In this document: piece after piece, positions 1 to 64,000 of the stretch | Layout: every line of letters begins with the position of its first letter | Position numbering within the stretch: position 1 is the stretch's first letter | Assembly: GCA_019925095.2 (NCBI GenBank) | Contig: CM034390.1 | Location: 3,025,501 to 3,089,500 of the forward strand | Source of the DNA: Dendrolimus kikuchii | Taxonomy: Eukaryota > Arthropoda > Insecta > Lepidoptera > Lasiocampidae | Reading direction: 5' to 3' | Length of the DNA: 64,000 nucleotides | The notes under the pieces: generated by a model | Database searches by the model: none | Seen by the model: the letters and a program-made list of their open reading frames with translations, nothing else | Told to the model about the DNA's origin: nothing | Program-made: the position numbers and the translations under genes

Positions 1-480
1 ACGGAGATTAACGCCGGCGTGTACACTGTACATAGTAAACAGCTGATTGTTTATGTAAACGCAAATGACCGGACACAGAACAAAGCATATGGGTACACAA
101 CGTATCGTGTTCTGGATATTGGTTACTGCTTCGACATGATACGTGGAACTGTATGGATCGAATGAAGATAAATATTGATGAATATGATACTAAGGCCCGT
201 TTATACATTACTCATAAGTGAACCGATACGGAAGCTTATAATGGTAATCGGGTAAAATTGAAATATTGTGCGAGTATACAACTGCTAGTGCAATCGAACT
301 GATTTGCAGTAAGTTGAGCGGATTATCAAATGTTTTTTAATAGCCTATATGAAGCACGCAGAGAGCTTTAAGAGCAATTGAAATCTTTTATTACATGCCG
401 ATGACCTACGAAAAGTAGAGAGAGGCATACGCGCATGACATGGCGCGCCACAAACCGGAGGTATGTCTAGCTTGAGGACC
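1..480. other. Intergenic sequence, nothing recognised
   Basis: AT-rich sequence with only short chance open frames on either strand. I see no repeat of this stretch elsewhere in the window and no coding signature. Confidence 0.5.
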
Positions 481-760
481 CTAGAGATACTTTCTGATGG
501 CCGCAATAGGGCGGGACCTCTCGCTTCGTAGCGTCGTAGGCGAGATGCTAATGTAGAAAGGGAGAATGGCGAGAAGGCGGTTGCTTCCTTCTACGAGTAT
601 GTTATGTCCCAGAAACAGGTGCCCGAAAGACAGCAGGAGGAGGAGCTGGCGGACCCGCAGACAGCGAACAGGCGTCGGAGGCGTAGCTCCCTGCGACGGA
701 GTGGTGTCGTGTCGAGGTTGAGGACCTCCTTTTGAGGGCATGCCTACAGTATATCTCATG
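481..760 (+). pseudogene. Degenerate coding-like remnant, possibly LINE-derived
   Basis: This stretch is more GC-rich than its surroundings. One plus-strand frame reads as a charged protein C-terminus: a segment beginning ENGEKAVASFYEYVMSQKQ, then an Arg/Ser-rich run (RRRRRSSLRRS) and a stop near 735. The frame is broken upstream by an in-frame stop. I do not recognise the family. The composition suggests the tail of a transposon protein, but this is weak and it could be a chance open frame. Confidence 0.25.
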
Positions 761-827
761 GCACCTCACAATGATACGGAGGGACGGTGGAAGGTTGTAG
801 GGAAAACTTACATGTAGCAGTTTGGTG

Positions 828-1148
828 TTTATTACTTTATTTACTTTTATCGCTGAAGCACAGCAGACCGGCTGACGGCCCAACTGTGATGGAAAGTGGT
901 TACCATCGCCTATGAACATTAGCAATATCAGAGATGCTACCAATGTGCTGCCGGCCTTGAAGAAGAAACTGGAACCTGGCCACCGGAACACAATTCAAAG
1001 TTGTTATGGCGGCATACTCTAGACCAAACTGGTAGCCATTCAATCGGGCGAATGCCTTTACCTACTACCTGGCTGTGGGTTGTTTTGTCGCTTCTTAGGA
1101 GAGTTCGCCCCAACGCAGGAATTAGTATTTTTTTCCGTTCCTGCACGG
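828..1148 (-). repeat. Family A LINE 3' end (copy 1, diverged)
   Basis: Family A is a ~300-bp dispersed repeat found about 16 times here. Its sense strand begins near CCGTGCAGGAACGGAGAAAG and ends CTGCAATAAAAAA, so copies that begin with a T-run on the plus strand lie on the minus strand. The AATAAA-like end plus A tail marks it as the 3' end of a retrotransposed RNA, probably a LINE or a SINE using a LINE end. This copy is the most diverged of the nearly full-length ones. RTE fragment B1 follows 27 bp later. Confidence 0.7.
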
Positions 1149-1174
1149 AAGAGTTTTTTATTAACATAACTATT

Positions 1175-1386
1175 ATACATACATACATAACTTCACGCCA
1201 GTTCCCTTGCGGGGTAGGTACGAACAACAGAGCGGCATTCAGGCTTATTCTTACACACCTCACTTGCTTCTTTGACATTTATAGCTCTTGTCATGCACGC
1301 TCGTCTGTTCTTAAGGCTCCTGACATCACCCTCCGCTAGTACACGATCAATTTGATCATGGAAGGTGTGTCGTGGCCTTACACGAC
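1175..1386 (-). mobile_element. Family B RTE LINE 3' fragment (copy B1)
   Basis: Family B is a 5'-truncated RTE-type LINE found at some 17 places. The longest copies encode the C-terminus of the reverse transcriptase protein, including RNTEVRKRVGL, RWFGHVERMHDERM and RSRGRPRHTFHDQI, ending ...VRAYPARELA-stop. They finish in ATGT tandem repeats, the short tandem tail typical of the RTE clade. B1 is an antisense copy with substitutions and a broken frame at its inner end. Confidence 0.75.
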
Positions 1387-1704
1387 TACATACATTAAAC
1401 GAGTAAAACGAGGAATTCACTCGTCGCTATACAAAATAAATAAGTCAGCGGCAGTGTGAGGCAGTATGACTTATTTAACTCTGTCAAAAACTTTTAAATT
1501 ATGTAACAGGTCAGTATTGCACACTATATCAAACCGAAAAAAAAATACTTGAAGATCGTACTGAGGACACTTGCAAGTAAATTGCATGTAAACAGCAGTT
1601 TTATAGTGCGCGACAAAATATAGAAGACTATTCAGATTAGCTGCAGAAGAGTGCTCGAGATCTGGTTTTGTTTCAAATGCATCTACGAGTATTAGCTAGA
1701 CTAC
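1387..1704. other. Intergenic, nothing recognised
   Basis: AT-rich sequence between two repeat clusters. No ORF, repeat or motif that I can support. Confidence 0.4.
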
Positions 1705-2018
1705 ATTTTTTTTAATGCAGGAGATCAGCAGACAGGCAGACGGCCCACTTGATGGAAAGCGGTCACCATCGCCTATGGACATTTGCAACACCAAAGGTGC
1801 TACAACTGCGCTGCTGCTCTCTTAAGGGAGACTGGAACCTGGTCAATAATGCCGGAACACAACTCAAGGTTGTTATGGCGACATACTTTAGACCAGGGGT
1901 GGTAGCCATCCAGTCGGGCAAGTGCCCTACCACCTGGCTGTGGGTTGTTAAGTCGCCTCTTACGACAGGCCGCCCGGCCGCAGGAAATTGTATTCTTTCT
2001 CCGTTCCTGCACGGATAA
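1705..2018 (-). repeat. Family A LINE 3' end (copy 2, near full length)
   Basis: Begins with a T-run (the A tail of the minus-strand element), then GCAGGAGATCAGCAGACAGG, and ends at CCGTTCCTGCACGG. Both strands hold ~70-100 codon open frames that recur in other copies; they reflect shared ancestry, not independent genes. Confidence 0.8.
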
Positions 2019-2266
2019 AAATATACAATGCTAACGTCATAATACATAATGCTTGTAAATGTCATGTTCATTCAGACAGAGTTTTTACATAGTGTATTTT
2101 CTAAAAATATTTTAAATTCATCATGGAATGCTATAAGAATTACAAGGCATTGGTGACCAAGGATCTTAAGACGAATATTTTTGCAGAATCGCTAGGTGAA
2201 ATTGACACATATCTATATTTTACAGGCAAGACATGGCACGAGGTTAATTTAAACACTTATGTATAA

Positions 2267-2340
2267 TTAAACTACGTTTTAACGGTTTTAAGCGTGGTAT
2301 TTTCTTTGACTTTTATTCCGACGTTTCGTACTTTTATTGT
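2267..2340. repeat. Family C terminal fragment (Penelope-like end)
   Basis: Contains ACTACGTTTTAACGGTTTTA followed by CCGACGTTTCG, the terminal sequence shared with the elements at 4926, 11508, 27768 and 40028. Only one end is present, so this is a fragment. Confidence 0.6.
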
Positions 2341-2940
2341 ATGTATTAGTTGCGAATACGGAAGAAAACTTGTCATATCCGTAATACAAATCAGCTATAG
2401 TGACTATTTTAACCCACATGAGGGTCTAAAGGGTCTGCATTTGGACGCTTAATGAAATTGACACGTGTCTAGATATATTGGTGGGTAAGAGACATAAGTT
2501 CCACTTTATTTTGATACTTGTCATCATGCTCGTAATACGATTATGCGAAAGCGGCCGTTTTAGGCTTCCTGATCTGATTTACAGACTATCATTCAATCGG
2601 TGCACGTCCTTGGGTATCTACAGCGAATGAATTTAAGGCCAATGTTGTTTTTACGTATTTGTTCATGTCCCATAATATGTCAAAGTTGGAAGGCTCACTC
2701 ACCCATGAGGGGGTCATCACAGAAGGGGGTCGTGCGTCACAAACACAATGTGGGCTGATAGCAATTTGTACATGCGACTATTGAACTCTGAACATTGTTA
2801 TCATTATCAGACTCCATGTACTTGTTACTATTTATCTAGCAGTAGACATTAAAATGAACGATTATATCAAACTAATAATTTTACTCGTTATTATAATAAC
2901 TAAAGAAATTTTGAACAAGAACTTTGATTTTTAAAACCAA
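2341..2940. other. Intergenic, nothing recognised
   Basis: Mixed-composition sequence without long frames or internal repeats. No supported feature. Confidence 0.4.
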
Positions 2941-2953
2941 ATAAAACAAAGAA

Positions 2954-3237
2954 TGGAAATGTGGAAAGAATGCATGATGAAAGAATGACTAAACAGATAT
3001 ACAATGCAAAAGTGGATGGATGCAGAAGTCGTGGAAGGCCATGACACACCTTCCATGATCAAATTGATCGTGTACTAGCAGAAGATGATGTCAGGAGCCT
3101 TAAGAACAGACGAGCTTGCATGACAAGAGTTATGAATGTCAAAGAGACAAGTGAGGTGTGTAAGAATAAGCCTAAATGGCACTCTGTTGTTCGTGCCTAC
3201 CCCGCAAGAGAACTGGCGTGAAGTTATGTATGTATGT
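2954..3237 (+). mobile_element. Family B RTE LINE 3' fragment (copy B2)
   Basis: 5'-truncated copy that starts at the RTE segment encoding ...ERMHDERMTKQIYNAKVDG and runs into an ATGT tail. It is bracketed by a 13-bp direct repeat ATAAAACAAAGAA (2941-2953 and 3238-3250), which I read as the target-site duplication. The reading frame is no longer intact. Confidence 0.85.
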
Positions 3238-3354
3238 ATAAAACAAAGAAATGAGATGAAAATGGTTCAAATTTTTACTGTATTAGAAAGAGTAAACTTT
3301 TGCAATCATAAATCTACATTCAAACGCTTAATTAAACACATTAGTTGTCCATTA

Positions 3355-3700
3355 AATAAAACTAGTGGTTGTCTGTGGTCGAAATTCCACTACAATAAAT
3401 AATTTAAATTATAAGTTTGAACATTATTTTATTTATTTATTTAAAGACTATACTTCTATGATCACAGATATCGCCAAGGCTACACTGTTAATTTGACTTT
3501 AACAATAAACAAAAGAGTATATATGCGTGTGTGTGTGTCAAATACATGGTAGTGTGTGTAATGCTTTTTTTATTGATTTAATGTATTTATAATGAATAAT
3601 TTAAAAAAAAATATTAGCATTCTGCACTCCTTCTCTATATAAACTATAAGTGTGCGAAATTTAAAAGTTTTTGCTTCACGTACTAATATAATGATTTGTT
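3355..3700 (+). repeat. Family F interspersed repeat (copy 1)
   Basis: Shared with 12750-13060 (same orientation) and 31490-31800 (inverted). The hallmark is ATCACAGATATCGCCAAGGC, then a GTGTGTGT stretch and a TTTTTGCTTCACGTA segment. No coding capacity. Probably a non-autonomous element; its class is not evident. Confidence 0.65.
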
Positions 3701-3985
3701 GCAGTAAATAGAATTATATTATTCTTCACATGTAATTTATATTATTATAATCTATTTAATTATGTATATCTATAGTAGTTTATTATTATTATCTCTTTAA
3801 TTATATTTAATTACAATGGAATTAGTTTTAATTATTATTTAATTTTAATGTCTCCTTAGACACCGAGATCGCTATAAACGATAAGACCGCCCATTGTTCT
3901 AATGGAATCATATTCATATTAAATTATCTAGGTTTAAATTATGGTGAACAATAAAGAGTTTTCATTTTTTTTATTTTTTTTTATG
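3701..3985 (+). mobile_element. CR1-group LINE 3' end, truncated copy
   Basis: Matches the 3' untranslated end of the intact LINE at 45.3-49.9 kb (reverse strand there). It starts GTTGCAGTAAAT and passes through TCTCCTTAGACACCG, GAGATCGCTATAAACGATAA and CCCATTGTTCTAAT to AACAATAAAGAG. Only the non-coding end is present. Confidence 0.75.
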
Positions 3986-4390
3986 TAAGTATAGGTTTGC
4001 GTTTGACCACTGTCTCACCTGATGTTGAGTGATGACGCAGTCTAGGATGGAGCACGCTTACCTAGGAAATACCTATTCACTCGTGACTTGAAGACTTTAA
4101 GATTGTATTTGTCAGGAAAAACAGACTCCGGTAAATTATTCCACTCTTCGGCAATGCGCACCAGAAATGATGAAGCGAAACGCTTCGTTCTGACTGGTGG
4201 TGTTTCCACCATGTATCGGTGGCGCAATCCGGTGCGTCTGATTGTCCGATCGTAAAATGGGGATGGAGGAATCAGCTCGTGCAATTCTAAGGAACACTCC
4301 CCGAAATGTATCCGGTAGAAGACAGTCAGCCGCGCGACTTTACGTCTATGCTCTAGACTCTGAAGTCGAGCATAAAAAAGGCGACCATTG
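3986..4390 (-). pseudogene. LINE reverse-transcriptase C-terminal fragment (family L)
   Basis: The minus strand has an open frame of about 80 codons (4284-4042) reading ...[20 protein letters not shown] and then [20 protein letters not shown]. This is the conserved tail found after the reverse transcriptase in CR1-like LINEs; the intact LINE at 45.5 kb has the equivalent ...AVRLWNSLPLKIRQ. The 3' flank CATCAGGTGAGACAGTGGTC is repeated in a second copy at 21925-22440. Upstream domains are missing, so this is a dead 5'-truncated copy. Confidence 0.7.
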
Positions 4391-4754
4391 CCGACCAGCT
4401 TCCTGGTCGTATATATTTATATATTACATTCATAGATGCAAAATAATATCGGACAAAATTAAATGTCAAAGATGTCGATTCTTTCATTAAAATTTTTAAT
4501 CACTTTTTCGCAAAATGGCTAGTTTATTTCGTTGATCACATCGCGGACTTCGAGTTTTACGGCTGCAATCAATTTGAACTCTGTATTTAATATAGTCCTA
4601 CAATAATAATCCAGTGGTGTTATAGCGGTGGACATTTGTCCGATATAATTTTTCATTTATAATTGCCAAACCTTGCTCTTTCTAATACAATAAAAATTTG
4701 AATCATTGCCATCTCAACTCTTTGTTTTAAAAAACAAACTTGTGGTTGAAAACT
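4391..4754. other. Intergenic, nothing recognised
   Basis: AT-rich sequence with no supported feature. Confidence 0.4.
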
Positions 4755-5165
4755 AGCTTCTGCCCGCGACTTCGTCCGCGTGGAATAGTTAGGAAAAAAA
4801 GTAACTTATAAAACCGCCAATTTTGAAATATTCTTTATTGGTGCTCTGCTCCTATAGGTCTTAGCATGTTGATATATAGCCTATAGCCTTCCTCGATAAA
4901 TGGACTGTCTAACACTGAAAGAATTAATAAAACTACGTCCTAACGGTTTTAAGTGCGGTAATTTTATTTGATTTTGGTTTTTCCAATGTTTCGGCCACTT
5001 TCAGTTCAACGTCGGAAAAACCAAAATCGAATAACATTACCGCGCTTAAAACTTAAGAAAATATTAACTGAAAGAATTTTTCAAATCAGAGCTAGTCCCT
5101 GAGATTAGCGCGTTCAAGCAAACAAACAAGCTCTTCAGCTTTATATATTAGTATAAGACTAGTTT
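4755..5165. repeat. Family K/E interspersed repeat interrupted by a family C element
   Basis: Starts with CTAGCTTCTGCCCGCGACTT, a repeat end also seen at 7563, and ends with GCAAACAAACAAGCTCTTCAG. It is split by the 141-bp element at 4926-5066, which is therefore the younger insertion. Confidence 0.65.
4926..5066. mobile_element. Short family C foldback element with 12-bp target duplication
   Basis: 141-bp element starting AATAAAACTACG and ending GAAAATATTA, flanked by the direct repeat ACTGAAAGAATT (4914-4925 and 5067-5078). The inside is palindromic: ATTTTGGTTTTTCC is answered by GGAAAAACCAAAAT. These ends match the larger element at 40028-40770, which carries a Penelope-like protein fragment, so this is probably a non-autonomous relative. 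Confidence 0.75.
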
Positions 5166-5404
5166 TGAAGCAGGTAAAATCATTTAAAAAAATTGTTTTA
5201 AACAAATTCATAGGTACGTCTTTCTTATTGAAGTTTGTTAGTAATTTTTGAAGGAAATAAATTTATTTCTTTAAACTTTATATTAGCAAAATTGTAATAT
5301 TAATTTAATTATTTTACAAAGGAGGGTAGCGTTAATGAAAAAAGTGCTTGAAACGCTTTCATTACCAGAAGCGAGATGTCAAGTGTCCACTGTACCTTTT
5401 GTTT

Positions 5405-5640
5405 TTACTTTTTTATTATCATAAGCAGGCTAGCAGGCAAACCGTCCATCTGATGGAAAGCGGTCACAGCCGCCTACAAGCGTTTGCAACACAAGAGGTG
5501 CTGCCAAAGCGTTGCCGGTGTCGAAGAAATTTTATAACACACTTTTCAAATGACCCATGTCGTAGCGCAGAGAAAAATCCTCGGCGGGAGGTTCCCTCCA
5601 AGTCGGTATTGTACGCGGGATAAACGTTCTGGAGAACCGT
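5405..5640 (-). repeat. Family A' repeat (variant 3' end)
   Basis: Resembles family A at GGCAAACCGTCCATCTGATGG but then diverges into GTAGCGCAGAG...GGTTCCCTCCAAGTCGG. The same variant occurs at 25234-25396 (opposite strand) and 42211-42800. Probably the end of a related LINE subfamily. Confidence 0.55.
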
Positions 5641-6062
5641 TCCGTGTTATAGCATCGCAGTTCAAGGAATTAATTTTAGCTAAGTGTGGGAATGTGGGAC
5701 TCGAATTAAAATTCGGTTGGAATTACTATAGAATTTATTAGAACTATACAAACACGTACAACACAGGTACAAATATAACTGGACGCAATCAGTACAACCT
5801 GCACGATTCAATAACACGCGCAAAGTCCGTCACTTTACAGATTATCGAATGTACACGTCTTGCTTTGATCGTGGTTCTCGCTAGACTGCCTCACCCTTCC
5901 GTTCGGGCATTCCTTTTATCCTGTACAAATACAATATGTCTCAACGCAAAACAATAATTCCCAAGAATTAGTTCGACACACCTGTCTAATGACTGCCATA
6001 AAAGATTACAATACACAATAGACTGTTTTTCTTAATTACAAATTTTAAACACAAAGTAAACA
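5641..6062 (+). repeat. Left part of the dispersed element that carries the 218-bp array
   Basis: The end of this stretch (CTTAATTACAAATTTTAAAC and AACAAAAGAAG) is repeated at 30240-30300, where a single diverged unit of the following array also occurs. The array therefore seems to have grown inside a dispersed element. No protein coding is evident. Confidence 0.5.
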
Positions 6063-7150
6063 AAAGAAGTCCAAATGCGGAAAGATAATAAACTGTTCTT
6101 TATGGCAGGCAGGTGTGCATTTGCTTTTGTCGGCATGTAACAATATTACGTAGTGCAGGGTGTAGTGACTTTTGAACACTTAGTTAAACTAGTGATCACC
6201 TTTACGACATTGCATAAAGTTCACGTAACAAATCTACGTAGTTCTTGCAACAAATTCTTAAAATTCCGTCAACAGTTAAAAAAGAAGTCCAAATGCGGGA
6301 AGGTAATAAACTGTTCTTTATGGCAGGCAGGTGTGCATTTGCTTTTGTCGGCATGTAACAATATTACGTAGTGCAGGGTGTAGTGACTTTTGAACACTTA
6401 GTTAAACTAGTGATCACCTTTACGACATTGCATAAAGTTCACGTAACAAATCTACATAGTTCTTGCAACAAATTCTTAAAATTCCGCAGTTAAAAAAGAA
6501 GTCCAAATGCGGGAAGGTAATAAACTGTTCTTTATGGCAGGCAGGTGTGCATTTGCTTTTGTCGGCATGTAACAATATTACGTAGTGCAGGGTGTAGTGA
6601 CTTTTGAACACTTAGTTAAACTAGTGATCACCTTTACGACATTGCATAAAGTTCACGTAACAAATCTACATAGTTCTTGCAACAAATTCTTAAAATTCCG
6701 TCAACAGTTAAAAAAGAAGTCCAAATGCGGGAAGGTAATAAACTGTTCTTTATGGCAGGCAGGTGTGCATTTGCTTTTGTCGGCATGTAACAATATTACG
6801 TAGTGCAGGGTGTAGTGACTTTTGAACACTTAGTTAAACTAGTGATCACCTTTACGACATTGCATAAAGTTCACGTAACAAATCTACATAGTTCTTGCAA
6901 CAAATTCTTAAAATTCCGTCAACAGTTAAAAAAGAAGTCCAAATGCGGGAAGGTAATAAACTGTTCTTTATGGCAGGCAGGTGTGCATTTGCTTTTGTCG
7001 GCATGTAACAATATTACGTAGTGCAGGGTGTAGTGACTTTTGAACACTTAGTTAAACTAGTGATCACCTTTACGACATTGCATAAAGTTCACGTAACAAA
7101 TCTACATAGTTCTTGCAACAAATTCTTTAAATTCCGTCAACAGTTAAAAT
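6063..7150 (+). repeat. Tandem array, five units of about 218 bp
   Basis: Units begin AAGAAGTCCAAATGCGG near 6063, 6281, 6498, 6712 and 6930. Spacing is 218 bp except for one unit with a 4-bp deletion (CCGCAG instead of CCGTCAACAG). Units 2-5 are nearly identical; the first differs by several bases, for example GGAAAGATAATA. The unit has a 72-codon frame that recurs in step with the period. It shows no domain and is a by-product of the repeat. A satellite or minisatellite in the making. Confidence 0.9.
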
Positions 7151-7459
7151 ATTAACTTCTTCGACATTTTAATTTCTTTGATAGCGTTGATGTTGTGTTT
7201 GTAATGCCGCAGTTATTCTAAATAAATGTCATAATAAATAATGACACCTATTTGAATAACCATAGGGTTGAGAATAACTGGATAGTGCGTTGACCGCTAT
7301 ATGAAGACTGGCTGGACCGGGCTCGGGTGAAAGGAATATGCTTCGTTTGTTATGTAGGTTCTGAGACTCAATATATTTATTATGTATAATGTGAAGAAAG
7401 TTATGCATAGCTATTTAAATATTCTTATTAGCCGTCATATATAACTACGGTTCTTACGG
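7151..7459. other. Intergenic, nothing recognised
   Basis: AT-rich flank of the tandem array; no supported feature. Confidence 0.4.
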
Positions 7460-7557
7460 TGTGTAAGAATGGGTCTAAATGGCGCTCTGTTGTTCGTGCC
7501 TACCCCGCAAGGGAACTGGCGTGAAGTTATGTATCTATGTATGTATGTATGTATATA
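7460..7557 (+). mobile_element. Family B RTE LINE 3' fragment (copy B3)
   Basis: Very short copy: GTGTGTAAGAATGGGTCTAA through AAGTTATGTATCTATGTATG. Only the last ~75 bp of coding sequence and the tail remain. Confidence 0.8.
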
Positions 7558-7562
7558 TAACT

Positions 7563-8060
7563 ACTAGCTTCTGCCCGCGACTTCGTCTACGTGGAATAGT
7601 TAAAAAAACCCTCCCGATTTTAAAACATTCTTCATTGGTGCTCCGCTCCTATTGGTGTTAGCGTGATGATATATAGCCTAATTGTTTTTAATGTATAAAT
7701 TGTTTTATTGTATGATGATGATACCGGCAATATACTTAATTAAGTGCATAAGTTGTATAATAAGCTGTTTAAGTAATTAAAGTTTTTTAACTGTCCCACG
7801 GGAACTCTTTAATTTTCCGGGATCAAAAGTATGCTATATGTTGACCAGGGATATAAGCTACCACCATACAAAATTTTATTTAAATCGGTCCAGTCGTTTC
7901 TGAGATTAGCCGGTACAAACAGACAGACAAACTGAGAAACAAAAAAAATTGAAAAAAAAAACTAAATTAGTTCTATTTCACTTCTTACATCCCCCTGACT
8001 CGGTTTTTAGCATTTTTTTTCATTTTACAGAAATTTGACCTCTACAATTTTATTATGTGT
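7563..8060 (-). repeat. Family K/E interspersed repeat, uninterrupted copy
   Basis: Runs from CTAGCTTCTGCCCGCGACTT through GACTGGACCGATTTAAAT-like sequence (here reversed) to CATCCCCCTGACTCGGTTTT. Other copies lie at 14395-14560 (partial), 32830-33815 and 41050-41890. This copy preserves the sequence AGTTGTATAATAAGCTGTTT, which is the unoccupied version of the B12 insertion site at 41.36/41.73 kb. The class is not evident; no coding capacity. Confidence 0.7.
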
Positions 8061-8448
8061 ATAGATATTTATGCGTTTGAGTAAATGCAATTTAACTACC
8101 ATGCCTAGTCTTTTAGATTATTATACTTAAGCGTTCTGAGGTGCTTTTGTAAACTAAAGCCTACGCTGCTTCAAATTTGGCTCAAGCTAAAAAATATAAA
8201 CTAAAAGCATTTTAAAAAGTTATGTCAAATTTAAAAATGCAAATAAACAATGCTCACAACCAGGCCCGAAGTATATCACGTCGCCACTGAAATATATAAC
8301 TGACAGGGGGAAGTTCATACAACTCAATTTTATAAGTAATTAATAATAGATTACGGCTATGTAATAGTTATAGAGTAAAATCGAAATTAAATCTAAGAAC
8401 ACACACAAGGAAATATTATTCAATTGACCAACACCGGCCCAGTGTAGT
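8061..8448. other. Intergenic, nothing recognised
   Basis: No supported feature. Confidence 0.4.
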
Positions 8449-8526
8449 GTCATTTATTGGTAAAAAATATCTATGTAGGTAGTTAATAAAAATCAGTTGC
8501 AATCTGACAAACAATGGTTTCATTTC
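8449..8526 (+). repeat. Left member of a 78-bp direct repeat
   Basis: GTCATTTATTGGT... through CAAACAATGGTTTCAT, repeated at 9152-9229 with about 4 differences, 703 bp apart. Confidence 0.75.
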
Positions 8527-8652
8527 ATGGTGACAGAGGTGCGCATTTTTAATTAGAATTCTGTTCAAAATAGTAATATTCGAATCATAAATAACGTGTT
8601 TAGTAGTGTGTCGTCGATTTTAACGTAAAAAAAATGTATGTGTATATATGTA

Positions 8653-8980
8653 TTTTTTTATTTTTTTTTATTGCAGGAGCTCAGCAGACAGGCAGACGGC
8701 CCACTTGATGGAAAGCGGTTACCATCGCCTATAGACATTTGCAATACCAAAGGTGCTTGCTACAAATGCGCTGCTGCTCTCTTAAGAATTACTGGAACCT
8801 GGTCACTAATACCGGAATACAAATCAAGGTTGTTATGGCGACATTCTTTAGACCAGGGGTGGTAGCCATCCAGTCAGGCAAATGCCTTGCCACCTGGCTG
8901 TGGGTTGTTTTGTCGCCTCTTACGACAGGCCGCCCGGCCGCAGGAAATTATATTCTTTCTCCGTTCCTGCACGGATAAAA
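8653..8980 (-). repeat. Family A LINE 3' end (copy 4)
   Basis: T-run, then GCAGGAGCTCAGCAGACAGG through CCGTTCCTGCACGG. It lies between the two members of the 78-bp direct repeat at 8449 and 9152. Confidence 0.8.
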
Positions 8981-9151
8981 ATGTATGCATATGTTTAATT
9001 ATTATTCTTTGCTTTATTAGGTATGAAACAAGTTTTATAAGGTGATTGGTAATAGTATTTTAAGTTAAATTTAATTTTGGTTTGTGTTTAATACTTTCTT
9101 TTGTTTAACTCTTATTTAATGGATTTCTTCCTTTCGATGGGAAAGATGTAT

Positions 9152-9229
9152 AGTCATTTATTGGTATAAAATATCTTTGTAGGTAGTTAATAAAAATCCG
9201 TTGCAATCTGACAAACAATGGTTTCATAT
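9152..9229 (+). repeat. Right member of a 78-bp direct repeat
   Basis: Partner of 8449-8526. The pair brackets a family A copy, but the repeats are much longer than a normal target duplication. Confidence 0.75.
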
Positions 9230-10050
9230 CACCCAGGACGCTTAGGCACTTGGAATCAGGAATCTTGAATCTGTAATTGTAATGCGTGGTCGCGCCTTGA
9301 CGCAAGTCGAAAGTTGCTAATGGTTTTTATATTCATAAAGAAGACCGCGAATGCGTCAAATAAAACATCTGTAAATTCCCGATATATATGCTAATGTGTT
9401 TTTTATCCATGATTAATCAAATAATATATATACTGGAAAACACTTGGCAAATAAGTGTCGCAATCATGATCAATTATACTACTTTGAACCACTTTTTTGG
9501 TAGTCAGCGCTTCAGGACACCTCCACTAAGACCCGATAAAGTGTGCTTATTCAAGACCGTTCTATTGTATGGAGGTGAATCATGCATTGTACTTGAGTTA
9601 CAAAAGCAAGCGCTGTGTATTGCAGATATGATTATGTAGTGGAACACTTACAAGCCAATGGATGGCGCTGTGCAATAACTGATGTCACAAACGTTTCCCG
9701 AAACATACAAAGAATATATACAAAAATTTCAACTATAACAGATGGGCCTAGGCCTGCGAGGAACAACATTAGCCTCGCCGGAAGATCTTCCTTCAAGACG
9801 GAGGAGCATTCTATCTCGCTCCTCCACCCTATACGGGTCACCCCCTTCAATTATGATGCTGTGAATATGTGGAGTCATGCGCAAGAAATAGGTTAGGAAC
9901 TCCCGCATCAGTAACATTCTTCATGTTTATGACATAGCAAACTGTTTTCATTAGTTATTTTGTGTCAATAATAGAATGTAGATATTCCACTTGAAGATTT
10001 TGTCACTGGCTCAATTGGCTAACATATATCGGGTGTTTGATTTTATTTAC

Positions 10051-10448
10051 AAAATCTGCGGAGTGATGCTCGCGGACCGCGTTCGTAATACCGAAGTAAG
10101 AAAGAGAGTTGGTCTGAAAGAGAGTGTCGGGGTGAAGGTAAGGAAAGGAATGCTCCGGTGGTTCGGGCATGTGGAAAGAATGCATGATGAAAGAATGACT
10201 AAACAGATATACAATGCAAAAGTGGATGGATGCAGAAGTCGTGGAAGGCCACGACACACCTTCCATGATCAAATTGATCGTGTACTAGCAGAAGGTGATG
10301 TCAGGAGCCTTAAGAACAGACGAGCGTGCATGACAAGAACTATGAATGTCAAAGAAGCGAGTGAGATGTGTAAGAATAAGCCTGAATGGCGCTCTGTTGT
10401 TCGTGCCTACCCCGCAAGGGAACTGGCGTGAACTTACGTATGTATGTA
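10051..10448 (+). mobile_element. Family B RTE LINE 3' fragment (copy B4, open frame)
   Basis: Encodes ICGVMLADRVRNTEVRKRVG, then RWFGHVERMHDERM and RSRGRPRHTFHDQIDRVL, to PARELA-stop at 10431, all in frame, followed by an ATGT tail. These residues are the segment after the reverse transcriptase palm in RTE-clade LINEs. Flanked by the 10-bp duplication TTTTATTTAC (10041-10050 and 10449-10458). The copy lacks the catalytic RT motifs and cannot be autonomous. Confidence 0.85.
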
Positions 10449-10540
10449 TTTTATTTACGAGATACTACAGTTTACTATACAATCAAACTGAATAAGAGTC
10501 ACTTACTCTGGTACGGCCATTTTATGAAAGCCGGCTAGTT

Positions 10541-10843
10541 ATTTTTTTTTATTGCACGAGTTTAGCAGACAGGCAGACGGCCCAACGGTAATGGTAAGCG
10601 GCTACCATCGCCTATGGACATTTGCAACACCAAAAGCGTTACAAAGGCGCTGCTGCCCTCTTGAGGGAGTCTGGAACCCGGCCACTAATGCCGGAACACA
10701 ACTCATGTTATGGCGGAATACTCTAGACCAGGGGTGGTAGCCATCCAGACGGGCAGATACCCTACCACCTGGCTGTGGGTTGTTTTGTCGCCTCTTACGC
10801 CAGGCCGCCGGGAAATTATATTCTTACTCCGTTCCTGCACGGT
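10541..10843 (-). repeat. Family A LINE 3' end (copy 5)
   Basis: T-run, then GCACGAGTTTAGCAGACAGG to GTTCCTGCACGG. A short internal deletion removes CCGGCCGCA compared with other copies. Inserted in the family I LINE remnant. Confidence 0.8.
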
Positions 10844-11060
10844 AGAAAGAGGGATGGTTACATGAAAAATAAACTTCTTGTCATGTTGCTCCCTCAGACT
10901 CCGTAGAAGAGATAAGTCCAAGAAATTCTGGTTTGACATCGCATAGACTAAGATGTGTGACAATAGTCCCATGATAGAGGATACCGAAGACCGCGCGAAG
11001 TGAAGAAGATAACGTAAGAGGGCGAGCTTCAAGTTCCGAAATGGACCTTCTAAACGCAAC

Positions 11061-11507
11061 CAGTATTTAATGCTGCTAGAATGATGAAGAGTAGACTCCT
11101 GATATTCTGGCCTGAAGAGATAATATTTAGAAATCGCTGAAATAGAGGCTCGTATAACAAACACAAAGATGACGCTGAGCCGCAAAATACTTCACATAAA
11201 ACTCGTACGATCAAAATGCATGAGCTTACGTCAAGCAGTATATTATTAATTAAACACCTCATGTTTTGCGGTTAGCTTAATTAGATCTGACAGTGTAAAT
11301 TAATGCGCAAAATTCTATTAATTCCAAGAAGATTATCTGTTTGCCGAATATGTGGCAAACAGGACAATAAACTCCTTTATCGTCCTAGTGGCCTTGACAT
11401 TACAATGGGTTGTAATGCAGGAAGTTCTGCAATCGGCTAATGTTCGTGTACGCTATATTGAGCATAAAATAAGTAGTATTTTCTTAAGTTTCCGGGACTA
11501 GTATACA
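11061..11507. other. Intergenic, nothing recognised
   Basis: Contains a minus-strand chance frame spanning repeat and unique sequence; no support for a gene. Confidence 0.4.
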
Positions 11508-12100
11508 TAATAAAACTACGTTTTAACGGTTTTAAGCGCGATAATTTAACGTATAAAAAAACCGACTGCAAAAACTAAAAAGTATAAAATAACTTAAATC
11601 TACAGCTATTATTATTAATATATCCGTGGCTGGCGGGAATACATTGATATCTCGACATACATCTTTTTTTTTATTCGTTTAGACGCTTCCTACGCCTGTG
11701 TTTTTATAGGAAAAAAATTGAGTCCGAAATATTCATAACTTTTTAAGATTTTTCATTACTAGTCAAACTTTAAAATTGTGCCCCTGTAAATTTGACATTT
11801 TGAACATGTCAAAATATTCACGCCAGCCACGGATATATAATATATATTAACTAAAACATCTTGAAGTTGGTGCAAAGTAAAACATAAAAATTACTAAGCA
11901 CCGATTTTAAGATGTTTTAGATAATATATATTAATAATAATAGCTTTAGAAATAAGTTATTTTACACTTTTTAGTTTTTGAAGTCGGTTTTTTTTTGTCT
12001 TCCGTGATATAATAACGGCTACGGAAAAGTGGCCGGAACGTCGAAATAAAAATAATAATCAATTAAAGTGCCGCGCTTAAAATCGTTAAAACGTAGTTGG
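11508..12100. mobile_element. Family C element containing nested inverted repeats
   Basis: The outer ends are the family C ends: AATAAAACTACGTTTTAACG at the left and CGCGCTTAAAATCGTTAAAA then CGTAGTT at the right. Inside is a second inverted repeat, with AAAAACCGACTGCAAAAACT near 11558 answered by AGTTTTTGAAGTCGGTTTTT near 11975. Inside that is a third: CCGTGGCTGGCGGGAAT (11623) answered by ATTCACGCCAGCCACGG (11817). A shorter hairpin with arms AAAACATCTTGAAGTTGGTGC lies at 11860-11920. This reads as a foldback inserted in a foldback. Confidence 0.7.
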
Positions 12101-12415
12101 AAGTAGCGAAATACATAAAAGATTAACAAATTTCCCGCACTGAAAATTTAATAACTCATCCAAACAAAACGAAACACAATCCGATACGTTTGTTTCACAC
12201 AAACATGAATGTAACAACGGTTACCAGGGGACTCCTCGACACAAATGGAGTGTGCCTGAGTGGTATGAGCCGAGTCGAGTGTTTGCCCAACCCGCCCTGT
12301 CCACCTGTTGCCGGGGCACGTGCCACCCTTTAATGGCTTGGATTTATATAGCTCTGTGACGCTGAAAACGATTATCCTGGGTTTCTATATCTTTCTATTC
12401 TCATTGGTAGAAAAG
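12101..12415. other. Intergenic, nothing recognised
   Basis: No supported feature; slightly GC-richer around 12230-12330. Confidence 0.4.
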
Positions 12416-12697
12416 TTACAAATTACAGACAATATTGCGTTATGAAATACAAATAAATAAATAAATAATCGGCAGACAAACACACATATTGTATATCCCC
12501 AAATTAAGCATGTCACGCTTGCGTTATCGGTAATATACAACGTACTACTCTGGGGCCGATCCCAGACACCCAGACCATAGTAAATAACGGAGACAATAGG
12601 TTTCCGAAATTTACTATACCAGGAATCGAACCCGGAGCCTCTGCGTTGCAATGAGGTTGGCCGGCAAAGGCTTAGCCCGCTCAACCACAGAGGCCGT
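12416..12697 (-). mobile_element. tRNA-derived SINE (family S2, copy 1)
   Basis: The minus-strand head has a perfect box A (TGGTTGAGCGG, 12687-12677) and a perfect box B (GTTCGATTC, 12631-12623) about 46 bp apart, the internal RNA polymerase III promoter of a tRNA gene. The body runs on to TATTTATTTATTTGTATTTC. It is a SINE and not a tRNA gene, because the acceptor stem does not close and a related copy with the same body occurs at 16322-16540. Confidence 0.75.
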
Positions 12698-12749
12698 CAA
12701 CTAATATTTATTATTATATAATATTTATCACAAATATCTATTATTACTA

Positions 12750-13060
12750 GTAATGTCAAAGTCTGTACTTCTATAATCACAGATTTCGCCAAGGCTACAC
12801 TGTTAATTTGACTTGAACAATATACAAAAGAGTATATATGCGTGTGTGTGTCAAATACATGGTAGTGTGTGTAATTTTTTTTTATTGATTTAATGTATTA
12901 TTGATGCATAATTTTTAAAAAATATTAGCATTCGTCGCTTCTTCTCTATATAAACTATAAGTGTACGAAATTTCATACTCCTCCGTCCGCGCAATTTTCG
13001 TAAAAAGGGGTACAAAGTTTTTGCTTCACGTATTAATAATATATAGAAGATATAAAGGCA
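12750..13060 (+). repeat. Family F interspersed repeat (copy 2)
   Basis: ATCACAGATTTCGCCAAGGC, a GTGTGTGT run, then CATACTCCTCCGTCCGCGCA and TTTTTGCTTCACGTAT. Matches 3355-3700 and, inverted, 31490-31800. Confidence 0.65.
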
Positions 13061-13574
13061 ATAATATAGTATATAAACAAAGAAGCAGAATATAGTTATT
13101 TAATTTAAACAATGAGTTTTATCGAGATACTGAGGGATGATCTTTTCCTATGCAGTTTTATTTTCAACTAGTATGTGCTAGCAGACAATAGTTTGCGTCT
13201 ATGCTATGATGGCGAAGCATTTGCGAGCTAATTGTAATGGCGGCACCTTTTTCGCTATACTCGGTCTATCCCACGATAAAAAGTAACCTAATTCTGACCC
13301 GGAATATAAGCTACCACTTTGATGAGTTTCATTTAAATCTGTTCAGTAGTTTTCGCGTAATGCTCGAAGAGTCAGACAGACTGACAACAATTATAAAAGT
13401 TGCTTTTACGGATTTTGCTGGTCCGAATTAGTTCCCTGAGATTTTTCTCTTTTTTTTAATTAATACAAACTCGACACCCTGAACAGATTATTATATGGCT
13501 AACTTTTTTATAATTTCCTTTTCTTATCTCTATTTTACTAGTAATAGTTGGATTATACGAAAATTATATAAAAT

Positions 13575-13576
<2 letters not shown>
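13061..13576. other. Intergenic with a faint K-like repeat remnant
   Basis: Between about 13240 and 13440 there is degenerate sequence of the 'cgataaaaagtaacc ... aatctgttcagtagttttcgc' type, a common decayed repeat. Nothing coding is supported. Confidence 0.4.

Positions 13577-13634
<58 letters not shown>
13577..13634. repeat. (TA)n microsatellite
   Basis: About 29 uninterrupted TA units immediately before RTE copy B5. Confidence 0.95.
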
Positions 13635-14104
13635 TAGTTGGGTATGGAAGAGAGAGCATGAAAGTAGAGTAAACGCGGTTGAGATGCGAGCACTGCGCAA
13701 AATCTGCGGAGTGACGCTCGCGGACCGCGTTCGTAATACCGAAGTAAGAAAGAGAGTTGGTCTGAAAGAGAGTGTCGGGGTGAAGGTAAGGAAAGGAATG
13801 CTCCGGTGGTTCGGGCATGTGGAAAAAATGCATGATGAAAGAATGACTAAACAGATATACAATGCAAAAGTGGATGGATGCAGAAGTCGTGGAAGGCCAC
13901 GACACACCTTCCATGATCAAATTGATCGTGTACTAGCGGAGGGTGATGTCAGGAGCCTTAAGAACAGACGAGTGTGCATGACAAGAGTTATGAATGTCAA
14001 AGAAGCAAGTGAGGTGTGTAAGAATGGGCCTAAATGGCGCTCTGTTGTTCGTGCCTACCCCGCAAGGGAACTGGCGTAAAGTTATGTATGTATGTATGTA
14101 TGTA
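13635..14104 (+). mobile_element. Family B RTE LINE 3' fragment (copy B5, longest)
   Basis: The longest family B copy. It opens with WKREHESRVNAVEMRALRKI, continues ICGVTLADRVRNTEV to RWFGHVEKMHDERM, and ends PARELA with stop TAA (others use TGA) and an ATGT tail. The frame is open over about 145 codons. The segment starts just C-terminal to the RT palm, so catalytic motifs are absent. TACTAG flanks both sides and may be the target duplication. Confidence 0.85.
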
Positions 14105-14310
14105 CTAGCTGTCCCGGCAGACGTTGTTCTGCCCTGAAGAAATAAAATTTAGAACCTGATTCCAGCGCCACCTGCCGGGTCCAAATGTAAGTTATTCTAT
14201 CTTTCAAGTCGGACCAAACTGCACACGGTGTGCAAATTTGATTAAAATCGGTCAAGTAGTTTAGGAGTCCATCGCGGACAAACAACGTGACACGTAATTT
14301 ATATATATTA

Positions 14311-14311
<1 letters not shown>
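14105..14311 (+). repeat. Family E interspersed repeat (copy 1)
   Basis: CTAGCTGTCCCGGCAGACGT, CAGCGCCACCTGCCGGGTCC and AAATCGGTCAAGTAGTTTAG. Also at 15268-15790 (two partial copies in opposite orientations) and 35101-35310. No coding capacity. Confidence 0.6.

Positions 14312-14357
<46 letters not shown>
14312..14357. repeat. (TA)n microsatellite
   Basis: About 22 TA units following the family E copy. Confidence 0.95.
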
Positions 14358-14361
<4 letters not shown>

Positions 14362-14394
14362 GCGTACAGACAAAAGTGCAGTTTTACACAAGCG

Positions 14395-14560
14395 ACAAAA
14401 TTTATACATATAATAAAACTGTAGATGTCAAATTTCTGAACAATGAAAATTTTTTGCTAAAAACCGAGTCAGGGGGATGTAAGAAGCGAAATAGAACTAA
14501 TTTAGTTTTTTTTTAATTTTTGGTTTCTCGTTTGTCTGTTTGTCTTTTATATTTAAGAAT
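14395..14560 (+). repeat. Family K repeat, partial
   Basis: Contains AAAAACCGAGTCAGGGGGAT and AGAAGCGAAATAGAACTAAT, ending in TTTCTCGTTTGTCTGTTTGT. Confidence 0.65.
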
Positions 14561-14984
14561 ATTAATTACTGTATGTTTCCCAAACAAATTAAATAAATAA
14601 ATATTTATAGCTATATAAATAAATTGGGTAAACTGGTAACTAAACATTATTTGAACATTTGATACTCGCGCTGCTGACTTCCCTCGTCATTTTCTCGCGT
14701 ACTGCTGTGGAAGTGCTCTTAACGTAAACTAGGGGCCAGACATAATAGTGGAAACGCTAGATAATTGCAGCATGTATCCGGTAAAAGTGACAGTTCCACA
14801 TCAAAACCGGATTTGTGATGAAAACCTACAAACAGGTTCCTATACACGCTACCTTCGCGGTAATAGATGCATTTAATTAATTTTATGGTTTTGAACTCCA
14901 ATAAATTATAACATTTATCTGTTTACGTTTAAATAAATATCGGTCATAAGACAATTTTTTTTGTCTATATCAAGATTTAAGTTA
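14561..14984. other. Intergenic, nothing recognised
   Basis: No supported feature. Confidence 0.4.
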
Positions 14985-15236
14985 AAGTCGTGGTAGCGTA
15001 ATGGCTAGCGCACGCGTCCGTAACTCAAAGGGTACGGGTGTTCGAATCCTGGCCGAAACGGCATGCACTATATTTAGGCAGTTTTCTGACCTAATGTGCT
15101 TACTTTTATCATTACCGCGTGCTAAACGTGTCAAACCTGCCAAGCAGTATTAGACAAGCGTGATGGGTATACTGTCCGTTCCCTTATAACGAGAGGCCCG
15201 AGCCCAGCAGTGGGATGTTTATGAGCTGTTATTATT
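14985..15236 (+). mobile_element. tRNA-derived SINE (family S1, copy 1)
   Basis: Perfect RNA polymerase III box A (TAGCGTAATGG, 14994-15004) and box B (GTTCGAATC, 15040-15048). A non-tRNA body follows (ACCTAATGTGCTTAC) and a tail block GAGGCCCGAGCCCAGCAGTG then GGATGTTTATGAGCTG, a LINE-like end that a SINE would borrow for retrotransposition. A second, decayed copy is at 38793-38935 on the other strand. Sizes and boxes fit a SINE rather than a functional tRNA. Confidence 0.8.
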
Positions 15237-15267
15237 ATATATTATTTTATAATATTATATATATTAC

Positions 15268-15790
15268 TAGCGGCCCCGGCAGAAGTTGTCCTGCTCTGAA
15301 AAAATAAAAATCTAGGACTCGATCCCAGCGCCATCTACCGATTCCAATTGTGGATTTAAACCATCCGGGGGCCCATTCAAAGACACAAAAACAAAATCAC
15401 CAAAATCGGTCCAGGTGATTAGAAGGATTCTAGAACCCGATCTCAGTGCCACCTATCGGTTCCAACGGGATAAAAAGTATCCTATGTCCGTTTCCTGTTT
15501 CTAAGCTACCTCCCCACCAATTTTCAGCCAAATCGGTACAGCCGTTCTCGAGTTATAAATAGTGTAACTAACACGACTCTCTTTTATATATATCTTAATA
15601 TATATAAATTACGTGTCACGTTGTTTGTCCGCGATGGACTCCTAAACTACTTGACTGATTTTAATCAAATTTACACATCGTGTGCAGTTTGATCCGACTT
15701 GAAAGATAGGATAGCTTACATTTGGACCCGGTAGGTAAAAAAAAAATTCCTTGTCACAGTGTTTGACCGCGATGAGGTCCGAAACTACTC
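15268..15790. repeat. Two family E copies in opposite orientations
   Basis: 15268-15590 is forward (CTAGCGGCCCCGGCAGAAGT, CAGCGCCATCTACCG). About 15590-15745 is the reverse complement of the family E end at 14170-14310 (AAATTACGTGTCACGTTGTT, GACTTGAAAGATAGGATAGC). Confidence 0.6.
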
Positions 15791-16007
15791 AACCGATTTT
15801 GATGATTTATTTTTATTTTGCTGGATTTGTTCCAACTAAGGACATAGGATAGGTTTCATTTTAATTGATAACGAAAAAAATGTTTTTTTTTTTAAACCGA
15901 GAGGTTGGTAATTATGAGTTCTGCTGTCAACTAAGTTACATAAGCATAGATGGTGCCGTACTTTAAGTAACACTCTTTCTTTGACTAATAGTATGTGGAC
16001 CTATTAT

Positions 16008-16318
16008 ACGTGCAGGAACGGAGAAAGAATACAATATCCTGCGGCCGGGCGGCCTGTCGTAAGAGGCGACAAAACAACCCACAGCCAGGTGGTAGGGCAT
16101 TTGCCCGGCTGGATGGCTACCACCCCTGGTCTAGAGTATGTCGCCATAACAACCTTGAGTTGTGTTCCGGCATTAGTGACCAGGTTCCAGTCTCCCTGAA
16201 GAGAGCAGCAGCGCATTTGTAGCAACTTTGGTGTCCCAAATGTCCATAGTCAATGGTACCCGCTTTCCATCAAGTGGGCCGTATGCCTGTCTGCTGATTT
16301 CCTGCAATAAAAAAAATA
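16008..16318 (+). repeat. Family A LINE 3' end (copy 6)
   Basis: Sense orientation: CGTGCAGGAACGGAGAAAG to GATTTCCTGCAATAAAAAAA. The A tail is visible at the right end and directly abuts SINE S2 copy 2. Confidence 0.8.
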
Positions 16319-16321
16319 TAA

Positions 16322-16540
16322 AAAAATCGGTAGACAAACACATACATTGTAAATATTCAAGATAAACAGGTTACACTTGTGTTACGGGTAATAGACAACG
16401 GACCAGTCTGGTGCCAATCCTAGACCAGTGTCAATAACGGAAAGTTCGTTTAACGAAAACCAGGCCAGGAATCGAACCCGGAGCCCCTGCGTTCCAGCGA
16501 GCTCGGCCGGCTAAGACTTAGCCCGTTTAACCACAGAGAT
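16322..16540 (-). mobile_element. tRNA-derived SINE (family S2, copy 2)
   Basis: Minus-strand box A TGGTTAAACGG (16533-16523) and box B GTTCGATTC (16477-16469) are both perfect. The body matches 12416-12697 at CGGTAGACAAACACATACAT and CGGGTAATAGACAACG. Confidence 0.75.
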
Positions 16541-16899
16541 AATCAATCATCCATCATCGTCAATCAATTTGTGTAACTAGTTAGTAATTATTACACAAAT
16601 CCTACTTTCAACTATTAACTAGGTAATTTTTACAACAGCAGCTCGCAATGGTAAATACATACCGGCTTACTTGGATTAGTATTAGTTTTTTTTTATGATT
16701 TAGCGCTGTATCTATAGCATATTAAGGCAAGCTATGTCTTCATATAAAAGATCATATTCTAAAGAATACAAAATATTATATTACTAATGTATTAAACATG
16801 TTTCTGAATGTGCTCAGATTTCAAGACCGTAAAAAAACAAAAAAATTCACTAATACTATAAGCATTTGACATTTTCATTAGAAACACAATTCTTGTTTA
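16541..16899. other. Intergenic, nothing recognised
   Basis: No supported feature. Confidence 0.4.
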
Positions 16900-17410
16900 A
16901 AGGCAATCAATACTTTATTTATCTATACAGATAAATAAAATTAAAGTGTCTGTTTGTAATGTCAAAATAACAGCTTTTTACTGAATGTATATGAAATACG
17001 GTACTTATATCAAATTTTTTTTTTTTTAATTTGTTTTTTTTTTTCGACTAATCTATGAAACGGCTGGACCGATTTTGACGGGACTTTCACCGGCAGATAG
17101 ACGATGTTATAACGAGTACCTTAGGTTACTTTTTTAACCCTTCAGCTCACTATTAGTACATATGTGTCCGCGATGAGAGATCGCGTTTGTGCACGTGATC
17201 GTTGTGTTGTTGTCTCACTCTGTTTATATAGGAGTTGTATGATTTGTATGAAATGGGTATATTTTCTTGTTATACTACGAGATAGTGATAGTGTTAGTCT
17301 TGCGACTTTTAGGTATGTCGATAATTATCTTAAGGGTTAACTAAAAAAAATATTAGGGTTCTGCGAAAAAAATCCACACGGACGCAGTCGCGGGCACAAG
17401 TTGGAAAATA
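16900..17410 (+). repeat. Diverged family K-like repeat
   Basis: Contains AAACGGCTGGACCGATTTTG and ends AATCCACACGGACGCAGTCG then CGGGCACAAG, the same plan as family K but diverged. Confidence 0.5.
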
Positions 17411-18054
17411 AATTGCGTAGTAGATAACGAACATCACCTTTAGGTTCCCACTAAAAATTGTGCTCTTATTTGTACTTCCTTTAATTAACAAAAAAAAATA
17501 CAGAGTGGACTAGTTTTTGTTATACCAGAGCAGCTATGTTACCTATAAATAAAAAACAGCTTGTAAGTGGTAACCGTCTTGACGTCAGAGCAACTTACAA
17601 GCTGTAACCAACGACTTCGACCCTGCAAAAAAAATATAAAAAAGCAATAGTGATGTGACACCACCGCGAAGGCAAACAGTCGATACGATGCATAGATATC
17701 GCTTGTTTATTTAATCGATTGCCGTCTTGTACATGAGTGCAATGAACTTTATGACGTCCGCTGTCCGACGCCGCTGCGCCTCTCACCACGTCAAGCGAAT
17801 TCCCACACATTCATAAAGATAAAAAAAAATGGACAAGGGCGTGGCAGTTCACGAACTATGAAAGGTTTCGCGGAGGTTAGAAACGTCCACTATTTGCAAA
17901 CATATTAGGAATGTATGAAGGCATGTTGCACTGTGAATTTTTAGTTTTCTTGATATTACTACACTTTCTTGTTCTCGTTGTGATATGTTATACAATTTCA
18001 TTAGTACTTCGAAGAGTAATTGTATAACATATTTATGTATTTAAAAAACGAGCC
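17411..18054. other. Intergenic with one hairpin
   Basis: A 13-bp inverted repeat ACAGCTTGTAAGT / ACTTACAAGCTGT frames 17552-17604, maybe a tiny MITE. Otherwise nothing recognised. Confidence 0.4.
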
Positions 18055-18530
18055 TGACAGAGACAAATGTGATGTAAAACAAAAATCGAAATGTGTACAG
18101 GGACACATAGTAGAAGTGAAACTTCAACGGACAAGTGGAAAAAGGAATGACAATGCATAAGTGCGCAGCAAAATTTTAACTTGAAGTTTAGTTGCGATTC
18201 GTTTTGCCACTTGACCATTGCCATTCGTTTTTCCACTTGTCCGTTGAAGTTTCACTTCTACTATGTGTCCCAGCACACATTTCGATTTTTCGCAGGTTTA
18301 CTGCAAATTATGATCTGGTTAGGTTAGGTACATTTTAATGAATACATTTTTTATTTAAACATATTTTATTTTATCAAACAAAATAACTGAATTCTATCCG
18401 GAACCAAAAACGCATCCATAGTCTACTCTAAAGTTATGCCGCTCCTCCACGCGGCCGTAACGCTTTTTCGTGACAGAAAAATCCTAAGACCCCCCGCCTA
18501 TATAGAAGTTTCACTTCAAAAATTGCGAGT
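18055..18530. mobile_element. Family G foldback element (copy 1)
   Basis: Contains a ~43-bp inverted repeat: GGACACATAGTAGAAGTGAA and AAGTGGAAAAA from 18101, answered from 18229 by TTTTTCCACTTGTCC through ACTATGTGTCC. The right part (GGTTAGGTTAGGTACATTTT, GTAACGCTTTTTCGTGACAG, ATATAGAAGTTTCACTTC) recurs at 34385-34722. No ORF; a non-autonomous, palindromic element. Confidence 0.65.
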
Positions 18531-18897
18531 CGTATTGCTGGTGAATTTTTGCCACTACTTTTCCTACAATCAGCAGTAACACGTTGCGGTGTACATATAG
18601 AATAAGAAGTAAGTAGCCTTAATTTTGAATTTCATCTTCAAAAAATTGTTCTCTAGTAGAACTTTGGGAAAAAACTGCTAAATTATTTTCATCATTTGAA
18701 TTTTGAACCACGAATCGAAATAACCCAATGTATCAAAAATTACTCAACGGATCTTGTACAAATCAATTTTCGTTTAACGTATTTTTGAGCTTCAACCTCT
18801 TGGTATAATTTTGTTAAGACTTGACTAACGCTAGCCCACACCACTACTCGTGTACACATTGAAAGAGAATGGTCTTCAACTTGTGGGTTGAAGTCGT

Positions 18898-18949
18898 GTA
18901 GTAGTGACTTTTCCACTTCTATGTGTAGAAGTAGAAAAGTCACTACTAC
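18898..18949. repeat. 24-bp-arm hairpin
   Basis: Arms 18898-18921 and 18926-18949 pair with one mismatch around a 4-base TGTG loop. The arm includes GTGACTTTTCCACTTC, related to the family G arm motif. Confidence 0.85.
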
Positions 18950-19035
18950 ACACACAGATACACCATTACCTAGCGTCATATAGGTATATTACAACTACTT
19001 GTGTCATTTTCTCTACATACACTAAGTAATTTACC

Positions 19036-19480
19036 ATTAGATCTGTCCTTTTGTATGGCAGTGAAGCGTGGCCTGTATTTGAGCGACACAAGCAAGAACT
19101 GCGTGTCACAGAGATGGAGTGCCGCGGAAAGACCGGGTCAGGAACTCCCGCATCCACGGCAGTCGTCATGTCCGTGACATAGCAGACAAATTGCAAGAGT
19201 GTCGCTTACGTTGGTACGGCCACGTTTTACGGTGACCGGCTAATTATGTGGGGAACAAATGTCTAGCCATGCCGCCTCCGCCAGGTCCCGGTCGAAAGGG
19301 AAAGCCCGAGATATGTTGGCTTGACGTTGTCAAGGATGACATGCGTACCAATGGTCTCAAAACGGGGGATGAGAAGACCGCGCGAAATGGAGTAGAAAAA
19401 GTAGGAAAGCGGACCCTGGGCGTCGGAGTGAACGCTCCGAACGCAACCGGGAATTAACGCTCGGATGATGGTGATGATGA
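19036..19480 (+). pseudogene. LINE reverse-transcriptase C-terminal remnant (family I, copy 2)
   Basis: With frame breaks, the plus strand reads VLLYGSEAWPVFERHKQELR, then an RLRWYGHVL-like segment, then PPGPGRKGKPEICWLDVVKD and DMRTNGLKT. That is the region after the RT palm of RTE-like LINEs. It ends in GATGATGGTGATGATGA, a short tandem tail. Related remnants are at 9490-11060 and 52560-52878. Confidence 0.65.
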
Positions 19481-20204
19481 CACTAATTAATTTACCAGTA
19501 AAATAACTTTGGACATGACGAGTTTCTGTATTAATCAAAATGGCGACGGAACGCTCCAAATGCGTAAACTCAAATTTATTTATAGGACTCCTAAATTTAA
19601 ACTGTCAAGTTTAAATTTAGAAGAATACGTTCTGAAACTGGTACAGGTGTAATTAATATCAATTAATGCGTCCACCAGTTTCAGAACATATTTAAAAAAA
19701 AAATAAGTACGGTAGCGACCTTGCAAGTAAAGAGGATCGTATACGCTTATCTTTTTTAATTTAATTCCGAATGCAACGACGCCACATTCACATTTTGACT
19801 TTGAAATGTTTAATAAAAGGCAATAAAATAATGATTACCGGGATGCAAGGACTCGTAATACAAGCGGATACATATTCTTATTACAGCTTAATTATCTATG
19901 TTGATTGAATTAATTAGCATAGATGGTCAATTGATGACGTATACGAGAATTAATGCTACAATTATAGAAAAAAATATTTAAAACGGTGTCGTAGTGGGAA
20001 CAAGTGTTCATAATTTTTGCTACTTCGCTGCGTATCCCTAAGAATGCGTGTTGTAACTGAAAAAATCATGAGAACAGAATCTTTTAAAGCTAGTTGACTA
20101 AATTCCAGTAGAATCAATTTCCTTAGAAAGTAATGTTTCTTATTATTTATTGTCTTCACCGCCACTGGTGTCTTAATATTTTTCTTAGTTTAGGTTTATA
20201 TGTT
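19481..20204. other. Intergenic with a stem-loop
   Basis: A 14-bp inverted repeat GTTCTGAAACTGGT / ACCAGTTTCAGAAC lies at 19629-19687. No gene recognised. Confidence 0.4.
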
Positions 20205-20455
20205 ATGCATATTAAATATATATCTAATTAATATATAAAACATCTGTATACGAGTATACTGCATTTATTACTAGAATGTAAGTAATTGTCCTATGTATTA
20301 TATATACCACCATTTTCATTATAATCTCAATTCATTGTTGCCTGGAAGAGATCGCTTTAAGCTACAAGGCCGGCCTTCGTTCAACATTTATTGTACTTAG
20401 TTTTAAGAGCGTAGTTTTAATTTTTGGTGAACAATAAAGTGTCTTCATTCATTCA
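20205..20455 (+). mobile_element. CR1-group LINE 3' end (copy 2)
   Basis: Contains TTGCCTGGAAGAGATCGCTT then TAAGCTACAAGGCCGGCC and AACAATAAAGTGTCTTCATT, ending in ATTC tandem repeats, the short-repeat tail expected for CR1-group LINEs. Its left ~150 bp matches 43915-44030, showing a shared subfamily. Confidence 0.7.
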
Positions 20456-21094
20456 TTAATTCATTATTTTTTCATGTTTTACCTTAGAATAGGGTAGTTG
20501 TCAGTCTAGATAAGGCCGATGGACGACCTACCAGGGCTTTGCGGCATAGCTAGGCTATGAATCCGTGGCACTGGCACAAAGGCGAAGCTCGGAACACCGA
20601 GGGGTTTTAGGGGTGTATCACCAAATTTTATAACACTTAAGAATCGTTATGAAGTAGTACGTTCGTTTTAACTTATTTATCTGTACGGCGTAAACGATAA
20701 CAAGGATTGAAATATTGTTTTTAAACGCGCGATATAAAGAGTAAATAAAATAGCTATCTTATCAACGAGTCCAAACAGATAACGAGCGATGACCAACTTA
20801 CTACCAGCTAAGATGGCTGATATAATTGATATAGTAATTTCAGAGCACAATAATATTGAATGCACTTATAAAGACAATTTAAATGACGCGCGCAACTTTG
20901 ACGTCATACAACGCGCGGCATTTAAAACCGACTATGAGTTCAGTTTTGCTTCTTCTCAAAACGAATATTGTTTTATAGGAGGGGTCTCCAAATTTTCCAA
21001 CCTTAAAGCCATACTGGTTACTCCAGTAAGTTCAACCGAAAGAAAGAAAGGTTTATTTCTAATAACGACACACAACACCACATAGTAGTAACAT
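20456..21094. other. Intergenic; one unassigned 98-codon frame
   Basis: A plus-strand frame at 20789-21085 could encode 98 residues with no recognisable domain, signal or repeat. I regard it as chance. Confidence 0.3.
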
Positions 21095-21230
21095 AACAAA
21101 GTATAGATAAAATTATACATAAATTGTATGCCGCAATTTGCAAATAAGGTTGGCACTCAGCATTTTGCTGTGACGAAACGTAGTCCGACTCAGCGCTGAT
21201 TTACAGTGCCTACCTCCTAAATCACATACG
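21095..21230 (-). repeat. Family J repeat (inverted partial copy)
   Basis: Reverse complement resembles 31980-32070: GTGATTT...GGAGGT, then GTCGGACTA. Probably a LINE 3' end fragment. Confidence 0.5.
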
Positions 21231-21276
21231 GCATGCGACCCGTGCTAAACATTTTTTTATTATTATAAAAAACAAA

Positions 21277-21430
21277 GGCGATGTCAGGAGCCTTAAGAAC
21301 AGACGAGCGTGCATGACAAGAGTTATGAATGTGAAAGAAGCAAGTGAGGTGTGTAAGAATAAGCCTAAATGGCGCTCTGTTGTTCGTGCCTACCCCGCAA
21401 GGGAACTGGCGTGAAGTTATGTATGTATGT
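21277..21430 (+). mobile_element. Family B RTE LINE 3' fragment (copy B6)
   Basis: Starts GCGATGTCAGGAGCC and ends in the ATGT tail. Flanked by TATAAAAAACAAA (21264-21276 and 21430-21442), a 12-13 bp target duplication. Confidence 0.85.
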
Positions 21431-21452
21431 ATAAAAAACAAAAAAAAACCTA

Positions 21453-21766
21453 TTATTTTTTTATTGCAGGAGTTCAGCAGACAGGCAGACGGCCCACTTG
21501 ATGGAAAGCGGTTACCATAGGCTACTATGGACATTTGCAACACCAAAATTGCTACGAATGCGCTGCTGCTCTCTTAAGGGAAACTGGAACCTGGTCACTA
21601 ATGCCGGAACACAACTCAAGCTTGTTACGGCGACATACTTTAGACCAGGGGTGGTAGCCATCCAGTCGGGCAAATGCCCTACCACCTGGCTGTGGGTTGT
21701 TAAGTCGCCTCTGACGACAGGCCGCCCGGCCGCAGGAAATTGTATTCTTTCTCCGTTCCTGCACGG

Positions 21767-21770
<4 letters not shown>
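21453..21770 (-). repeat. Family A LINE 3' end (copy 7)
   Basis: T-run, GCAGGAGTTCAGCAGACAGG to CCGTTCCTGCACGG. It lies directly downstream of RTE copy B6 and upstream of a TA microsatellite. Confidence 0.8.

Positions 21771-21803
<33 letters not shown>
21771..21803. repeat. (TA)n microsatellite
   Basis: About 16 TA units at the end of family A copy 7. Confidence 0.9.
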
Positions 21804-21808
<5 letters not shown>

Positions 21809-21924
21809 AAGCACAAGAAACAGAACAATGTAGGTTGTAATAATAAAAAATGAAATAGTGAGTGTAATGAAAAAATACCTATCCTAAGAAGAAAAAAAAC
21901 GCTTTTTTACACTTTTTTAATAAT

Positions 21925-22440
21925 TGTTTAGGTTCGCGTTTGACCACCGTCTCGCCTGATGTTGAGTCATGAAGAGGTCTAGGGACAAAGCACGCTTACG
22001 TATTCAGTCGTGACATGAAGACTCCTAGATTGTATTTTTTTATTTTTTTTTTATTGTTGGAATTCAGCAGACAGGCAGACGGCCCACTTGATGGAAAGCG
22101 GTTACCATCGCCTATGGACATTTGCAACACCAAAGGTGCTACAAATGCGCTGCTGCTCTCTTAAAGGAGACTGGAACCTGGTCACTAATGCCGGAACACA
22201 ACACAAGGTTGTTATGGCGGCATACTCTACTAGACCAGGGGTGGTCGCCATCCAGTCGAGCAAATACCACCTGGCTGTGGGTTGTTTTGTCGCCTCTTAC
22301 GACAGGCCACCAGGCCGCAGGAAATTGTATTCTTTCTCCGTTCCTGCACGGTTGTCAGATAAAACCGACTCCAGCATATTACTTCATTCTTCGGCAGACA
22401 TAAATCTCATTAGTATATTTGATTGATAAGTATTGATATA
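21925..22440 (-). pseudogene. LINE C-terminal fragment (family L, copy 2) split by family A
   Basis: Left part CGCGTTTGACCACCGTCTCG to AAGACTCCTAGATTGTATT and right part GTCAGATAAAACCGACTCCA to CTTCATTCTTCGGCAGAC are continuous in the copy at 3990-4150. Family A copy 8 therefore landed inside this older LINE. Confidence 0.7.
22034..22351 (-). repeat. Family A LINE 3' end (copy 8)
   Basis: Inserted within the family L remnant. T-run, GAATTCAGCAGACAGGCAGA to CCGTTCCTGCACGG; a 9-bp deletion removes the GGGCAAATGCCC centre. Confidence 0.8.
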
Positions 22441-22577
22441 TTTGTTAGTTTTTATGCTTTGCTTATCATACTTGTCATTAAGCTTTATCTAACAAGTAAA
22501 TAAACTCCGAGTTATTATCATAATATAGGAACGTAATCTTTCTGATCCATAGTAAATTTCTCAAACGACGTGTTAAG

Positions 22578-22684
22578 AAGACCCTATGGAAGTTCTATAA
22601 TGATCCCGTTAATAAATGCTCCCGTTCGCGCACCGAGTTCCATCAAAACAATCTGAGAAATAATGAACGTCAGTGACCTTTTTT
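22578..22684. repeat. Left flank of a ~100-bp direct repeat
   Basis: AAGACCCTATGGAAGTTCTA through GTCAGTGACCTTTTTTCATATC, repeated after the family A copy at 22991-23085 with several substitutions and a small indel. Confidence 0.8.
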
Positions 22685-22695
22685 CATATCTTTTT

Positions 22696-22993
22696 ATCCG
22701 TGCAGGAACGGAGAAAGAATACAATTTCCTGCGGCTGGGCGGCCTGTCGTAAGAGGCGTCAAAACAACCCACAGCCAGGTGGTAGGGCATTTGCCCGACT
22801 GGATGGCTACCACCCCTGGTCACAAGTATGTCGCCATAACAACCTTGAGTTGTGTACCAGGTTCCAGTTTCCATTAAGAGAGCAGCAGCGCATTTGTAGC
22901 ACCTTTGGTGTTGCAAATGTCCATTGGCGATGATAACCGCTTTCCACCAAGTGGGCCGTCTGCCTGTCTGCTAAGCTCCTTCAATAAAAAAAA
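22696..22993 (+). repeat. Family A LINE 3' end (copy 9)
   Basis: Sense copy CCGTGCAGGAACGGAGAAAG to GCTCCTTCAATAAAAAAAAG, missing ~18 bp around the GCATTAGTGACC region. Framed by a ~100-bp direct repeat. Confidence 0.8.
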
Positions 22994-23085
22994 GACCCTA
23001 TGGAAGTTCTACAATGCTCCCGTTGGCGCACCCAGATTCATCAAAACAATCTGAGAAATAATGTACGTCAGTGACCTTTTTTCAC
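22991..23085. repeat. Right flank of a ~100-bp direct repeat
   Basis: Partner of 22578-22684. Confidence 0.8.
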
Positions 23086-23540
23086 ATCGCACACTCAATA
23101 ATGCTAAACTTTTAGCAAAGCTAGCAAGCGCTCAGAGATTCTATTCCAAGTAACACAGACTATGTTTTCAAACGTATGCGTGTTTTCGTGGGTATATATA
23201 AATTTTTATTAACTGTCTAAAAATAGAATTTCGCATTAATATTTCTATAGTAATGACTACGACTGTTATGATGGACTGCCTCTTGATTAAATTTGAACTT
23301 TAAATCTTTAAGATTAATTGTTATATTGCCTTTCACCAGTGTTAATATGTTACGTTTTTCCCAACATAGGATTGTTGACGCGCTCAGATTAGAATCAACG
23401 TGGCCGGCCAAAAATAGAATGCTAAGCGTGAATTTACATTTAAAAATACATGTTAAAACGAGTTAAGACGGTACTATTAAGGTTGTTTCCATTTTATGTG
23501 GTCTTTGACACGGCACGTTCGTCAAGGTGTGAAATAGAAC
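23086..23540. other. Intergenic, nothing recognised
   Basis: No supported feature. Confidence 0.4.
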
Positions 23541-24165
23541 AGAATCGTATGAAGTTTATTTAGGTACAATAAAAATAACTAAGTATGAATGGGGACAATA
23601 TTCTAAACAGTGCTGCGTAAATGAAAGTAGTGACAGATGTTACGGGTGTCTTTTCAGTTGGAAATTTGTGAAGCTTATACACATGAAAAGATCAGCATGA
23701 ATGAAGTTTATTTAAAACTACATTTAAAAAGATTGAGTGTGAATGGGGACAATATTGTAAACAGTGCTGCGTAAATGAAAGTAGTGATAGATGTTACGGG
23801 TGTCGTTTTCGTTGGAAGTTTGTGAAGCTTATACACATGAAAAGATCAGCATGAATGAAGTTTATTTAAAACTACATTTAAAAAGATTGAGTGTAAATGG
23901 GGACAATATTATAAATAGTGCTGCGTAAATGAAAGTAGTGATAAATGTTTCGGGTGTCTTTTCCGTTGGAAATTTGTGAAGCTTATACCCATAAAAAGAT
24001 CAGCATGAATGAAGTTTATTTAAAACTACATTTAAAATAACTGAGTACGAATGGGGACAATATTATAAATAGTGCTGCGTAAATGAGAGTAGTGATAGAT
24101 GCGCTGGGTGTCTTTTTCATTGGAAATTTGTGAAATTTACATACATGATCAGCATGAAGTCTTAA
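23541..24165 (+). repeat. Tandem array, four units of about 154 bp
   Basis: AATGGGGACAATATT recurs at about 23588, 23742, 23896 and 24050, giving a 154-bp period. Each unit has GTGCTGCGTAAATGA and GATCAGCATGAATGAAGTTT. Units differ from one another by several per cent, so the array is older than the 218-bp array. No coding signature. Confidence 0.88.
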
Positions 24166-25233
24166 ACTTAATCCCATTTGTTTTATGGCGTTAAAGCAAT
24201 TCAAAGGTCTCTCGTTACTAAGACTGGTCTTTGAGGACTAGGTTGAAGATCGTTGTGTTTTATTTGCAGGCCTGTGTACGATCCTAACTAAGCTAATGCT
24301 TTTACCGAACGGGAGGTTAAACCTTGAAAATAAGCCGTGTCGCGTACACCGTGTGGGTGTTTTTTTAACGAGGGAAATCCCGTTGATTTCTCCCCACTGT
24401 GGGGCAAAAACGGTCTTATAACCTCTCGTTCCTTTCACCTTTTCTCAATAATTTTGGGTTGCTCTGTATTTTCTTTTCATACGTCGTCGTCAACAACTTT
24501 TTGACGCAACACTTGATTGTCATCTTTCATTTATCATGAATTCGTCTATTTCTTTATTGGCCTAACTTTATTCTTATACCCATCTATTCTATAACATTCT
24601 TTTTAATTGATGACTTTCATCCCTCCTCATTATATACGTATACGACCTTAACCTTCTTCCTCTCAATTTCTTAGTCAGCGGTGCAACTTTCGAAGTGCCT
24701 CTTATGTGCTCTCATCGAGGAACTACTGAACGCCTCGACTCTATTCAGTGCTTGTTAATTTACAAATACAATAACTTGTATTACAAATAACAATTGACGC
24801 ATTGGTAAAACCGATCACTTAAAGTGGACATACGCAGATAGCTATTAAGATAAACCACAAAGGCTTTTGCAATGATTTATTGTATCAATTATGTACATAT
24901 AGCATTCGACGGCACCTGAGGTTTATTAGTTTCAGCGTCGGGGCGCTTGCTTATTAGAACACAAAAGGTAACGGGTTGGACGTTTTCGATATTTATTCTG
25001 ACATTACTAGGATGAGTATCCGATGTTTCTGTTGTACATTTCCTAGAACAGAAACCTGACATGCTTGGTTTTATTTATATACCAATGTGTGTATTTGTGT
25101 GCGGATTAAAAAAACCCCGAGGCAGGACGCAAAGAACTTAATCCAAATTGGCAATAAAATAAGCAATAGAAAATATAACCATGTATTATTGTATTTTTAT
25201 TAATTCAGAAATCTTAAATTACTTAATCTGCGC
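24166..25233. other. Intergenic, nothing recognised
   Basis: About 1 kb of apparently single-copy AT-rich sequence. Short frames on both strands show no protein family I know. Confidence 0.4.
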
Positions 25234-25396
25234 CATGACATAGGGTCGTTTAAGAAGGGCGTTATAAAATTTCTTGAAGGCGGGAAACGCGTTAGCAATG
25301 CCCTTGATGTCGCAAACGTCCATAGGCGACGGTAACCACCTTCCATCAAGGGAGCCATCTGCTTGTTTGACTGCCAAATGCAATGAATAAAAAATA
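25234..25396 (+). repeat. Family A' repeat (variant, sense copy)
   Basis: GCCATGACATAGGGTCG to GCCAAATGCAATGAATAAAAAA. Reverse complement of the variant at 5405-5640. The A-rich end is at the right. Confidence 0.55.
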
Positions 25397-25562
25397 TATA
25401 AATTTTAATTTTGCCTCAAAACATGAAGTGCCTGGCCTGATTTAGTAGCAACTTTCGACAAAAACGGTACGAGGCTCAGTACACAATCATTTCTAATTGG
25501 CATAAATATACGATATCAAGTTTAGACAACATACCAGTAGTCCAACCAAATTTTAATGTTAT

Positions 25563-26020
25563 CGTCGTCAGCCCTTTGCAGTCCACTGCTGGACGTAGGC
25601 CTCCCCAAAACGGCGCCACTCATCCCTGTCCTTCGATTTCCTCAGCTAGCGCCTACTGGCGACCTTGCATAGCTCGTCGGTCCATCGGGCTGGAGGGCGT
25701 CCGACACTACGTTTACCGAGACGCGGTCTCCACTCCAGGACTCGTCTGCTCCATCGGCCATCGGTCCTGCGGCAGACGTGACCGGCCCCCTGCCACTTCA
25801 ACTTGTTAATTTTGCGAGCTATGTCGGTTACCGTCGTTCTCTTACGGATATCCTTATTTCTAATTTTATCCATAAGAGAAACACCCAACATAGCCCGCTC
25901 CATAGCCCGTTGAGCGACTAGGAACTTGTGGACAAATCCTGCCGTCAGTGTCCATGTCTCGGCTCCATAGGCCAGGACGGGGAGGACGCACTGCTCAAAG
26001 ACTTTTGTATTCAAGCATTG
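25563..26020 (-). pseudogene. RTE-clade LINE reverse-transcriptase C-terminus
   Basis: An open minus-strand frame of 122 codons (26014-25646) reads VLPVLAYGAETWTLT, VAQRAMERAMLGVSLMDKIR, WQGAGHVCRRTDGRW and KRSVGRPPARWTDEL. This is the classic post-palm segment of RTE-type LINEs but a different family from B. It continues past the stop as decayed 3' sequence (to AGTCCACTGCTGGACGTAGG reversed). No RT catalytic motifs remain; a 5'-truncated copy. Confidence 0.85.
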
Positions 26021-26049
26021 CGGAATTTTAATGTACTACATAAAAACAT

Positions 26050-26230
26050 GATCAAATTGATCGTGTACTAGCAGAAGGTGATGTCAGGAGCCTTAAAAAT
26101 AGACGAGCGTGCATGACAAGAGTTATGAATGTCAAAGAAGCAAGTGAGGTGTGTAAGTATAAGCCTAAATGGCGCTCTGTTGTTCGTGCCTACCCCGCAA
26201 AGGAACTGGCGTGAAGTTATGTATGTATGT
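26050..26230 (+). mobile_element. Family B RTE LINE 3' fragment (copy B7)
   Basis: GATCAAATTGATCGTGTACT to the ATGT tail. Flanked by ACATAAAAACAT (26038-26049 and 26231-26242), a 12-bp target duplication. Confidence 0.85.
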
Positions 26231-26320
26231 ACATAAAAACATTATTTATAAACATTATTTCAAAAAGCTGGTGTAATCTTGTCATATGCTAATAATATTA
26301 CATATTTTTGGATTGATAAA

Positions 26321-26657
26321 TTTTTTTATTTTTTTATTGCAGGAGTTCAGCAGACAGGCAGAACAAAAAAGACAGGCAGACGGCCCACTTGATGAAAAGC
26401 GGTTACTGACGTCTATGGACATTTGCCACACCAAAGGTGCTACAAATGCGCTACTGCTCTCTTAAGGGAGGCTGGTACCTGGTCACTAATGCCGGAACAC
26501 AACTCAAGGTTGTTATGACGGCATACTCTAGACCAGGGGTGGTAGCCATCCAATCGGGCAAATGCCCTACCACCTGGCTGTGGGTTCTTTGGTCGCCTCT
26601 TATGACAGGCCGCCCGGCCGCAGGAAATTGTATTCTTTCTCCGTTCCTGCACGGATA
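26321..26657 (-). repeat. Family A LINE 3' end (copy 11)
   Basis: T-run then GCAGGAGTTCAGCAGACAGG, with a local duplication of GACAGGCAGA near 26350-26380, through CCGTTCCTGCACGG. Confidence 0.8.
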
Positions 26658-27767
26658 AAAATTATATATATTATATTATAGGGTTTCTGAGACACCCGTG
26701 TATTTAGTCTTATCTTTTTACCCATTAATACACTGATAAGCGATAGATTATTTATTTTTCTATAAGAATCATCGAATACATTAGTAATGATAAGTTCAAC
26801 GGTTATTTTTTGTTTGTCCATTAATTTTATGTCCCCGTTGAATGACGTTATTTACAAAAATATGTATAACAAAAATATAGCTTCCGAAAATACACGAGTA
26901 AACACGAAACTGGACCGTTAAAGACGAGGGGAATCCCGTGCTAAAAATACTTTTAATATTTTAAAACAGCGGCGGCTATTAATTATGCAAATTATTGACG
27001 TCTAGACAAAAAAAAAACGCGTTTAAAATAATGACTAATAAGATCGGCATATAAGTTTTTTCATTGACAGTTATTAGTTCCAAAGAACCAGAGGGTTGAG
27101 CACAATGACGCAAATGCACCCTTGATCACCTTCGAGCCGGTCGAGAAAAACCCAATCTGCGTACAGTAGAAAAGCGACCTTGTTACCTACAAATCAAGAT
27201 CTGGTTTGGAATTGCTACATTTTATAATGAATTCCTCCAATTACATATAATTTATTCCACATTTATTTTTACGCCATTCAAAATCGATCCTTATCATGCA
27301 GACGTTAGGTTAAAAATATTTTAAACATTAGTTGAATTCTTATAACGCAGTAGTGATGTACGCTCCGATTGTACGTACATTATATCGATGACTTGCACAT
27401 TCATTGATGCTTTTTACCTACCTGTTATCAACGGTTCCTGGTAAACACAAGATTTATTAGGTAACCATTATCACGATAATGTTTGTACAATTATTGCTCA
27501 TTATTAGTGTTGTACGAAGTATTAAATTTTGTTAAAGAGCAAGAATGATTCATGTTTATTTGAGTGCTATTTTTAGATGTACATTAGTTAGTAGCTTTTT
27601 TGCTGAGTGGCTAAAAATACATATAAACTAGAATTTGTTCGCGGTTTCACTGGCTTACAGTTTGAAACCATTTCGCGCTGAAATTGGTGTATTAGAATTA
27701 AAAATATCTTATATTTATCTCTTTTCATATTTTCTTACGTTTTCGCGGCTACTATAAATAATAATAC
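26658..27767. other. Intergenic, nothing recognised
   Basis: About 1.1 kb with no repeat shared inside the window and no plausible gene. Confidence 0.4.
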
Positions 27768-27873
27768 TACGTTTTAACAGTTTTGAGCGCGGTAATTTAT
27801 TTTATTTTTATTATTCCGACGTTTCGCTAAATAAACTACAGCGCTGAAAACTGTTAAAACGTAGTTTTATTAT
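27768..27873. mobile_element. Short family C foldback
   Basis: ACTACGTTTTAACAGTTTTG at the left is answered by AAAACTGTTAAAACGTAGTT at the right, with CCGACGTTTCG in the middle. About 106 bp, no coding. Confidence 0.75.
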
Positions 27874-28683
27874 TTATCTCTTTTATTAAAAATACACATA
27901 CTTATTAACGATGCTTAACATGACACTGTTAATAATATTGTTCAACTTTAATTCCGTTTTCCGGGATAAAAAGTATCTTACTACAGAAAAAAAGTAAAAA
28001 GTTATCTTACTTATTTATTTTCATCATCCAAATAACACATATACTCATCTTCATGATAATCGTTCTATTCGTAAAGCCATGAAACAGTAACATACAAACA
28101 AAATAATTTGCACATTTACTTTTATGGAGTAACAACCGAAAGCTCCTCTTCTTCCACACACCTAAGGCACTAATTATAGTAGTTTCGGCAGCCATGCGGA
28201 ATCAATCTGCTCGGTATACGCGGTACCGAAAGCTTATCGAGCGCCTATATTTCTAAGACCGCTTCTTTATTCGCTCTGAATCGGACTGTTTCAGGCTGCA
28301 CCGACAAATCCGAAAGAGACCAAGTGTCAAGTTTCTACGCATTTAAAGTTTATAATTGCGGCACTTTACGAGAATGTTAATTAAGTATGAAATTTTCTCA
28401 AAAACCAGCTTGAACAGCGATATAATGGAGACAATTAATGCAACGTGTAATTATTTATGCCATTAAATATGATTTGATACAACGACGGGGGAGACGAGTC
28501 GACGCGTTTTGAATATTCATAACCGATCAGCGTCGATAAGATCTTTAGCCTAAACTGACACACCACTACTACTATTTACATATGAAGTAGGGTGTGGTTC
28601 GATTGGTGGCATGGACTGATTTAATTTTGATTTGTATTTAAAAAGTTGGTACTGCTTGTAGCTTCTTTAATAAGATTATTAAG
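27874..28683. other. Intergenic, nothing recognised
   Basis: No supported feature. Confidence 0.4.
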
Positions 28684-28950
28684 AACATGACTGAACAGAT
28701 ATACAATGCAAAAGTGGATGGATGCAGAAGTCGTGGAAGGCCACGACACACCTTCCATGATCAAATTGATCGTGTACTAGCAGAAGGTGATGTCAGGAGC
28801 CTTAAGAACAGACGAGCTTGCATGACAAGAGTTATGAATGTCAAAGAGGCAAGTGAGGTGTGTAAGAATAAGCCTAAATGGCACTCTGTTGTTCGTGCCT
28901 ACCCCGCAAGGGAACTGGCGTGAAGTTATGTATGTATGTATTAAAGACAT
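28684..28950 (+). mobile_element. Family B RTE LINE 3' fragment (copy B8), founder of an array
   Basis: Open frame from MTEQIYNAKVDGCRSRGRPR to PARELA-stop at 28923, then the ATGT tail and ATTAAAGACAT. Its last 159 bp (28792-28950) are unit zero of the following tandem array. Confidence 0.85.
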
Positions 28951-29586
28951 GTCAGGAGCCTTAAATACAGACGAGCTTGCATGACAAGAGTTATAAATGT
29001 CAAAGAGGCAAGTGAGGTGTGTAAGAATAAGCCTAAATGGCACTCTGTTGTTCGTGCCTACCCCGCAAGGGAACTGGCGTGAAGTTATTTATGTATGTAT
29101 TAAAGACATGTCAGGAGCCTTAAGAACAGAGGAGCGTGCATGACAAGAGTTATGAATGTCAAAGAAGCAAGTGAGGTGTGTAATAATAAGCCTAAATAGC
29201 CCTCTGTTGTTCGTGCCTACCCCGCAAGGGAACTGGCGTGAAGTTATGTATGTATGTATTAAAGACATGTCAGGAGCCTTAAGAACAGACGAGCGTGCAT
29301 GACAAGAGTTATGAATGTCAAAGAAGCAAGTGAGGTGTGTAAGAATAAGCCTAAATGGCACTCTGTTGTTCGTGCCTACCCCGTAAGGGAACTGGCGTGA
29401 AGTTATGTATGTATGTATTAAAGACATGTCAGGAGCCTTAAGAACAGAGGAGCGTGCATGACAAGAGTTATGAATGTCAAAGAAGCAAGTGAGGTGTGTA
29501 ATAATAAGCCTAAATAGCCCTCTGTTGTTCGTGCCTACCCCGCAAGGGAACTGGCGTGAAGTTATGTATGTGTGTATTAAAGACAT
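28951..29586 (+). repeat. Tandem amplification of an RTE 3' end, four more 159-bp units
   Basis: GTCAGGAGCC recurs at 28792, 28951, 29110, 29269 and 29428, a constant 159-bp step. Each unit holds the last ~148 bp of the RTE copy plus ATTAAAGACAT from the flank. The second and fourth added units share AGAGGAGCG and TAGCCCTC, whereas the other two keep ACGAGC and TGGCACTC. A 318-bp dimer therefore seems to have been duplicated. A long minus-strand frame through the array is an artefact of the repeat. Confidence 0.92.
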
Positions 29587-29975
29587 ACTGGAAGATACTT
29601 GTCGAAATTATATTCTCACTAGTTTTTCCCACATTCAAAGTTGTCCGGACCTAACAAACTGCTTCTGTATAAACAAGTCCTGATGCCAGTCTGGACCTAT
29701 GGCGTACAGTTGTGGGGCTGTACCAAACCAAGTAATGTAGAAATCATCCAACGCTTCCAAAATAATGTACTGAAAGGCATTGTAAACGCGCCATGGTACG
29801 TTAGATCGCGACCTGAAAGTGGAGTTTGTCACCAGCATTATTAGGAAGTACGCGGAAGCCCACGAGCATTGGCTCCATCATCATGTGAATGTCGAGGCGA
29901 TCAAGCTCCTCGACAACACGGATATAATGAGAAGGCTTAAAAGGACAAAACCGTTTGAACTAGTGCTATAAACAA
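29587..29975 (+). pseudogene. Jockey-like LINE reverse-transcriptase C-terminal fragment
   Basis: Reads NKLLLYKQVLMPVWTYGVQL, WGCTKPSNVEIIQRFQNNVL and GIVNAPWYVR, the well-conserved tail of Jockey-clade LINE proteins. A frameshift near 29815 then moves the match into another frame (VEFVTSIIRKYAEAHEHWL, ...LKRTKPFELVL-stop near 29971). Catalytic RT motifs are missing. Confidence 0.8.
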
Positions 29976-30007
29976 AACTAAAATGTAGTGTTATGTGCTA
30001 GCTATTC

Positions 30008-30141
30008 CAGAGAAAGAATACAATTTCCTGCGGCCTGGCGGCCTGTCGTAAGAGGCGACAAAACAACCCACAGCCAGGTGTTAGGGCATTTGCCCGACTG
30101 GATGGCTACCACCCCTGGTCTAGAGTATGCCGCCATAACAC
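30008..30141 (+). repeat. Family A fragment (copy 12)
   Basis: Only GAGAAAGAATACAATTTCCT to GAGTATGCCGCCATAACA; both ends are missing. Confidence 0.75.
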
Positions 30142-30179
30142 TAGGTAACGTCTACCTGGCAAGCGTCGACGCAATTTCC

Positions 30180-30410
30180 CAGAAAACGTAATCCGCACAC
30201 CTGCGTAATTATGCCTGCGAACAGTTACAAAAAAAACGAGCAAAATACACCATAGGCTGTTTCCTAATTACAAATTTTAAACACAAAGTGAACAAAAGAA
30301 GACAGTAATAAATAGTTTCAATGTTATTAGCTCAAACGCCGCGGCAGGTAATAAATGTGCTTTGTCTACAGGTATGCAGGTGGCCTAACTTGTAACAATA
30401 TGTACACCTC
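30180..30410 (+). repeat. Dispersed relative of the 218-bp array element, single unit
   Basis: CTAATTACAAATTTTAAACA, CAAAGTGAACAAAAGAAG, GGCAGGTAATAAATGTGCTT and TAACAATATGTACACC parallel 6015-6150, but with only one diverged unit. Confidence 0.55.
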
Positions 30411-30468
30411 CCTTGAAAATTTATGCAACTGATGATGAGCCTAAACGGTATATCACCCGTTCCCTTGA

Positions 30469-30665
30469 TTCAAATTCAAATTCAAAAGTTATTATTCAAA
30501 ATAAGTTCCACTAGAGAACACTTTTTGAAGGTCATACATGTAAGTTAAAATTTATTTTTTACTTCCTATTCTATGTACACCGCTTCGCAACGTGTTGATG
30601 CTGTAAAGGAGAAGAAGCGGCAAGAAACTCCCCAGCAACACGTCTAGCCAAATATTGTTTTTCTT
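30469..30665. repeat. Family D interspersed repeat
   Basis: TTCAAATTCAAATTCAAAAG then ACCGCTTCGCAACGTGTT...AGAAGAAGCGGC...CCCAGCAACACG. The second block recurs at 35730-35805 and 40430-40500 in different contexts. Confidence 0.55.
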
Positions 30666-31489
30666 TATATTTCATATTCTATTTATATGTCAAATTATTA
30701 TTTTTTAATAAGTTTTGTACAGAAGTATGATACAGAATTACTTTTTGAACAATTAATGGAGTTGTAGCAAACAATGCATACTCAATAAGACCAAGACAAT
30801 AAAAGGAAAGAAAAATAATGTTATAGTTATAATAATGACATGACGTGCTAACATGTTATACTGCAATATGTCTCCACAAACTCCTTACAAGCATGGCAAG
30901 ATAAAAAAAAAAAAAACGTTAATTTAGTATAAGAGGTTGGAGCGAGCTGCTATGTAAAAAAATATGCTGCTTGAAATAGCGAGAGTCAGATTTAGCACTT
31001 AGGACGTTATGAGCCGATCTTGTATATTTACTCTGAGCTACATGGAGTTGCTTACGACGGGGCGAGCCCAATAGTGGGACGGACGTTTATGGTCTGTTAT
31101 AATTATTTATTATTATTACTTTTGGCTTCCGCTTTCGTTTGCATATATACGCATTTTGATGATGATCTTATCATTGCCGTCATACTAACTTGGCCATTCA
31201 TTATCTTCATTAGCACACCATGATTTTTTGTTCGTGTTTATAATGTTCGTTCATTGAATTTTCGACTGGTTTGGTGGGCATGATTTGTGTGCAATCTTCT
31301 TCCGGGAGCAACTGATTTGAACCGCTAAGGCCACTTTACGAATGACAGAGGTTTGAGACTAATTTTTTGGGGTCGCCGTTGGAATGCTATACTAACAAAC
31401 ACGTCCTCATGGCAACCAGAACGTTATTTCCCTATATGTGTAGTAGTGCTTATCTTCTATATACTATTCTATTAACACGTGAAGCAAAA
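30666..31489. other. Intergenic, nothing certain
   Basis: Around 31060 the string GACGGGGCGAGCCCAATAGT then GGGACGGACGTTTATG resembles the tail of SINE S1; the head is absent. Nothing else supported. Confidence 0.4.
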
Positions 31490-31800
31490 CACAGCAAAAA
31501 CTTTGTACCTCTTTTTACGAAAATTGCGCGGACGGAGGAGTATGAAATTTCGCACACTTATAGAAAAAAAACATTAAATCAATAAAAAAAACATTACACA
31601 CACTACCATGTATTTGACACACACACGCATGTAATACTCTTTTGTTTATTGTTAAAGTCAAATTAACAGTTGTAGCCTTGGCGAAATCTGTGATTATAGA
31701 AGTATTATATAGTCTTTGGTAATAGAACCTTAATAAAGTTCAAACTTATAATTTAAATTAATTACTATGGTCGAATTTCGACCACTAGTATTTATAAAAT
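31490..31800 (-). repeat. Family F interspersed repeat (copy 3, inverted)
   Basis: Reverse complement of 3355-3700 / 12750-13060, including TATAAGTGTGCGAAATTTCA and GCCTTGGCGAAATCTGTGAT as read on the plus strand. Confidence 0.65.
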
Positions 31801-31849
31801 AGATGAGTATGTTTGAACTCGAGCTGAAAGTTTAGATTTTTAATATTAC

Positions 31850-32165
31850 GACGCTGCCAATTTTTTTTTACTTCTATTTGGGATAGGCTTGTAGATTGGG
31901 TATTGTGTAATTCTATGCGATATTTTATTCATGTAAAAGCTTAAGGTTATCTACATACTTGGGGTCTTACGACATATTATTATGTGATTTCGGAGGTGGG
32001 CACTGAAAACCAGTGCTGTGTCGGACTATGTTTCGGCACAGCCAAATACTGAGTACCAACCTCATTTCTAAACTTGCTGTATTCAATTTCTGTATGTAAT
32101 GTATTTTCTTATCTGTTTTTGCGTGTGTTGCCATTGGAAATAAACATTTTCTTTCTGTCTTTCTA
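31850..32165 (+). repeat. Family J repeat, probable LINE 3' end
   Basis: GGAGGTGGGCACTGAAAACC, GTCGGACTATGTTTCGGCAC and a terminal GGAAATAAACATTTTCTTTC then TGTCTTTCT. The polyadenylation-like AATAAA plus short-repeat tail suggests a LINE end. A partial inverted copy is at 21095. Confidence 0.5.
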
Positions 32166-32201
32166 AATAGGCAGTCCGCGCAACTAATGAAAAGTGGTAA
32201 C

Positions 32202-32490
32202 CAGGGGCGGATTTAGAAATATCACGCCTGTAGGCTATTCAATTTTTACCGCCCCTACCGATAAATCGATACCCTAATTCACAATCATATTAATTAGATC
32301 TTTTTTTTTCAATGAAATTGTAACTTTATGATTTGTGTACTATAGTCTTGAATTAGACCTCCTTTTTACCGTAGTTTGAAGATTGTGTAAGACATAATAT
32401 ATAAAAAAATTGGCCCCAAATTTGCCGCCCCTCCAAAATCTGCCGCTCTAGGCTCCAGCCTACTCAGCCTATTGGTAAATTCCACCACTG
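32202..32490. mobile_element. hAT-type MITE with exact 8-bp target duplication
   Basis: 289-bp non-coding element starting CAGGGGCGG and ending CCACCACTG (reverse complement CAGTGGTGG). It is flanked by GTGGTAAC at 32194-32201 and 32491-32498. An 8-bp target duplication and CAG...CTG ends are the hAT superfamily signature. No transposase is present, so it would depend on one elsewhere. The terminal repeats are imperfect. Confidence 0.85.
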
Positions 32491-32498
32491 GTGGTAAC

Positions 32499-32829
32499 CA
32501 TCTCCTATAGACCCTTAAACCGCGAGGGGAGAAATCAATGCGGTTCCAGGCTTTATGGTGGAATAGGAGGAATGAGATATAGAGATCAATCAGGAGGAAT
32601 GGGATAGGCCAATGGAATAGAGGGAGAGGATAGTGGACCATCGGGATTCGCACTCCTCGCACCAAACACCATTAGCCAAGGGTTAACCGCTTCACGCCGA
32701 TATTCTGTGCGAGCATGGTACACCGATCAAGTCAACCCTAAAAACTGTAATCAAGACAACGACTATAGCACGGCTCTACCACGTCTGATGTAAGTCTAGT
32801 TATTGTAAATAAATTATCATACAAACAAC
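32499..32829. other. Intergenic, nothing recognised
   Basis: Sequence flanking the hAT insertion; the target itself (AAAAGTGGTAACCATCTCCTA) loosely resembles a family A motif. No gene. Confidence 0.4.
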
Positions 32830-33075
32830 GTAAAACTGTAAAGGTCGAATTTCTGTATAATGAAAAAAAAAATGCTAAAAACCGAGTCAGGGGGATGTAA
32901 GAAGTGAAATAGAACTAATTTAGACTTCTTTCAAATTTTTTGTTTCTCTGTTTGTCTGTTTGTACCGGCTAATCTCCGAAACGACTGGACCGATTTAAAT
33001 GAAATTTTGTATGGTGGTAGCTTATCAACATATAGGATACTTTTGATCCCGAAAAATTAATGAATTCCCGTGGGT

Positions 33076-33389
33076 TTTTATATTTTTATTGCAGGAGTTC
33101 AGCAGACAGGCAGACGGCCCACTTGATGGGAAGCGGTTACCATCGCCTGTGGACATTTGCAACACAAAAGGTGCTACAAATGCGCTGCTGCTCTCTTAAG
33201 GGAGACTGGAACCTGGTCACTAATACCGGAACACAACTCAAGGTTGTTATGGCGACATACTTTAGACCAGGGGTTTTAGCCATCCAGTCGGGCAAATGCC
33301 CTACCACCTGGCTGTGGGTTGTTTAGTCGCCTCTTACGACAGGCCGCCCCAACGCAGGAAATTGTATTCTTTCTCCGTTCCTGCACGGA
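33076..33389 (-). repeat. Family A LINE 3' end (copy 13)
   Basis: T-run, GCAGGAGTTCAGCAGACAGG to CCGTTCCTGCACGG, inserted in family K. Confidence 0.8.
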
Positions 33390-33493
33390 TCAAAGTTATC
33401 CGTGGATAACTTTGATATAAGGTAAGGTAAGGTAATAATAACTATCCTTATATACTTTGATATAAGGATAGTTAAAAACCGCTAGTTAAAAAA

Positions 33494-33790
33494 GGAATGC
33501 TCCGGAGGTTCGGGCATGTGGAAAGAATGCATGATGAAAGAATGACTAAACAGATATACAATGCAAAAGTGGATGGATGCAGAAGTCGTGGAAGGCCACG
33601 ACACACCTTCCATGATCAAATTGGTCGTGTACTAGCAGAAGGTGATGTCAGGAGCCTTAAGAACAGACGAGCGTGCATGACAAGAGTTATGATAGTCAAA
33701 GAAGCAAGTGAGGTGTGTAAGAATAAGCCTAAATGGCGCTCTGTCGTTCGTGCCTACCCCGCAAGGGAACTGGCGTGAAGTTATGTATGT
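33494..33790 (+). mobile_element. Family B RTE LINE 3' fragment (copy B9)
   Basis: Open frame MLRRFGHVERMHDERMTKQ to PARELA-stop at 33778, then ATGT tail; inserted in family K. Confidence 0.85.
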
Positions 33791-33815
33791 AAAGTCGCGG
33801 GCATCAGCTAGTTAT

Positions 33816-34384
33816 AAGCAAAGTATCGTAAAAAACAATACATCAAAATTATTTACCTCTGTTTTGTAAACATGTTATGTTTACAATTTTGTTCAAGGCC
33901 TTGAACGTGAAAAAAAATTCATGAGGTTTGTTACATATTAGATAACAGAAATGACCGATAAAATCACAATATCCCGTGATATATTACTTGCAGATCTTAA
34001 AATTATTTAGAAAGAAAGAAAATTTAGGCTAATTTTGACTCCGAAATACTGCATATGACTTATTCATATCGACACTCAATTGTAATTTCTTAAAACTTAC
34101 TAAATTAATTAAATTACATTATTAGAATATAACCTGTAATGTAAATTATGTTATGAATTATTAAATTATATATCATTGACATTCTATAAAAAAATCTGTA
34201 AAAATAATATGCTTGTATAAAATTAATGAAACTGTAGTTGACTAATTAACCTATGACATAATTATTAATTATAATTATGTAGGTAACAAATGTTATTGTA
34301 CGCTCTCATTGGGCCAACTGATAACAGATTGTTAATGTACTTGTCCAATTTGAAAACCTACCCGTAAAAGTTCAAGTTAATTTT
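33816..34384. other. AT-rich intergenic, nothing recognised
   Basis: No supported feature. Confidence 0.4.
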
Positions 34385-34722
34385 TTTGCGATTTGTTTTT
34401 CCACTTGTCCGTTGAAGTTTCACTTCTACTATGTGTCCCAGCACACATTTCAATTTTTAGCAGGTTTACTGCAAATTATGATTTGGTTAGGTTAGGTGCA
34501 TTTTAATAAATGCATTTTTTATTTAGACATATTTTGTTTTATCAAACAAAAAACTGAATTCTATCCGGAACCAAAAAAAACATCCTTAGTCTACTCTAAC
34601 ATTATGCCGCCTCTCACCACGCGATCTACCTTTTACTCCCTCCACGTGGCCGTAACGCTTTTTCGTGACAGAAAAAATCCCAATACCCCCCGGTCTATAT
34701 AGAAGTTTCACTTCAAAAAATA
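34385..34722. mobile_element. Family G element (copy 2)
   Basis: GTTTTTCCACTTGTCCGTTG to ATATAGAAGTTTCACTTC, collinear with 18229-18520. It lacks the left palindrome arm seen in copy 1. Confidence 0.65.
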
Positions 34723-34791
34723 GGTATTAGTTCGCTTACCGCCGATCAAAACAAAACTATATCGATAGATAACATATTATATCCAAGTAGC

Positions 34792-34970
34792 GATGTTTTG
34801 GCATTCGTAGCGCCTTGTCGGAGTTTTCTTTTCGCCGAGATTAGCTACTACACATATTTACGTTACGTGGGCGTAGCAAGCGTCTGTTATCTACAACATG
34901 ACGCATTATTAGTTGACGGTACGTTGGGTACAGCCAGTGTTCCGATAATACAGTGTGCTGCGCAAAACTT
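34792..34970. repeat. Block shared with the Jockey element at 36.3 kb
   Basis: 34792-34937 matches 36314-36460 with few differences, and CAGTGTGCTGCGCAAAACTT (34951-34970) matches 36532-36551 in the same order. The gap between blocks is 13 bp here but 71 bp there. An 86-codon plus-strand frame across it has no known domain. Confidence 0.8.
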
Positions 34971-35100
34971 AAGGCTTGTAATTACGGCAATGCCCTGGAG
35001 ACTTTGTGAGGAGCTAAGTACTGTAGAATACGTTTATAATGACATCGAAGCGAAGTGACAAACACGTCAAACAAAGCATATACTTAGAAAATTATTATCA

Positions 35101-35310
35101 TACTAGCTGTCCCGGCAGACGTTGTTCTGCCCTGAAGAAATAAAATTTAGAACCCGATTGCAGCGCCACCTACCGGGTCCAATTGTGAATCTAAACCATC
35201 CTCGAATCCACTTGAAACCACACACAAAAAAATTCATTCAAATCGCTCCAGCCGCTTAGGAGGAGTTCACTGTCAACACATGTACAGAAGAATTACATAT
35301 ATAAAGATAA
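35101..35310 (+). repeat. Family E interspersed repeat
   Basis: CTAGCTGTCCCGGCAGACGT, CAGCGCCACCTACCGGGTCC, and AAATCGCTCCAGCCGCTTAG. Confidence 0.6.
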
Positions 35311-35939
35311 CTAGGATGTGCCTTCATCCACGCTTGACTTTAAATTCCCACGGGATTCTGGGGACACAGAGTACAGCAGCGTTTAAAAAGGAATGTAACC
35401 TATCCTTTTAATGAATACTTTTTTTTTTTTTTATTGGACTTGACTTTATGTTGTTGGTCCGAAGACCTTACAACTTTACCGGGGTCTTTGGGGCGAGTGC
35501 CTTCGCGAAGCGAAGGCGCTCGAGCCCGGGGGGCAACTTGCTCGAGGGAGCTCCCTAAGGAGTATTACCTCGGCTGGACTGTTGCCATGAATGGGGAATG
35601 AATTTAATGATGCCCACCATAGGGCGACACAAAATACTAATTGAGAACGGGCGACGGGTAATATAAAGCCCGAAGGGAAGGATCACGGCGGGCCGGGATC
35701 GGTGGTTTGCGGTGGCCTACGCTATCTTACTGCCGTTTCGCAACGTGTTATGGCTGGGAGAGAAGAAACGGCGAAAGAAACTTCCCAGCAACACGCCTAG
35801 TCTATCCTGTGGGGTGAGCTATGTCTCCTAGCGTCCCTCGCGGGGACGTGGAGAGATCTTGATTGGCGGCGTCTGAGACGCCCCCGTCTGTGTCTGTCTG
35901 TCGGTGCCTGCCAGCCTACTGTTCTAACCGTGGGCGGAC

Positions 35940-36312
35940 TGATCCGGGCCAGTCATGATCGGGAGGATGCATGTTTTATACAGAGTAAGCTTGTGTCTGA
36001 GGGACATTTTGCTTCGTTTGTCTATCATGGGTGCTAAACGACCCATCACAAATCGCGCTCTATTTCGGACTATAGTGATATGCTCGTTGAAGCGCAAGTT
36101 CCGATCTAGGGTGACACCAAGATATTTGGTGTACTTTGCCCAGGGGATTTGTTGGTCATAGAGCGAAATGGTTTTTAGGCGAAGGCTAGCGCGTTTGGGG
36201 GAGCGAAGCGTGCCCGGGGAAAAGAACATTGCTGCGCTTTTCTCCGGGTTTACCTCTATCCTCCATTTGCGAAACCATTCGCCTAGTTCTGTGACAGCTG
36301 TCTGCAGCCGGA
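35940..36312 (-). pseudogene. Jockey reverse-transcriptase C-terminal remnant
   Basis: Reads LGEWFRKWRIEVNPEKSAAM, then KYTKYLGVTLDRNLRFNEHI and SLRHKLTLYKTCILPIMT. This is the thumb and post-palm region of Jockey-clade RT. The palm with its catalytic aspartates is deleted upstream, and the sequence is cut after the PIMT motif. Confidence 0.8.
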
Positions 36313-36461
36313 TGATGTTTTCGCATTCGTAGCGCCTAGTCGCGAGTTTTCTTTTCGCCGAGATTAGCTACTACACATATTTACGTTACGTGGGCGTAGC
36401 AAGCGTCTGTTATCTACAACATGACGCATTATTAGTTGACGGTACGTTGGGGACAGCCAGG

Positions 36462-36720
36462 CGGATACCTCCATACCGTCTAGTGGGGGGGTGACTACAG
36501 GCATGCAGTGTAGGGATCTTCTGAAATAGATCAGTGTGCTGCGCAAAACTTTGGATCTCTATTACTCGGCAGGAAGGTCTCCTGTACTAGTAGTATATCT
36601 ACTTGATTGGTAACCAGGAAGTCATGGACCAAGTCGCGCTGGTTCGAAGGCCATTGGCGTTATAAGTCGCCAGAGTCAATGAGCGTGGTTTATTTCTACC
36701 TACATGCGCCATTTGTTACC
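36462..36720 (-). pseudogene. Jockey ORF2 endonuclease N-terminal remnant
   Basis: The start of ORF2 reads LTLATYNANGLRT, then after a one-base frameshift QRDLVHDFLVTNQVDILLVQ and ETFLPSNRDPKF, with the catalytic-site glutamate (VQET). A deletion follows, then YFRRSLHCMPVVTPPLDGME. Downstream endonuclease motifs are absent. ORF2 begins about 30-50 bp after the ORF1 stop, as usual for this clade. Confidence 0.75.
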
Positions 36721-36749
36721 GGTAACAATAATTTGACTAGGTTGTTTAG

Positions 36750-38645
36750 TTACAACGATCTAAGTATTTGGAGGAGGTACGCGTGATCCATTTCGATCAC
36801 GAGTTGATCCCGGAGGGAGGGTTGTGTTGACTCTGACACTTGCCTCAGTTTCCGAGCCAAGAGTTGGACCTCTTGCAGGTCGAAGGGCAAGTTCTTGGCG
36901 AATTTAGTCGCCAAAGCTAAGTCCTCCGCTATAGAGTGGTGGGCCGATGGCCCTGAAGGTCCCTTAGAAATGGGGGCGAGGGCGGGGGCGGGGGTGGCCG
37001 AGGGTAGGCCGGCCATAACTGGGGCACGCGTCCTTAGCGGAGGGAACGCTTCCGTCGTGGGAAGACCCGTCCAGTGGTTTACCACTGGGGGGGGGGCCGC
37101 CACGAATGCGGGTTTGTTCGGCACTTTTCTAGTGCCTTTTTGGGCATTGCCCTTTCCGACCTTACGTTTGGGTCGGGGGGCGGCAGGGCAGCCTCTGTAG
37201 TTAGCGGGGTGACCCGCTTGGCCGCAGAGGATGCAGCTCGGTGGCTCCGGGGAGTCCCGGGTGCGAGTGCACTCCGAGGTCCCGTGGTCGCCCAGGCACT
37301 TGACGCACCTGGGACGGGATTGACAATGTAGGGCAGAGTGCCCATAAAGTTGGCAGCGATGACACTGCCGCAGTGTATGTTTTTCGTGTGGACGTTCCAC
37401 ACGAAGGCCAGAGAGGCCACAGACCTTCTCAAGATCGAAGATCTTTTTCCCCTCTGGGGAGAGGTCGAGGACAACCAATACTAGGTTTAGAGGGGACTTT
37501 GTGGCGTCGCCTCTGTGCATACGGTGCACTTCGTGCACTGGTAGGGCTTGGGACTTAAGGTCCTCTAGAATATAGGAACTTTCAATTTCCTGAGGAAGTC
37601 CGCGGATTACAGCCCGAAGGCGTTTTTCTTCTGGCAGGGCGTAAGTGTAGTAACCGATTTTACGGTCACATAATAAAGTAGTTAGGGCGCGGTGGTCACT
37701 TGAAGACGTGACCATAACTTTGATGCCGTGTTGAGTATCACGGGCTTCCTTTATGGAGATTGCCTTACCTGGCAGTTCTTTAGCGAGTTGAAGCCAATGG
37801 GCTTTCTCGCGGATGGTCAGGGGTGGCGGCGGGCGTTGTGAAGGTGGCCCAGGGCGGCTGGAAGGTGCCGCTGTCGGTGTTGTGCCCGCTGTTGGGGCGG
37901 GGTTGGGGGGGACCTCCCTCTGGGTCTTACGTTTTTTAGTACGATTAACGGTTATAAAACCGTCATCGTCTTCGCGGTCTAAGGGGATGTTCGCGGGAGG
38001 CGCGACATCCATAGGAGTAATTTCATCGGCCGGTGGAAGAGGGGCATCCCTGAGGTTTTGCGGACCTTCAGAGGATAAATCGATTTCTCGACGAGAATCG
38101 ATTACGCGATGGATGGGCGAACGTGAACGCGATGTCGTCGAACTCGCAGAGCTCGAACGCGGTTTTGTCGATGCGGAACCGCGAGAAAACGAGGCGCGCG
38201 ACTTTGGTGCCACACGATGGGCATCGTTGAGCGGGGGTGCGGGCGGCGGGCGCACTGGTAACGCGGCGGGTATGGATGCGGGGGGCGCGGGCGCTACGGC
38301 AGAGTGCAGGTGGACCGCGGTAAGCGCGGCGGCGGGGGTTGCGGGGCGTGCGCTAGTCGCGGCAGGTGCGATGGTCGCGGCAGATGCGGGTGCGGGGAGG
38401 GGGGCCTGCGCGGGGGCCCTTTGCACGTGTGACTCGCGGGACACAGGTTTCTCGGAATTAAGTTCCGAAATAACGGGCACCATTGATTGGGACTCCGGAG
38501 TCCTCAAAAATTGGTCGAGAGCTTGAGGGAATTGCTGTCGTAAAAACGACAGCAAACCCTCTAGCAACGATGGGGAGGGCTCCACGCCGTCCATTGTCCC
38601 TGAGGGGGACGAACGATTTGGTGGAAAAACCACCTGATGACGCAC
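36750..38645 (-). CDS. Gag-like ORF1 protein of a Jockey-type LINE
   Basis: 631-residue nucleic-acid-binding protein that would coat the element's RNA and help target the RNP to chromatin. Residues 60-290 are low-complexity, rich in Ala, Pro and Ser/Arg. About 330-420 is an RRM-like region of the kind preceding the knuckles in Jockey gags (RLRAVIRGLPQEIESSYI, LDLSPEGKKIFDL). Three zinc knuckles follow: CHRCQLYGHSALHC (428-441), CVKCLGDHGTSEC (447-459) and CILCGQAGHPANYRGC (471-486). The C-terminus is unremarkable. The start used is the first Met; a Met at residue 18 (MDGVEPS) is also plausible. The frame is intact although ORF2 of the same element is gutted, which could mean youth, trans-complementation or, less likely, retained function. 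GC content is far above the surroundings. Confidence 0.88.
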   Translation of the reverse strand: MRHQVVFPPNRSSPSGTMDGVEPSPSLLEGLLSFLRQQFPQALDQFLRTPESQSMVPVISELNSEKPVSRESHVQRAPAQAPLPAPASAATIAPAATSARPATPAAALTAVHLHSAVAPAPPASIPAALPVRPPPAPPLNDAHRVAPKSRASFSRGSASTKPRSSSASSTTSRSRSPIHRVIDSRREIDLSSEGPQNLRDAPLPPADEITPMDVAPPANIPLDREDDDGFITVNRTKKRKTQREVPPNPAPTAGTTPTAAPSSRPGPPSQRPPPPLTIREKAHWLQLAKELPGKAISIKEARDTQHGIKVMVTSSSDHRALTTLLCDRKIGYYTYALPEEKRLRAVIRGLPQEIESSYILEDLKSQALPVHEVHRMHRGDATKSPLNLVLVVLDLSPEGKKIFDLEKVCGLSGLRVERPHEKHTLRQCHRCQLYGHSALHCQSRPRCVKCLGDHGTSECTRTRDSPEPPSCILCGQAGHPANYRGCPAAPRPKRKVGKGNAQKGTRKVPNKPAFVAAPPPVVNHWTGLPTTEAFPPLRTRAPVMAGLPSATPAPALAPISKGPSGPSAHHSIAEDLALATKFAKNLPFDLQEVQLLARKLRQVSESTQPSLRDQLVIEMDHAYLLQILRSL

Positions 38646-38792
38646 TTTTCACTGCACTGTCACAGAAAAAATACAGATCGACCGGGTGAACGAACGAACA
38701 CAACGAACACGAATAACGGACTGCCGAGGCGGAACGGGAGACGTGCGCGCGCGACGAACGACAGCGGGCGAATGATGTTTTCCTTCACCGTT

Positions 38793-38935
38793 GTTAGCAC
38801 GTGGTAATTGTAACAATATGCACATTAGGTCAGAAAACTAAGTGGTGCATGCGTTCCGGCCAGGATCTCACCCGCGCCCTTTGAGTCTGAGACGCGTGCG
38901 CCAGCCATTACGCTACTACGACTTGCTTGCTTACA
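38793..38935 (-). mobile_element. tRNA-derived SINE (family S1, copy 2, decayed)
   Basis: Box A TAGCGTAATGG is perfect on the minus strand (38915-38905), whereas box B is degraded (GAGATCCTGG in place of GTTCGAATCCTGG). The body TTTTCTGACCTAATGTGC matches copy 1 at 14985. The tail is missing. Confidence 0.75.
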
Positions 38936-39000
38936 ACATTACTATACATTCATACGTTATCTGTCAATATTTAACGTCATTAACAATTACTAAGAATGTT

Positions 39001-39366
39001 AGTAATACCGAAGTAAGAAAGAGAGTTGGTCTGAAAGAGAGTGTCGGGGTGAAGGTAAGGAAAGGAATGCTCCGGTGGTTCGGGCATGTGGAAAGAATGC
39101 ATGATGAAAGAATGACTAAACAGATATACAATGCAAAAGTGGATGGATGCAGAAGTCGTGGAAGGCCACGACACACCTTCCATGATCAAATTGATCGTGT
39201 ACTAGCAGAAGGTGATGTCAGGAGCCTTAAGAACAGACGAGCTTGCATGACAAGAGTTATGAATGTCAAAGAGGCAAGTGAGGTGTGTAAGAATAAGCCT
39301 AAATGGCACTCTGTTGTTCGTGCCTACCCCGCGAGGGAACTGGCGTGAAGTTATGTATGTATGTAA
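39001..39366 (+). mobile_element. Family B RTE LINE 3' fragment (copy B10)
   Basis: Open frame from NTEVRKRVGLKESVG through RWFGHVERMHDERM to PARELA-stop at 39348, then ATGT tail. TAAGAAT flanks both sides and may be a short target duplication. Confidence 0.85.
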
Positions 39367-39486
39367 GAATATCGCATTACAAATAACACATTAAAACCAT
39401 CGCCACATCTGCGTGACACGGCCAGTAACTATAACATTATCCCAGATGAGGCAGTAGGTGAATACGGATTTGTTGTAAGTCAATTC

Positions 39487-39652
39487 TGCCAGGTGGCAAT
39501 AATTTATCCGACTGGTTGGCTACCACCCCTGGTCTAGAGTACGCCGACATAACAACCTCGAGTTGTGCTCCGGTATTAGTGACCAGGTACCAGTCTCCCT
39601 TAAGAGAGCATGTCCATAGGCGATGGTAACCGCTTCCCATAAAGTGGGCATC
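39487..39652 (+). repeat. Family A fragment with internal deletion (copy 14)
   Basis: GGCTACCACCCCTGGTCTAG to CTCCCTTAAGAGAGC, then a jump to GTCCATAGGCGATGGTAACC. The 5' part and A tail are missing. Confidence 0.7.
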
Positions 39653-40027
39653 CATGAAAAAAAAACCGTCAATCAAAGATGTGATAACGCGCGAGCGAGA
39701 CAGCTAACTCCGTTTAGGTAACTCCTTAAGAAGTCAACAAAGCGAAAATTGTATAACACGAAACAGAAAATGATTGGCTGTTGGGTGAACATTATATTGT
39801 TTATTGTTCTAGAACGTGTATTGTATTAATAATAAGACTGTTCGTGACATGAAACTGTATGTATTTTCCCCAAATGTCGGCATAACATAAAAACATAAAG
39901 TTTTTCTCGAAAAACATTCCGTGTATCAATCGCTAATTAGTCCAATGAAATAAAACAACTTTGGTGACACTTACCAATAATTTTATAAGGCACAACAACG
40001 AAGGGTTCCGTATGGAATAGTAGTATT
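39653..40027. other. Intergenic, nothing recognised
   Basis: No supported feature. Confidence 0.4.
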
Positions 40028-40075
40028 TTTAATAAAACTACGTTTTAACGGTTTTAAGTGCGGTAATTTTATTTG

Positions 40076-40230
40076 GTGATGTCAGGAGCCTTAAGAACAG
40101 ACGAGCTTGCATGACAAGAGTTATGAATGTCAAAGAGGCAAGTGAGGTGTGTAAGAATAAGCCTAAATGGCACTCCGTTGTCCGTGCCTACCCCGCAAGG
40201 GAACTGGCGTGAAGTTATGTATGTATGTAT
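40076..40230 (+). mobile_element. Family B RTE LINE 3' fragment (copy B11)
   Basis: GTGATGTCAGGAGCC to the ATGT tail, inside the Penelope-like remnant. The target GTAATTTTATTTG is duplicated at 40063-40075 and 40231-40243. Confidence 0.88.
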
Positions 40231-40554
40231 GTAATTTTATTTGATTTTGGTTTTTCCGACGTTTCGGTCACTTTTCAGTGGCCGTGATCACGGAAGACAA
40301 AGATGTCAAATGTCAACGAGTATTGTTAAAGTTTTATTTAGCCTACCGCCAACTTGTTCATTTTAATTATTTAATTTTAATTTTGTTTATGGTTATTATT
40401 TACTCTATGGGAGCCTAATCTAATTTACTACCGCTTCACAACATGTTATGGCTTGAAGAGAAGAAGCGGCGCAAGAAACTCTTCAGCAAACATGCCTAGC
40501 TCTAATAATTTTATATAATATTAAAATGGGTGGAAGGAAGAATAAAAGTAAATA

Positions 40555-40743
40555 TCAGTCAAGTTGGTTTGTGTTCCGTTGTACGCAGAAAGAGCTCACA
40601 GTGTCTTGAGGCCTGGCAGCTGGTTTTTGCTGGGTTTGGGTCTTAATAGTTTTGATGATTGGATCCCAAACAGGTGGTACTTGCCAACCATCTTCTCTAT
40701 TGAAATTTGGGTGTTTTTTGATTTCAATAGCCTCACGCATCAC
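40555..40743 (-). pseudogene. C-terminal fragment of a Penelope-like retroelement protein
   Basis: 62 codons on the minus strand beginning MREAIEIKKHPNFNREDGWQ, then VPPVWDPIIK. The 'REAIEI...NFNREDG...W-P' pattern is, as I recall, the conserved end of Penelope-like proteins just after the GIY-YIG endonuclease. Reverse transcriptase and endonuclease motifs are absent. The fragment begins right at the inverted terminal sequence, so the element is heavily 5' truncated. Confidence 0.6.
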
Positions 40744-40799
40744 GTTAAAACGTAGTTTTATTATGTATACAAGTCGCGAAAACTTAAGAAAATATTAGT

Positions 40800-40851
40800 A
40801 GTATTTTTGTTCATAATAAGAACAGTGGCTCTTATTATGAACAAAAATACT
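40800..40851. repeat. Perfect 22-bp-arm hairpin
   Basis: AGTATTTTTGTTCATAATAA+GA (40800-40821) pairs perfectly with 40830-40851 across an 8-base loop. The second hairpin starts at the very next base. Confidence 0.95.
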
Positions 40852-40933
40852 ATGAGTTTTATGAAGCGAATACAAATGACGAGGCTGTATGGTGATACAG
40901 CCTCGTCATTTGTATTCGCTTCATAAAACTCAT
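40852..40933. repeat. Perfect 39-bp-arm hairpin
   Basis: Arms 40852-40890 and 40895-40933 are exact reverse complements around a 4-base GGTG loop. The arm begins ATGAGTTTTATGAAGCG. No mismatch, which implies recent origin or constraint. Confidence 0.95.
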
Positions 40934-41049
40934 CAATACAATTATTCATAAGTACGTTACACGTTATTGCTTATACTTGTATGTGCCAATAATTATGAAA
41001 ATGATTTAAGTAAAATTAAAATAAAAATGAGTTTATTACTTATTTCACA

Positions 41050-41890
41050 CCACATTATCTATACATATAATAAAATTTTAGAGGTCAAATTTGTATACAA
41101 TGAAAAAAAATTTGCTAAAAACCGAGTCAGGGGGATGTAAGAAGTGAAATAGAACTAATTTAGATTTTTTCATTTCTCTGTTTGTCTGTCTGTTTATACC
41201 GGCTAATCTCCGAAACGACTGGATTGATTTAAATGAAATTTTGTATGGTGATGGCTTATAGGGATATATAGGGTCAACATATAGGACACTTTTGATCCCG
41301 AAAAATTAAAGAGTTCCCGTGGGATAGTAAAAAAGAACTTTAATTACTTACACAGCTTATTGTAGCTTAGTAAGAAAAAGAGTTGGTCTGAAAGAGAGTG
41401 TCGGGGTGAAGGTAAGGAAAGGAATGCTCCGGTGGTTCGGGCATGTGGAAAGAATGCATGATGAAAGAATGACTAAACAGATATACAATACAAAAGTGGA
41501 TGGATGCAGAAGTCGTGGAAGGCCACGACACACCTTCCATGATCAAATTGATCGTGTACTAGCAGAAGGTGATGTCAGGAGCCTTAAGAACAGACGAGCG
41601 TGCATGACAAGAGTTATGAATGTGAAAGAAGCAAGTGAGGTGTGTAAGAATAAGCCTAAATGGCGCTCTGTTCTTCGTGCCTACCCCGCAAGGGAACTGG
41701 CGTGAAGTTATGTATGTATGTATGTATGTACAGCTTATTATACAACTTATGCACCTAATTAAGTATTGATATTGAATAAATACATTAAAAAACAATTAGG
41801 ATATATATCATCACGCTAAGACCAATAGGAGCGGAGCACCAATGAAAAATGTTTTAGAATCGGGAGGGTTTTTTTAAATTACTTTTTTTT
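41050..41890 (+). repeat. Family K/E repeat interrupted by RTE copy B12
   Basis: AAAAACCGAGTCAGGGGGAT through CAACTTATGCACCTAATTAA and ACCAATAGGAGCGGAGCACC. Same unit as 7563-8060 in the other orientation; B12 is inserted in the middle. Confidence 0.7.
41362..41729 (+). mobile_element. Family B RTE LINE 3' fragment (copy B12)
   Basis: Open frame MKVRKGMLRWFGHVERMHDE to PARELA-stop at 41705, then ATGT tail. ACAGCTTATT is duplicated on both sides (41352-41361 and 41730-41739). The uninterrupted site is preserved in the paralogous repeat near 7750. Confidence 0.9.
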
Positions 41891-42210
41891 AAATTATTCC
41901 ACTTGATGCCACGACTGCACATGAAAGATAATTTCATAAGACAAAGCCTAATCTTATATTTTTCTCATAATAGTCAATTCAATATTTTATTTCCAATTCC
42001 AGTAGTATGTTGTATTTTCCAATATTAAAATCTCAGTATAAAAAGTCTTATCTCTAATTTCTCTCCGTATATGCCTTGTAGAGTTGGTGTAACAAATTTA
42101 TAAACGCTGCAGTAAACGACTGGATTTTTTACAAATCGATAAATGAACGCGGCACATTCTAAATAGATTTAGTCATTACCCCATATCTATTATCTTTCAG
42201 TGATGGAGGA
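41891..42210. other. Intergenic, nothing recognised
   Basis: No supported feature. Confidence 0.4.
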
Positions 42211-42800
42211 GGAATTGTAATTCCCGCGGTCGGGCGACCACTCGTAAGAGGCAACCAAGCAGACGGCCCACCAGATAGAAAAGGATCACCGCTGTCTATA
42301 GACGTTTGGAACACTACGGCTGATGCCAACTCGTTGCCGGGCTCTAGGAAATTTACAACGTCCTTCTTAAATGACCCCATGTGGTAGCGCAGAGGGACGT
42401 TCCCTCCAAGTCATTTTTTTTTTAAATTTATTGCAGGAGTTCAGCAGAGAGGCAGACGGCCCACTGAATATGAAAAGCGGTTACCATCGCCAATGGACAT
42501 TTGCAACACCAAAGGTGCTACAAATGCGCTGCTGCTCTCTTAAGTGAGTCTGGAACCTGGTCACTAATGCCGGAACACAACTCAAAGTTGTTATGGCGGC
42601 ATGCTCTAGACCAGGGTTGGTAGCCATCCAGTCGGGCAAATGCGCTACCACCTGGCTGTGGGTTGTTTAGTCGCCTCTTACGGCAGGCCGCCCGGCCGCA
42701 GGAAATTGTATCCTTTCTCCGTTCCTGCACGGTTCCTGTACGTGGAGTAAACGTTCTATAGAACTGTTGCGCAGTTGAGCGCGGTAGCTCAAGAAAATGA
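42211..42800 (-). repeat. Family A' repeat split by a family A copy
   Basis: Left part GCAGACGGCCCACCAGATAG to GACGTTCCCTCCAAGTC; right part TGGAGTAAACGTTCTATAGA. In the copy at 5405-5640 these are contiguous, so family A copy 15 is a later insertion. Confidence 0.6.
42412..42732 (-). repeat. Family A LINE 3' end (copy 15)
   Basis: T-run, GCAGGAGTTCAGCAGAGAGG to CCGTTCCTGCACGG. Inserted in the A' repeat. Confidence 0.8.
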
Positions 42801-42811
42801 GGGTAAACATC

Positions 42812-42955
42812 CCGCCACAACCTTGAGTTGTGTTCCGACATCAGTGGCCAGATTCCAGTCCCCTCCTTAAGGTCGGCAGCACATTGACACAATGTGCATA
42901 GGCGATGGCGATCAATTTCAAAGTGGGCCGTTTAGCCTCTCTGCTGTAATCCAGC
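42812..42955 (+). repeat. Family A related fragment
   Basis: CCACAACCTTGAGTTGTGTT to GCCTCTCTGCTGTAATCCAG. More diverged than other copies, and opposite in orientation to copy 15. Confidence 0.6.
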
Positions 42956-43100
42956 TGTATTTTTTTTTCTAAAATGCTTACGGAACCCTATACAACAAAT
43001 AATACAAATACGTTCAGATATCATCCAACAACCCACCCTAGGGAAAGATGGTCTATAATTAATGATATTTTTTCTTACCCTATTAATTTGTTCAATTAAG

Positions 43101-43640
43101 CGGAAATTATACGCCTATCACGCCTGTTTCCCATAGGCAGAGATTATGGATCTCCAATTGTGACGATCCTGACAAACAACTTTCGCTTCATCTACTTTCA
43201 TTAACCTCTTCATACTTGCACGTTTATTTGAGAAGCCTTTTACCTGACCTCTCTTTAACACTTCTGATATTTGAACATGGTGTGTTCGTCTCGGTCTACC
43301 GGCAGTAATTATTCACAATACTGTCATACATTTGTTTTGTGGTTCTACTTTTATCCATTCTCTCTAGATATCCAAGCCACCTTAACATAACTTTTTCAAC
43401 TCTTGTTATTACATCTTATTCCAATCTACAACATTCCCTTGTCTCACTGTTTCTTTTCAATCATTCAAGCTAGCCGCACATATACTTCTCAAAGCTCTCA
43501 TTTCAACTGCGTTTATCCTACTTTCATGATTCTTCTGTCATACATCATGGTGGCGTGGTGGTTGGCACCAACACCCCTTTATGGACAGCCAAGCGTGCCT
43601 TTACAGACAATTTCACTTTCATGTTACATGATAAGATGAT
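43101..43640 (-). pseudogene. Highly decayed RTE-like LINE fragment
   Basis: On the minus strand near 43560-43470 the sequence reads ...NAVEMRALRSICAAS after stops, parallel to family B NAVEMRALRKICGV. The preceding plus-strand text (CCATAGGCAGAGATTATGGA, CTCGGTCTACC) corresponds to the GRP-R region in reverse. No frame is intact. Confidence 0.55.
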
Positions 43641-43914
43641 AATCATCAAATTACAAACAGCTCGCCTGTATGCGATTAGGACTCAAAAATATTGAATTTC
43701 TCTATAAAATACAATAAGGATATTAGATATAGATAGAATCTAATTCTTCGGTCCAGTTTAAATATTAATTCAGTTTTTTTTAAATAAAATTTTAGTATTG
43801 ATAATGAGGACATAAGTGACAACTCTGACCCTCACCGGTCACTATCACTGTATAAGCGCACTGACACCATGCCAGTGCTCATTTATGTAATAAATAATAT
43901 TTATAATTAATAAA

Positions 43915-44155
43915 TCTATTTTATATATAGAACATCCGTATATACTGCATTTATATATTTATTACTAGAATGTAAGAAATTGTACTATGTATACCACCAC
44001 CATCATTATATTCTCAATTCAGTCCTGGGGTTATCTGGAAGAGATCGCTTTTTAGCGATAAGACCGCCTTTTCCGCATAATGAGACATAGTTTTAGTCTG
44101 TAAGTTCTTTTTTGTATTGGTGCACAATAAAGAGTTATTGATGATTGAACAATAA
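43915..44155 (+). mobile_element. CR1-group LINE 3' end (copy 3)
   Basis: TTATCTGGAAGAGATCGCTT then TTTAGCGATAAGACCGCC and CACAATAAAGAGTTATTGAT. Collinear with 20205-20455. Confidence 0.7.
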
Positions 44156-44174
44156 AAATTTCAAAATGATTTAA

Positions 44175-44485
44175 TACATAACTTCACGCCAATCCCCTTG
44201 CGGGGTAGGCACGAACAACAGAGCGCCATTTAGGCTTATTCTTACACACCTCACTTGCTTCTTTGACATTCACAGCTCTTGTCATGCACGCTCGTCTGTT
44301 CTTAGGGCTCCTGACATCACCTTCTGCTAGTACACGATCAATTTGATCATGGAAAGTGTCGTGCCCTCCACGACTTCTGCATCCATCCACTTTTGCATTG
44401 TATATCTGTTTAGTCATTCTTTCCACATGCCCGAACCACCGGAGCATTTCTTTCCTTACCTTCACCCCGACACTCTCTCTCACTC
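44175..44485 (-). mobile_element. Family B RTE LINE 3' fragment (copy B13)
   Basis: Minus-strand frame from ESVGVKVRKEMLRWFGHVER to ARGLA-stop at 44184. A 12-bp deletion removes MHDE, and RGRPRHTF is altered to RGGHDTF. Tail is short (TATGTATTAAAT). Confidence 0.82.
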
Positions 44486-45091
44486 GATTTAAAACAATTG
44501 TAATGAAATAAAGGAGCCCAAGCTTAACTTTCAAATTTCAATTTTCTCTTTCGGGTCCTCTTTTCGGTAATCAAAATAATATTTAAGCAGTCCCGAATGA
44601 ATAGATATTTCTAGGTAAGCACGCTTTATAGTCGATCGGGGTGATATAGCGGACAAACGCAAAGCAATATTACCAATTTAAAAAACTGTATTTATGTCAA
44701 ACGAGTTCCATTTAAAAATAGAATCAAAATGGCGGCTTAAAAAATATTGCTCTTAAGATCTTTATTCTCTATAAATTAATGTTTTCTTCAACTCGAAGGC
44801 TTATTAAATTAATCTCTTCGTAAGTACATTATAGATGATGAATCGACGTCGTAATTTGTATAGGTCTGGTGATTTTCTGTGCAACGCAAAAAAGTTAATT
44901 AGTGAAATACGCTTGGTTTTGATGGTACGAAATTAAATATTATGATAAATGATTTCAATGCGTATTCAAAAAGTTATCCTTATTTGTATTATTACGCTTC
45001 AATTTTAATTATGTTCTATTACACAACAACGGAGACGCTTGACTCGTTAGACCATCAGTGACAGAGAGCTGACATGACTCCTTAGCTTTCA
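44486..45091. other. Intergenic, nothing recognised
   Basis: No supported feature. Confidence 0.4.
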
Positions 45092-45233
45092 ATGGCCGGT
45101 TTCTATATCTTACTCTACATTCACTTGCCCTACACCATCGGTTGAATTTTGACATTACGTGAACAGAGCTTATGTCAAACTCTAACCGATAGTAACGCAA
45201 ATGAACGGTCGGTAGGATATAGGAACCGGCCAT
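45092..45233. mobile_element. Palindromic MITE, 142 bp
   Basis: Terminal repeats of 22 bp starting ATGGCCGGTT (45092-45113 and 45212-45233) match with two differences. The inner part is also complementary (CCATCGGTTGAATTTTGACA with TGTCAAACTCTAACCGAT). No ORF. I could not define a target duplication, so the superfamily is open. It abuts the 3' end of the CR1-group LINE. Confidence 0.75.
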
Positions 45234-45539
45234 AATGCTGTGTCGTTCTATAAATTTCGAAACCTAGATATTTATTACAAACACATTTAAATTAGAACAA
45301 TGGGCGGCCTTATCGCTTATAGCGATCTCTTCCAGGCAACCCGGTGTCTAAGGAGATATTACAAGAAAATTAAATAATATTTGGTGGCTTAACTAAATTG
45401 AAACTAATTCAATCGTAATTGAAGAGAAAAAAAAATACAATAATAAACTAATAAAGACATACATAATTAAATTAAAATAATATAAATTACATATACTTAC
45501 ATGCGAATAATAATAGAATTCCATTTACTGCAACACATT

Positions 45540-48476
45540 TTATTTAGCGGACAAATAATGGTCAGTGATCAAGTGTTTGAATGTACCAATGGATGTAGCT
45601 TGTCTGATTTTCAAGGGAAGGGAGTTCCACAGGCGAACAGCCTGTACGGCAAAAGAGTTTCCTACAAAGGACGAAGTGTGTTTAGGTATCGTTAGCAGAA
45701 GATTTTCATTTGAGCGCAAATTACAGGAATGAGATTGATAGAGGAAACTAAAAAGTTCCTTTAAATATGGGGGAGTACAGGGATTGAAAAGGATATTGTG
45801 CAGAAGTGAGAGTAAGTGAACATTCCGGCGAAGGCGAATTGGCAACCATTTAAGCTTATTACGAAATTCGGAGATATGGTCATATTTACGCAACCCAAAT
45901 ATGAACCGGATACAAACATTTTGGAGGCGTTCAAGCTTATCTAGTTGTTCTTGGGTGATATCTAGATAGCAAGCATCAGCATAATCAATTAGAGGGAGAA
46001 GCAAGGATTGAGCAAGCATAACCTTAGTAGCAGTAGGTAGGAAATTCTTCAGTCTTCTTAGTGAAGCAGATGACGCGAAGAGTTTCCGACTGATTTCAGT
46101 CAGGTGAGGCCGCCAAGACAGTTCTCTGTCAATGATTATTCCTAAATTTTTAACAGTTTCACTGATTTCAATGTGCACACCATCAAACACAACATGGGGA
46201 AGCGAAGACCAGTCAATTTTGGAGACAAGCCTAGAGCTGCCGACAATAATAATCTTAGTTTTTTTCGGATTAACGCTCAGGCCATAGGCTTGGCTCCAGT
46301 TAACAATTTTTGTAAAGTCCCTATTTGTGGTTTGGATTGCTTCTGAAAGTCGGTTAAAATTACATTGAGTGTAGATTTGTAAATCATCTGCATAAAGGTG
46401 GTAAGACGAAGAAAGGTTATTGGAAATCGAGTTAATGAAGATAGCAAATAAGAGAGGTGATAAAACGCCGCCCTGTGGAACACCAGCAGACAAAGCACAC
46501 CACGACGAGTAAATATCATCTATGCAAATGCGCTGCCGGCGTCCAAACAGGTAAGTACGAAACCAGTCAATAACTGTTGGAGATATGTTAAGAGAACTCA
46601 AGATTCCAAGAAGGACATCAAAATCAACATTATTAAAAGCACTACTGAAGTCAAGCAGCGACAGTATAGTCAATAGACCATTTCCCATACCATGACGGAT
46701 ATCTTCAGTAATTTTAACTAGCGCAGTAGTGGTACTATAGCCTGGACGGAAACCGGATTGGAAAGGATTAATAAGGGAATTGGTGTTAAGGAAGACGCTG
46801 AGTTGCTTGTGCACAAGGCGCTCCAGAACTTTAGAGAGGAAAGGTAGAATGGAAATGGGACGATATTCGGAAAAGGAAGAGGGATTGGGTTTTTTTGGTA
46901 AAGGGATTACTTGGGCTTGCTTCCAGGAATCAGGAAATGTACCAGAAGATATGGAGGCATTAAAGATGTGGGTGATCACATGAATGATATCGTCTAATAT
47001 AGGAATGATCATATTGCGGCTAATACTGTCGCTGCCGACAGCATTAGAGCTGATAGACATTAAGCTCTTCTTAACATCACAATCAGAAAATTGACAGAAG
47101 TTGAAAGAAGGATATGTAGGAGTTGGCGTGTTAGAAAGTAAATTTATAGTTGCAGTTTTAGATTGCCTATCAAATTTGGCATTAGAGGAGAAGTGCTGAT
47201 TTAACAGGTCGAAGTTTAGATCTTTTGAAAGAGAATCCGAAGGTTTGCCAACTCCTAAAGATTTAAGAAACTTCCAAATTTTTGCAGGATCGTCAATTTC
47301 AAGAGATTTATGAATATAACGGCGTTGAGCGTCTCTACACACCCTATTGCAGAGATTACGAGTCTTGACGAATTTTATGCGGTTTGCATCTGTAGGCTTC
47401 ATTTTGTATTTGCTCCTAGCTACGCATTTTTTGTGCTGTAACGATTTTATTTCATCTGTCAGCCAGGGAGCAGGTAGATGTTTAATTTTTATAGCCTTTA
47501 CGGGTGCATGTAAATCATACAGCTTAATCAAAGCTGCATTAAATACATGCACCTTTACATCGACAGAAACTGCATTGTAGACATCGGACCAATCAATTTC
47601 ACGAGCATCCTTAATGAGATTGTCCATAACTATGCCACTAAAGTTACGCTGCATACGAATTTTAGGTTTAGTTTTAGGAGGGCGCATTTTATAAGAAACA
47701 AAGATCATGTCATGATACGAAAAGGCATCTGCTGAGCACTGACCATGTGTAGATACATAGGAAGGACAACTTACTAAAATCAGGTCGAGAAGAGAAGGAG
47801 TACAATTTGGAAAATGGTGAGTAGCAGATAATGGAAGAATAGAAAGATTAGAGGATTTAATGACATTTTCAAAATTAATTGAGCGAGAGTCACGCTTTAT
47901 GAGACATGTATTAAAGTCGCCCATAATAATTATATGTTCATATGTCACATTAAAATCAGCTAGTAGCTCTTCAAAGGTGGAGAAGAAATTTACTCTAAGG
48001 GAGGGGCTATAAAATACACCGAGAAGTAGACGCTTATGACCTAAGATTGCTTCAATAAATAAGCATTCCCCTGTATCAGGTGGAGATGGTTGAAGAGATG
48101 TTTTGACTACTCTATAAGGAATGTGTGAGCGGATGTAAATAGCTACACCTCCACCAGTGATACTAAGGCGATCATGGCGCACCAGTTCAAACCCTGGCAA
48201 ATTATAAGAGGAGGTAGGGAGACAAGGTTTAAACCATGTTTCGGACACCAAGATTGCATGTACATTCTGATTATTGAGCGATGCTTGCATATCAGTGAAA
48301 TGAACCGGAATGCTCTGCGCATTGATATGAACGATATTGAAATTTAGGGAAAAGTTAGACAGATGAGAATCTATTACTGCATGAAGTGAGGGAGCATCAT
48401 TAGAACCAAGACTATCGGAGCAAGAAAAATAATCATCTGAATCACTGTCATCACTGCTTAATTGTTGCATTACCAA
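45540..48476 (-). CDS. LINE ORF2: endonuclease-reverse transcriptase (CR1 group)
   Basis: 978-residue enzyme for target-primed reverse transcription: the endonuclease nicks the target and the RT copies the element RNA. Endonuclease (about 45-260): VHINAQSI (49-56), catalytic-site glutamate in SETW (E79), GDFN (186-189) and SYHD (253-256). Reverse transcriptase (about 510-770): EYRPISILPFLSKVLERL, FRPGYSTTTAL, motif A LLDFSSAF (D609), GVPQGGVLSP (665-674) and catalytic YADD (695-698). Motif A has AFN where AFD is usual, but the metal-binding aspartate is kept. No RNase H is seen. The C-terminus carries VRLWNSLPLKIRQATS, common to this group. An acidic Ser/Asp-rich N-terminus (residues 7-27) precedes the endonuclease. 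A second Met at residue 3 is also possible as start. Confidence 0.92.
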   Translation of the reverse strand: MVMQQLSSDDSDSDDYFSCSDSLGSNDAPSLHAVIDSHLSNFSLNFNIVHINAQSIPVHFTDMQASLNNQNVHAILVSETWFKPCLPTSSYNLPGFELVRHDRLSITGGGVAIYIRSHIPYRVVKTSLQPSPPDTGECLFIEAILGHKRLLLGVFYSPSLRVNFFSTFEELLADFNVTYEHIIIMGDFNTCLIKRDSRSINFENVIKSSNLSILPLSATHHFPNCTPSLLDLILVSCPSYVSTHGQCSADAFSYHDMIFVSYKMRPPKTKPKIRMQRNFSGIVMDNLIKDAREIDWSDVYNAVSVDVKVHVFNAALIKLYDLHAPVKAIKIKHLPAPWLTDEIKSLQHKKCVARSKYKMKPTDANRIKFVKTRNLCNRVCRDAQRRYIHKSLEIDDPAKIWKFLKSLGVGKPSDSLSKDLNFDLLNQHFSSNAKFDRQSKTATINLLSNTPTPTYPSFNFCQFSDCDVKKSLMSISSNAVGSDSISRNMIIPILDDIIHVITHIFNASISSGTFPDSWKQAQVIPLPKKPNPSSFSEYRPISILPFLSKVLERLVHKQLSVFLNTNSLINPFQSGFRPGYSTTTALVKITEDIRHGMGNGLLTILSLLDFSSAFNNVDFDVLLGILSSLNISPTVIDWFRTYLFGRRQRICIDDIYSSWCALSAGVPQGGVLSPLLFAIFINSISNNLSSSYHLYADDLQIYTQCNFNRLSEAIQTTNRDFTKIVNWSQAYGLSVNPKKTKIIIVGSSRLVSKIDWSSLPHVVFDGVHIEISETVKNLGIIIDRELSWRPHLTEISRKLFASSASLRRLKNFLPTATKVMLAQSLLLPLIDYADACYLDITQEQLDKLERLQNVCIRFIFGLRKYDHISEFRNKLKWLPIRLRRNVHLLSLLHNILFNPCTPPYLKELFSFLYQSHSCNLRSNENLLLTIPKHTSSFVGNSFAVQAVRLWNSLPLKIRQATSIGTFKHLITDHYLSAK

Positions 48477-49074
48477 TGAATATTACTAATATATGATAAA
48501 ATTATGTAAGTTATAAGTATATGAACTAATAACCAATAAATACCAATAAAATTATTAATTAATACTAGTAAAATAAAAATAATTTTCAACTAGCTTCACT
48601 GCCTGTGCTGTTGCATTACATTGTACTGAATACAAAAAAGTATATATACGTATACTAGATAAAAATAGTTTAAATATATACAACTATTAATATCTATTAT
48701 ACATTATTATAGTAGATATTAATAGATAGAAAACGAAAAATACATTACAAAAGTTTGATACACTAAGAAAAAAAAAAATACAATAAAATAAAAAAAATAA
48801 GTTATGTCAATTATACGGAGGAACAGATAAGTTTCCGAACGTTCCATTGCATATTGTTATAAATAGCTACACACAGATTTCGGAACGTGCCTCAACAAAA
48901 ACGAGTGGTAAATTTATATCCACCTACATTATTAGATTAAAATATTTTAACTATTGCATAAACAAACAACTATAACAAAAGCGACATTATTAACACTTAA
49001 ATGGAATAATAGTAGTATAAAAACACAACATAGATATCAAAGACAGTGACCATCACACATCATTTGAAGTTCGT
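48477..49074. other. Spacer between ORF1 and ORF2 of the CR1-group LINE
   Basis: About 600 bp without a coding frame. AT-rich, part of the bicistronic element. Confidence 0.6.
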
Positions 49075-49869
49075 CTATTTCTTAGCGGCCATACGACGAG
49101 TTGTAGGTTGCTGCTCCTTTGATGTAATAGAAGGCAAGGTGGGCATAGCAGTAGTCTGCGGGAGATTTATCTCACTTAAGTCCTCGATGCGGCTAATACT
49201 ATGTCGAGATCCATCTTGACCTACCACGTATATATTGCCGTCACGAGACCAGCACTTCGAAATGCCGAACTCTTGCCTCGCGCGCATGAACAGATCATGT
49301 CTGTGCTTTGTCAAGAACTCCGATAATGTTACGCCCGAACCTTTTAATTGCGTTTTTGCGGACCATATCTTGCTGCGAACAGCGACGTCAGACAACTTGA
49401 GCAAAATTGGGCGCGGCTTAGAAGAAGTGGACTTGCCTATCCTGTGGCAGCGGTTGATGTTATCCAATGAAAAATTACTGATTTTCAGTTTAGTGCAGAT
49501 AATATTCTTCACAAGAGCAGGGGCATCTTCTTGCTTTTCTTCAGGCACTCCATGCAGAAGTAATATTTTGCGTCTAGTACGCATCTCCAAATTGTCAATA
49601 GAACGTGACATTAGCATCATTTGATCCTGGAGAGACTTTAATGACTTCAAAATAAGGTTTTTGAAAGACAAGAATTCTGTACTCAATGTGGATATGTTGG
49701 TAGTTGGAGTTGCATTTCTCAGCTCACCTTCAAAGGCTTCCATTCGCTGCATGAAAACTGAGGATAGCTCAGCAAAGGCCTTTTGATTTGCGTCCATGAT
49801 ATCACACAGTGGGTTATAAGTGTTTCCGTGAAAGTGACAGAAATAATGTAGATTTATAGGAGATAACAC
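49075..49869 (-). CDS. LINE ORF1: RNA-binding protein with coiled coil
   Basis: 264 residues. Residues ~25-110 look like a coiled coil (heptad-rich, FLSFKNLILKSLKSLQDQMM, SRSIDNLEMRTRRK). Residues ~105-180 (ILLLHGVPEEKQEDAPALVK, then INRCHRIGK and RPILLKLSDVAVRSKIW) resemble the RRM-like fold of L1-type ORF1 proteins. Residues ~185-235 form a C-terminal domain (FLTKHRHDLFMRARQEFGIS, GNIYVVGQDGSRHSI). Such proteins trimerise and chaperone the element RNA. There are no zinc knuckles, unlike the Jockey and R1 gags here. A Met at residue 25 (MDANQ) is an alternative start, as the first 24 residues are hydrophobic/aromatic and may be untranslated. Confidence 0.85.
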   Translation of the reverse strand: MLSPINLHYFCHFHGNTYNPLCDIMDANQKAFAELSSVFMQRMEAFEGELRNATPTTNISTLSTEFLSFKNLILKSLKSLQDQMMLMSRSIDNLEMRTRRKILLLHGVPEEKQEDAPALVKNIICTKLKISNFSLDNINRCHRIGKSTSSKPRPILLKLSDVAVRSKIWSAKTQLKGSGVTLSEFLTKHRHDLFMRARQEFGISKCWSRDGNIYVVGQDGSRHSISRIEDLSEINLPQTTAMPTLPSITSKEQQPTTRRMAAKK

Positions 49870-49960
49870 TCAGGCAAGTGATTTGAGCTAGTTGTTTTAA
49901 AATGACATATGTTTAAGATTAATAAATTAACTTTAAATAATTAAAATTAAGAAATTTAGA

Positions 49961-50939
49961 GAGCTCTTTTTATTACGTGTTAACTATTTGACAGTTTTAT
50001 CGACTCATTATGTAAACAGTCAAACGATCTTTCAGGGTGTCTAAGTGGACGTATTTCTAGGTCGGTAATACGAATATGATAAGCATCAAAATAAAGTTAA
50101 ACTTTATGCTGTGTCTTACGTTAACTATATCTAGACACGAGTTAATTGCACTAAGCGATTCTCGAAAAGAAGCGGCTTTAGGCCCCCTGATCAACACTTA
50201 TTTCTGTCACCTGTAAGCGTTCGCAACATCGTCTTTTTCTCAAACTACATCATCATGTTGTAAGGCAGAGGGAAAATTCGACGAGAAATTCCCAACTACC
50301 CTTAATTGTTTTCGGAAGAAATTTTCAAGACAGTCGTTCTGCATTTTAGGATTGTAACTTAAGGATATGAGGACAAGTGGCACAAAATAAACACTGAACA
50401 TCGCTTCAGTCATTGCTATTTTTTATTTTGACACCCACTTATGACAGCACTGCGTCCAACTAATTGTTATTCTTGTCAGCACTGAAACGATTTACGACCA
50501 ATAAATGTTTTAGCTGAAATGTTTTTAATTTGAATAAAAACGGTACAGTTTGAAGAATGTGTCGGAATGATTGTATTTTACTAGATTTTAAAGCCTAACG
50601 AAAGCGCTAGACCAATGTTGCCAACTTAGTGCTTGCCGATAGTTCTAAGATTCTTCGTCTCTGTGAACATCCAAAAAAATTAACGAAGTCATCGCTCGCG
50701 AAATGAGCATTACCAGTGTGAAAGGATTTATGGCAATGTCGACTCACCAAATATTCGACCGTCCCGACAACGGGCGCACCACGAATTATGGATGTCGATT
50801 GAGGCGTCAAAACTTGAATAGTCTACTAGCAACAAATGTGGAAATCCTACACTGGGGCTCAGCATAATATTTAGCGTCTCTTAATAGTAGATAGTTACAC
50901 AAGAGGTGAAAGTGATGCCTTTCACCTGAGGTTCGAGGT
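49961..50939. other. Intergenic, nothing recognised
   Basis: About 1 kb without supported features. Confidence 0.4.
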
Positions 50940-51211
50940 ATCCGTGCAGGAACGGAGAAAGAATACAATTTCCTGCGGCCGGGCGGCCTGTCGTAAGAGG
51001 CGACAAAACAACAACCACCCCTGGTCTAGAGTACGCCGCCATAACATCCTTGAGTTGTGTTCCGGCAATAGTGATCAGGTTCCAGTCTCCCTTAAGAGAG
51101 CAGCAGCGCATTTGTAGCACCTTTGATGCTGCAACTGTCAATAGGCGATGGTAACCGCTTTCCATCATGTGGGCCGTCTGCCTATCTGCTGAACTCTTGC
51201 AATGAAAAAAA
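50940..51211 (+). repeat. Family A LINE 3' end (copy 16, internally deleted)
   Basis: CCGTGCAGGAACGGAGAAAG to CTGAACTCTTGCAATGAAAAAA. About 45 bp after GGCGACAAAACAAC are missing. Confidence 0.8.
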
Positions 51212-51795
51212 GGTTAACACTCTACTTTTCTGCTTCTTAAAGAAAAACTTATTAATCAAACAAACAACTACTTCTCTAATGCAATTAGGCGGTAAATCCA
51301 TATCTAAATCTGATGAACTCATTTAATACGTCACATATGAAACGTCAAGTATATTTCTTTTCTGCGGCATTTGACACGCCAGTTTTTTTTTTGTCACTGA
51401 TAATAGTAAATATTAAGCTCAAATTCATGTAAATTAAGTAGTAATTTACTAATAAGTAATTTGGTGTTATAAAATTTCATTACAATATCTGCCGCGATTT
51501 AGCAGTGGCTGTCAAAAAAGTTGGGACATGAGTCGCATGTATTATCTATGGTTCGTATAGTTTTTTAAGCTTTTTGACAACAGGAAAAATCGTTTCTCAG
51601 GGACGAAAAGTACTATTTTCAGCCCTGTGATCAGGCAATTCCAAATGTCCAAACTTTCAGAACATGAGAAATTAAAATTATATTTTTCCCTACACCGAAA
51701 TATCGACGCGTATCGGAATGTCATCTTCAAAAGACCTATAACTATGTCGACAAACTACGTTCAAGTTTGACGAAGAAAATGTCTTTAAAGACATT
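51212..51795. other. Intergenic, nothing recognised
   Basis: No supported feature. Confidence 0.4.
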
Positions 51796-51807
51796 GTAAT
51801 TTTTGGA

Positions 51808-52137
51808 GAAAGAGAGTGTCGGGGTGAAGGTAAGGAAAGGAATGCTCCGGTGGTTCGGGCATGTGAAAAGATTGCATGATGAAAGAATGACTAAACAGAT
51901 ATACAATGCAAAAGTGGATGGATGCAGAAGTCGTGGAAGGCCACGACACACCTTCCATGATCAAATTGATCGTGTACTAGCGGAAGGTGATGTCAGGAGC
52001 CTTAAGAACAGACGAGTCTGCATGACAAGAGTTATGAATGTCAAGGAAGCAAGTGAGGTGTGTAAGAATGGGCCTAAATGACGCTCTGTTGTTCGTGCCT
52101 ACCCCGCAAGGGAACTGGCGTGAAGTTATGTATGTAT
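51808..52137 (+). mobile_element. Family B RTE LINE 3' fragment (copy B14)
   Basis: Frame from ESVGVKVRKGMLRWFGHV to a premature stop (TGA at 52079-52081, CGC to TGA change), then the ATGT tail. Target duplication GTAATTTTTGGA at 51796-51807 and 52138-52149. Confidence 0.88.
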
Positions 52138-52149
52138 GTAATTTTTGGA

Positions 52150-52559
52150 TTTTTTTTTTTATAAAAAATATAATCTAATTAAGCTTTTATTTAAATACTG
52201 TATTTTTAATGCTTTTTTCGAAACATGTACCACCCAAACTAGCGCTTTTTAGGAATTGACACAACACGTTTCCTCTAACGACAGTTGGCAACACCGCGTT
52301 GGACTCCGTGATATGAATGCTGAATTGAAGATATTTTGGGACACCTATAAATCTTTTATATTTGTTACGCTATTTAAATTGTAGGTATTGCATTTATATG
52401 TTAATCTTAATAGATAGATTTAAACAAAATATTTAAATGGTGGGACGCATGATTTGAGCACGTGTACTAGTTGACTGTATTTATTACCGGTGCCTTCTTA
52501 CTACAAAGATTAGGATTCGAATCCTGGCAAACAGCACCATTCAGTGTTTACATTATTAG
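52150..52559. other. Intergenic; weak box-B-like site
   Basis: GGATTCGAATCCTGG near 52511 resembles a tRNA/SINE box B but no box A lies at the right distance. Nothing else supported. Confidence 0.35.
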
Positions 52560-52878
52560 ACCGTGTCAGGAACACCCGCATCCGCGGCAGTCTTCATGTC
52601 CGTGACACAGCAGACAAATTACAAGAGTCGCTTACGTTGGTATGGCCGCGTTTTACGGAGACCGGCTAATAATGTGGGGAACTAAAATTGTTCCCCACGT
52701 TATTATTGTCTAGCCATGCCGCCTCAGCCAGGTCCGGATCGCAGGGGAAGGATCAAGAAATGCTAGCTTGACGTTGTGATGGATGATATGTGTATCATCA
52801 ATATTTTCAAAACGTGATGCTAATAGTCGGAGCGAACGCTCCGAATGCAACCGGGATTAACGCTCCGATAATGATGAT
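52560..52878 (+). pseudogene. LINE remnant (family I, copy 3) with internal snap-back
   Basis: GTCAGGAACACCCGCATCCG, TTGGTATGGCCGCGTTTTAC, GGAGCGAACGCTCCGAATGC and a GATGATGATGA tail, collinear with 19130-19480. An extra hairpin AATAATGTGGGGAAC / GTTCCCCACGTTATT (52668-52704) interrupts it. Confidence 0.65.
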
Positions 52879-52879
52879 G

Positions 52880-52982
52880 ATACATACATACATACATAAC
52901 TTCACGCCAGTTCCCTTGCGGGGTAGGTACGAACAACAAAGTGCCATTTAGGCTTATTCTTACACACCTCACTTGCCTCTTT
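52880..52982 (-). mobile_element. Family B RTE 3' fragment (copy B15)
   Basis: CATACATACATAACTTCACG to CACTTGCCTCTTTGA; antisense, only ~100 bp. Confidence 0.8.
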
Positions 52983-53030
52983 GATGATGATGATTGTTAG
53001 TATAATAGGTTTAATATAACCACGCACATT

Positions 53031-53141
53031 GAGGCATTGAGGCAAGTGAGGTGTGTAAGAATAAGCCTAAATAGCACTCTGTTGTTCGTGCCTACCCCGC
53101 AAGGGACCTGGCGTGAAGTTATGTATGTATGTATGTATGTA
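53031..53141 (+). mobile_element. Family B RTE 3' fragment (copy B16)
   Basis: GAGGCAAGTGAGGTGTGTAA to the ATGT tail. It faces away from B15, 48 bp upstream, so the two could form a ~100-bp stem. Confidence 0.8.
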
Positions 53142-53209
53142 CATTGAAGCATTCTGTAGATGCGACAAATGTCCACTATTCTTACAATTTTGCTACGAAA
53201 CCTTAAAAT

Positions 53210-53840
53210 CTAGCACCGATGACTTGAAAACATCCTTATTCCTATTAATATTATCAATGCGAGAGTAACTCTGTCTGTCTGTTCCGTTTTCACGGAAAAA
53301 CTACTGGACCGATTTGGCTGAAACTCTGTATATACATATATTTTTTTCAATGCCGAGGATGAACATAGGATACTTTTTATCCCGAAAAATGGAATAGTTT
53401 CAGGGATAAAAATATATTTGTCTGTGTATTTGTTATCCTTTTACGGAAAGACTATTGGATCGATTTGGCTGAAATTCGGTATATATGTAATTTTAATACG
53501 GAGAGTGAACAAGGGATACCTTTTTATCGCGGATAACAGGATAGATTTATAGAAACGTTATCCCAGTAACTAGGATAGGCTTTTTTTTAAGATTTGCCAT
53601 TTTCATTATTTTGGTCGTTTATGTAGATTACTGATAGATAGACGGGGGATAGATAAATAAAACTAGAACGGGTTGAAATAGGGGATGAAAGTTTGTATGG
53701 GGGACCAATCATTTCTCAAGTTCATATATAAAAAAATATTACATTTAAAAAAACCGCGATTGCAACTCGATCTGTCTGTCTGAATACGGAAAATGAACAT
53801 ACATAATTTTCATCCCGGGAGATGGGATAGTTTGCGATAT
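53210..53840 (+). repeat. Decayed family K-like repeat(s)
   Basis: CTGTCTGTCTGTTCCGTTTT, AAAACTACTGGACCGATTTG and CATAGGATACTTTTTATCCC, repeated within the stretch in two or three degraded copies. Confidence 0.5.
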
Positions 53841-54011
53841 AAAATGAAATAAATCATCCGGGGGCAAATAGCACCAACATAAAAATTTAATACAACGTAA
53901 CCTGTATTAACACCTACTCTTTAAACAAGAAGTACGCACTAGAGGCGCAGCTGCGTGTCAAACTGTAGTAAATTATAAAATTTGCTTTATTATATAAACA
54001 TTAAATTAAAT

Positions 54012-54235
54012 GTACATACATACATACATACATACATACATACATACATAACTTCACGCCAGTTCCCTTGCGTGGTAGGCACGAACAACAGAGCGCCATT
54101 TAGGCTTATTCTTACACACATCACTTGCATCTTTGACATTCATAACTCTTGTTATGCACGCTCGTCTGTTCTTAAGGCTCCTGACATCACCTGCTAGTAC
54201 ACGATCAATTTGATCATGGAAGTTGTGTCGTGAAA
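54012..54235 (-). mobile_element. Family B RTE LINE 3' fragment (copy B17) with long CATA tail
   Basis: The tail is about 10 CATA units (ATGT on the sense strand). Sense frame reads NFHDQIDRVLAGDVRSLKNR with a deleted glutamate, to ARELA-stop at 54054. Confidence 0.85.
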
Positions 54236-54479
54236 CCTGTATTGTATGTACATACAATACAGAATTTAAAGACTATTATACATTAGGCGTTATATTAATA
54301 ATCATCACTAATTCATACACATATCGCGATTCACGAGTTTGTATACATTAAACTTAAGTCATAAAATGACATAACTGACGTAAACAGTTTGCTGGCTGAT
54401 GGCTGGCTTCACTATCAGCGATTTTATAAGCGTATAGCGATTCGGTGATGACGAGATTTATCGGAGCTACATAATTTAC

Positions 54480-54603
54480 AGGCTGGTTTATAAATACCAA
54501 ATGAAGTAAATTTTAAGTCATTTCATGGATTTTAGCGATGATTCTATTAATAAGTTACAGTGGTACGTAAAATTTAAATGAAATGTACTTTATAAATCAG
54601 CCT
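54480..54603. mobile_element. Palindromic MITE, ~124 bp
   Basis: Ends AGGCTGGTTTATAAA and TTTATAAATCAGCCT are inverted with one mismatch, and inner arms also pair partly (AAATGAAGTAAATTTTA with TAAAATTTAAATGAAAT). No ORF. Confidence 0.65.
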
Positions 54604-54642
54604 TAACGATTTAATACGAGAAGCGTTTAAGTTACACTATGG

Positions 54643-54955
54643 TATTTTTTTATTGCAGGAGTTCAGTAGACAGGCGGACGGCCCACTTGATGGATAGTGG
54701 TTACCATTGCCTATGGACATTTGCAACACCAAAAGTGCTACAAATGCGCTGCTGCTCTCTTAAGGGAGACTAGAACCTGGTTACTAATGCCGGAACACAA
54801 CTCAAGGTTGTTATGTTGACATGCTTCAAACCAGGGGTGGTAATCATCCAGTCGGGCAAATGCCCTACCACCTGGCTGTGGGTTGTTTTGTCGCCTCTTA
54901 CGACAGGCCGCCGGGCTATAGGAAATTGTATTCTTTCTCCGTTCCTGCATGGATA
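54643..54955 (-). repeat. Family A LINE 3' end (copy 17)
   Basis: T-run, GCAGGAGTTCAGTAGACAGG to CCGTTCCTGCATGG. Confidence 0.8.
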
Positions 54956-55204
54956 AAATTATTTAGGAAGTAATAAGAAAATGATTACAATTCTTGGGTC
55001 TACGATCTATTTCGCCTGCGTGTCACTTTTAGTACGCATACTTCCAGAAACGAAGAAAATCGTCGAGCCATAAGTGCTCGTACTTGCTTGCAGATCTATC
55101 AATCGCTTTAAAGATAAAATACGTGTCATAAGCTTCAACCGCAAAAAATGTGATTGTCTTCTTACTCGTTAGTTAAAAAATACTTTAAGTTGAGGTTACT
55201 AAAC

Positions 55205-56549
55205 TTTATTCACCAACACAATAAACGCGAGTGAAATTGGTGCAACGTCCAGGGAGAAATCCCCAAAAAACGTGTGAAAAAAGTGTTTTAAGTGAAATAA
55301 CTTCCAAATTACATGCGCGACAACTGGATTTAAAACAGGCATCAGAAGCGCCTAGTGGCCCCCCACCGGGCTGCCAAGTCTGCCTTCCAAATTCCAGAAG
55401 TCCGCGAAGTTATCACCAAAAAAACAACTACCACGTGGTGACCTAAAACTCCATCAGTGCACCAACAACACCGTGTAACATATCATCAGACGCGCCTCAT
55501 CGAGGCCGTCACAGCGACACCTCAAGATCAAAGTTCGGACCACACCCCACCGAGTAAGCAGGAAAAAACCAGGATTTTAAAAATTCTGCGTTTTTCAAAC
55601 CTCCATAACTCCGTGGGAAGATCTGTAAGGTCCGAATTTTAAATCACCATCAACATCCCCCACCTGGGCTCTACACCACCAGCCAAAAATCCGGACTCCA
55701 GCGGTCAAAACCAGGCGACGGGAGCCAAAAAAACAACTTTCGTCGTCTGACCTACTTCCTCATTTTGCATCTCCGGGATCCAGTTTCAACGGGACGTCGG
55801 AGAGGCAACACCAGGGAGCACAACACCGCGGAGCACAGAATTTTAGGGTACATAGTTTTTAATTAATTTACTTTTTAAAATTTACTTTTAATTTTTATAT
55901 AACTCTCTCAATATAACAGTCGCGAGGCTGCGAAGCGGGCAGGCATCTGCGCGCTATCCTACTCTATATTACCATAAATTTTATTTTCAAAATTTTTGTG
56001 CCCGGGTGGCCCATAACACAAAAAAAACCAAAATTTTATTAAAAAATTCACAAAAAAAAAACTTTTCTATTATAACACACAATATTACACCAGAAAATCA
56101 CTTAAAAAACACCAAAATACTCCCGGCCAAATCGGCCCTATACTTTTCGACTTATCGCGTTTTGAAAACCAAGTTTGACGTTTAGGCGCCATCTTGAGAA
56201 AATTCAAAACTGCGATATCTCGCGAAGTATTGGTCCTACGGAGCTGGGGTTTGGACTGCTGACATCAGCGTCCCAAACCACACCGGATTCCGTGGTCAAT
56301 CCACACCCATACCCAAATTCTAACCAAATATTATCGCACCAGCAGCAAAAAATTCTCCGGACCCCCCAAGTTCGGATTCAAACAAATCGGGGTCTCCTGG
56401 ACGAGTAACTGGTGCACCCAACTCATAAAAATACCCAACTCTCTCACTCGTGGGACAGTTGGAAATTTTTTCTACACCTTAATAAGAGACATAAATCAAA
56501 AAACTTAGCCAAGACCGTTGCCAAGAGCCGGTCGACCCAATAACCCACT
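55205..56549 (+). promoter_or_regulatory. 5' untranslated leader of the R1-type LINE
   Basis: About 1.3 kb, C/A-rich (many CCCAAA/AAACC runs) and low in long frames, with several short upstream ATG frames (for example 55231-55446). By analogy it should contain the internal RNA polymerase II promoter and the leader. No specific motif can be claimed. Confidence 0.5.
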
Positions 56550-58616
56550 ATGTCGCAACCCAGCAGACCACACCCCTCCTCCCGCCCTACCCAGCCAGGC
56601 AAAGCCTCCTCGGCGAAATCTTTACGCAAGGAGGTGCTTACCCGCTCATCAATAGCGGTGTCGGCGGCGGGGTCGGCAACAAGTGAGGAGTCCTGCACCC
56701 AAAAAGGACCGACTGTGGAGGTCCTACAAAAGGTGCGGGAATGGTCTGCCGACGAACTCCCACCCCGGAAAATCACGTCTGAGGATGAAGACTCAGACGC
56801 GTCTACTGAAGGGGAATGTGCAGGCCGAGGTCGGCCAAGCATGATCCCCTTCATTTCTACCAGACGCAAGGGAGTTGAAATGGACGTTGCGACAAAATTA
56901 GCAAACGACATGCTCCTAAAGGCGAAAGAGGCCTTAGAAAAATCAGGGAATTTGAAGACGGAGATTAAACTAACTGTGATCGACTCTCTTCAAACCCTGT
57001 ATGACACTTGTCTCGCACTCTCGGACTCCAGATCTCGCCACAAATACAACCTGGAAAGGGAAAGGACACGCCATGCACAAGAGCTCGTAAGAGCTGAGCG
57101 TGCGCATACCGAAAGCGTGTCCAAATTAACAGCTTCCCTAACCAAAGAACTGCAGTCTGCAAGATCAGACATCAAAGCGAATCTGGAGTCGACGGAAGCA
57201 GTGCGGAGGTGGCTCGGTTACGAGACACAGGAGCCGTACGCCAAGATCTCCGCCTTGCTAGCGACCTCACAGGCGATGGAGAAGCGCCTCAACACTTTAC
57301 ACACCTCCCTCGCTGACATACCGCGAACAACCGAAGGTAAGCGGTCCAACAAAGAGCTGGAGAAACTCCAAACAGGAGTGGACAATTTATCCAGACAGCT
57401 GGACTCGCTGCGTAGGGAGATCACTACCATCAAGACCTCCACAGAATCAACTGCGGAGGACACAAAAAAGGCCCTCTCCACACTGGTCTCTAGCGAGGAT
57501 AAGGCGACGGCGGCCGCCGCACTCAAAGAGACGCAAGCAACAACCAAAAGCCAAAAAATTTTACAAGAGTCCATAAACGACCTGGCAACACAGGTCCGCC
57601 AAATAAAAACAGCACACGCAAACACACCACCCCCTCCACCAATAGAGCTGGGAGAACATCTCCAACCCATAACGGAGAGTCTAGAGGCAGTCAAGTCCGA
57701 CATTAGGACCCTAAAAGAGAACCTGCAACACCAACAGCAGGCCCCGCCGGCAACTAGCCTGGCGGAAGAACTCTCTTCCTCTGGCCAATCCAAGGTCGCC
57801 TCATACGCGGAGGTCGCGGCAAAGAAAAAACCCGTCCTAAAACCCAACCATACCCTCATCATCTCCTCGCCGGATCCATTAAAGACCGGCGAAAAGGTGA
57901 TAGAGGAGATCCGACTAGCTTTGGACCCAAGAAAAACTGGGGCAAAGGTTGATAGGATCAGGACGGGCAAAAACCAAAAGGTTATTCTTAGCTGCGGCAC
58001 AAAAGAGGACCTAAAACTGGTGGAAGACAGGGTGAAAAATCACTCAAAACTAAAGGCGGAGATCGCAAAAACGAGCCTCCCCCTAGTCATTGTCAAGGAC
58101 GTGATGGCCTACCACACCGACAAAGAGATAGAGGAGCAACTAGCGGTGCAAAATGCGCACCTGCTGAAAATCCTATCACCCAAAGCCATCCACATCCGAG
58201 TCCGTTCGCGGAAAAAGACCCGCAACCCACTCCAGTGTCACGTGATACTGGAAGTGTCAGCCCCAGTCCATAAGCGGTTCACAGAGGAAGGACACCTCTA
58301 CATAGGGATCCAACGGAGACCAGTAGAGGACCAGTCCCCTCTGGTGCAATGCGCCAAATGCCTGGGATATGGACACACTAGAGCGCACTGCCAGGAAGCG
58401 CAATCCTTCTGCAGTCACTGCGGAGGAAAGCACACCTGGGAGGAGTGCAACCGGCGCAAGGACGGCGTTAAGCCGGCATGCAGGAATTGCAAGATGGCCG
58501 GAGATAAAAATCCGGACACCCTGCCCCAGCATGCTCATAATGCCTACAGCCCGGATTGCCCCGAGCGCCACAAGTGGGATGCTATAGCGAGGACTAAGAT
58601 CAACTACAGTTGTTAA
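56550..58616 (+). CDS. Gag-like ORF1 protein of the R1-type LINE
   Basis: 688-residue RNA-binding structural protein. Residues 1-100 are Ser/Pro-rich and low complexity. About 110-400 are charged and helical with heptad-like patterns (KYNLERERTRHAQELVRAER, LDSLRREITTIKTS), probably coiled coil. About 435-590 is a globular region with an RRM-like look (NHTLIISSPDPLKTG, KNQKVILSCGTKEDLKLV). Three Cys/His knuckles follow: CAKCLGYGHTRAHC (601-614), CSHCGGKHTWEEC (621-633) and a longer third starting CRNC (644) with H and C to about 670. This knuckle series is standard for R1-clade gags. The start is the first Met after an in-frame gap, MSQPSRPH. The frame ends at TAA 58614-58616 and overlaps the open ORF2 frame by 29 bases. 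Confidence 0.9.
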   Translation: MSQPSRPHPSSRPTQPGKASSAKSLRKEVLTRSSIAVSAAGSATSEESCTQKGPTVEVLQKVREWSADELPPRKITSEDEDSDASTEGECAGRGRPSMIPFISTRRKGVEMDVATKLANDMLLKAKEALEKSGNLKTEIKLTVIDSLQTLYDTCLALSDSRSRHKYNLERERTRHAQELVRAERAHTESVSKLTASLTKELQSARSDIKANLESTEAVRRWLGYETQEPYAKISALLATSQAMEKRLNTLHTSLADIPRTTEGKRSNKELEKLQTGVDNLSRQLDSLRREITTIKTSTESTAEDTKKALSTLVSSEDKATAAAALKETQATTKSQKILQESINDLATQVRQIKTAHANTPPPPPIELGEHLQPITESLEAVKSDIRTLKENLQHQQQAPPATSLAEELSSSGQSKVASYAEVAAKKKPVLKPNHTLIISSPDPLKTGEKVIEEIRLALDPRKTGAKVDRIRTGKNQKVILSCGTKEDLKLVEDRVKNHSKLKAEIAKTSLPLVIVKDVMAYHTDKEIEEQLAVQNAHLLKILSPKAIHIRVRSRKKTRNPLQCHVILEVSAPVHKRFTEEGHLYIGIQRRPVEDQSPLVQCAKCLGYGHTRAHCQEAQSFCSHCGGKHTWEECNRRKDGVKPACRNCKMAGDKNPDTLPQHAHNAYSPDCPERHKWDAIARTKINYSC

Positions 58617-61600
58617 GGGCACCTCAACAGACCCCAGCACGCCTGAGGGTGGACGGAGAAAGCACAATCTGCGCTTCGTACAAGCGAACTTACAGCGCTC
58701 CAAAACTGCAACCCAGGAGCTCCTGCATGAAGCGAACGAGAGAGGTATCGACGTTGCACTAGTCCAAGAGCCCTATGTAGGCAGGACTGGATGCATGTCT
58801 CAATACCCGGGCACTAAAATCATCCAGTGCACTCTCGATCGCAAAAAACCAGTCAAGGCCGCAGTCATGGTCTTTCGCGACTACCTGGAGGTAATACATG
58901 ACCCCCAGCTGGTAACGGAGACCGAGGCAGCGGTAAAGCTGGTTGCAGGCAACTTGCAGATTGGCGTAATCTCAGTCTACTTCGAGGGCAATAACGATAT
59001 TGAAACCAATATCAGGTCTGCATCAACAATTATAGCTGGTCTTAAGACAAATAACATCATACTGGGGGGAGACGTCAATGCTTGGAGCTACTGGTGGGGC
59101 AGCAATACTGAAGACCACCGCGGCCGGGATTGCGTTGCCTTTTTAAATGACAGAGGCCTCCATATTCTCAACGAGGGTGATACACCAACCTTTGAAGTCT
59201 GCAGGAATGATCGGCTATGCACTAGCATAGTCGACATCACCACATGCAGCACGTCCCTGCTGGACCGAATGGATGCCTGGAGAGTGGACCGAGGATTCAC
59301 CTCGTCGGACCACAATGCGATCACATTCAGTCTGCGCCTAGATGCTGAGCTTGAACCATTAAGCTCGACAACAACGCGTAGATTCAATGTGTCGCATGCC
59401 GACTGGGGGGAATTCGAGACACAATTCGGCATCCAATTATCAGGGACGGGCATGGACAAAGCGTCCATAGAAGGAATCACCTCTCCTGGGGAGCTGGAGT
59501 CCTCTGTCAGTGCCTACTTGCAAGTAATTTACACAGCGTGCGAGAACACCAGCACAATCAAAAAAGTGGGCACCTATCAGGGCAAGCTAAAACCGCCGTG
59601 GTGGACAGATACTCTGCAGCACAAAAAGGCAGAGGTCCTCCGAACTAAACGGAGGATAAGAAACGCTGCACCCCATAGGAAGCATGCGGTCTACCTTGAG
59701 TACAAAAACACTAAAGAAGACTATGGCCAAGCTGTAATGGAGGCCCAAACAAGGAGCTGGAAAGAGTTCTGCACAACCCAAGAAAAAGAAAGTATGTGGG
59801 ACGGAATCTACAGAGTGATCAGGAGAACGACCAGAAGACAGGACGACATGCTTCTTAGAGGCGCCGACGGGAAAACCCTAGACCCGGAGGAGTCGTCCAA
59901 ACTTCTTGCAAACACGTTTTATCCTGATGACTCAGTAGAATCGGACACGCCGTCACACACACTACTCAGAGAGTTAGTCGAAAATAAGACCCAGCAGGAG
60001 GCACATCTTTCACCAGACGATCCACCCTTCCAGGAAGCAGAACTGGACTCAGTGCTACAAACACAGAGTCCAAAGAAAGCTCCAGGACCGGATGGATTAA
60101 CGTCAGATATATGCGCCCGGGCGATAAAAACTGACGGGGGAGTCTTCCTAGCGATAGCGAATAAATGCTTGTCGCTCAGCTACTTCCCCAAGCAGTGGAA
60201 AATCGCTCACGTTATCATCCTGCGTAAGCCTGGGAAAGAGGACTACACACACCCTAAGTCCTACAGGCCCATAGGCTTACTCTCTGTTCTTGGAAAAACA
60301 GTGGAGAAACTCTTAGTGGGGCGCATACAATACCACATTTACCCCACGCTCCACACCAAACAGTTTGGCTTCATGCCGCAGCGCGGAACCGAGGACGCCC
60401 TCTGTAGCCTCTTAAACCATGTAAGATCTGAAATTGAATCAAAACGGATCGTGATCATGGTTTCTTTGGATATAGAGGGTGCTTTCGATAACGCATGGTG
60501 GCCGGCGCTAAAACATCAGCTCATCGTCAGAAGGTGTCCGAAAAATTTGTTTGACATGGTGAACTCCTACCTACAAGACCGGAAAATCTTGGTCAACTAT
60601 GCCAGAGCAGTCAGTGAGAGGTCCACAACCAAAGGTTGCGTCCAAGGATCCATCGGTGGACCAACTTTTTGGAATATCATCCTGGACCCACTACTGCACA
60701 AACTTACTGGCATGGGAGTTCACTGTCAAGCATTTGCGGACGACGTGGTTCTCACCTTCTCCGATACTACGGTCCAGGCCATGGAAATCTTCATCAATTC
60801 GGCCCTGGACACGGTGACGGAATGGGGAAGTCAAAACAAGCTAAACTTCGCAGCTCACAAAACCAACGTGATGCTCCTAACGAAGAAGCTTAAGTACGAC
60901 CAACCAAACCTAACCATGTCCGGGAACAGGCTAAGTCTAGTCTCCGAGATGAAAATCCTTGGCCTAAACATCGACCGAAACCTCTCCTTTATACCGCATG
61001 TGGCGGCTGTTTGTAAAAAGTCTGCGAACATATACAAGCAGCTGGCGTGCGCGGCAAAGGTGACATGGGGCCTCAACGGAGAAATAGTGAGAACAATATA
61101 CGTCGCGGTCATAGAGCCCATCGTAATGTACGCTGCAAGTGCGTGGTATCAGGCGACAAAGCTCCAAACGGTTCGTAACCGTCTGGGAGCACTCCAAAGA
61201 TGCTTCGCACAAAAAATCTGCAAGGCGTACAGAACGACATCGCTCACCTCGGTGACAGTCCTCTCAGGGACCCTACCGCTGGACCTCAAAATCCGGGAAT
61301 CCGCACTACTCTATCAAGCCAAGAAAGGCAAACTAACAGACTTTCTACCACAAGAAGGTAAACTGGAGACCAGGGTGAATCACCTCGACTTACCTCACCC
61401 TGCAGAACTCACAAAAACTGAGTTCGAGCTCCTGGAGAACCTTGACTCTGAAACCATAGAATCCCACAATCTCGCCGGCCCGTATATATATACGGACGGC
61501 AGCAAAATAGAGGGCAAAGTAGGAGCGGCCCTCACCTGGTGGGATCAGGATAAGGAGACAAGTAACTCCACCTTCAGTCTGCACCCCTTCTGCACTGTGT

Positions 61601-64000
61601 TCCAGTCGGAACTTTATGCACTCCTCAGGGCGGTGAATATGGCAAAAGATAGCAGCGAGTTGGAAATTAACATCATGAGCGACTCAAGATCTTCGCTCGA
61701 GCTGCTATCTAACCCAAAACCATATCACCCCCTAGCGAAGTCAATCCAAGAGGGCATAAAGAAAATCAATGCGGAAGGGAGGAGAGTGCGCTTATTCTGG
61801 ATCAGAGCCCATACGGGAACAGCTGGAAACGAGCGAGCCGACGAACTGGCTAAGCAGGCGGCGCTGGAGAGAAAGGATGCCCCCGACTATGACGAGCTAC
61901 CCATTTCCTACGTCAAGAAAAAGATCAGAGAGGAGTCTGTCCGCCTATGGCAGGACAGATATGACTCCTCCAGTACCGGGTCAGTGACTAAAACCTTCTT
62001 CCCTAACGTAGCCACAGCGTACCGCGTGGTGAGGAAGGAAAAACTGACCCATTTACAAGTACAGATCTTGACGGGACATGGCGCCATGGCGGAATATTTA
62101 CATCGGTTCAAGCTGAAAAGCAGTCCCGAATGTGAATGTGACCCCAATGTCAACGAGTCGGTGTGGCACATTGTTCTCGAGTGCCCACGTTTCTCGGCAA
62201 AGAGAATGGACTGCGAATCCCAAATTGGTGAGCCACTCACCAAGGATTCGTTGCACACCATCCTGGCAAACACCGAGGCAAGACCACACCTATTGGCGTT
62301 TTTCGACCACCTTATGGCTATAGTCTTCAACAGAAATAGCACATTACATAAACAAGTCATAACAGAGACCACACACACACAAGAAGACCCCCCTCAGTCA
62401 CAATCATCTACCCCACCACCCCCACCGGCGTTGCGCAGACTAAATCTGCAATACCATGGTGAGGAGGGAACACCGGGCATACGACTGAGAGGGGTAACAT
62501 TATTTATGGACTCCAATAAAGAAAAGATAGGCATTGCCTTCTGCGAAGCCCACGGCCGTAAAAACGTCACCATCTCACCGGGACTGGCAAGCCTCATAAA
62601 GGGCAGCACTACCAGAAACATCATGCGCCGCCGCGACTACGACTCGCTAGCGCAAGCGCAAATAGCCGGCATAGATTGTCGAATAGCGAGAGAGAGGGGG
62701 AAGGAGATCCTGCTATTCGACAAAGGCAATAACATCAGCCAATTTCTAAAAGCCAGGCAAGTGCTGACCGAACTATGGGGAGCTAGTACCGGTAGCCTGC
62801 ACACCCCGAGGAGAATCAGCTTGGATACCATGGTGGTCGGTTACGAAAGGGGACAGGTCAGTGACTACTGGGGAGCCGTACTGGCTTCCGAGTATCACGA
62901 GATAGTGGTTTACGAAAACAGGGGTGGAAACCTCAGTTTTCTTAAACCGTACCAGCCTGGCTCTGACGTACTCAACCCAATCGACCACAGAGGCCGTCAA
63001 CTACCACAAGAGGACGGGCTAAGTGGATCCGAGCGTCTCCAAAAGGAACTTGAGGCAGGATGGCAAGAAGCCAAGCAGAAGCCTTTAAAGCCTATCTCAA
63101 ACATAACTGCCTTAGTTTTCACGGAGCTGGCCACCAGGTCAGCCCTAAATGAGCCAACAACATCGGCTATAAGCATCTCAACTTTAAAAAACATAACGGT
63201 AGGAGATCCTCTCCTATCGAAAAGCATAACCAAACAACAAACTCTAACCCCACCCGTGAGGGAACCACCAAAGGCAAGATTAAAAGCCGATATGGGGATA
63301 GTGGAACCTCCAATCTTACTCACTCCAATGAAACCGAGTGACCATTGGGCAAACGCCTTCATCGAGTTTTTAGCAGTCTGTAGAGCAAACATCATCCTCA
63401 ACAAAAAGGTGGGCCAGTCCATCTTGGACACCTATAAGTTGGGAATCGACAGACTGCTTAAAACCAAACTTGAGACCGCAGAGGCAGCCGTGTACGACAA
63501 CGCCACCTCCACCGTGCTAGCGGGGGAGATGTCGGGGGAATACATGGCAGCCTACAACGCCACAGGCGGTCTGGTCATTTTGGACGAGGAGGAGAGGAAG
63601 AAAGGAGAGGAAGGGAAACTACGCTTCCTAACCCCCCCAGAGGATCCAGTGGTAGTGGTGATGAAGTCCACAAGGATAATGCTAGACGACAGAATCCTGG
63701 AAAAAGCTAAAACTTTGACCGAGGAATCTGCCGGAGGCAAACCCTTCGACGAATGGACCGTCCCCGACATCACCTGGATTAACGGCGTCCCGGGCTGCGG
63801 TAAAACAACAGCGATGCTCCGTGGCTTCAACACCAGCGAAGACACGGTCATCACAGCCACCAAGAAATCCGCAGAAGAAATACGGGAAAAGCTCCAACCC
63901 ATCCTAGGCGACGATGCCAAGGCCCGAGTGCGGACTATGGCCTCTTTCATAGTCAACGGGCTCACATCCACCTTTAGCCCGAAACGTCTCATCGTAGACG
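58588..64000 (+). CDS. ORF2: endonuclease, reverse transcriptase, RNase H, zinc finger and viral-type helicase (3' partial)
   Basis: One frame open from 58588 (after TAG at 58585) to the last base: 1804 codons, no stop. Residues count from 58588. Endonuclease 28-250: FVQANLQRS, VQEPY (E61), GGDVNAW (D162), SSDHN (D241, H242). Reverse transcriptase ~480-780: KKAPGPDGL, motif A SLDIEGAFD (D628), GCVQGSIGGPTFWN, motif C FADD (D718). RNase H ~965-1095 with all four acids: YTDGS (D970), QSELYAL (E1008), MSDSRSS (D1032), ERADELAKQA (D1085). Finger CEC-x9-H-x4-C 1182-1199. Residues ~1230-1725 unassigned. Superfamily 1 helicase begins ~1730: Walker A GVPGCGKTT (K1739); LIVD precedes the last base g, which fits the Glu of motif II. 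Replicates the element; the helicase may unwind RNA or counter silencing (inference). First AUG is 58795, inside the endonuclease. Confidence 0.92.

Follow-up and report, generated by a model that had tools for sequence, protein, structure and literature searches.

A recently multiplied R1/TRAS-type LINE whose ORF2 probably ends in a block derived from a virga/martelli-like virus

We analyzed a window of 64,000 nucleotides (G000:C4:3025501-3089500, in a genome of 705 Mb and 49 contigs) and found a LINE that is intact and recently multiplied. The end of its second open reading frame (ORF2) looks like a block of viral origin, about 744 residues long, comprising domX, a linker, preHel, an SF1 helicase core and a tail (62455 to the stop codon ending at 64689). 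Taken as a whole, we consider it probable that this R1/TRAS-type LINE has been active recently and carries, at the end of ORF2, a block from a virga/martelli-like virus that serves as an ATP-driven motor in cis. Compared with earlier descriptions, the viral part seems to be longer and to include two further folded domains. An earlier sequence-only reading had treated the helicase as an extra C-terminal addition; a replicase block of this length looks likelier. Three points are new here: the stretch ahead of the helicase is read as two putatively virus-derived domains; a viral relative holds the whole block; and a recent burst and at least two subfamilies are found within one genome.

Table 1. 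Features of the helicase-encoding LINE in window numbering.
Feature	Position	Strand	Remarks
5' untranslated region	55213..56549	+	55213 is the element's first base
ORF1	56550..58616	+	688 aa; three Cys/His zinc knuckles near C-terminus, by eye
ORF2, in-window part	58588..64000	+	open frame, 1804 codons to window end
Endonuclease domain	58666..59322	+	PF14529 Exo_endo_phos_2 2e-18, residues 127-245; start set from similarity to P0001
Reverse transcriptase	60232..60969	+	PF00078 RVT_1 4.3e-36; FADD at 60733
RNase H	61486..61863	+	PF00075 8.6e-14
Cys/His finger, zf-RVT-like	62041..62187	+	PF13966 E 0.1, below cut-off
domX, conserved alpha/beta domain	62455..62961	+	common to viral replicase P0059; weak macrodomain-like fold
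Linker, low conservation	62962..63270	+	identity 0.26 among relatives (39 of the 47 aligned, those >1850 aa; borders drawn by hand); pLDDT mostly <65
preHel (domain before helicase core)	63271..63774	+	counterpart of tomato mosaic virus helicase N-terminal domain
SF1 helicase core, in-window part	63778..64000	+	continues to 64536 beyond window

The complete element extends from about 55213 to 65406 and is followed by a run of A. ORF1 matched no Pfam family above cut-off. ORF2 overlaps it by 29 bases in a different frame, and its frame holds no ATG ahead of the endonuclease domain (58588-58795), so that its translation must depend on reinitiation, a frameshift or a start codon other than ATG. 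The sequence-only reading had described ORF2 as a single frame joining endonuclease, reverse transcriptase (RT) and RNase H, and Pfam recognizes all three. Beyond base 64000 the frame runs for 229 more codons to a stop at 64687-64689, giving 2033 codons in total, and thus places endonuclease, RT, RNase H, finger and C-terminal SF1 helicase on one frame, the finger being seen through conservation of its Cys and His columns in relatives. The RT is 69.8-71.7% identical to that of relatives from Ostrinia, Plutella, Amyelois and Plodia. A database search admitting only proteins of ~990-3155 aa yielded 52 relatives, 42 of which combine endonuclease, RT, RNase H and helicase domains in a single protein; 22 have a species name, and these are all moths or butterflies, so that the host is probably a lepidopteran too.

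An alphavirus-like SF1 helicase on a LINE ORF2 had been proposed from the window alone, with the Walker A motif GVPGCGKTT near residue 1739 and motif II expected at the window end. Walker A lies at residues 1733-1741 (63784-63810) and motif II starts at 63988. Within the window, Viral_helicase1 reached only 17.4 bits (E 0.004) against a cut-off of 21, since the domain is cut short by the window end; with the frame extended in the genome, the whole domain scored 122.2 bits with PF01443 against the same curated cut-off. Past 64000, DEA, GDINQMP, TIHEAQG and SRHT follow in order as motifs II, III, V and VI, and SF1 motifs I, II, III, V and VI are all present in ORF2.

A profile search of the genome with PF01443 gave at least 94 matches. 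Among the matches listed, 27 scored 122.1-122.2 bits, and ten copies on nine contigs hold the 2033-codon frame. Six of these ten, the window copy among them, are 99.89-99.97% identical over 6.0-8.6 kb and 99.06-99.38% over the last 1.9 kb, which bears out the earlier suggestion of an intact, recently active element. That reading had named three outcomes that would speak against it, namely an early stop, no helicase profile match and an assembly join; the frame runs on, the profile matches and no join was found. That the assembly artificially fused a LINE to a viral insertion has a negligible probability and was rejected, given the identical frame length in ten copies on nine contigs and the same four domains on single proteins among the database relatives.

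Both ends were fetched for six copies picked among the ten with the full frame. The L017 copy (C27) likewise starts at base 55213 and is 99.97% identical from there on; across the six, this start is found in two copies, with 5' truncation ahead of ORF2 in the other four. Their terminal A runs measure 4 to 15 bases. Where the 3' end is exact (20 copies, such as L010, L012, L016 and L018), the run is 14 or 15 A in 10 and varies from 0 to 32 in the rest. The 3' flanking sequence varies between copies. No target-site duplications were recognized at the junctions of the six copies, and the longest word common to the 200-240 bases around these junctions is 10 bases long and does not lie at them. A matching 3' untranslated region, in some cases cut short, was found at 37 of 44 loci and was missing at seven. 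Two or more TTAGG/CCTAA units within 120 nt occurred in none of the 37 3' flanks, and no telomeric insertion was seen.

By eye, a dispersed repeat flanks the insertion on both sides in opposite orientation (window ~54645-54958; L002 3640-3700), and copies of it, 88-90% alike, adjoin the insertions in L011 and L020. The same genome holds more helicase-LINE lineages (L059-L065, L045, L046 and L048); one of them has a helicase dS of ~0.8, and in others the 3' untranslated region is just 67% alike.

Within the block, the preHel fold matches the tobamovirus-type helicase module with its N-terminal domain. An idea from PMC5563155, that the finger lies beside the helicase as in Upf1, was rejected, since ~530 residues with domX and preHel intervene. 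In domX, the residues I-S-P-G, S-x-D-x-M and Y-x-x-R are kept in nine LINEs and the virus. Macrodomains carry Asn-Ala-Ala-Asn and a Gly triplet as ADP-ribose-loop residues; these were absent by eye from alignment A3 (10 sequences), none of 10 members matched the Macro Pfam profile at E<=10, and a PDB profile search found no solved macrodomain. By sequence, nothing pointed to a macrodomain; the fold of domX is weakly macrodomain-like. It is doubtful that domX is a diverged macrodomain that would bind or remove ADP-ribose or bind RNA, a viral counter-defence module brought along with a complete, regulated helicase, both used by the LINE against host control of transposition.

To find viral relatives, we used preHel and helicase of P0001 as a query, which returned 97 proteins; from names or domain content we class 42 of them (P0059-P0100) as viral, P0080 from just its helicase. 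With a LINE-made profile, preHel was found in 20 of the 42 (i-E <1e-3, scaled to 42 sequences), with incomplete matches such as P0100 (only 23 positions), P0076 and P0078 (part), and in P0059 at 8e-32. The corresponding domX profile was clear only in P0059, at 71.5 bits (E 2.6e-14 scaled to 5.77 billion proteins), against 3.4 bits for the reversed and 4.3 bits for the shuffled control. P0059 has domX (1526-1693), preHel (1928-2073) and helicase (2088-2351) in this order, and its identity to the window block is 25% in domX, 45% in preHel plus helicase and 42% in the tail, where the match spans 50 residues and ends at the LINE stop (E 7e-5). Upstream of domX, the comparison gave nothing better than E 3.8. 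P0059 is a virga/martelli-like protein of 3147 aa from a single 10.9-kb contig, in which errors are possible; it matches Vmethyltransf, FtsJ and RdRP_2 but not RT, which makes it a virus-type replicase. Of the 42 viral proteins compared, it is the one closest to the LINE helicases.

Several observations count against our preferred explanation. The first is that domX was found by sequence in that single viral protein; the second is that profile comparison of domX with the 700 residues upstream of preHel in 15 other viruses was not significant, hhalign giving probabilities of 0.4 and 0.3 percent for groups of seven and eight viruses, the latter aligning columns 23-165 at the expected place, a hint at most at 0.3 percent. 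The third is that the tails of three other LINEs match P0059 less well (P0001, E 0.2; P0003 and P0011, 0.001). The best BFVD match was Atrato virga-like virus 1, with 523 columns aligned and ranges not given. For domX in IMG/VR, none of 95 pattern matches was a relative, and P0059 residues 1510-2080 as a query recovered only itself among 7984 scored candidates, a weak negative since LINEs were missed too.

The helicase tree (61 rows; 19 of 58 LINE sequences and 42 viral proteins) united P0059 with the 19 LINEs at 100/100 and nested them within virga/martelli-like viruses at 100/93 and 97/93. Its one tobamovirus identified by name (P0096) lies far from the LINEs; the tobamovirus-like source that had been suggested thus gives way to a virga/martelli-like one. 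The tree of preHel plus helicase (36 rows; 18 LINE and 18 of the 42 viral) also gave 100/100 for LINEs plus P0059. The LINEs lie on one side of a branch supported at 91/72 in the first tree and 93/94 in the second; of 200 bootstrap trees, 93 and 94% show this split. This monophyly is not starred, which leaves room for P0059 inside the LINE clade and for a LINE-to-virus transfer. That the P0059 lineage got the block from a LINE, in line with domX being seen by sequence only there and in LINEs, is nevertheless improbable, considering that preHel accompanies the helicase in other replicases too, that LINEs and P0059 are nested inside viruses and that the LINEs keep to one side of their branch. 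The simplest reading of these comparisons would be one capture from a relative of P0059, a direction that we infer.

Between lineages, the block is under purifying selection. For the young versus the older subfamily of the same genome (seven older copies; left out were L001 and L006-L008, which had been read on the wrong strand, and L068, whose length differs), helicase dS is 0.77-0.84 and dN 0.067-0.079. In L069, an older copy with the frame open through the block, dN/dS is 0.10 in domX, 0.18 in the linker, 0.11 in preHel, 0.09 in the helicase and 0.07 in the tail; given the linker ratio and the near-saturated dS of domX, linker and tail (1.4-2.1), the modules stand apart only modestly. Alignments A1 and A2 held 47 of the 52 LINE proteins (without P0024, P0026, P0029, P0049 and P0050), and 47/47 relatives retain Walker A, DE and GD.NQ.P and 45/46 retain SRH/TRH, in a set found through similarity to the same region and hence biased toward conserved members. 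Within the older subfamily, dN/dS is 0.28-0.73 (21 pairs of seven copies), as expected for copies decaying after insertion. A role for the domain in protecting the insect host against RNA viruses has been published as a hypothesis (PMC6338049); we consider it very unlikely, because selection is visible between lineages of a multiplying element and the faster drift inside the older subfamily fits selection on the element's own transposition.

In the mechanism we propose, a LINE ancestor would have taken the block once from the replicase of a P0059-related virga/martelli-like plus-strand RNA virus, keeping the viral order of domX, linker, preHel, SF1 core and tail. The block would stay in cis on the LINE RNP as an ATP-driven motor, binding the element's RNA and clearing away structure, duplexes or bound proteins that would hinder reverse transcription. 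We infer this activity and step of action, and that the block remodels the LINE's own RNA with ATP, in cis with the RT, is a tentative proposal with a probability slightly under even.

Published assays favour silencing suppression over a motor role (PMC4686597, PMC5563155). The block would then act in trans, binding or unwinding duplex RNA and blunting siRNA or piRNA control; this is the chief alternative, which we regard as possible yet less likely. Lazareva et al. 2015 reported complementation of a suppressor-deficient plant virus (PMC4686597), Morozov et al. 2017 found suppression weak but detectable (PMC5563155), and the retained replicase portion exceeds the bare core. However, the 2015 authors state that their assay was no unequivocal demonstration (PMC4686597); RVT_1 lies on the same protein in 49 of the 52 relatives, from a search whose size range could not show short unfused ones; and mere duplex binding gives no reason for the strict conservation of the ATPase motifs.

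Other elements were also found in the window. A second LINE (45540-48476, minus strand) encodes a 978-aa endonuclease-RT protein (PF00078 1.7e-36; PF03372); its ORF1 may be a 264-aa ORF with no Pfam match that lies upstream on the same minus strand (49075-49869). A 631-aa ORF (36750-38645, minus strand) with PRE_C2HC (8.5e-14) and zinc knuckles resembles an ORF1-type protein and sits in a GC-rich stretch (51% vs ~38%); no RT frame of at least 200 aa was found beside it.

A virus-to-LINE transfer selected in Lepidoptera would be a natural experiment in what benefits a retrotransposon. Should the block be an entire replicase module, tests of the helicase domain alone used just part of it. The sister virus gives a donor lineage for comparison, and domX offers a separate testable activity. 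In the literature covered, which took in few subscription papers, we found neither a LINE macrodomain nor a longer block of viral origin.

The window element belongs to the same class as the SF1H-encoding TRAS/R1 LINEs of Lepidoptera, which, as the sequence-only reading stated, has been known since Lazareva and colleagues 2015 (PMC4686597); such LINEs occur in many lepidopteran families (PMC4686597, PMC5563155) and in Spodoptera cells (PMC5803895). Like them, it has endonuclease, RT, RNase H, zinc finger, a long stretch and a C-terminal SF1 helicase; that stretch was described as a spacer of >300 residues without relatives (PMC4686597). Its copies likewise lie outside (TTAGG)n, near which SF1H copies cannot be found (PMC6338049). 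With telomeric LINEs of the TRAS1/SART1 type it shares the R1-clade layout, a placement taken from papers. However, TRAS3 has no helicase (PMC4686597), and telomeric TRAS elements insert into (TTAGG)n (PMC6338049), unlike the window family. Among viruses, virga/martelli-like replicases (Atrato virga-like viruses 1-4, Xiangshan martelli-like virus 3) also have preHel and helicase, and P0059 has domX too, in the same order as the LINE, but it also has methyltransferase, FtsJ and RdRp and lacks an RT. The tomato mosaic virus helicase (PDB 3vkw, 3wrx, 3wry) is 25% identical and belongs to a replicase instead of an RT protein. In Hemiptera and Orthoptera, Jockey LINEs carry a viral SF1 helicase as well, but in ORF1 and in another clade, and theirs is described as an independent gain (PMC5563155).
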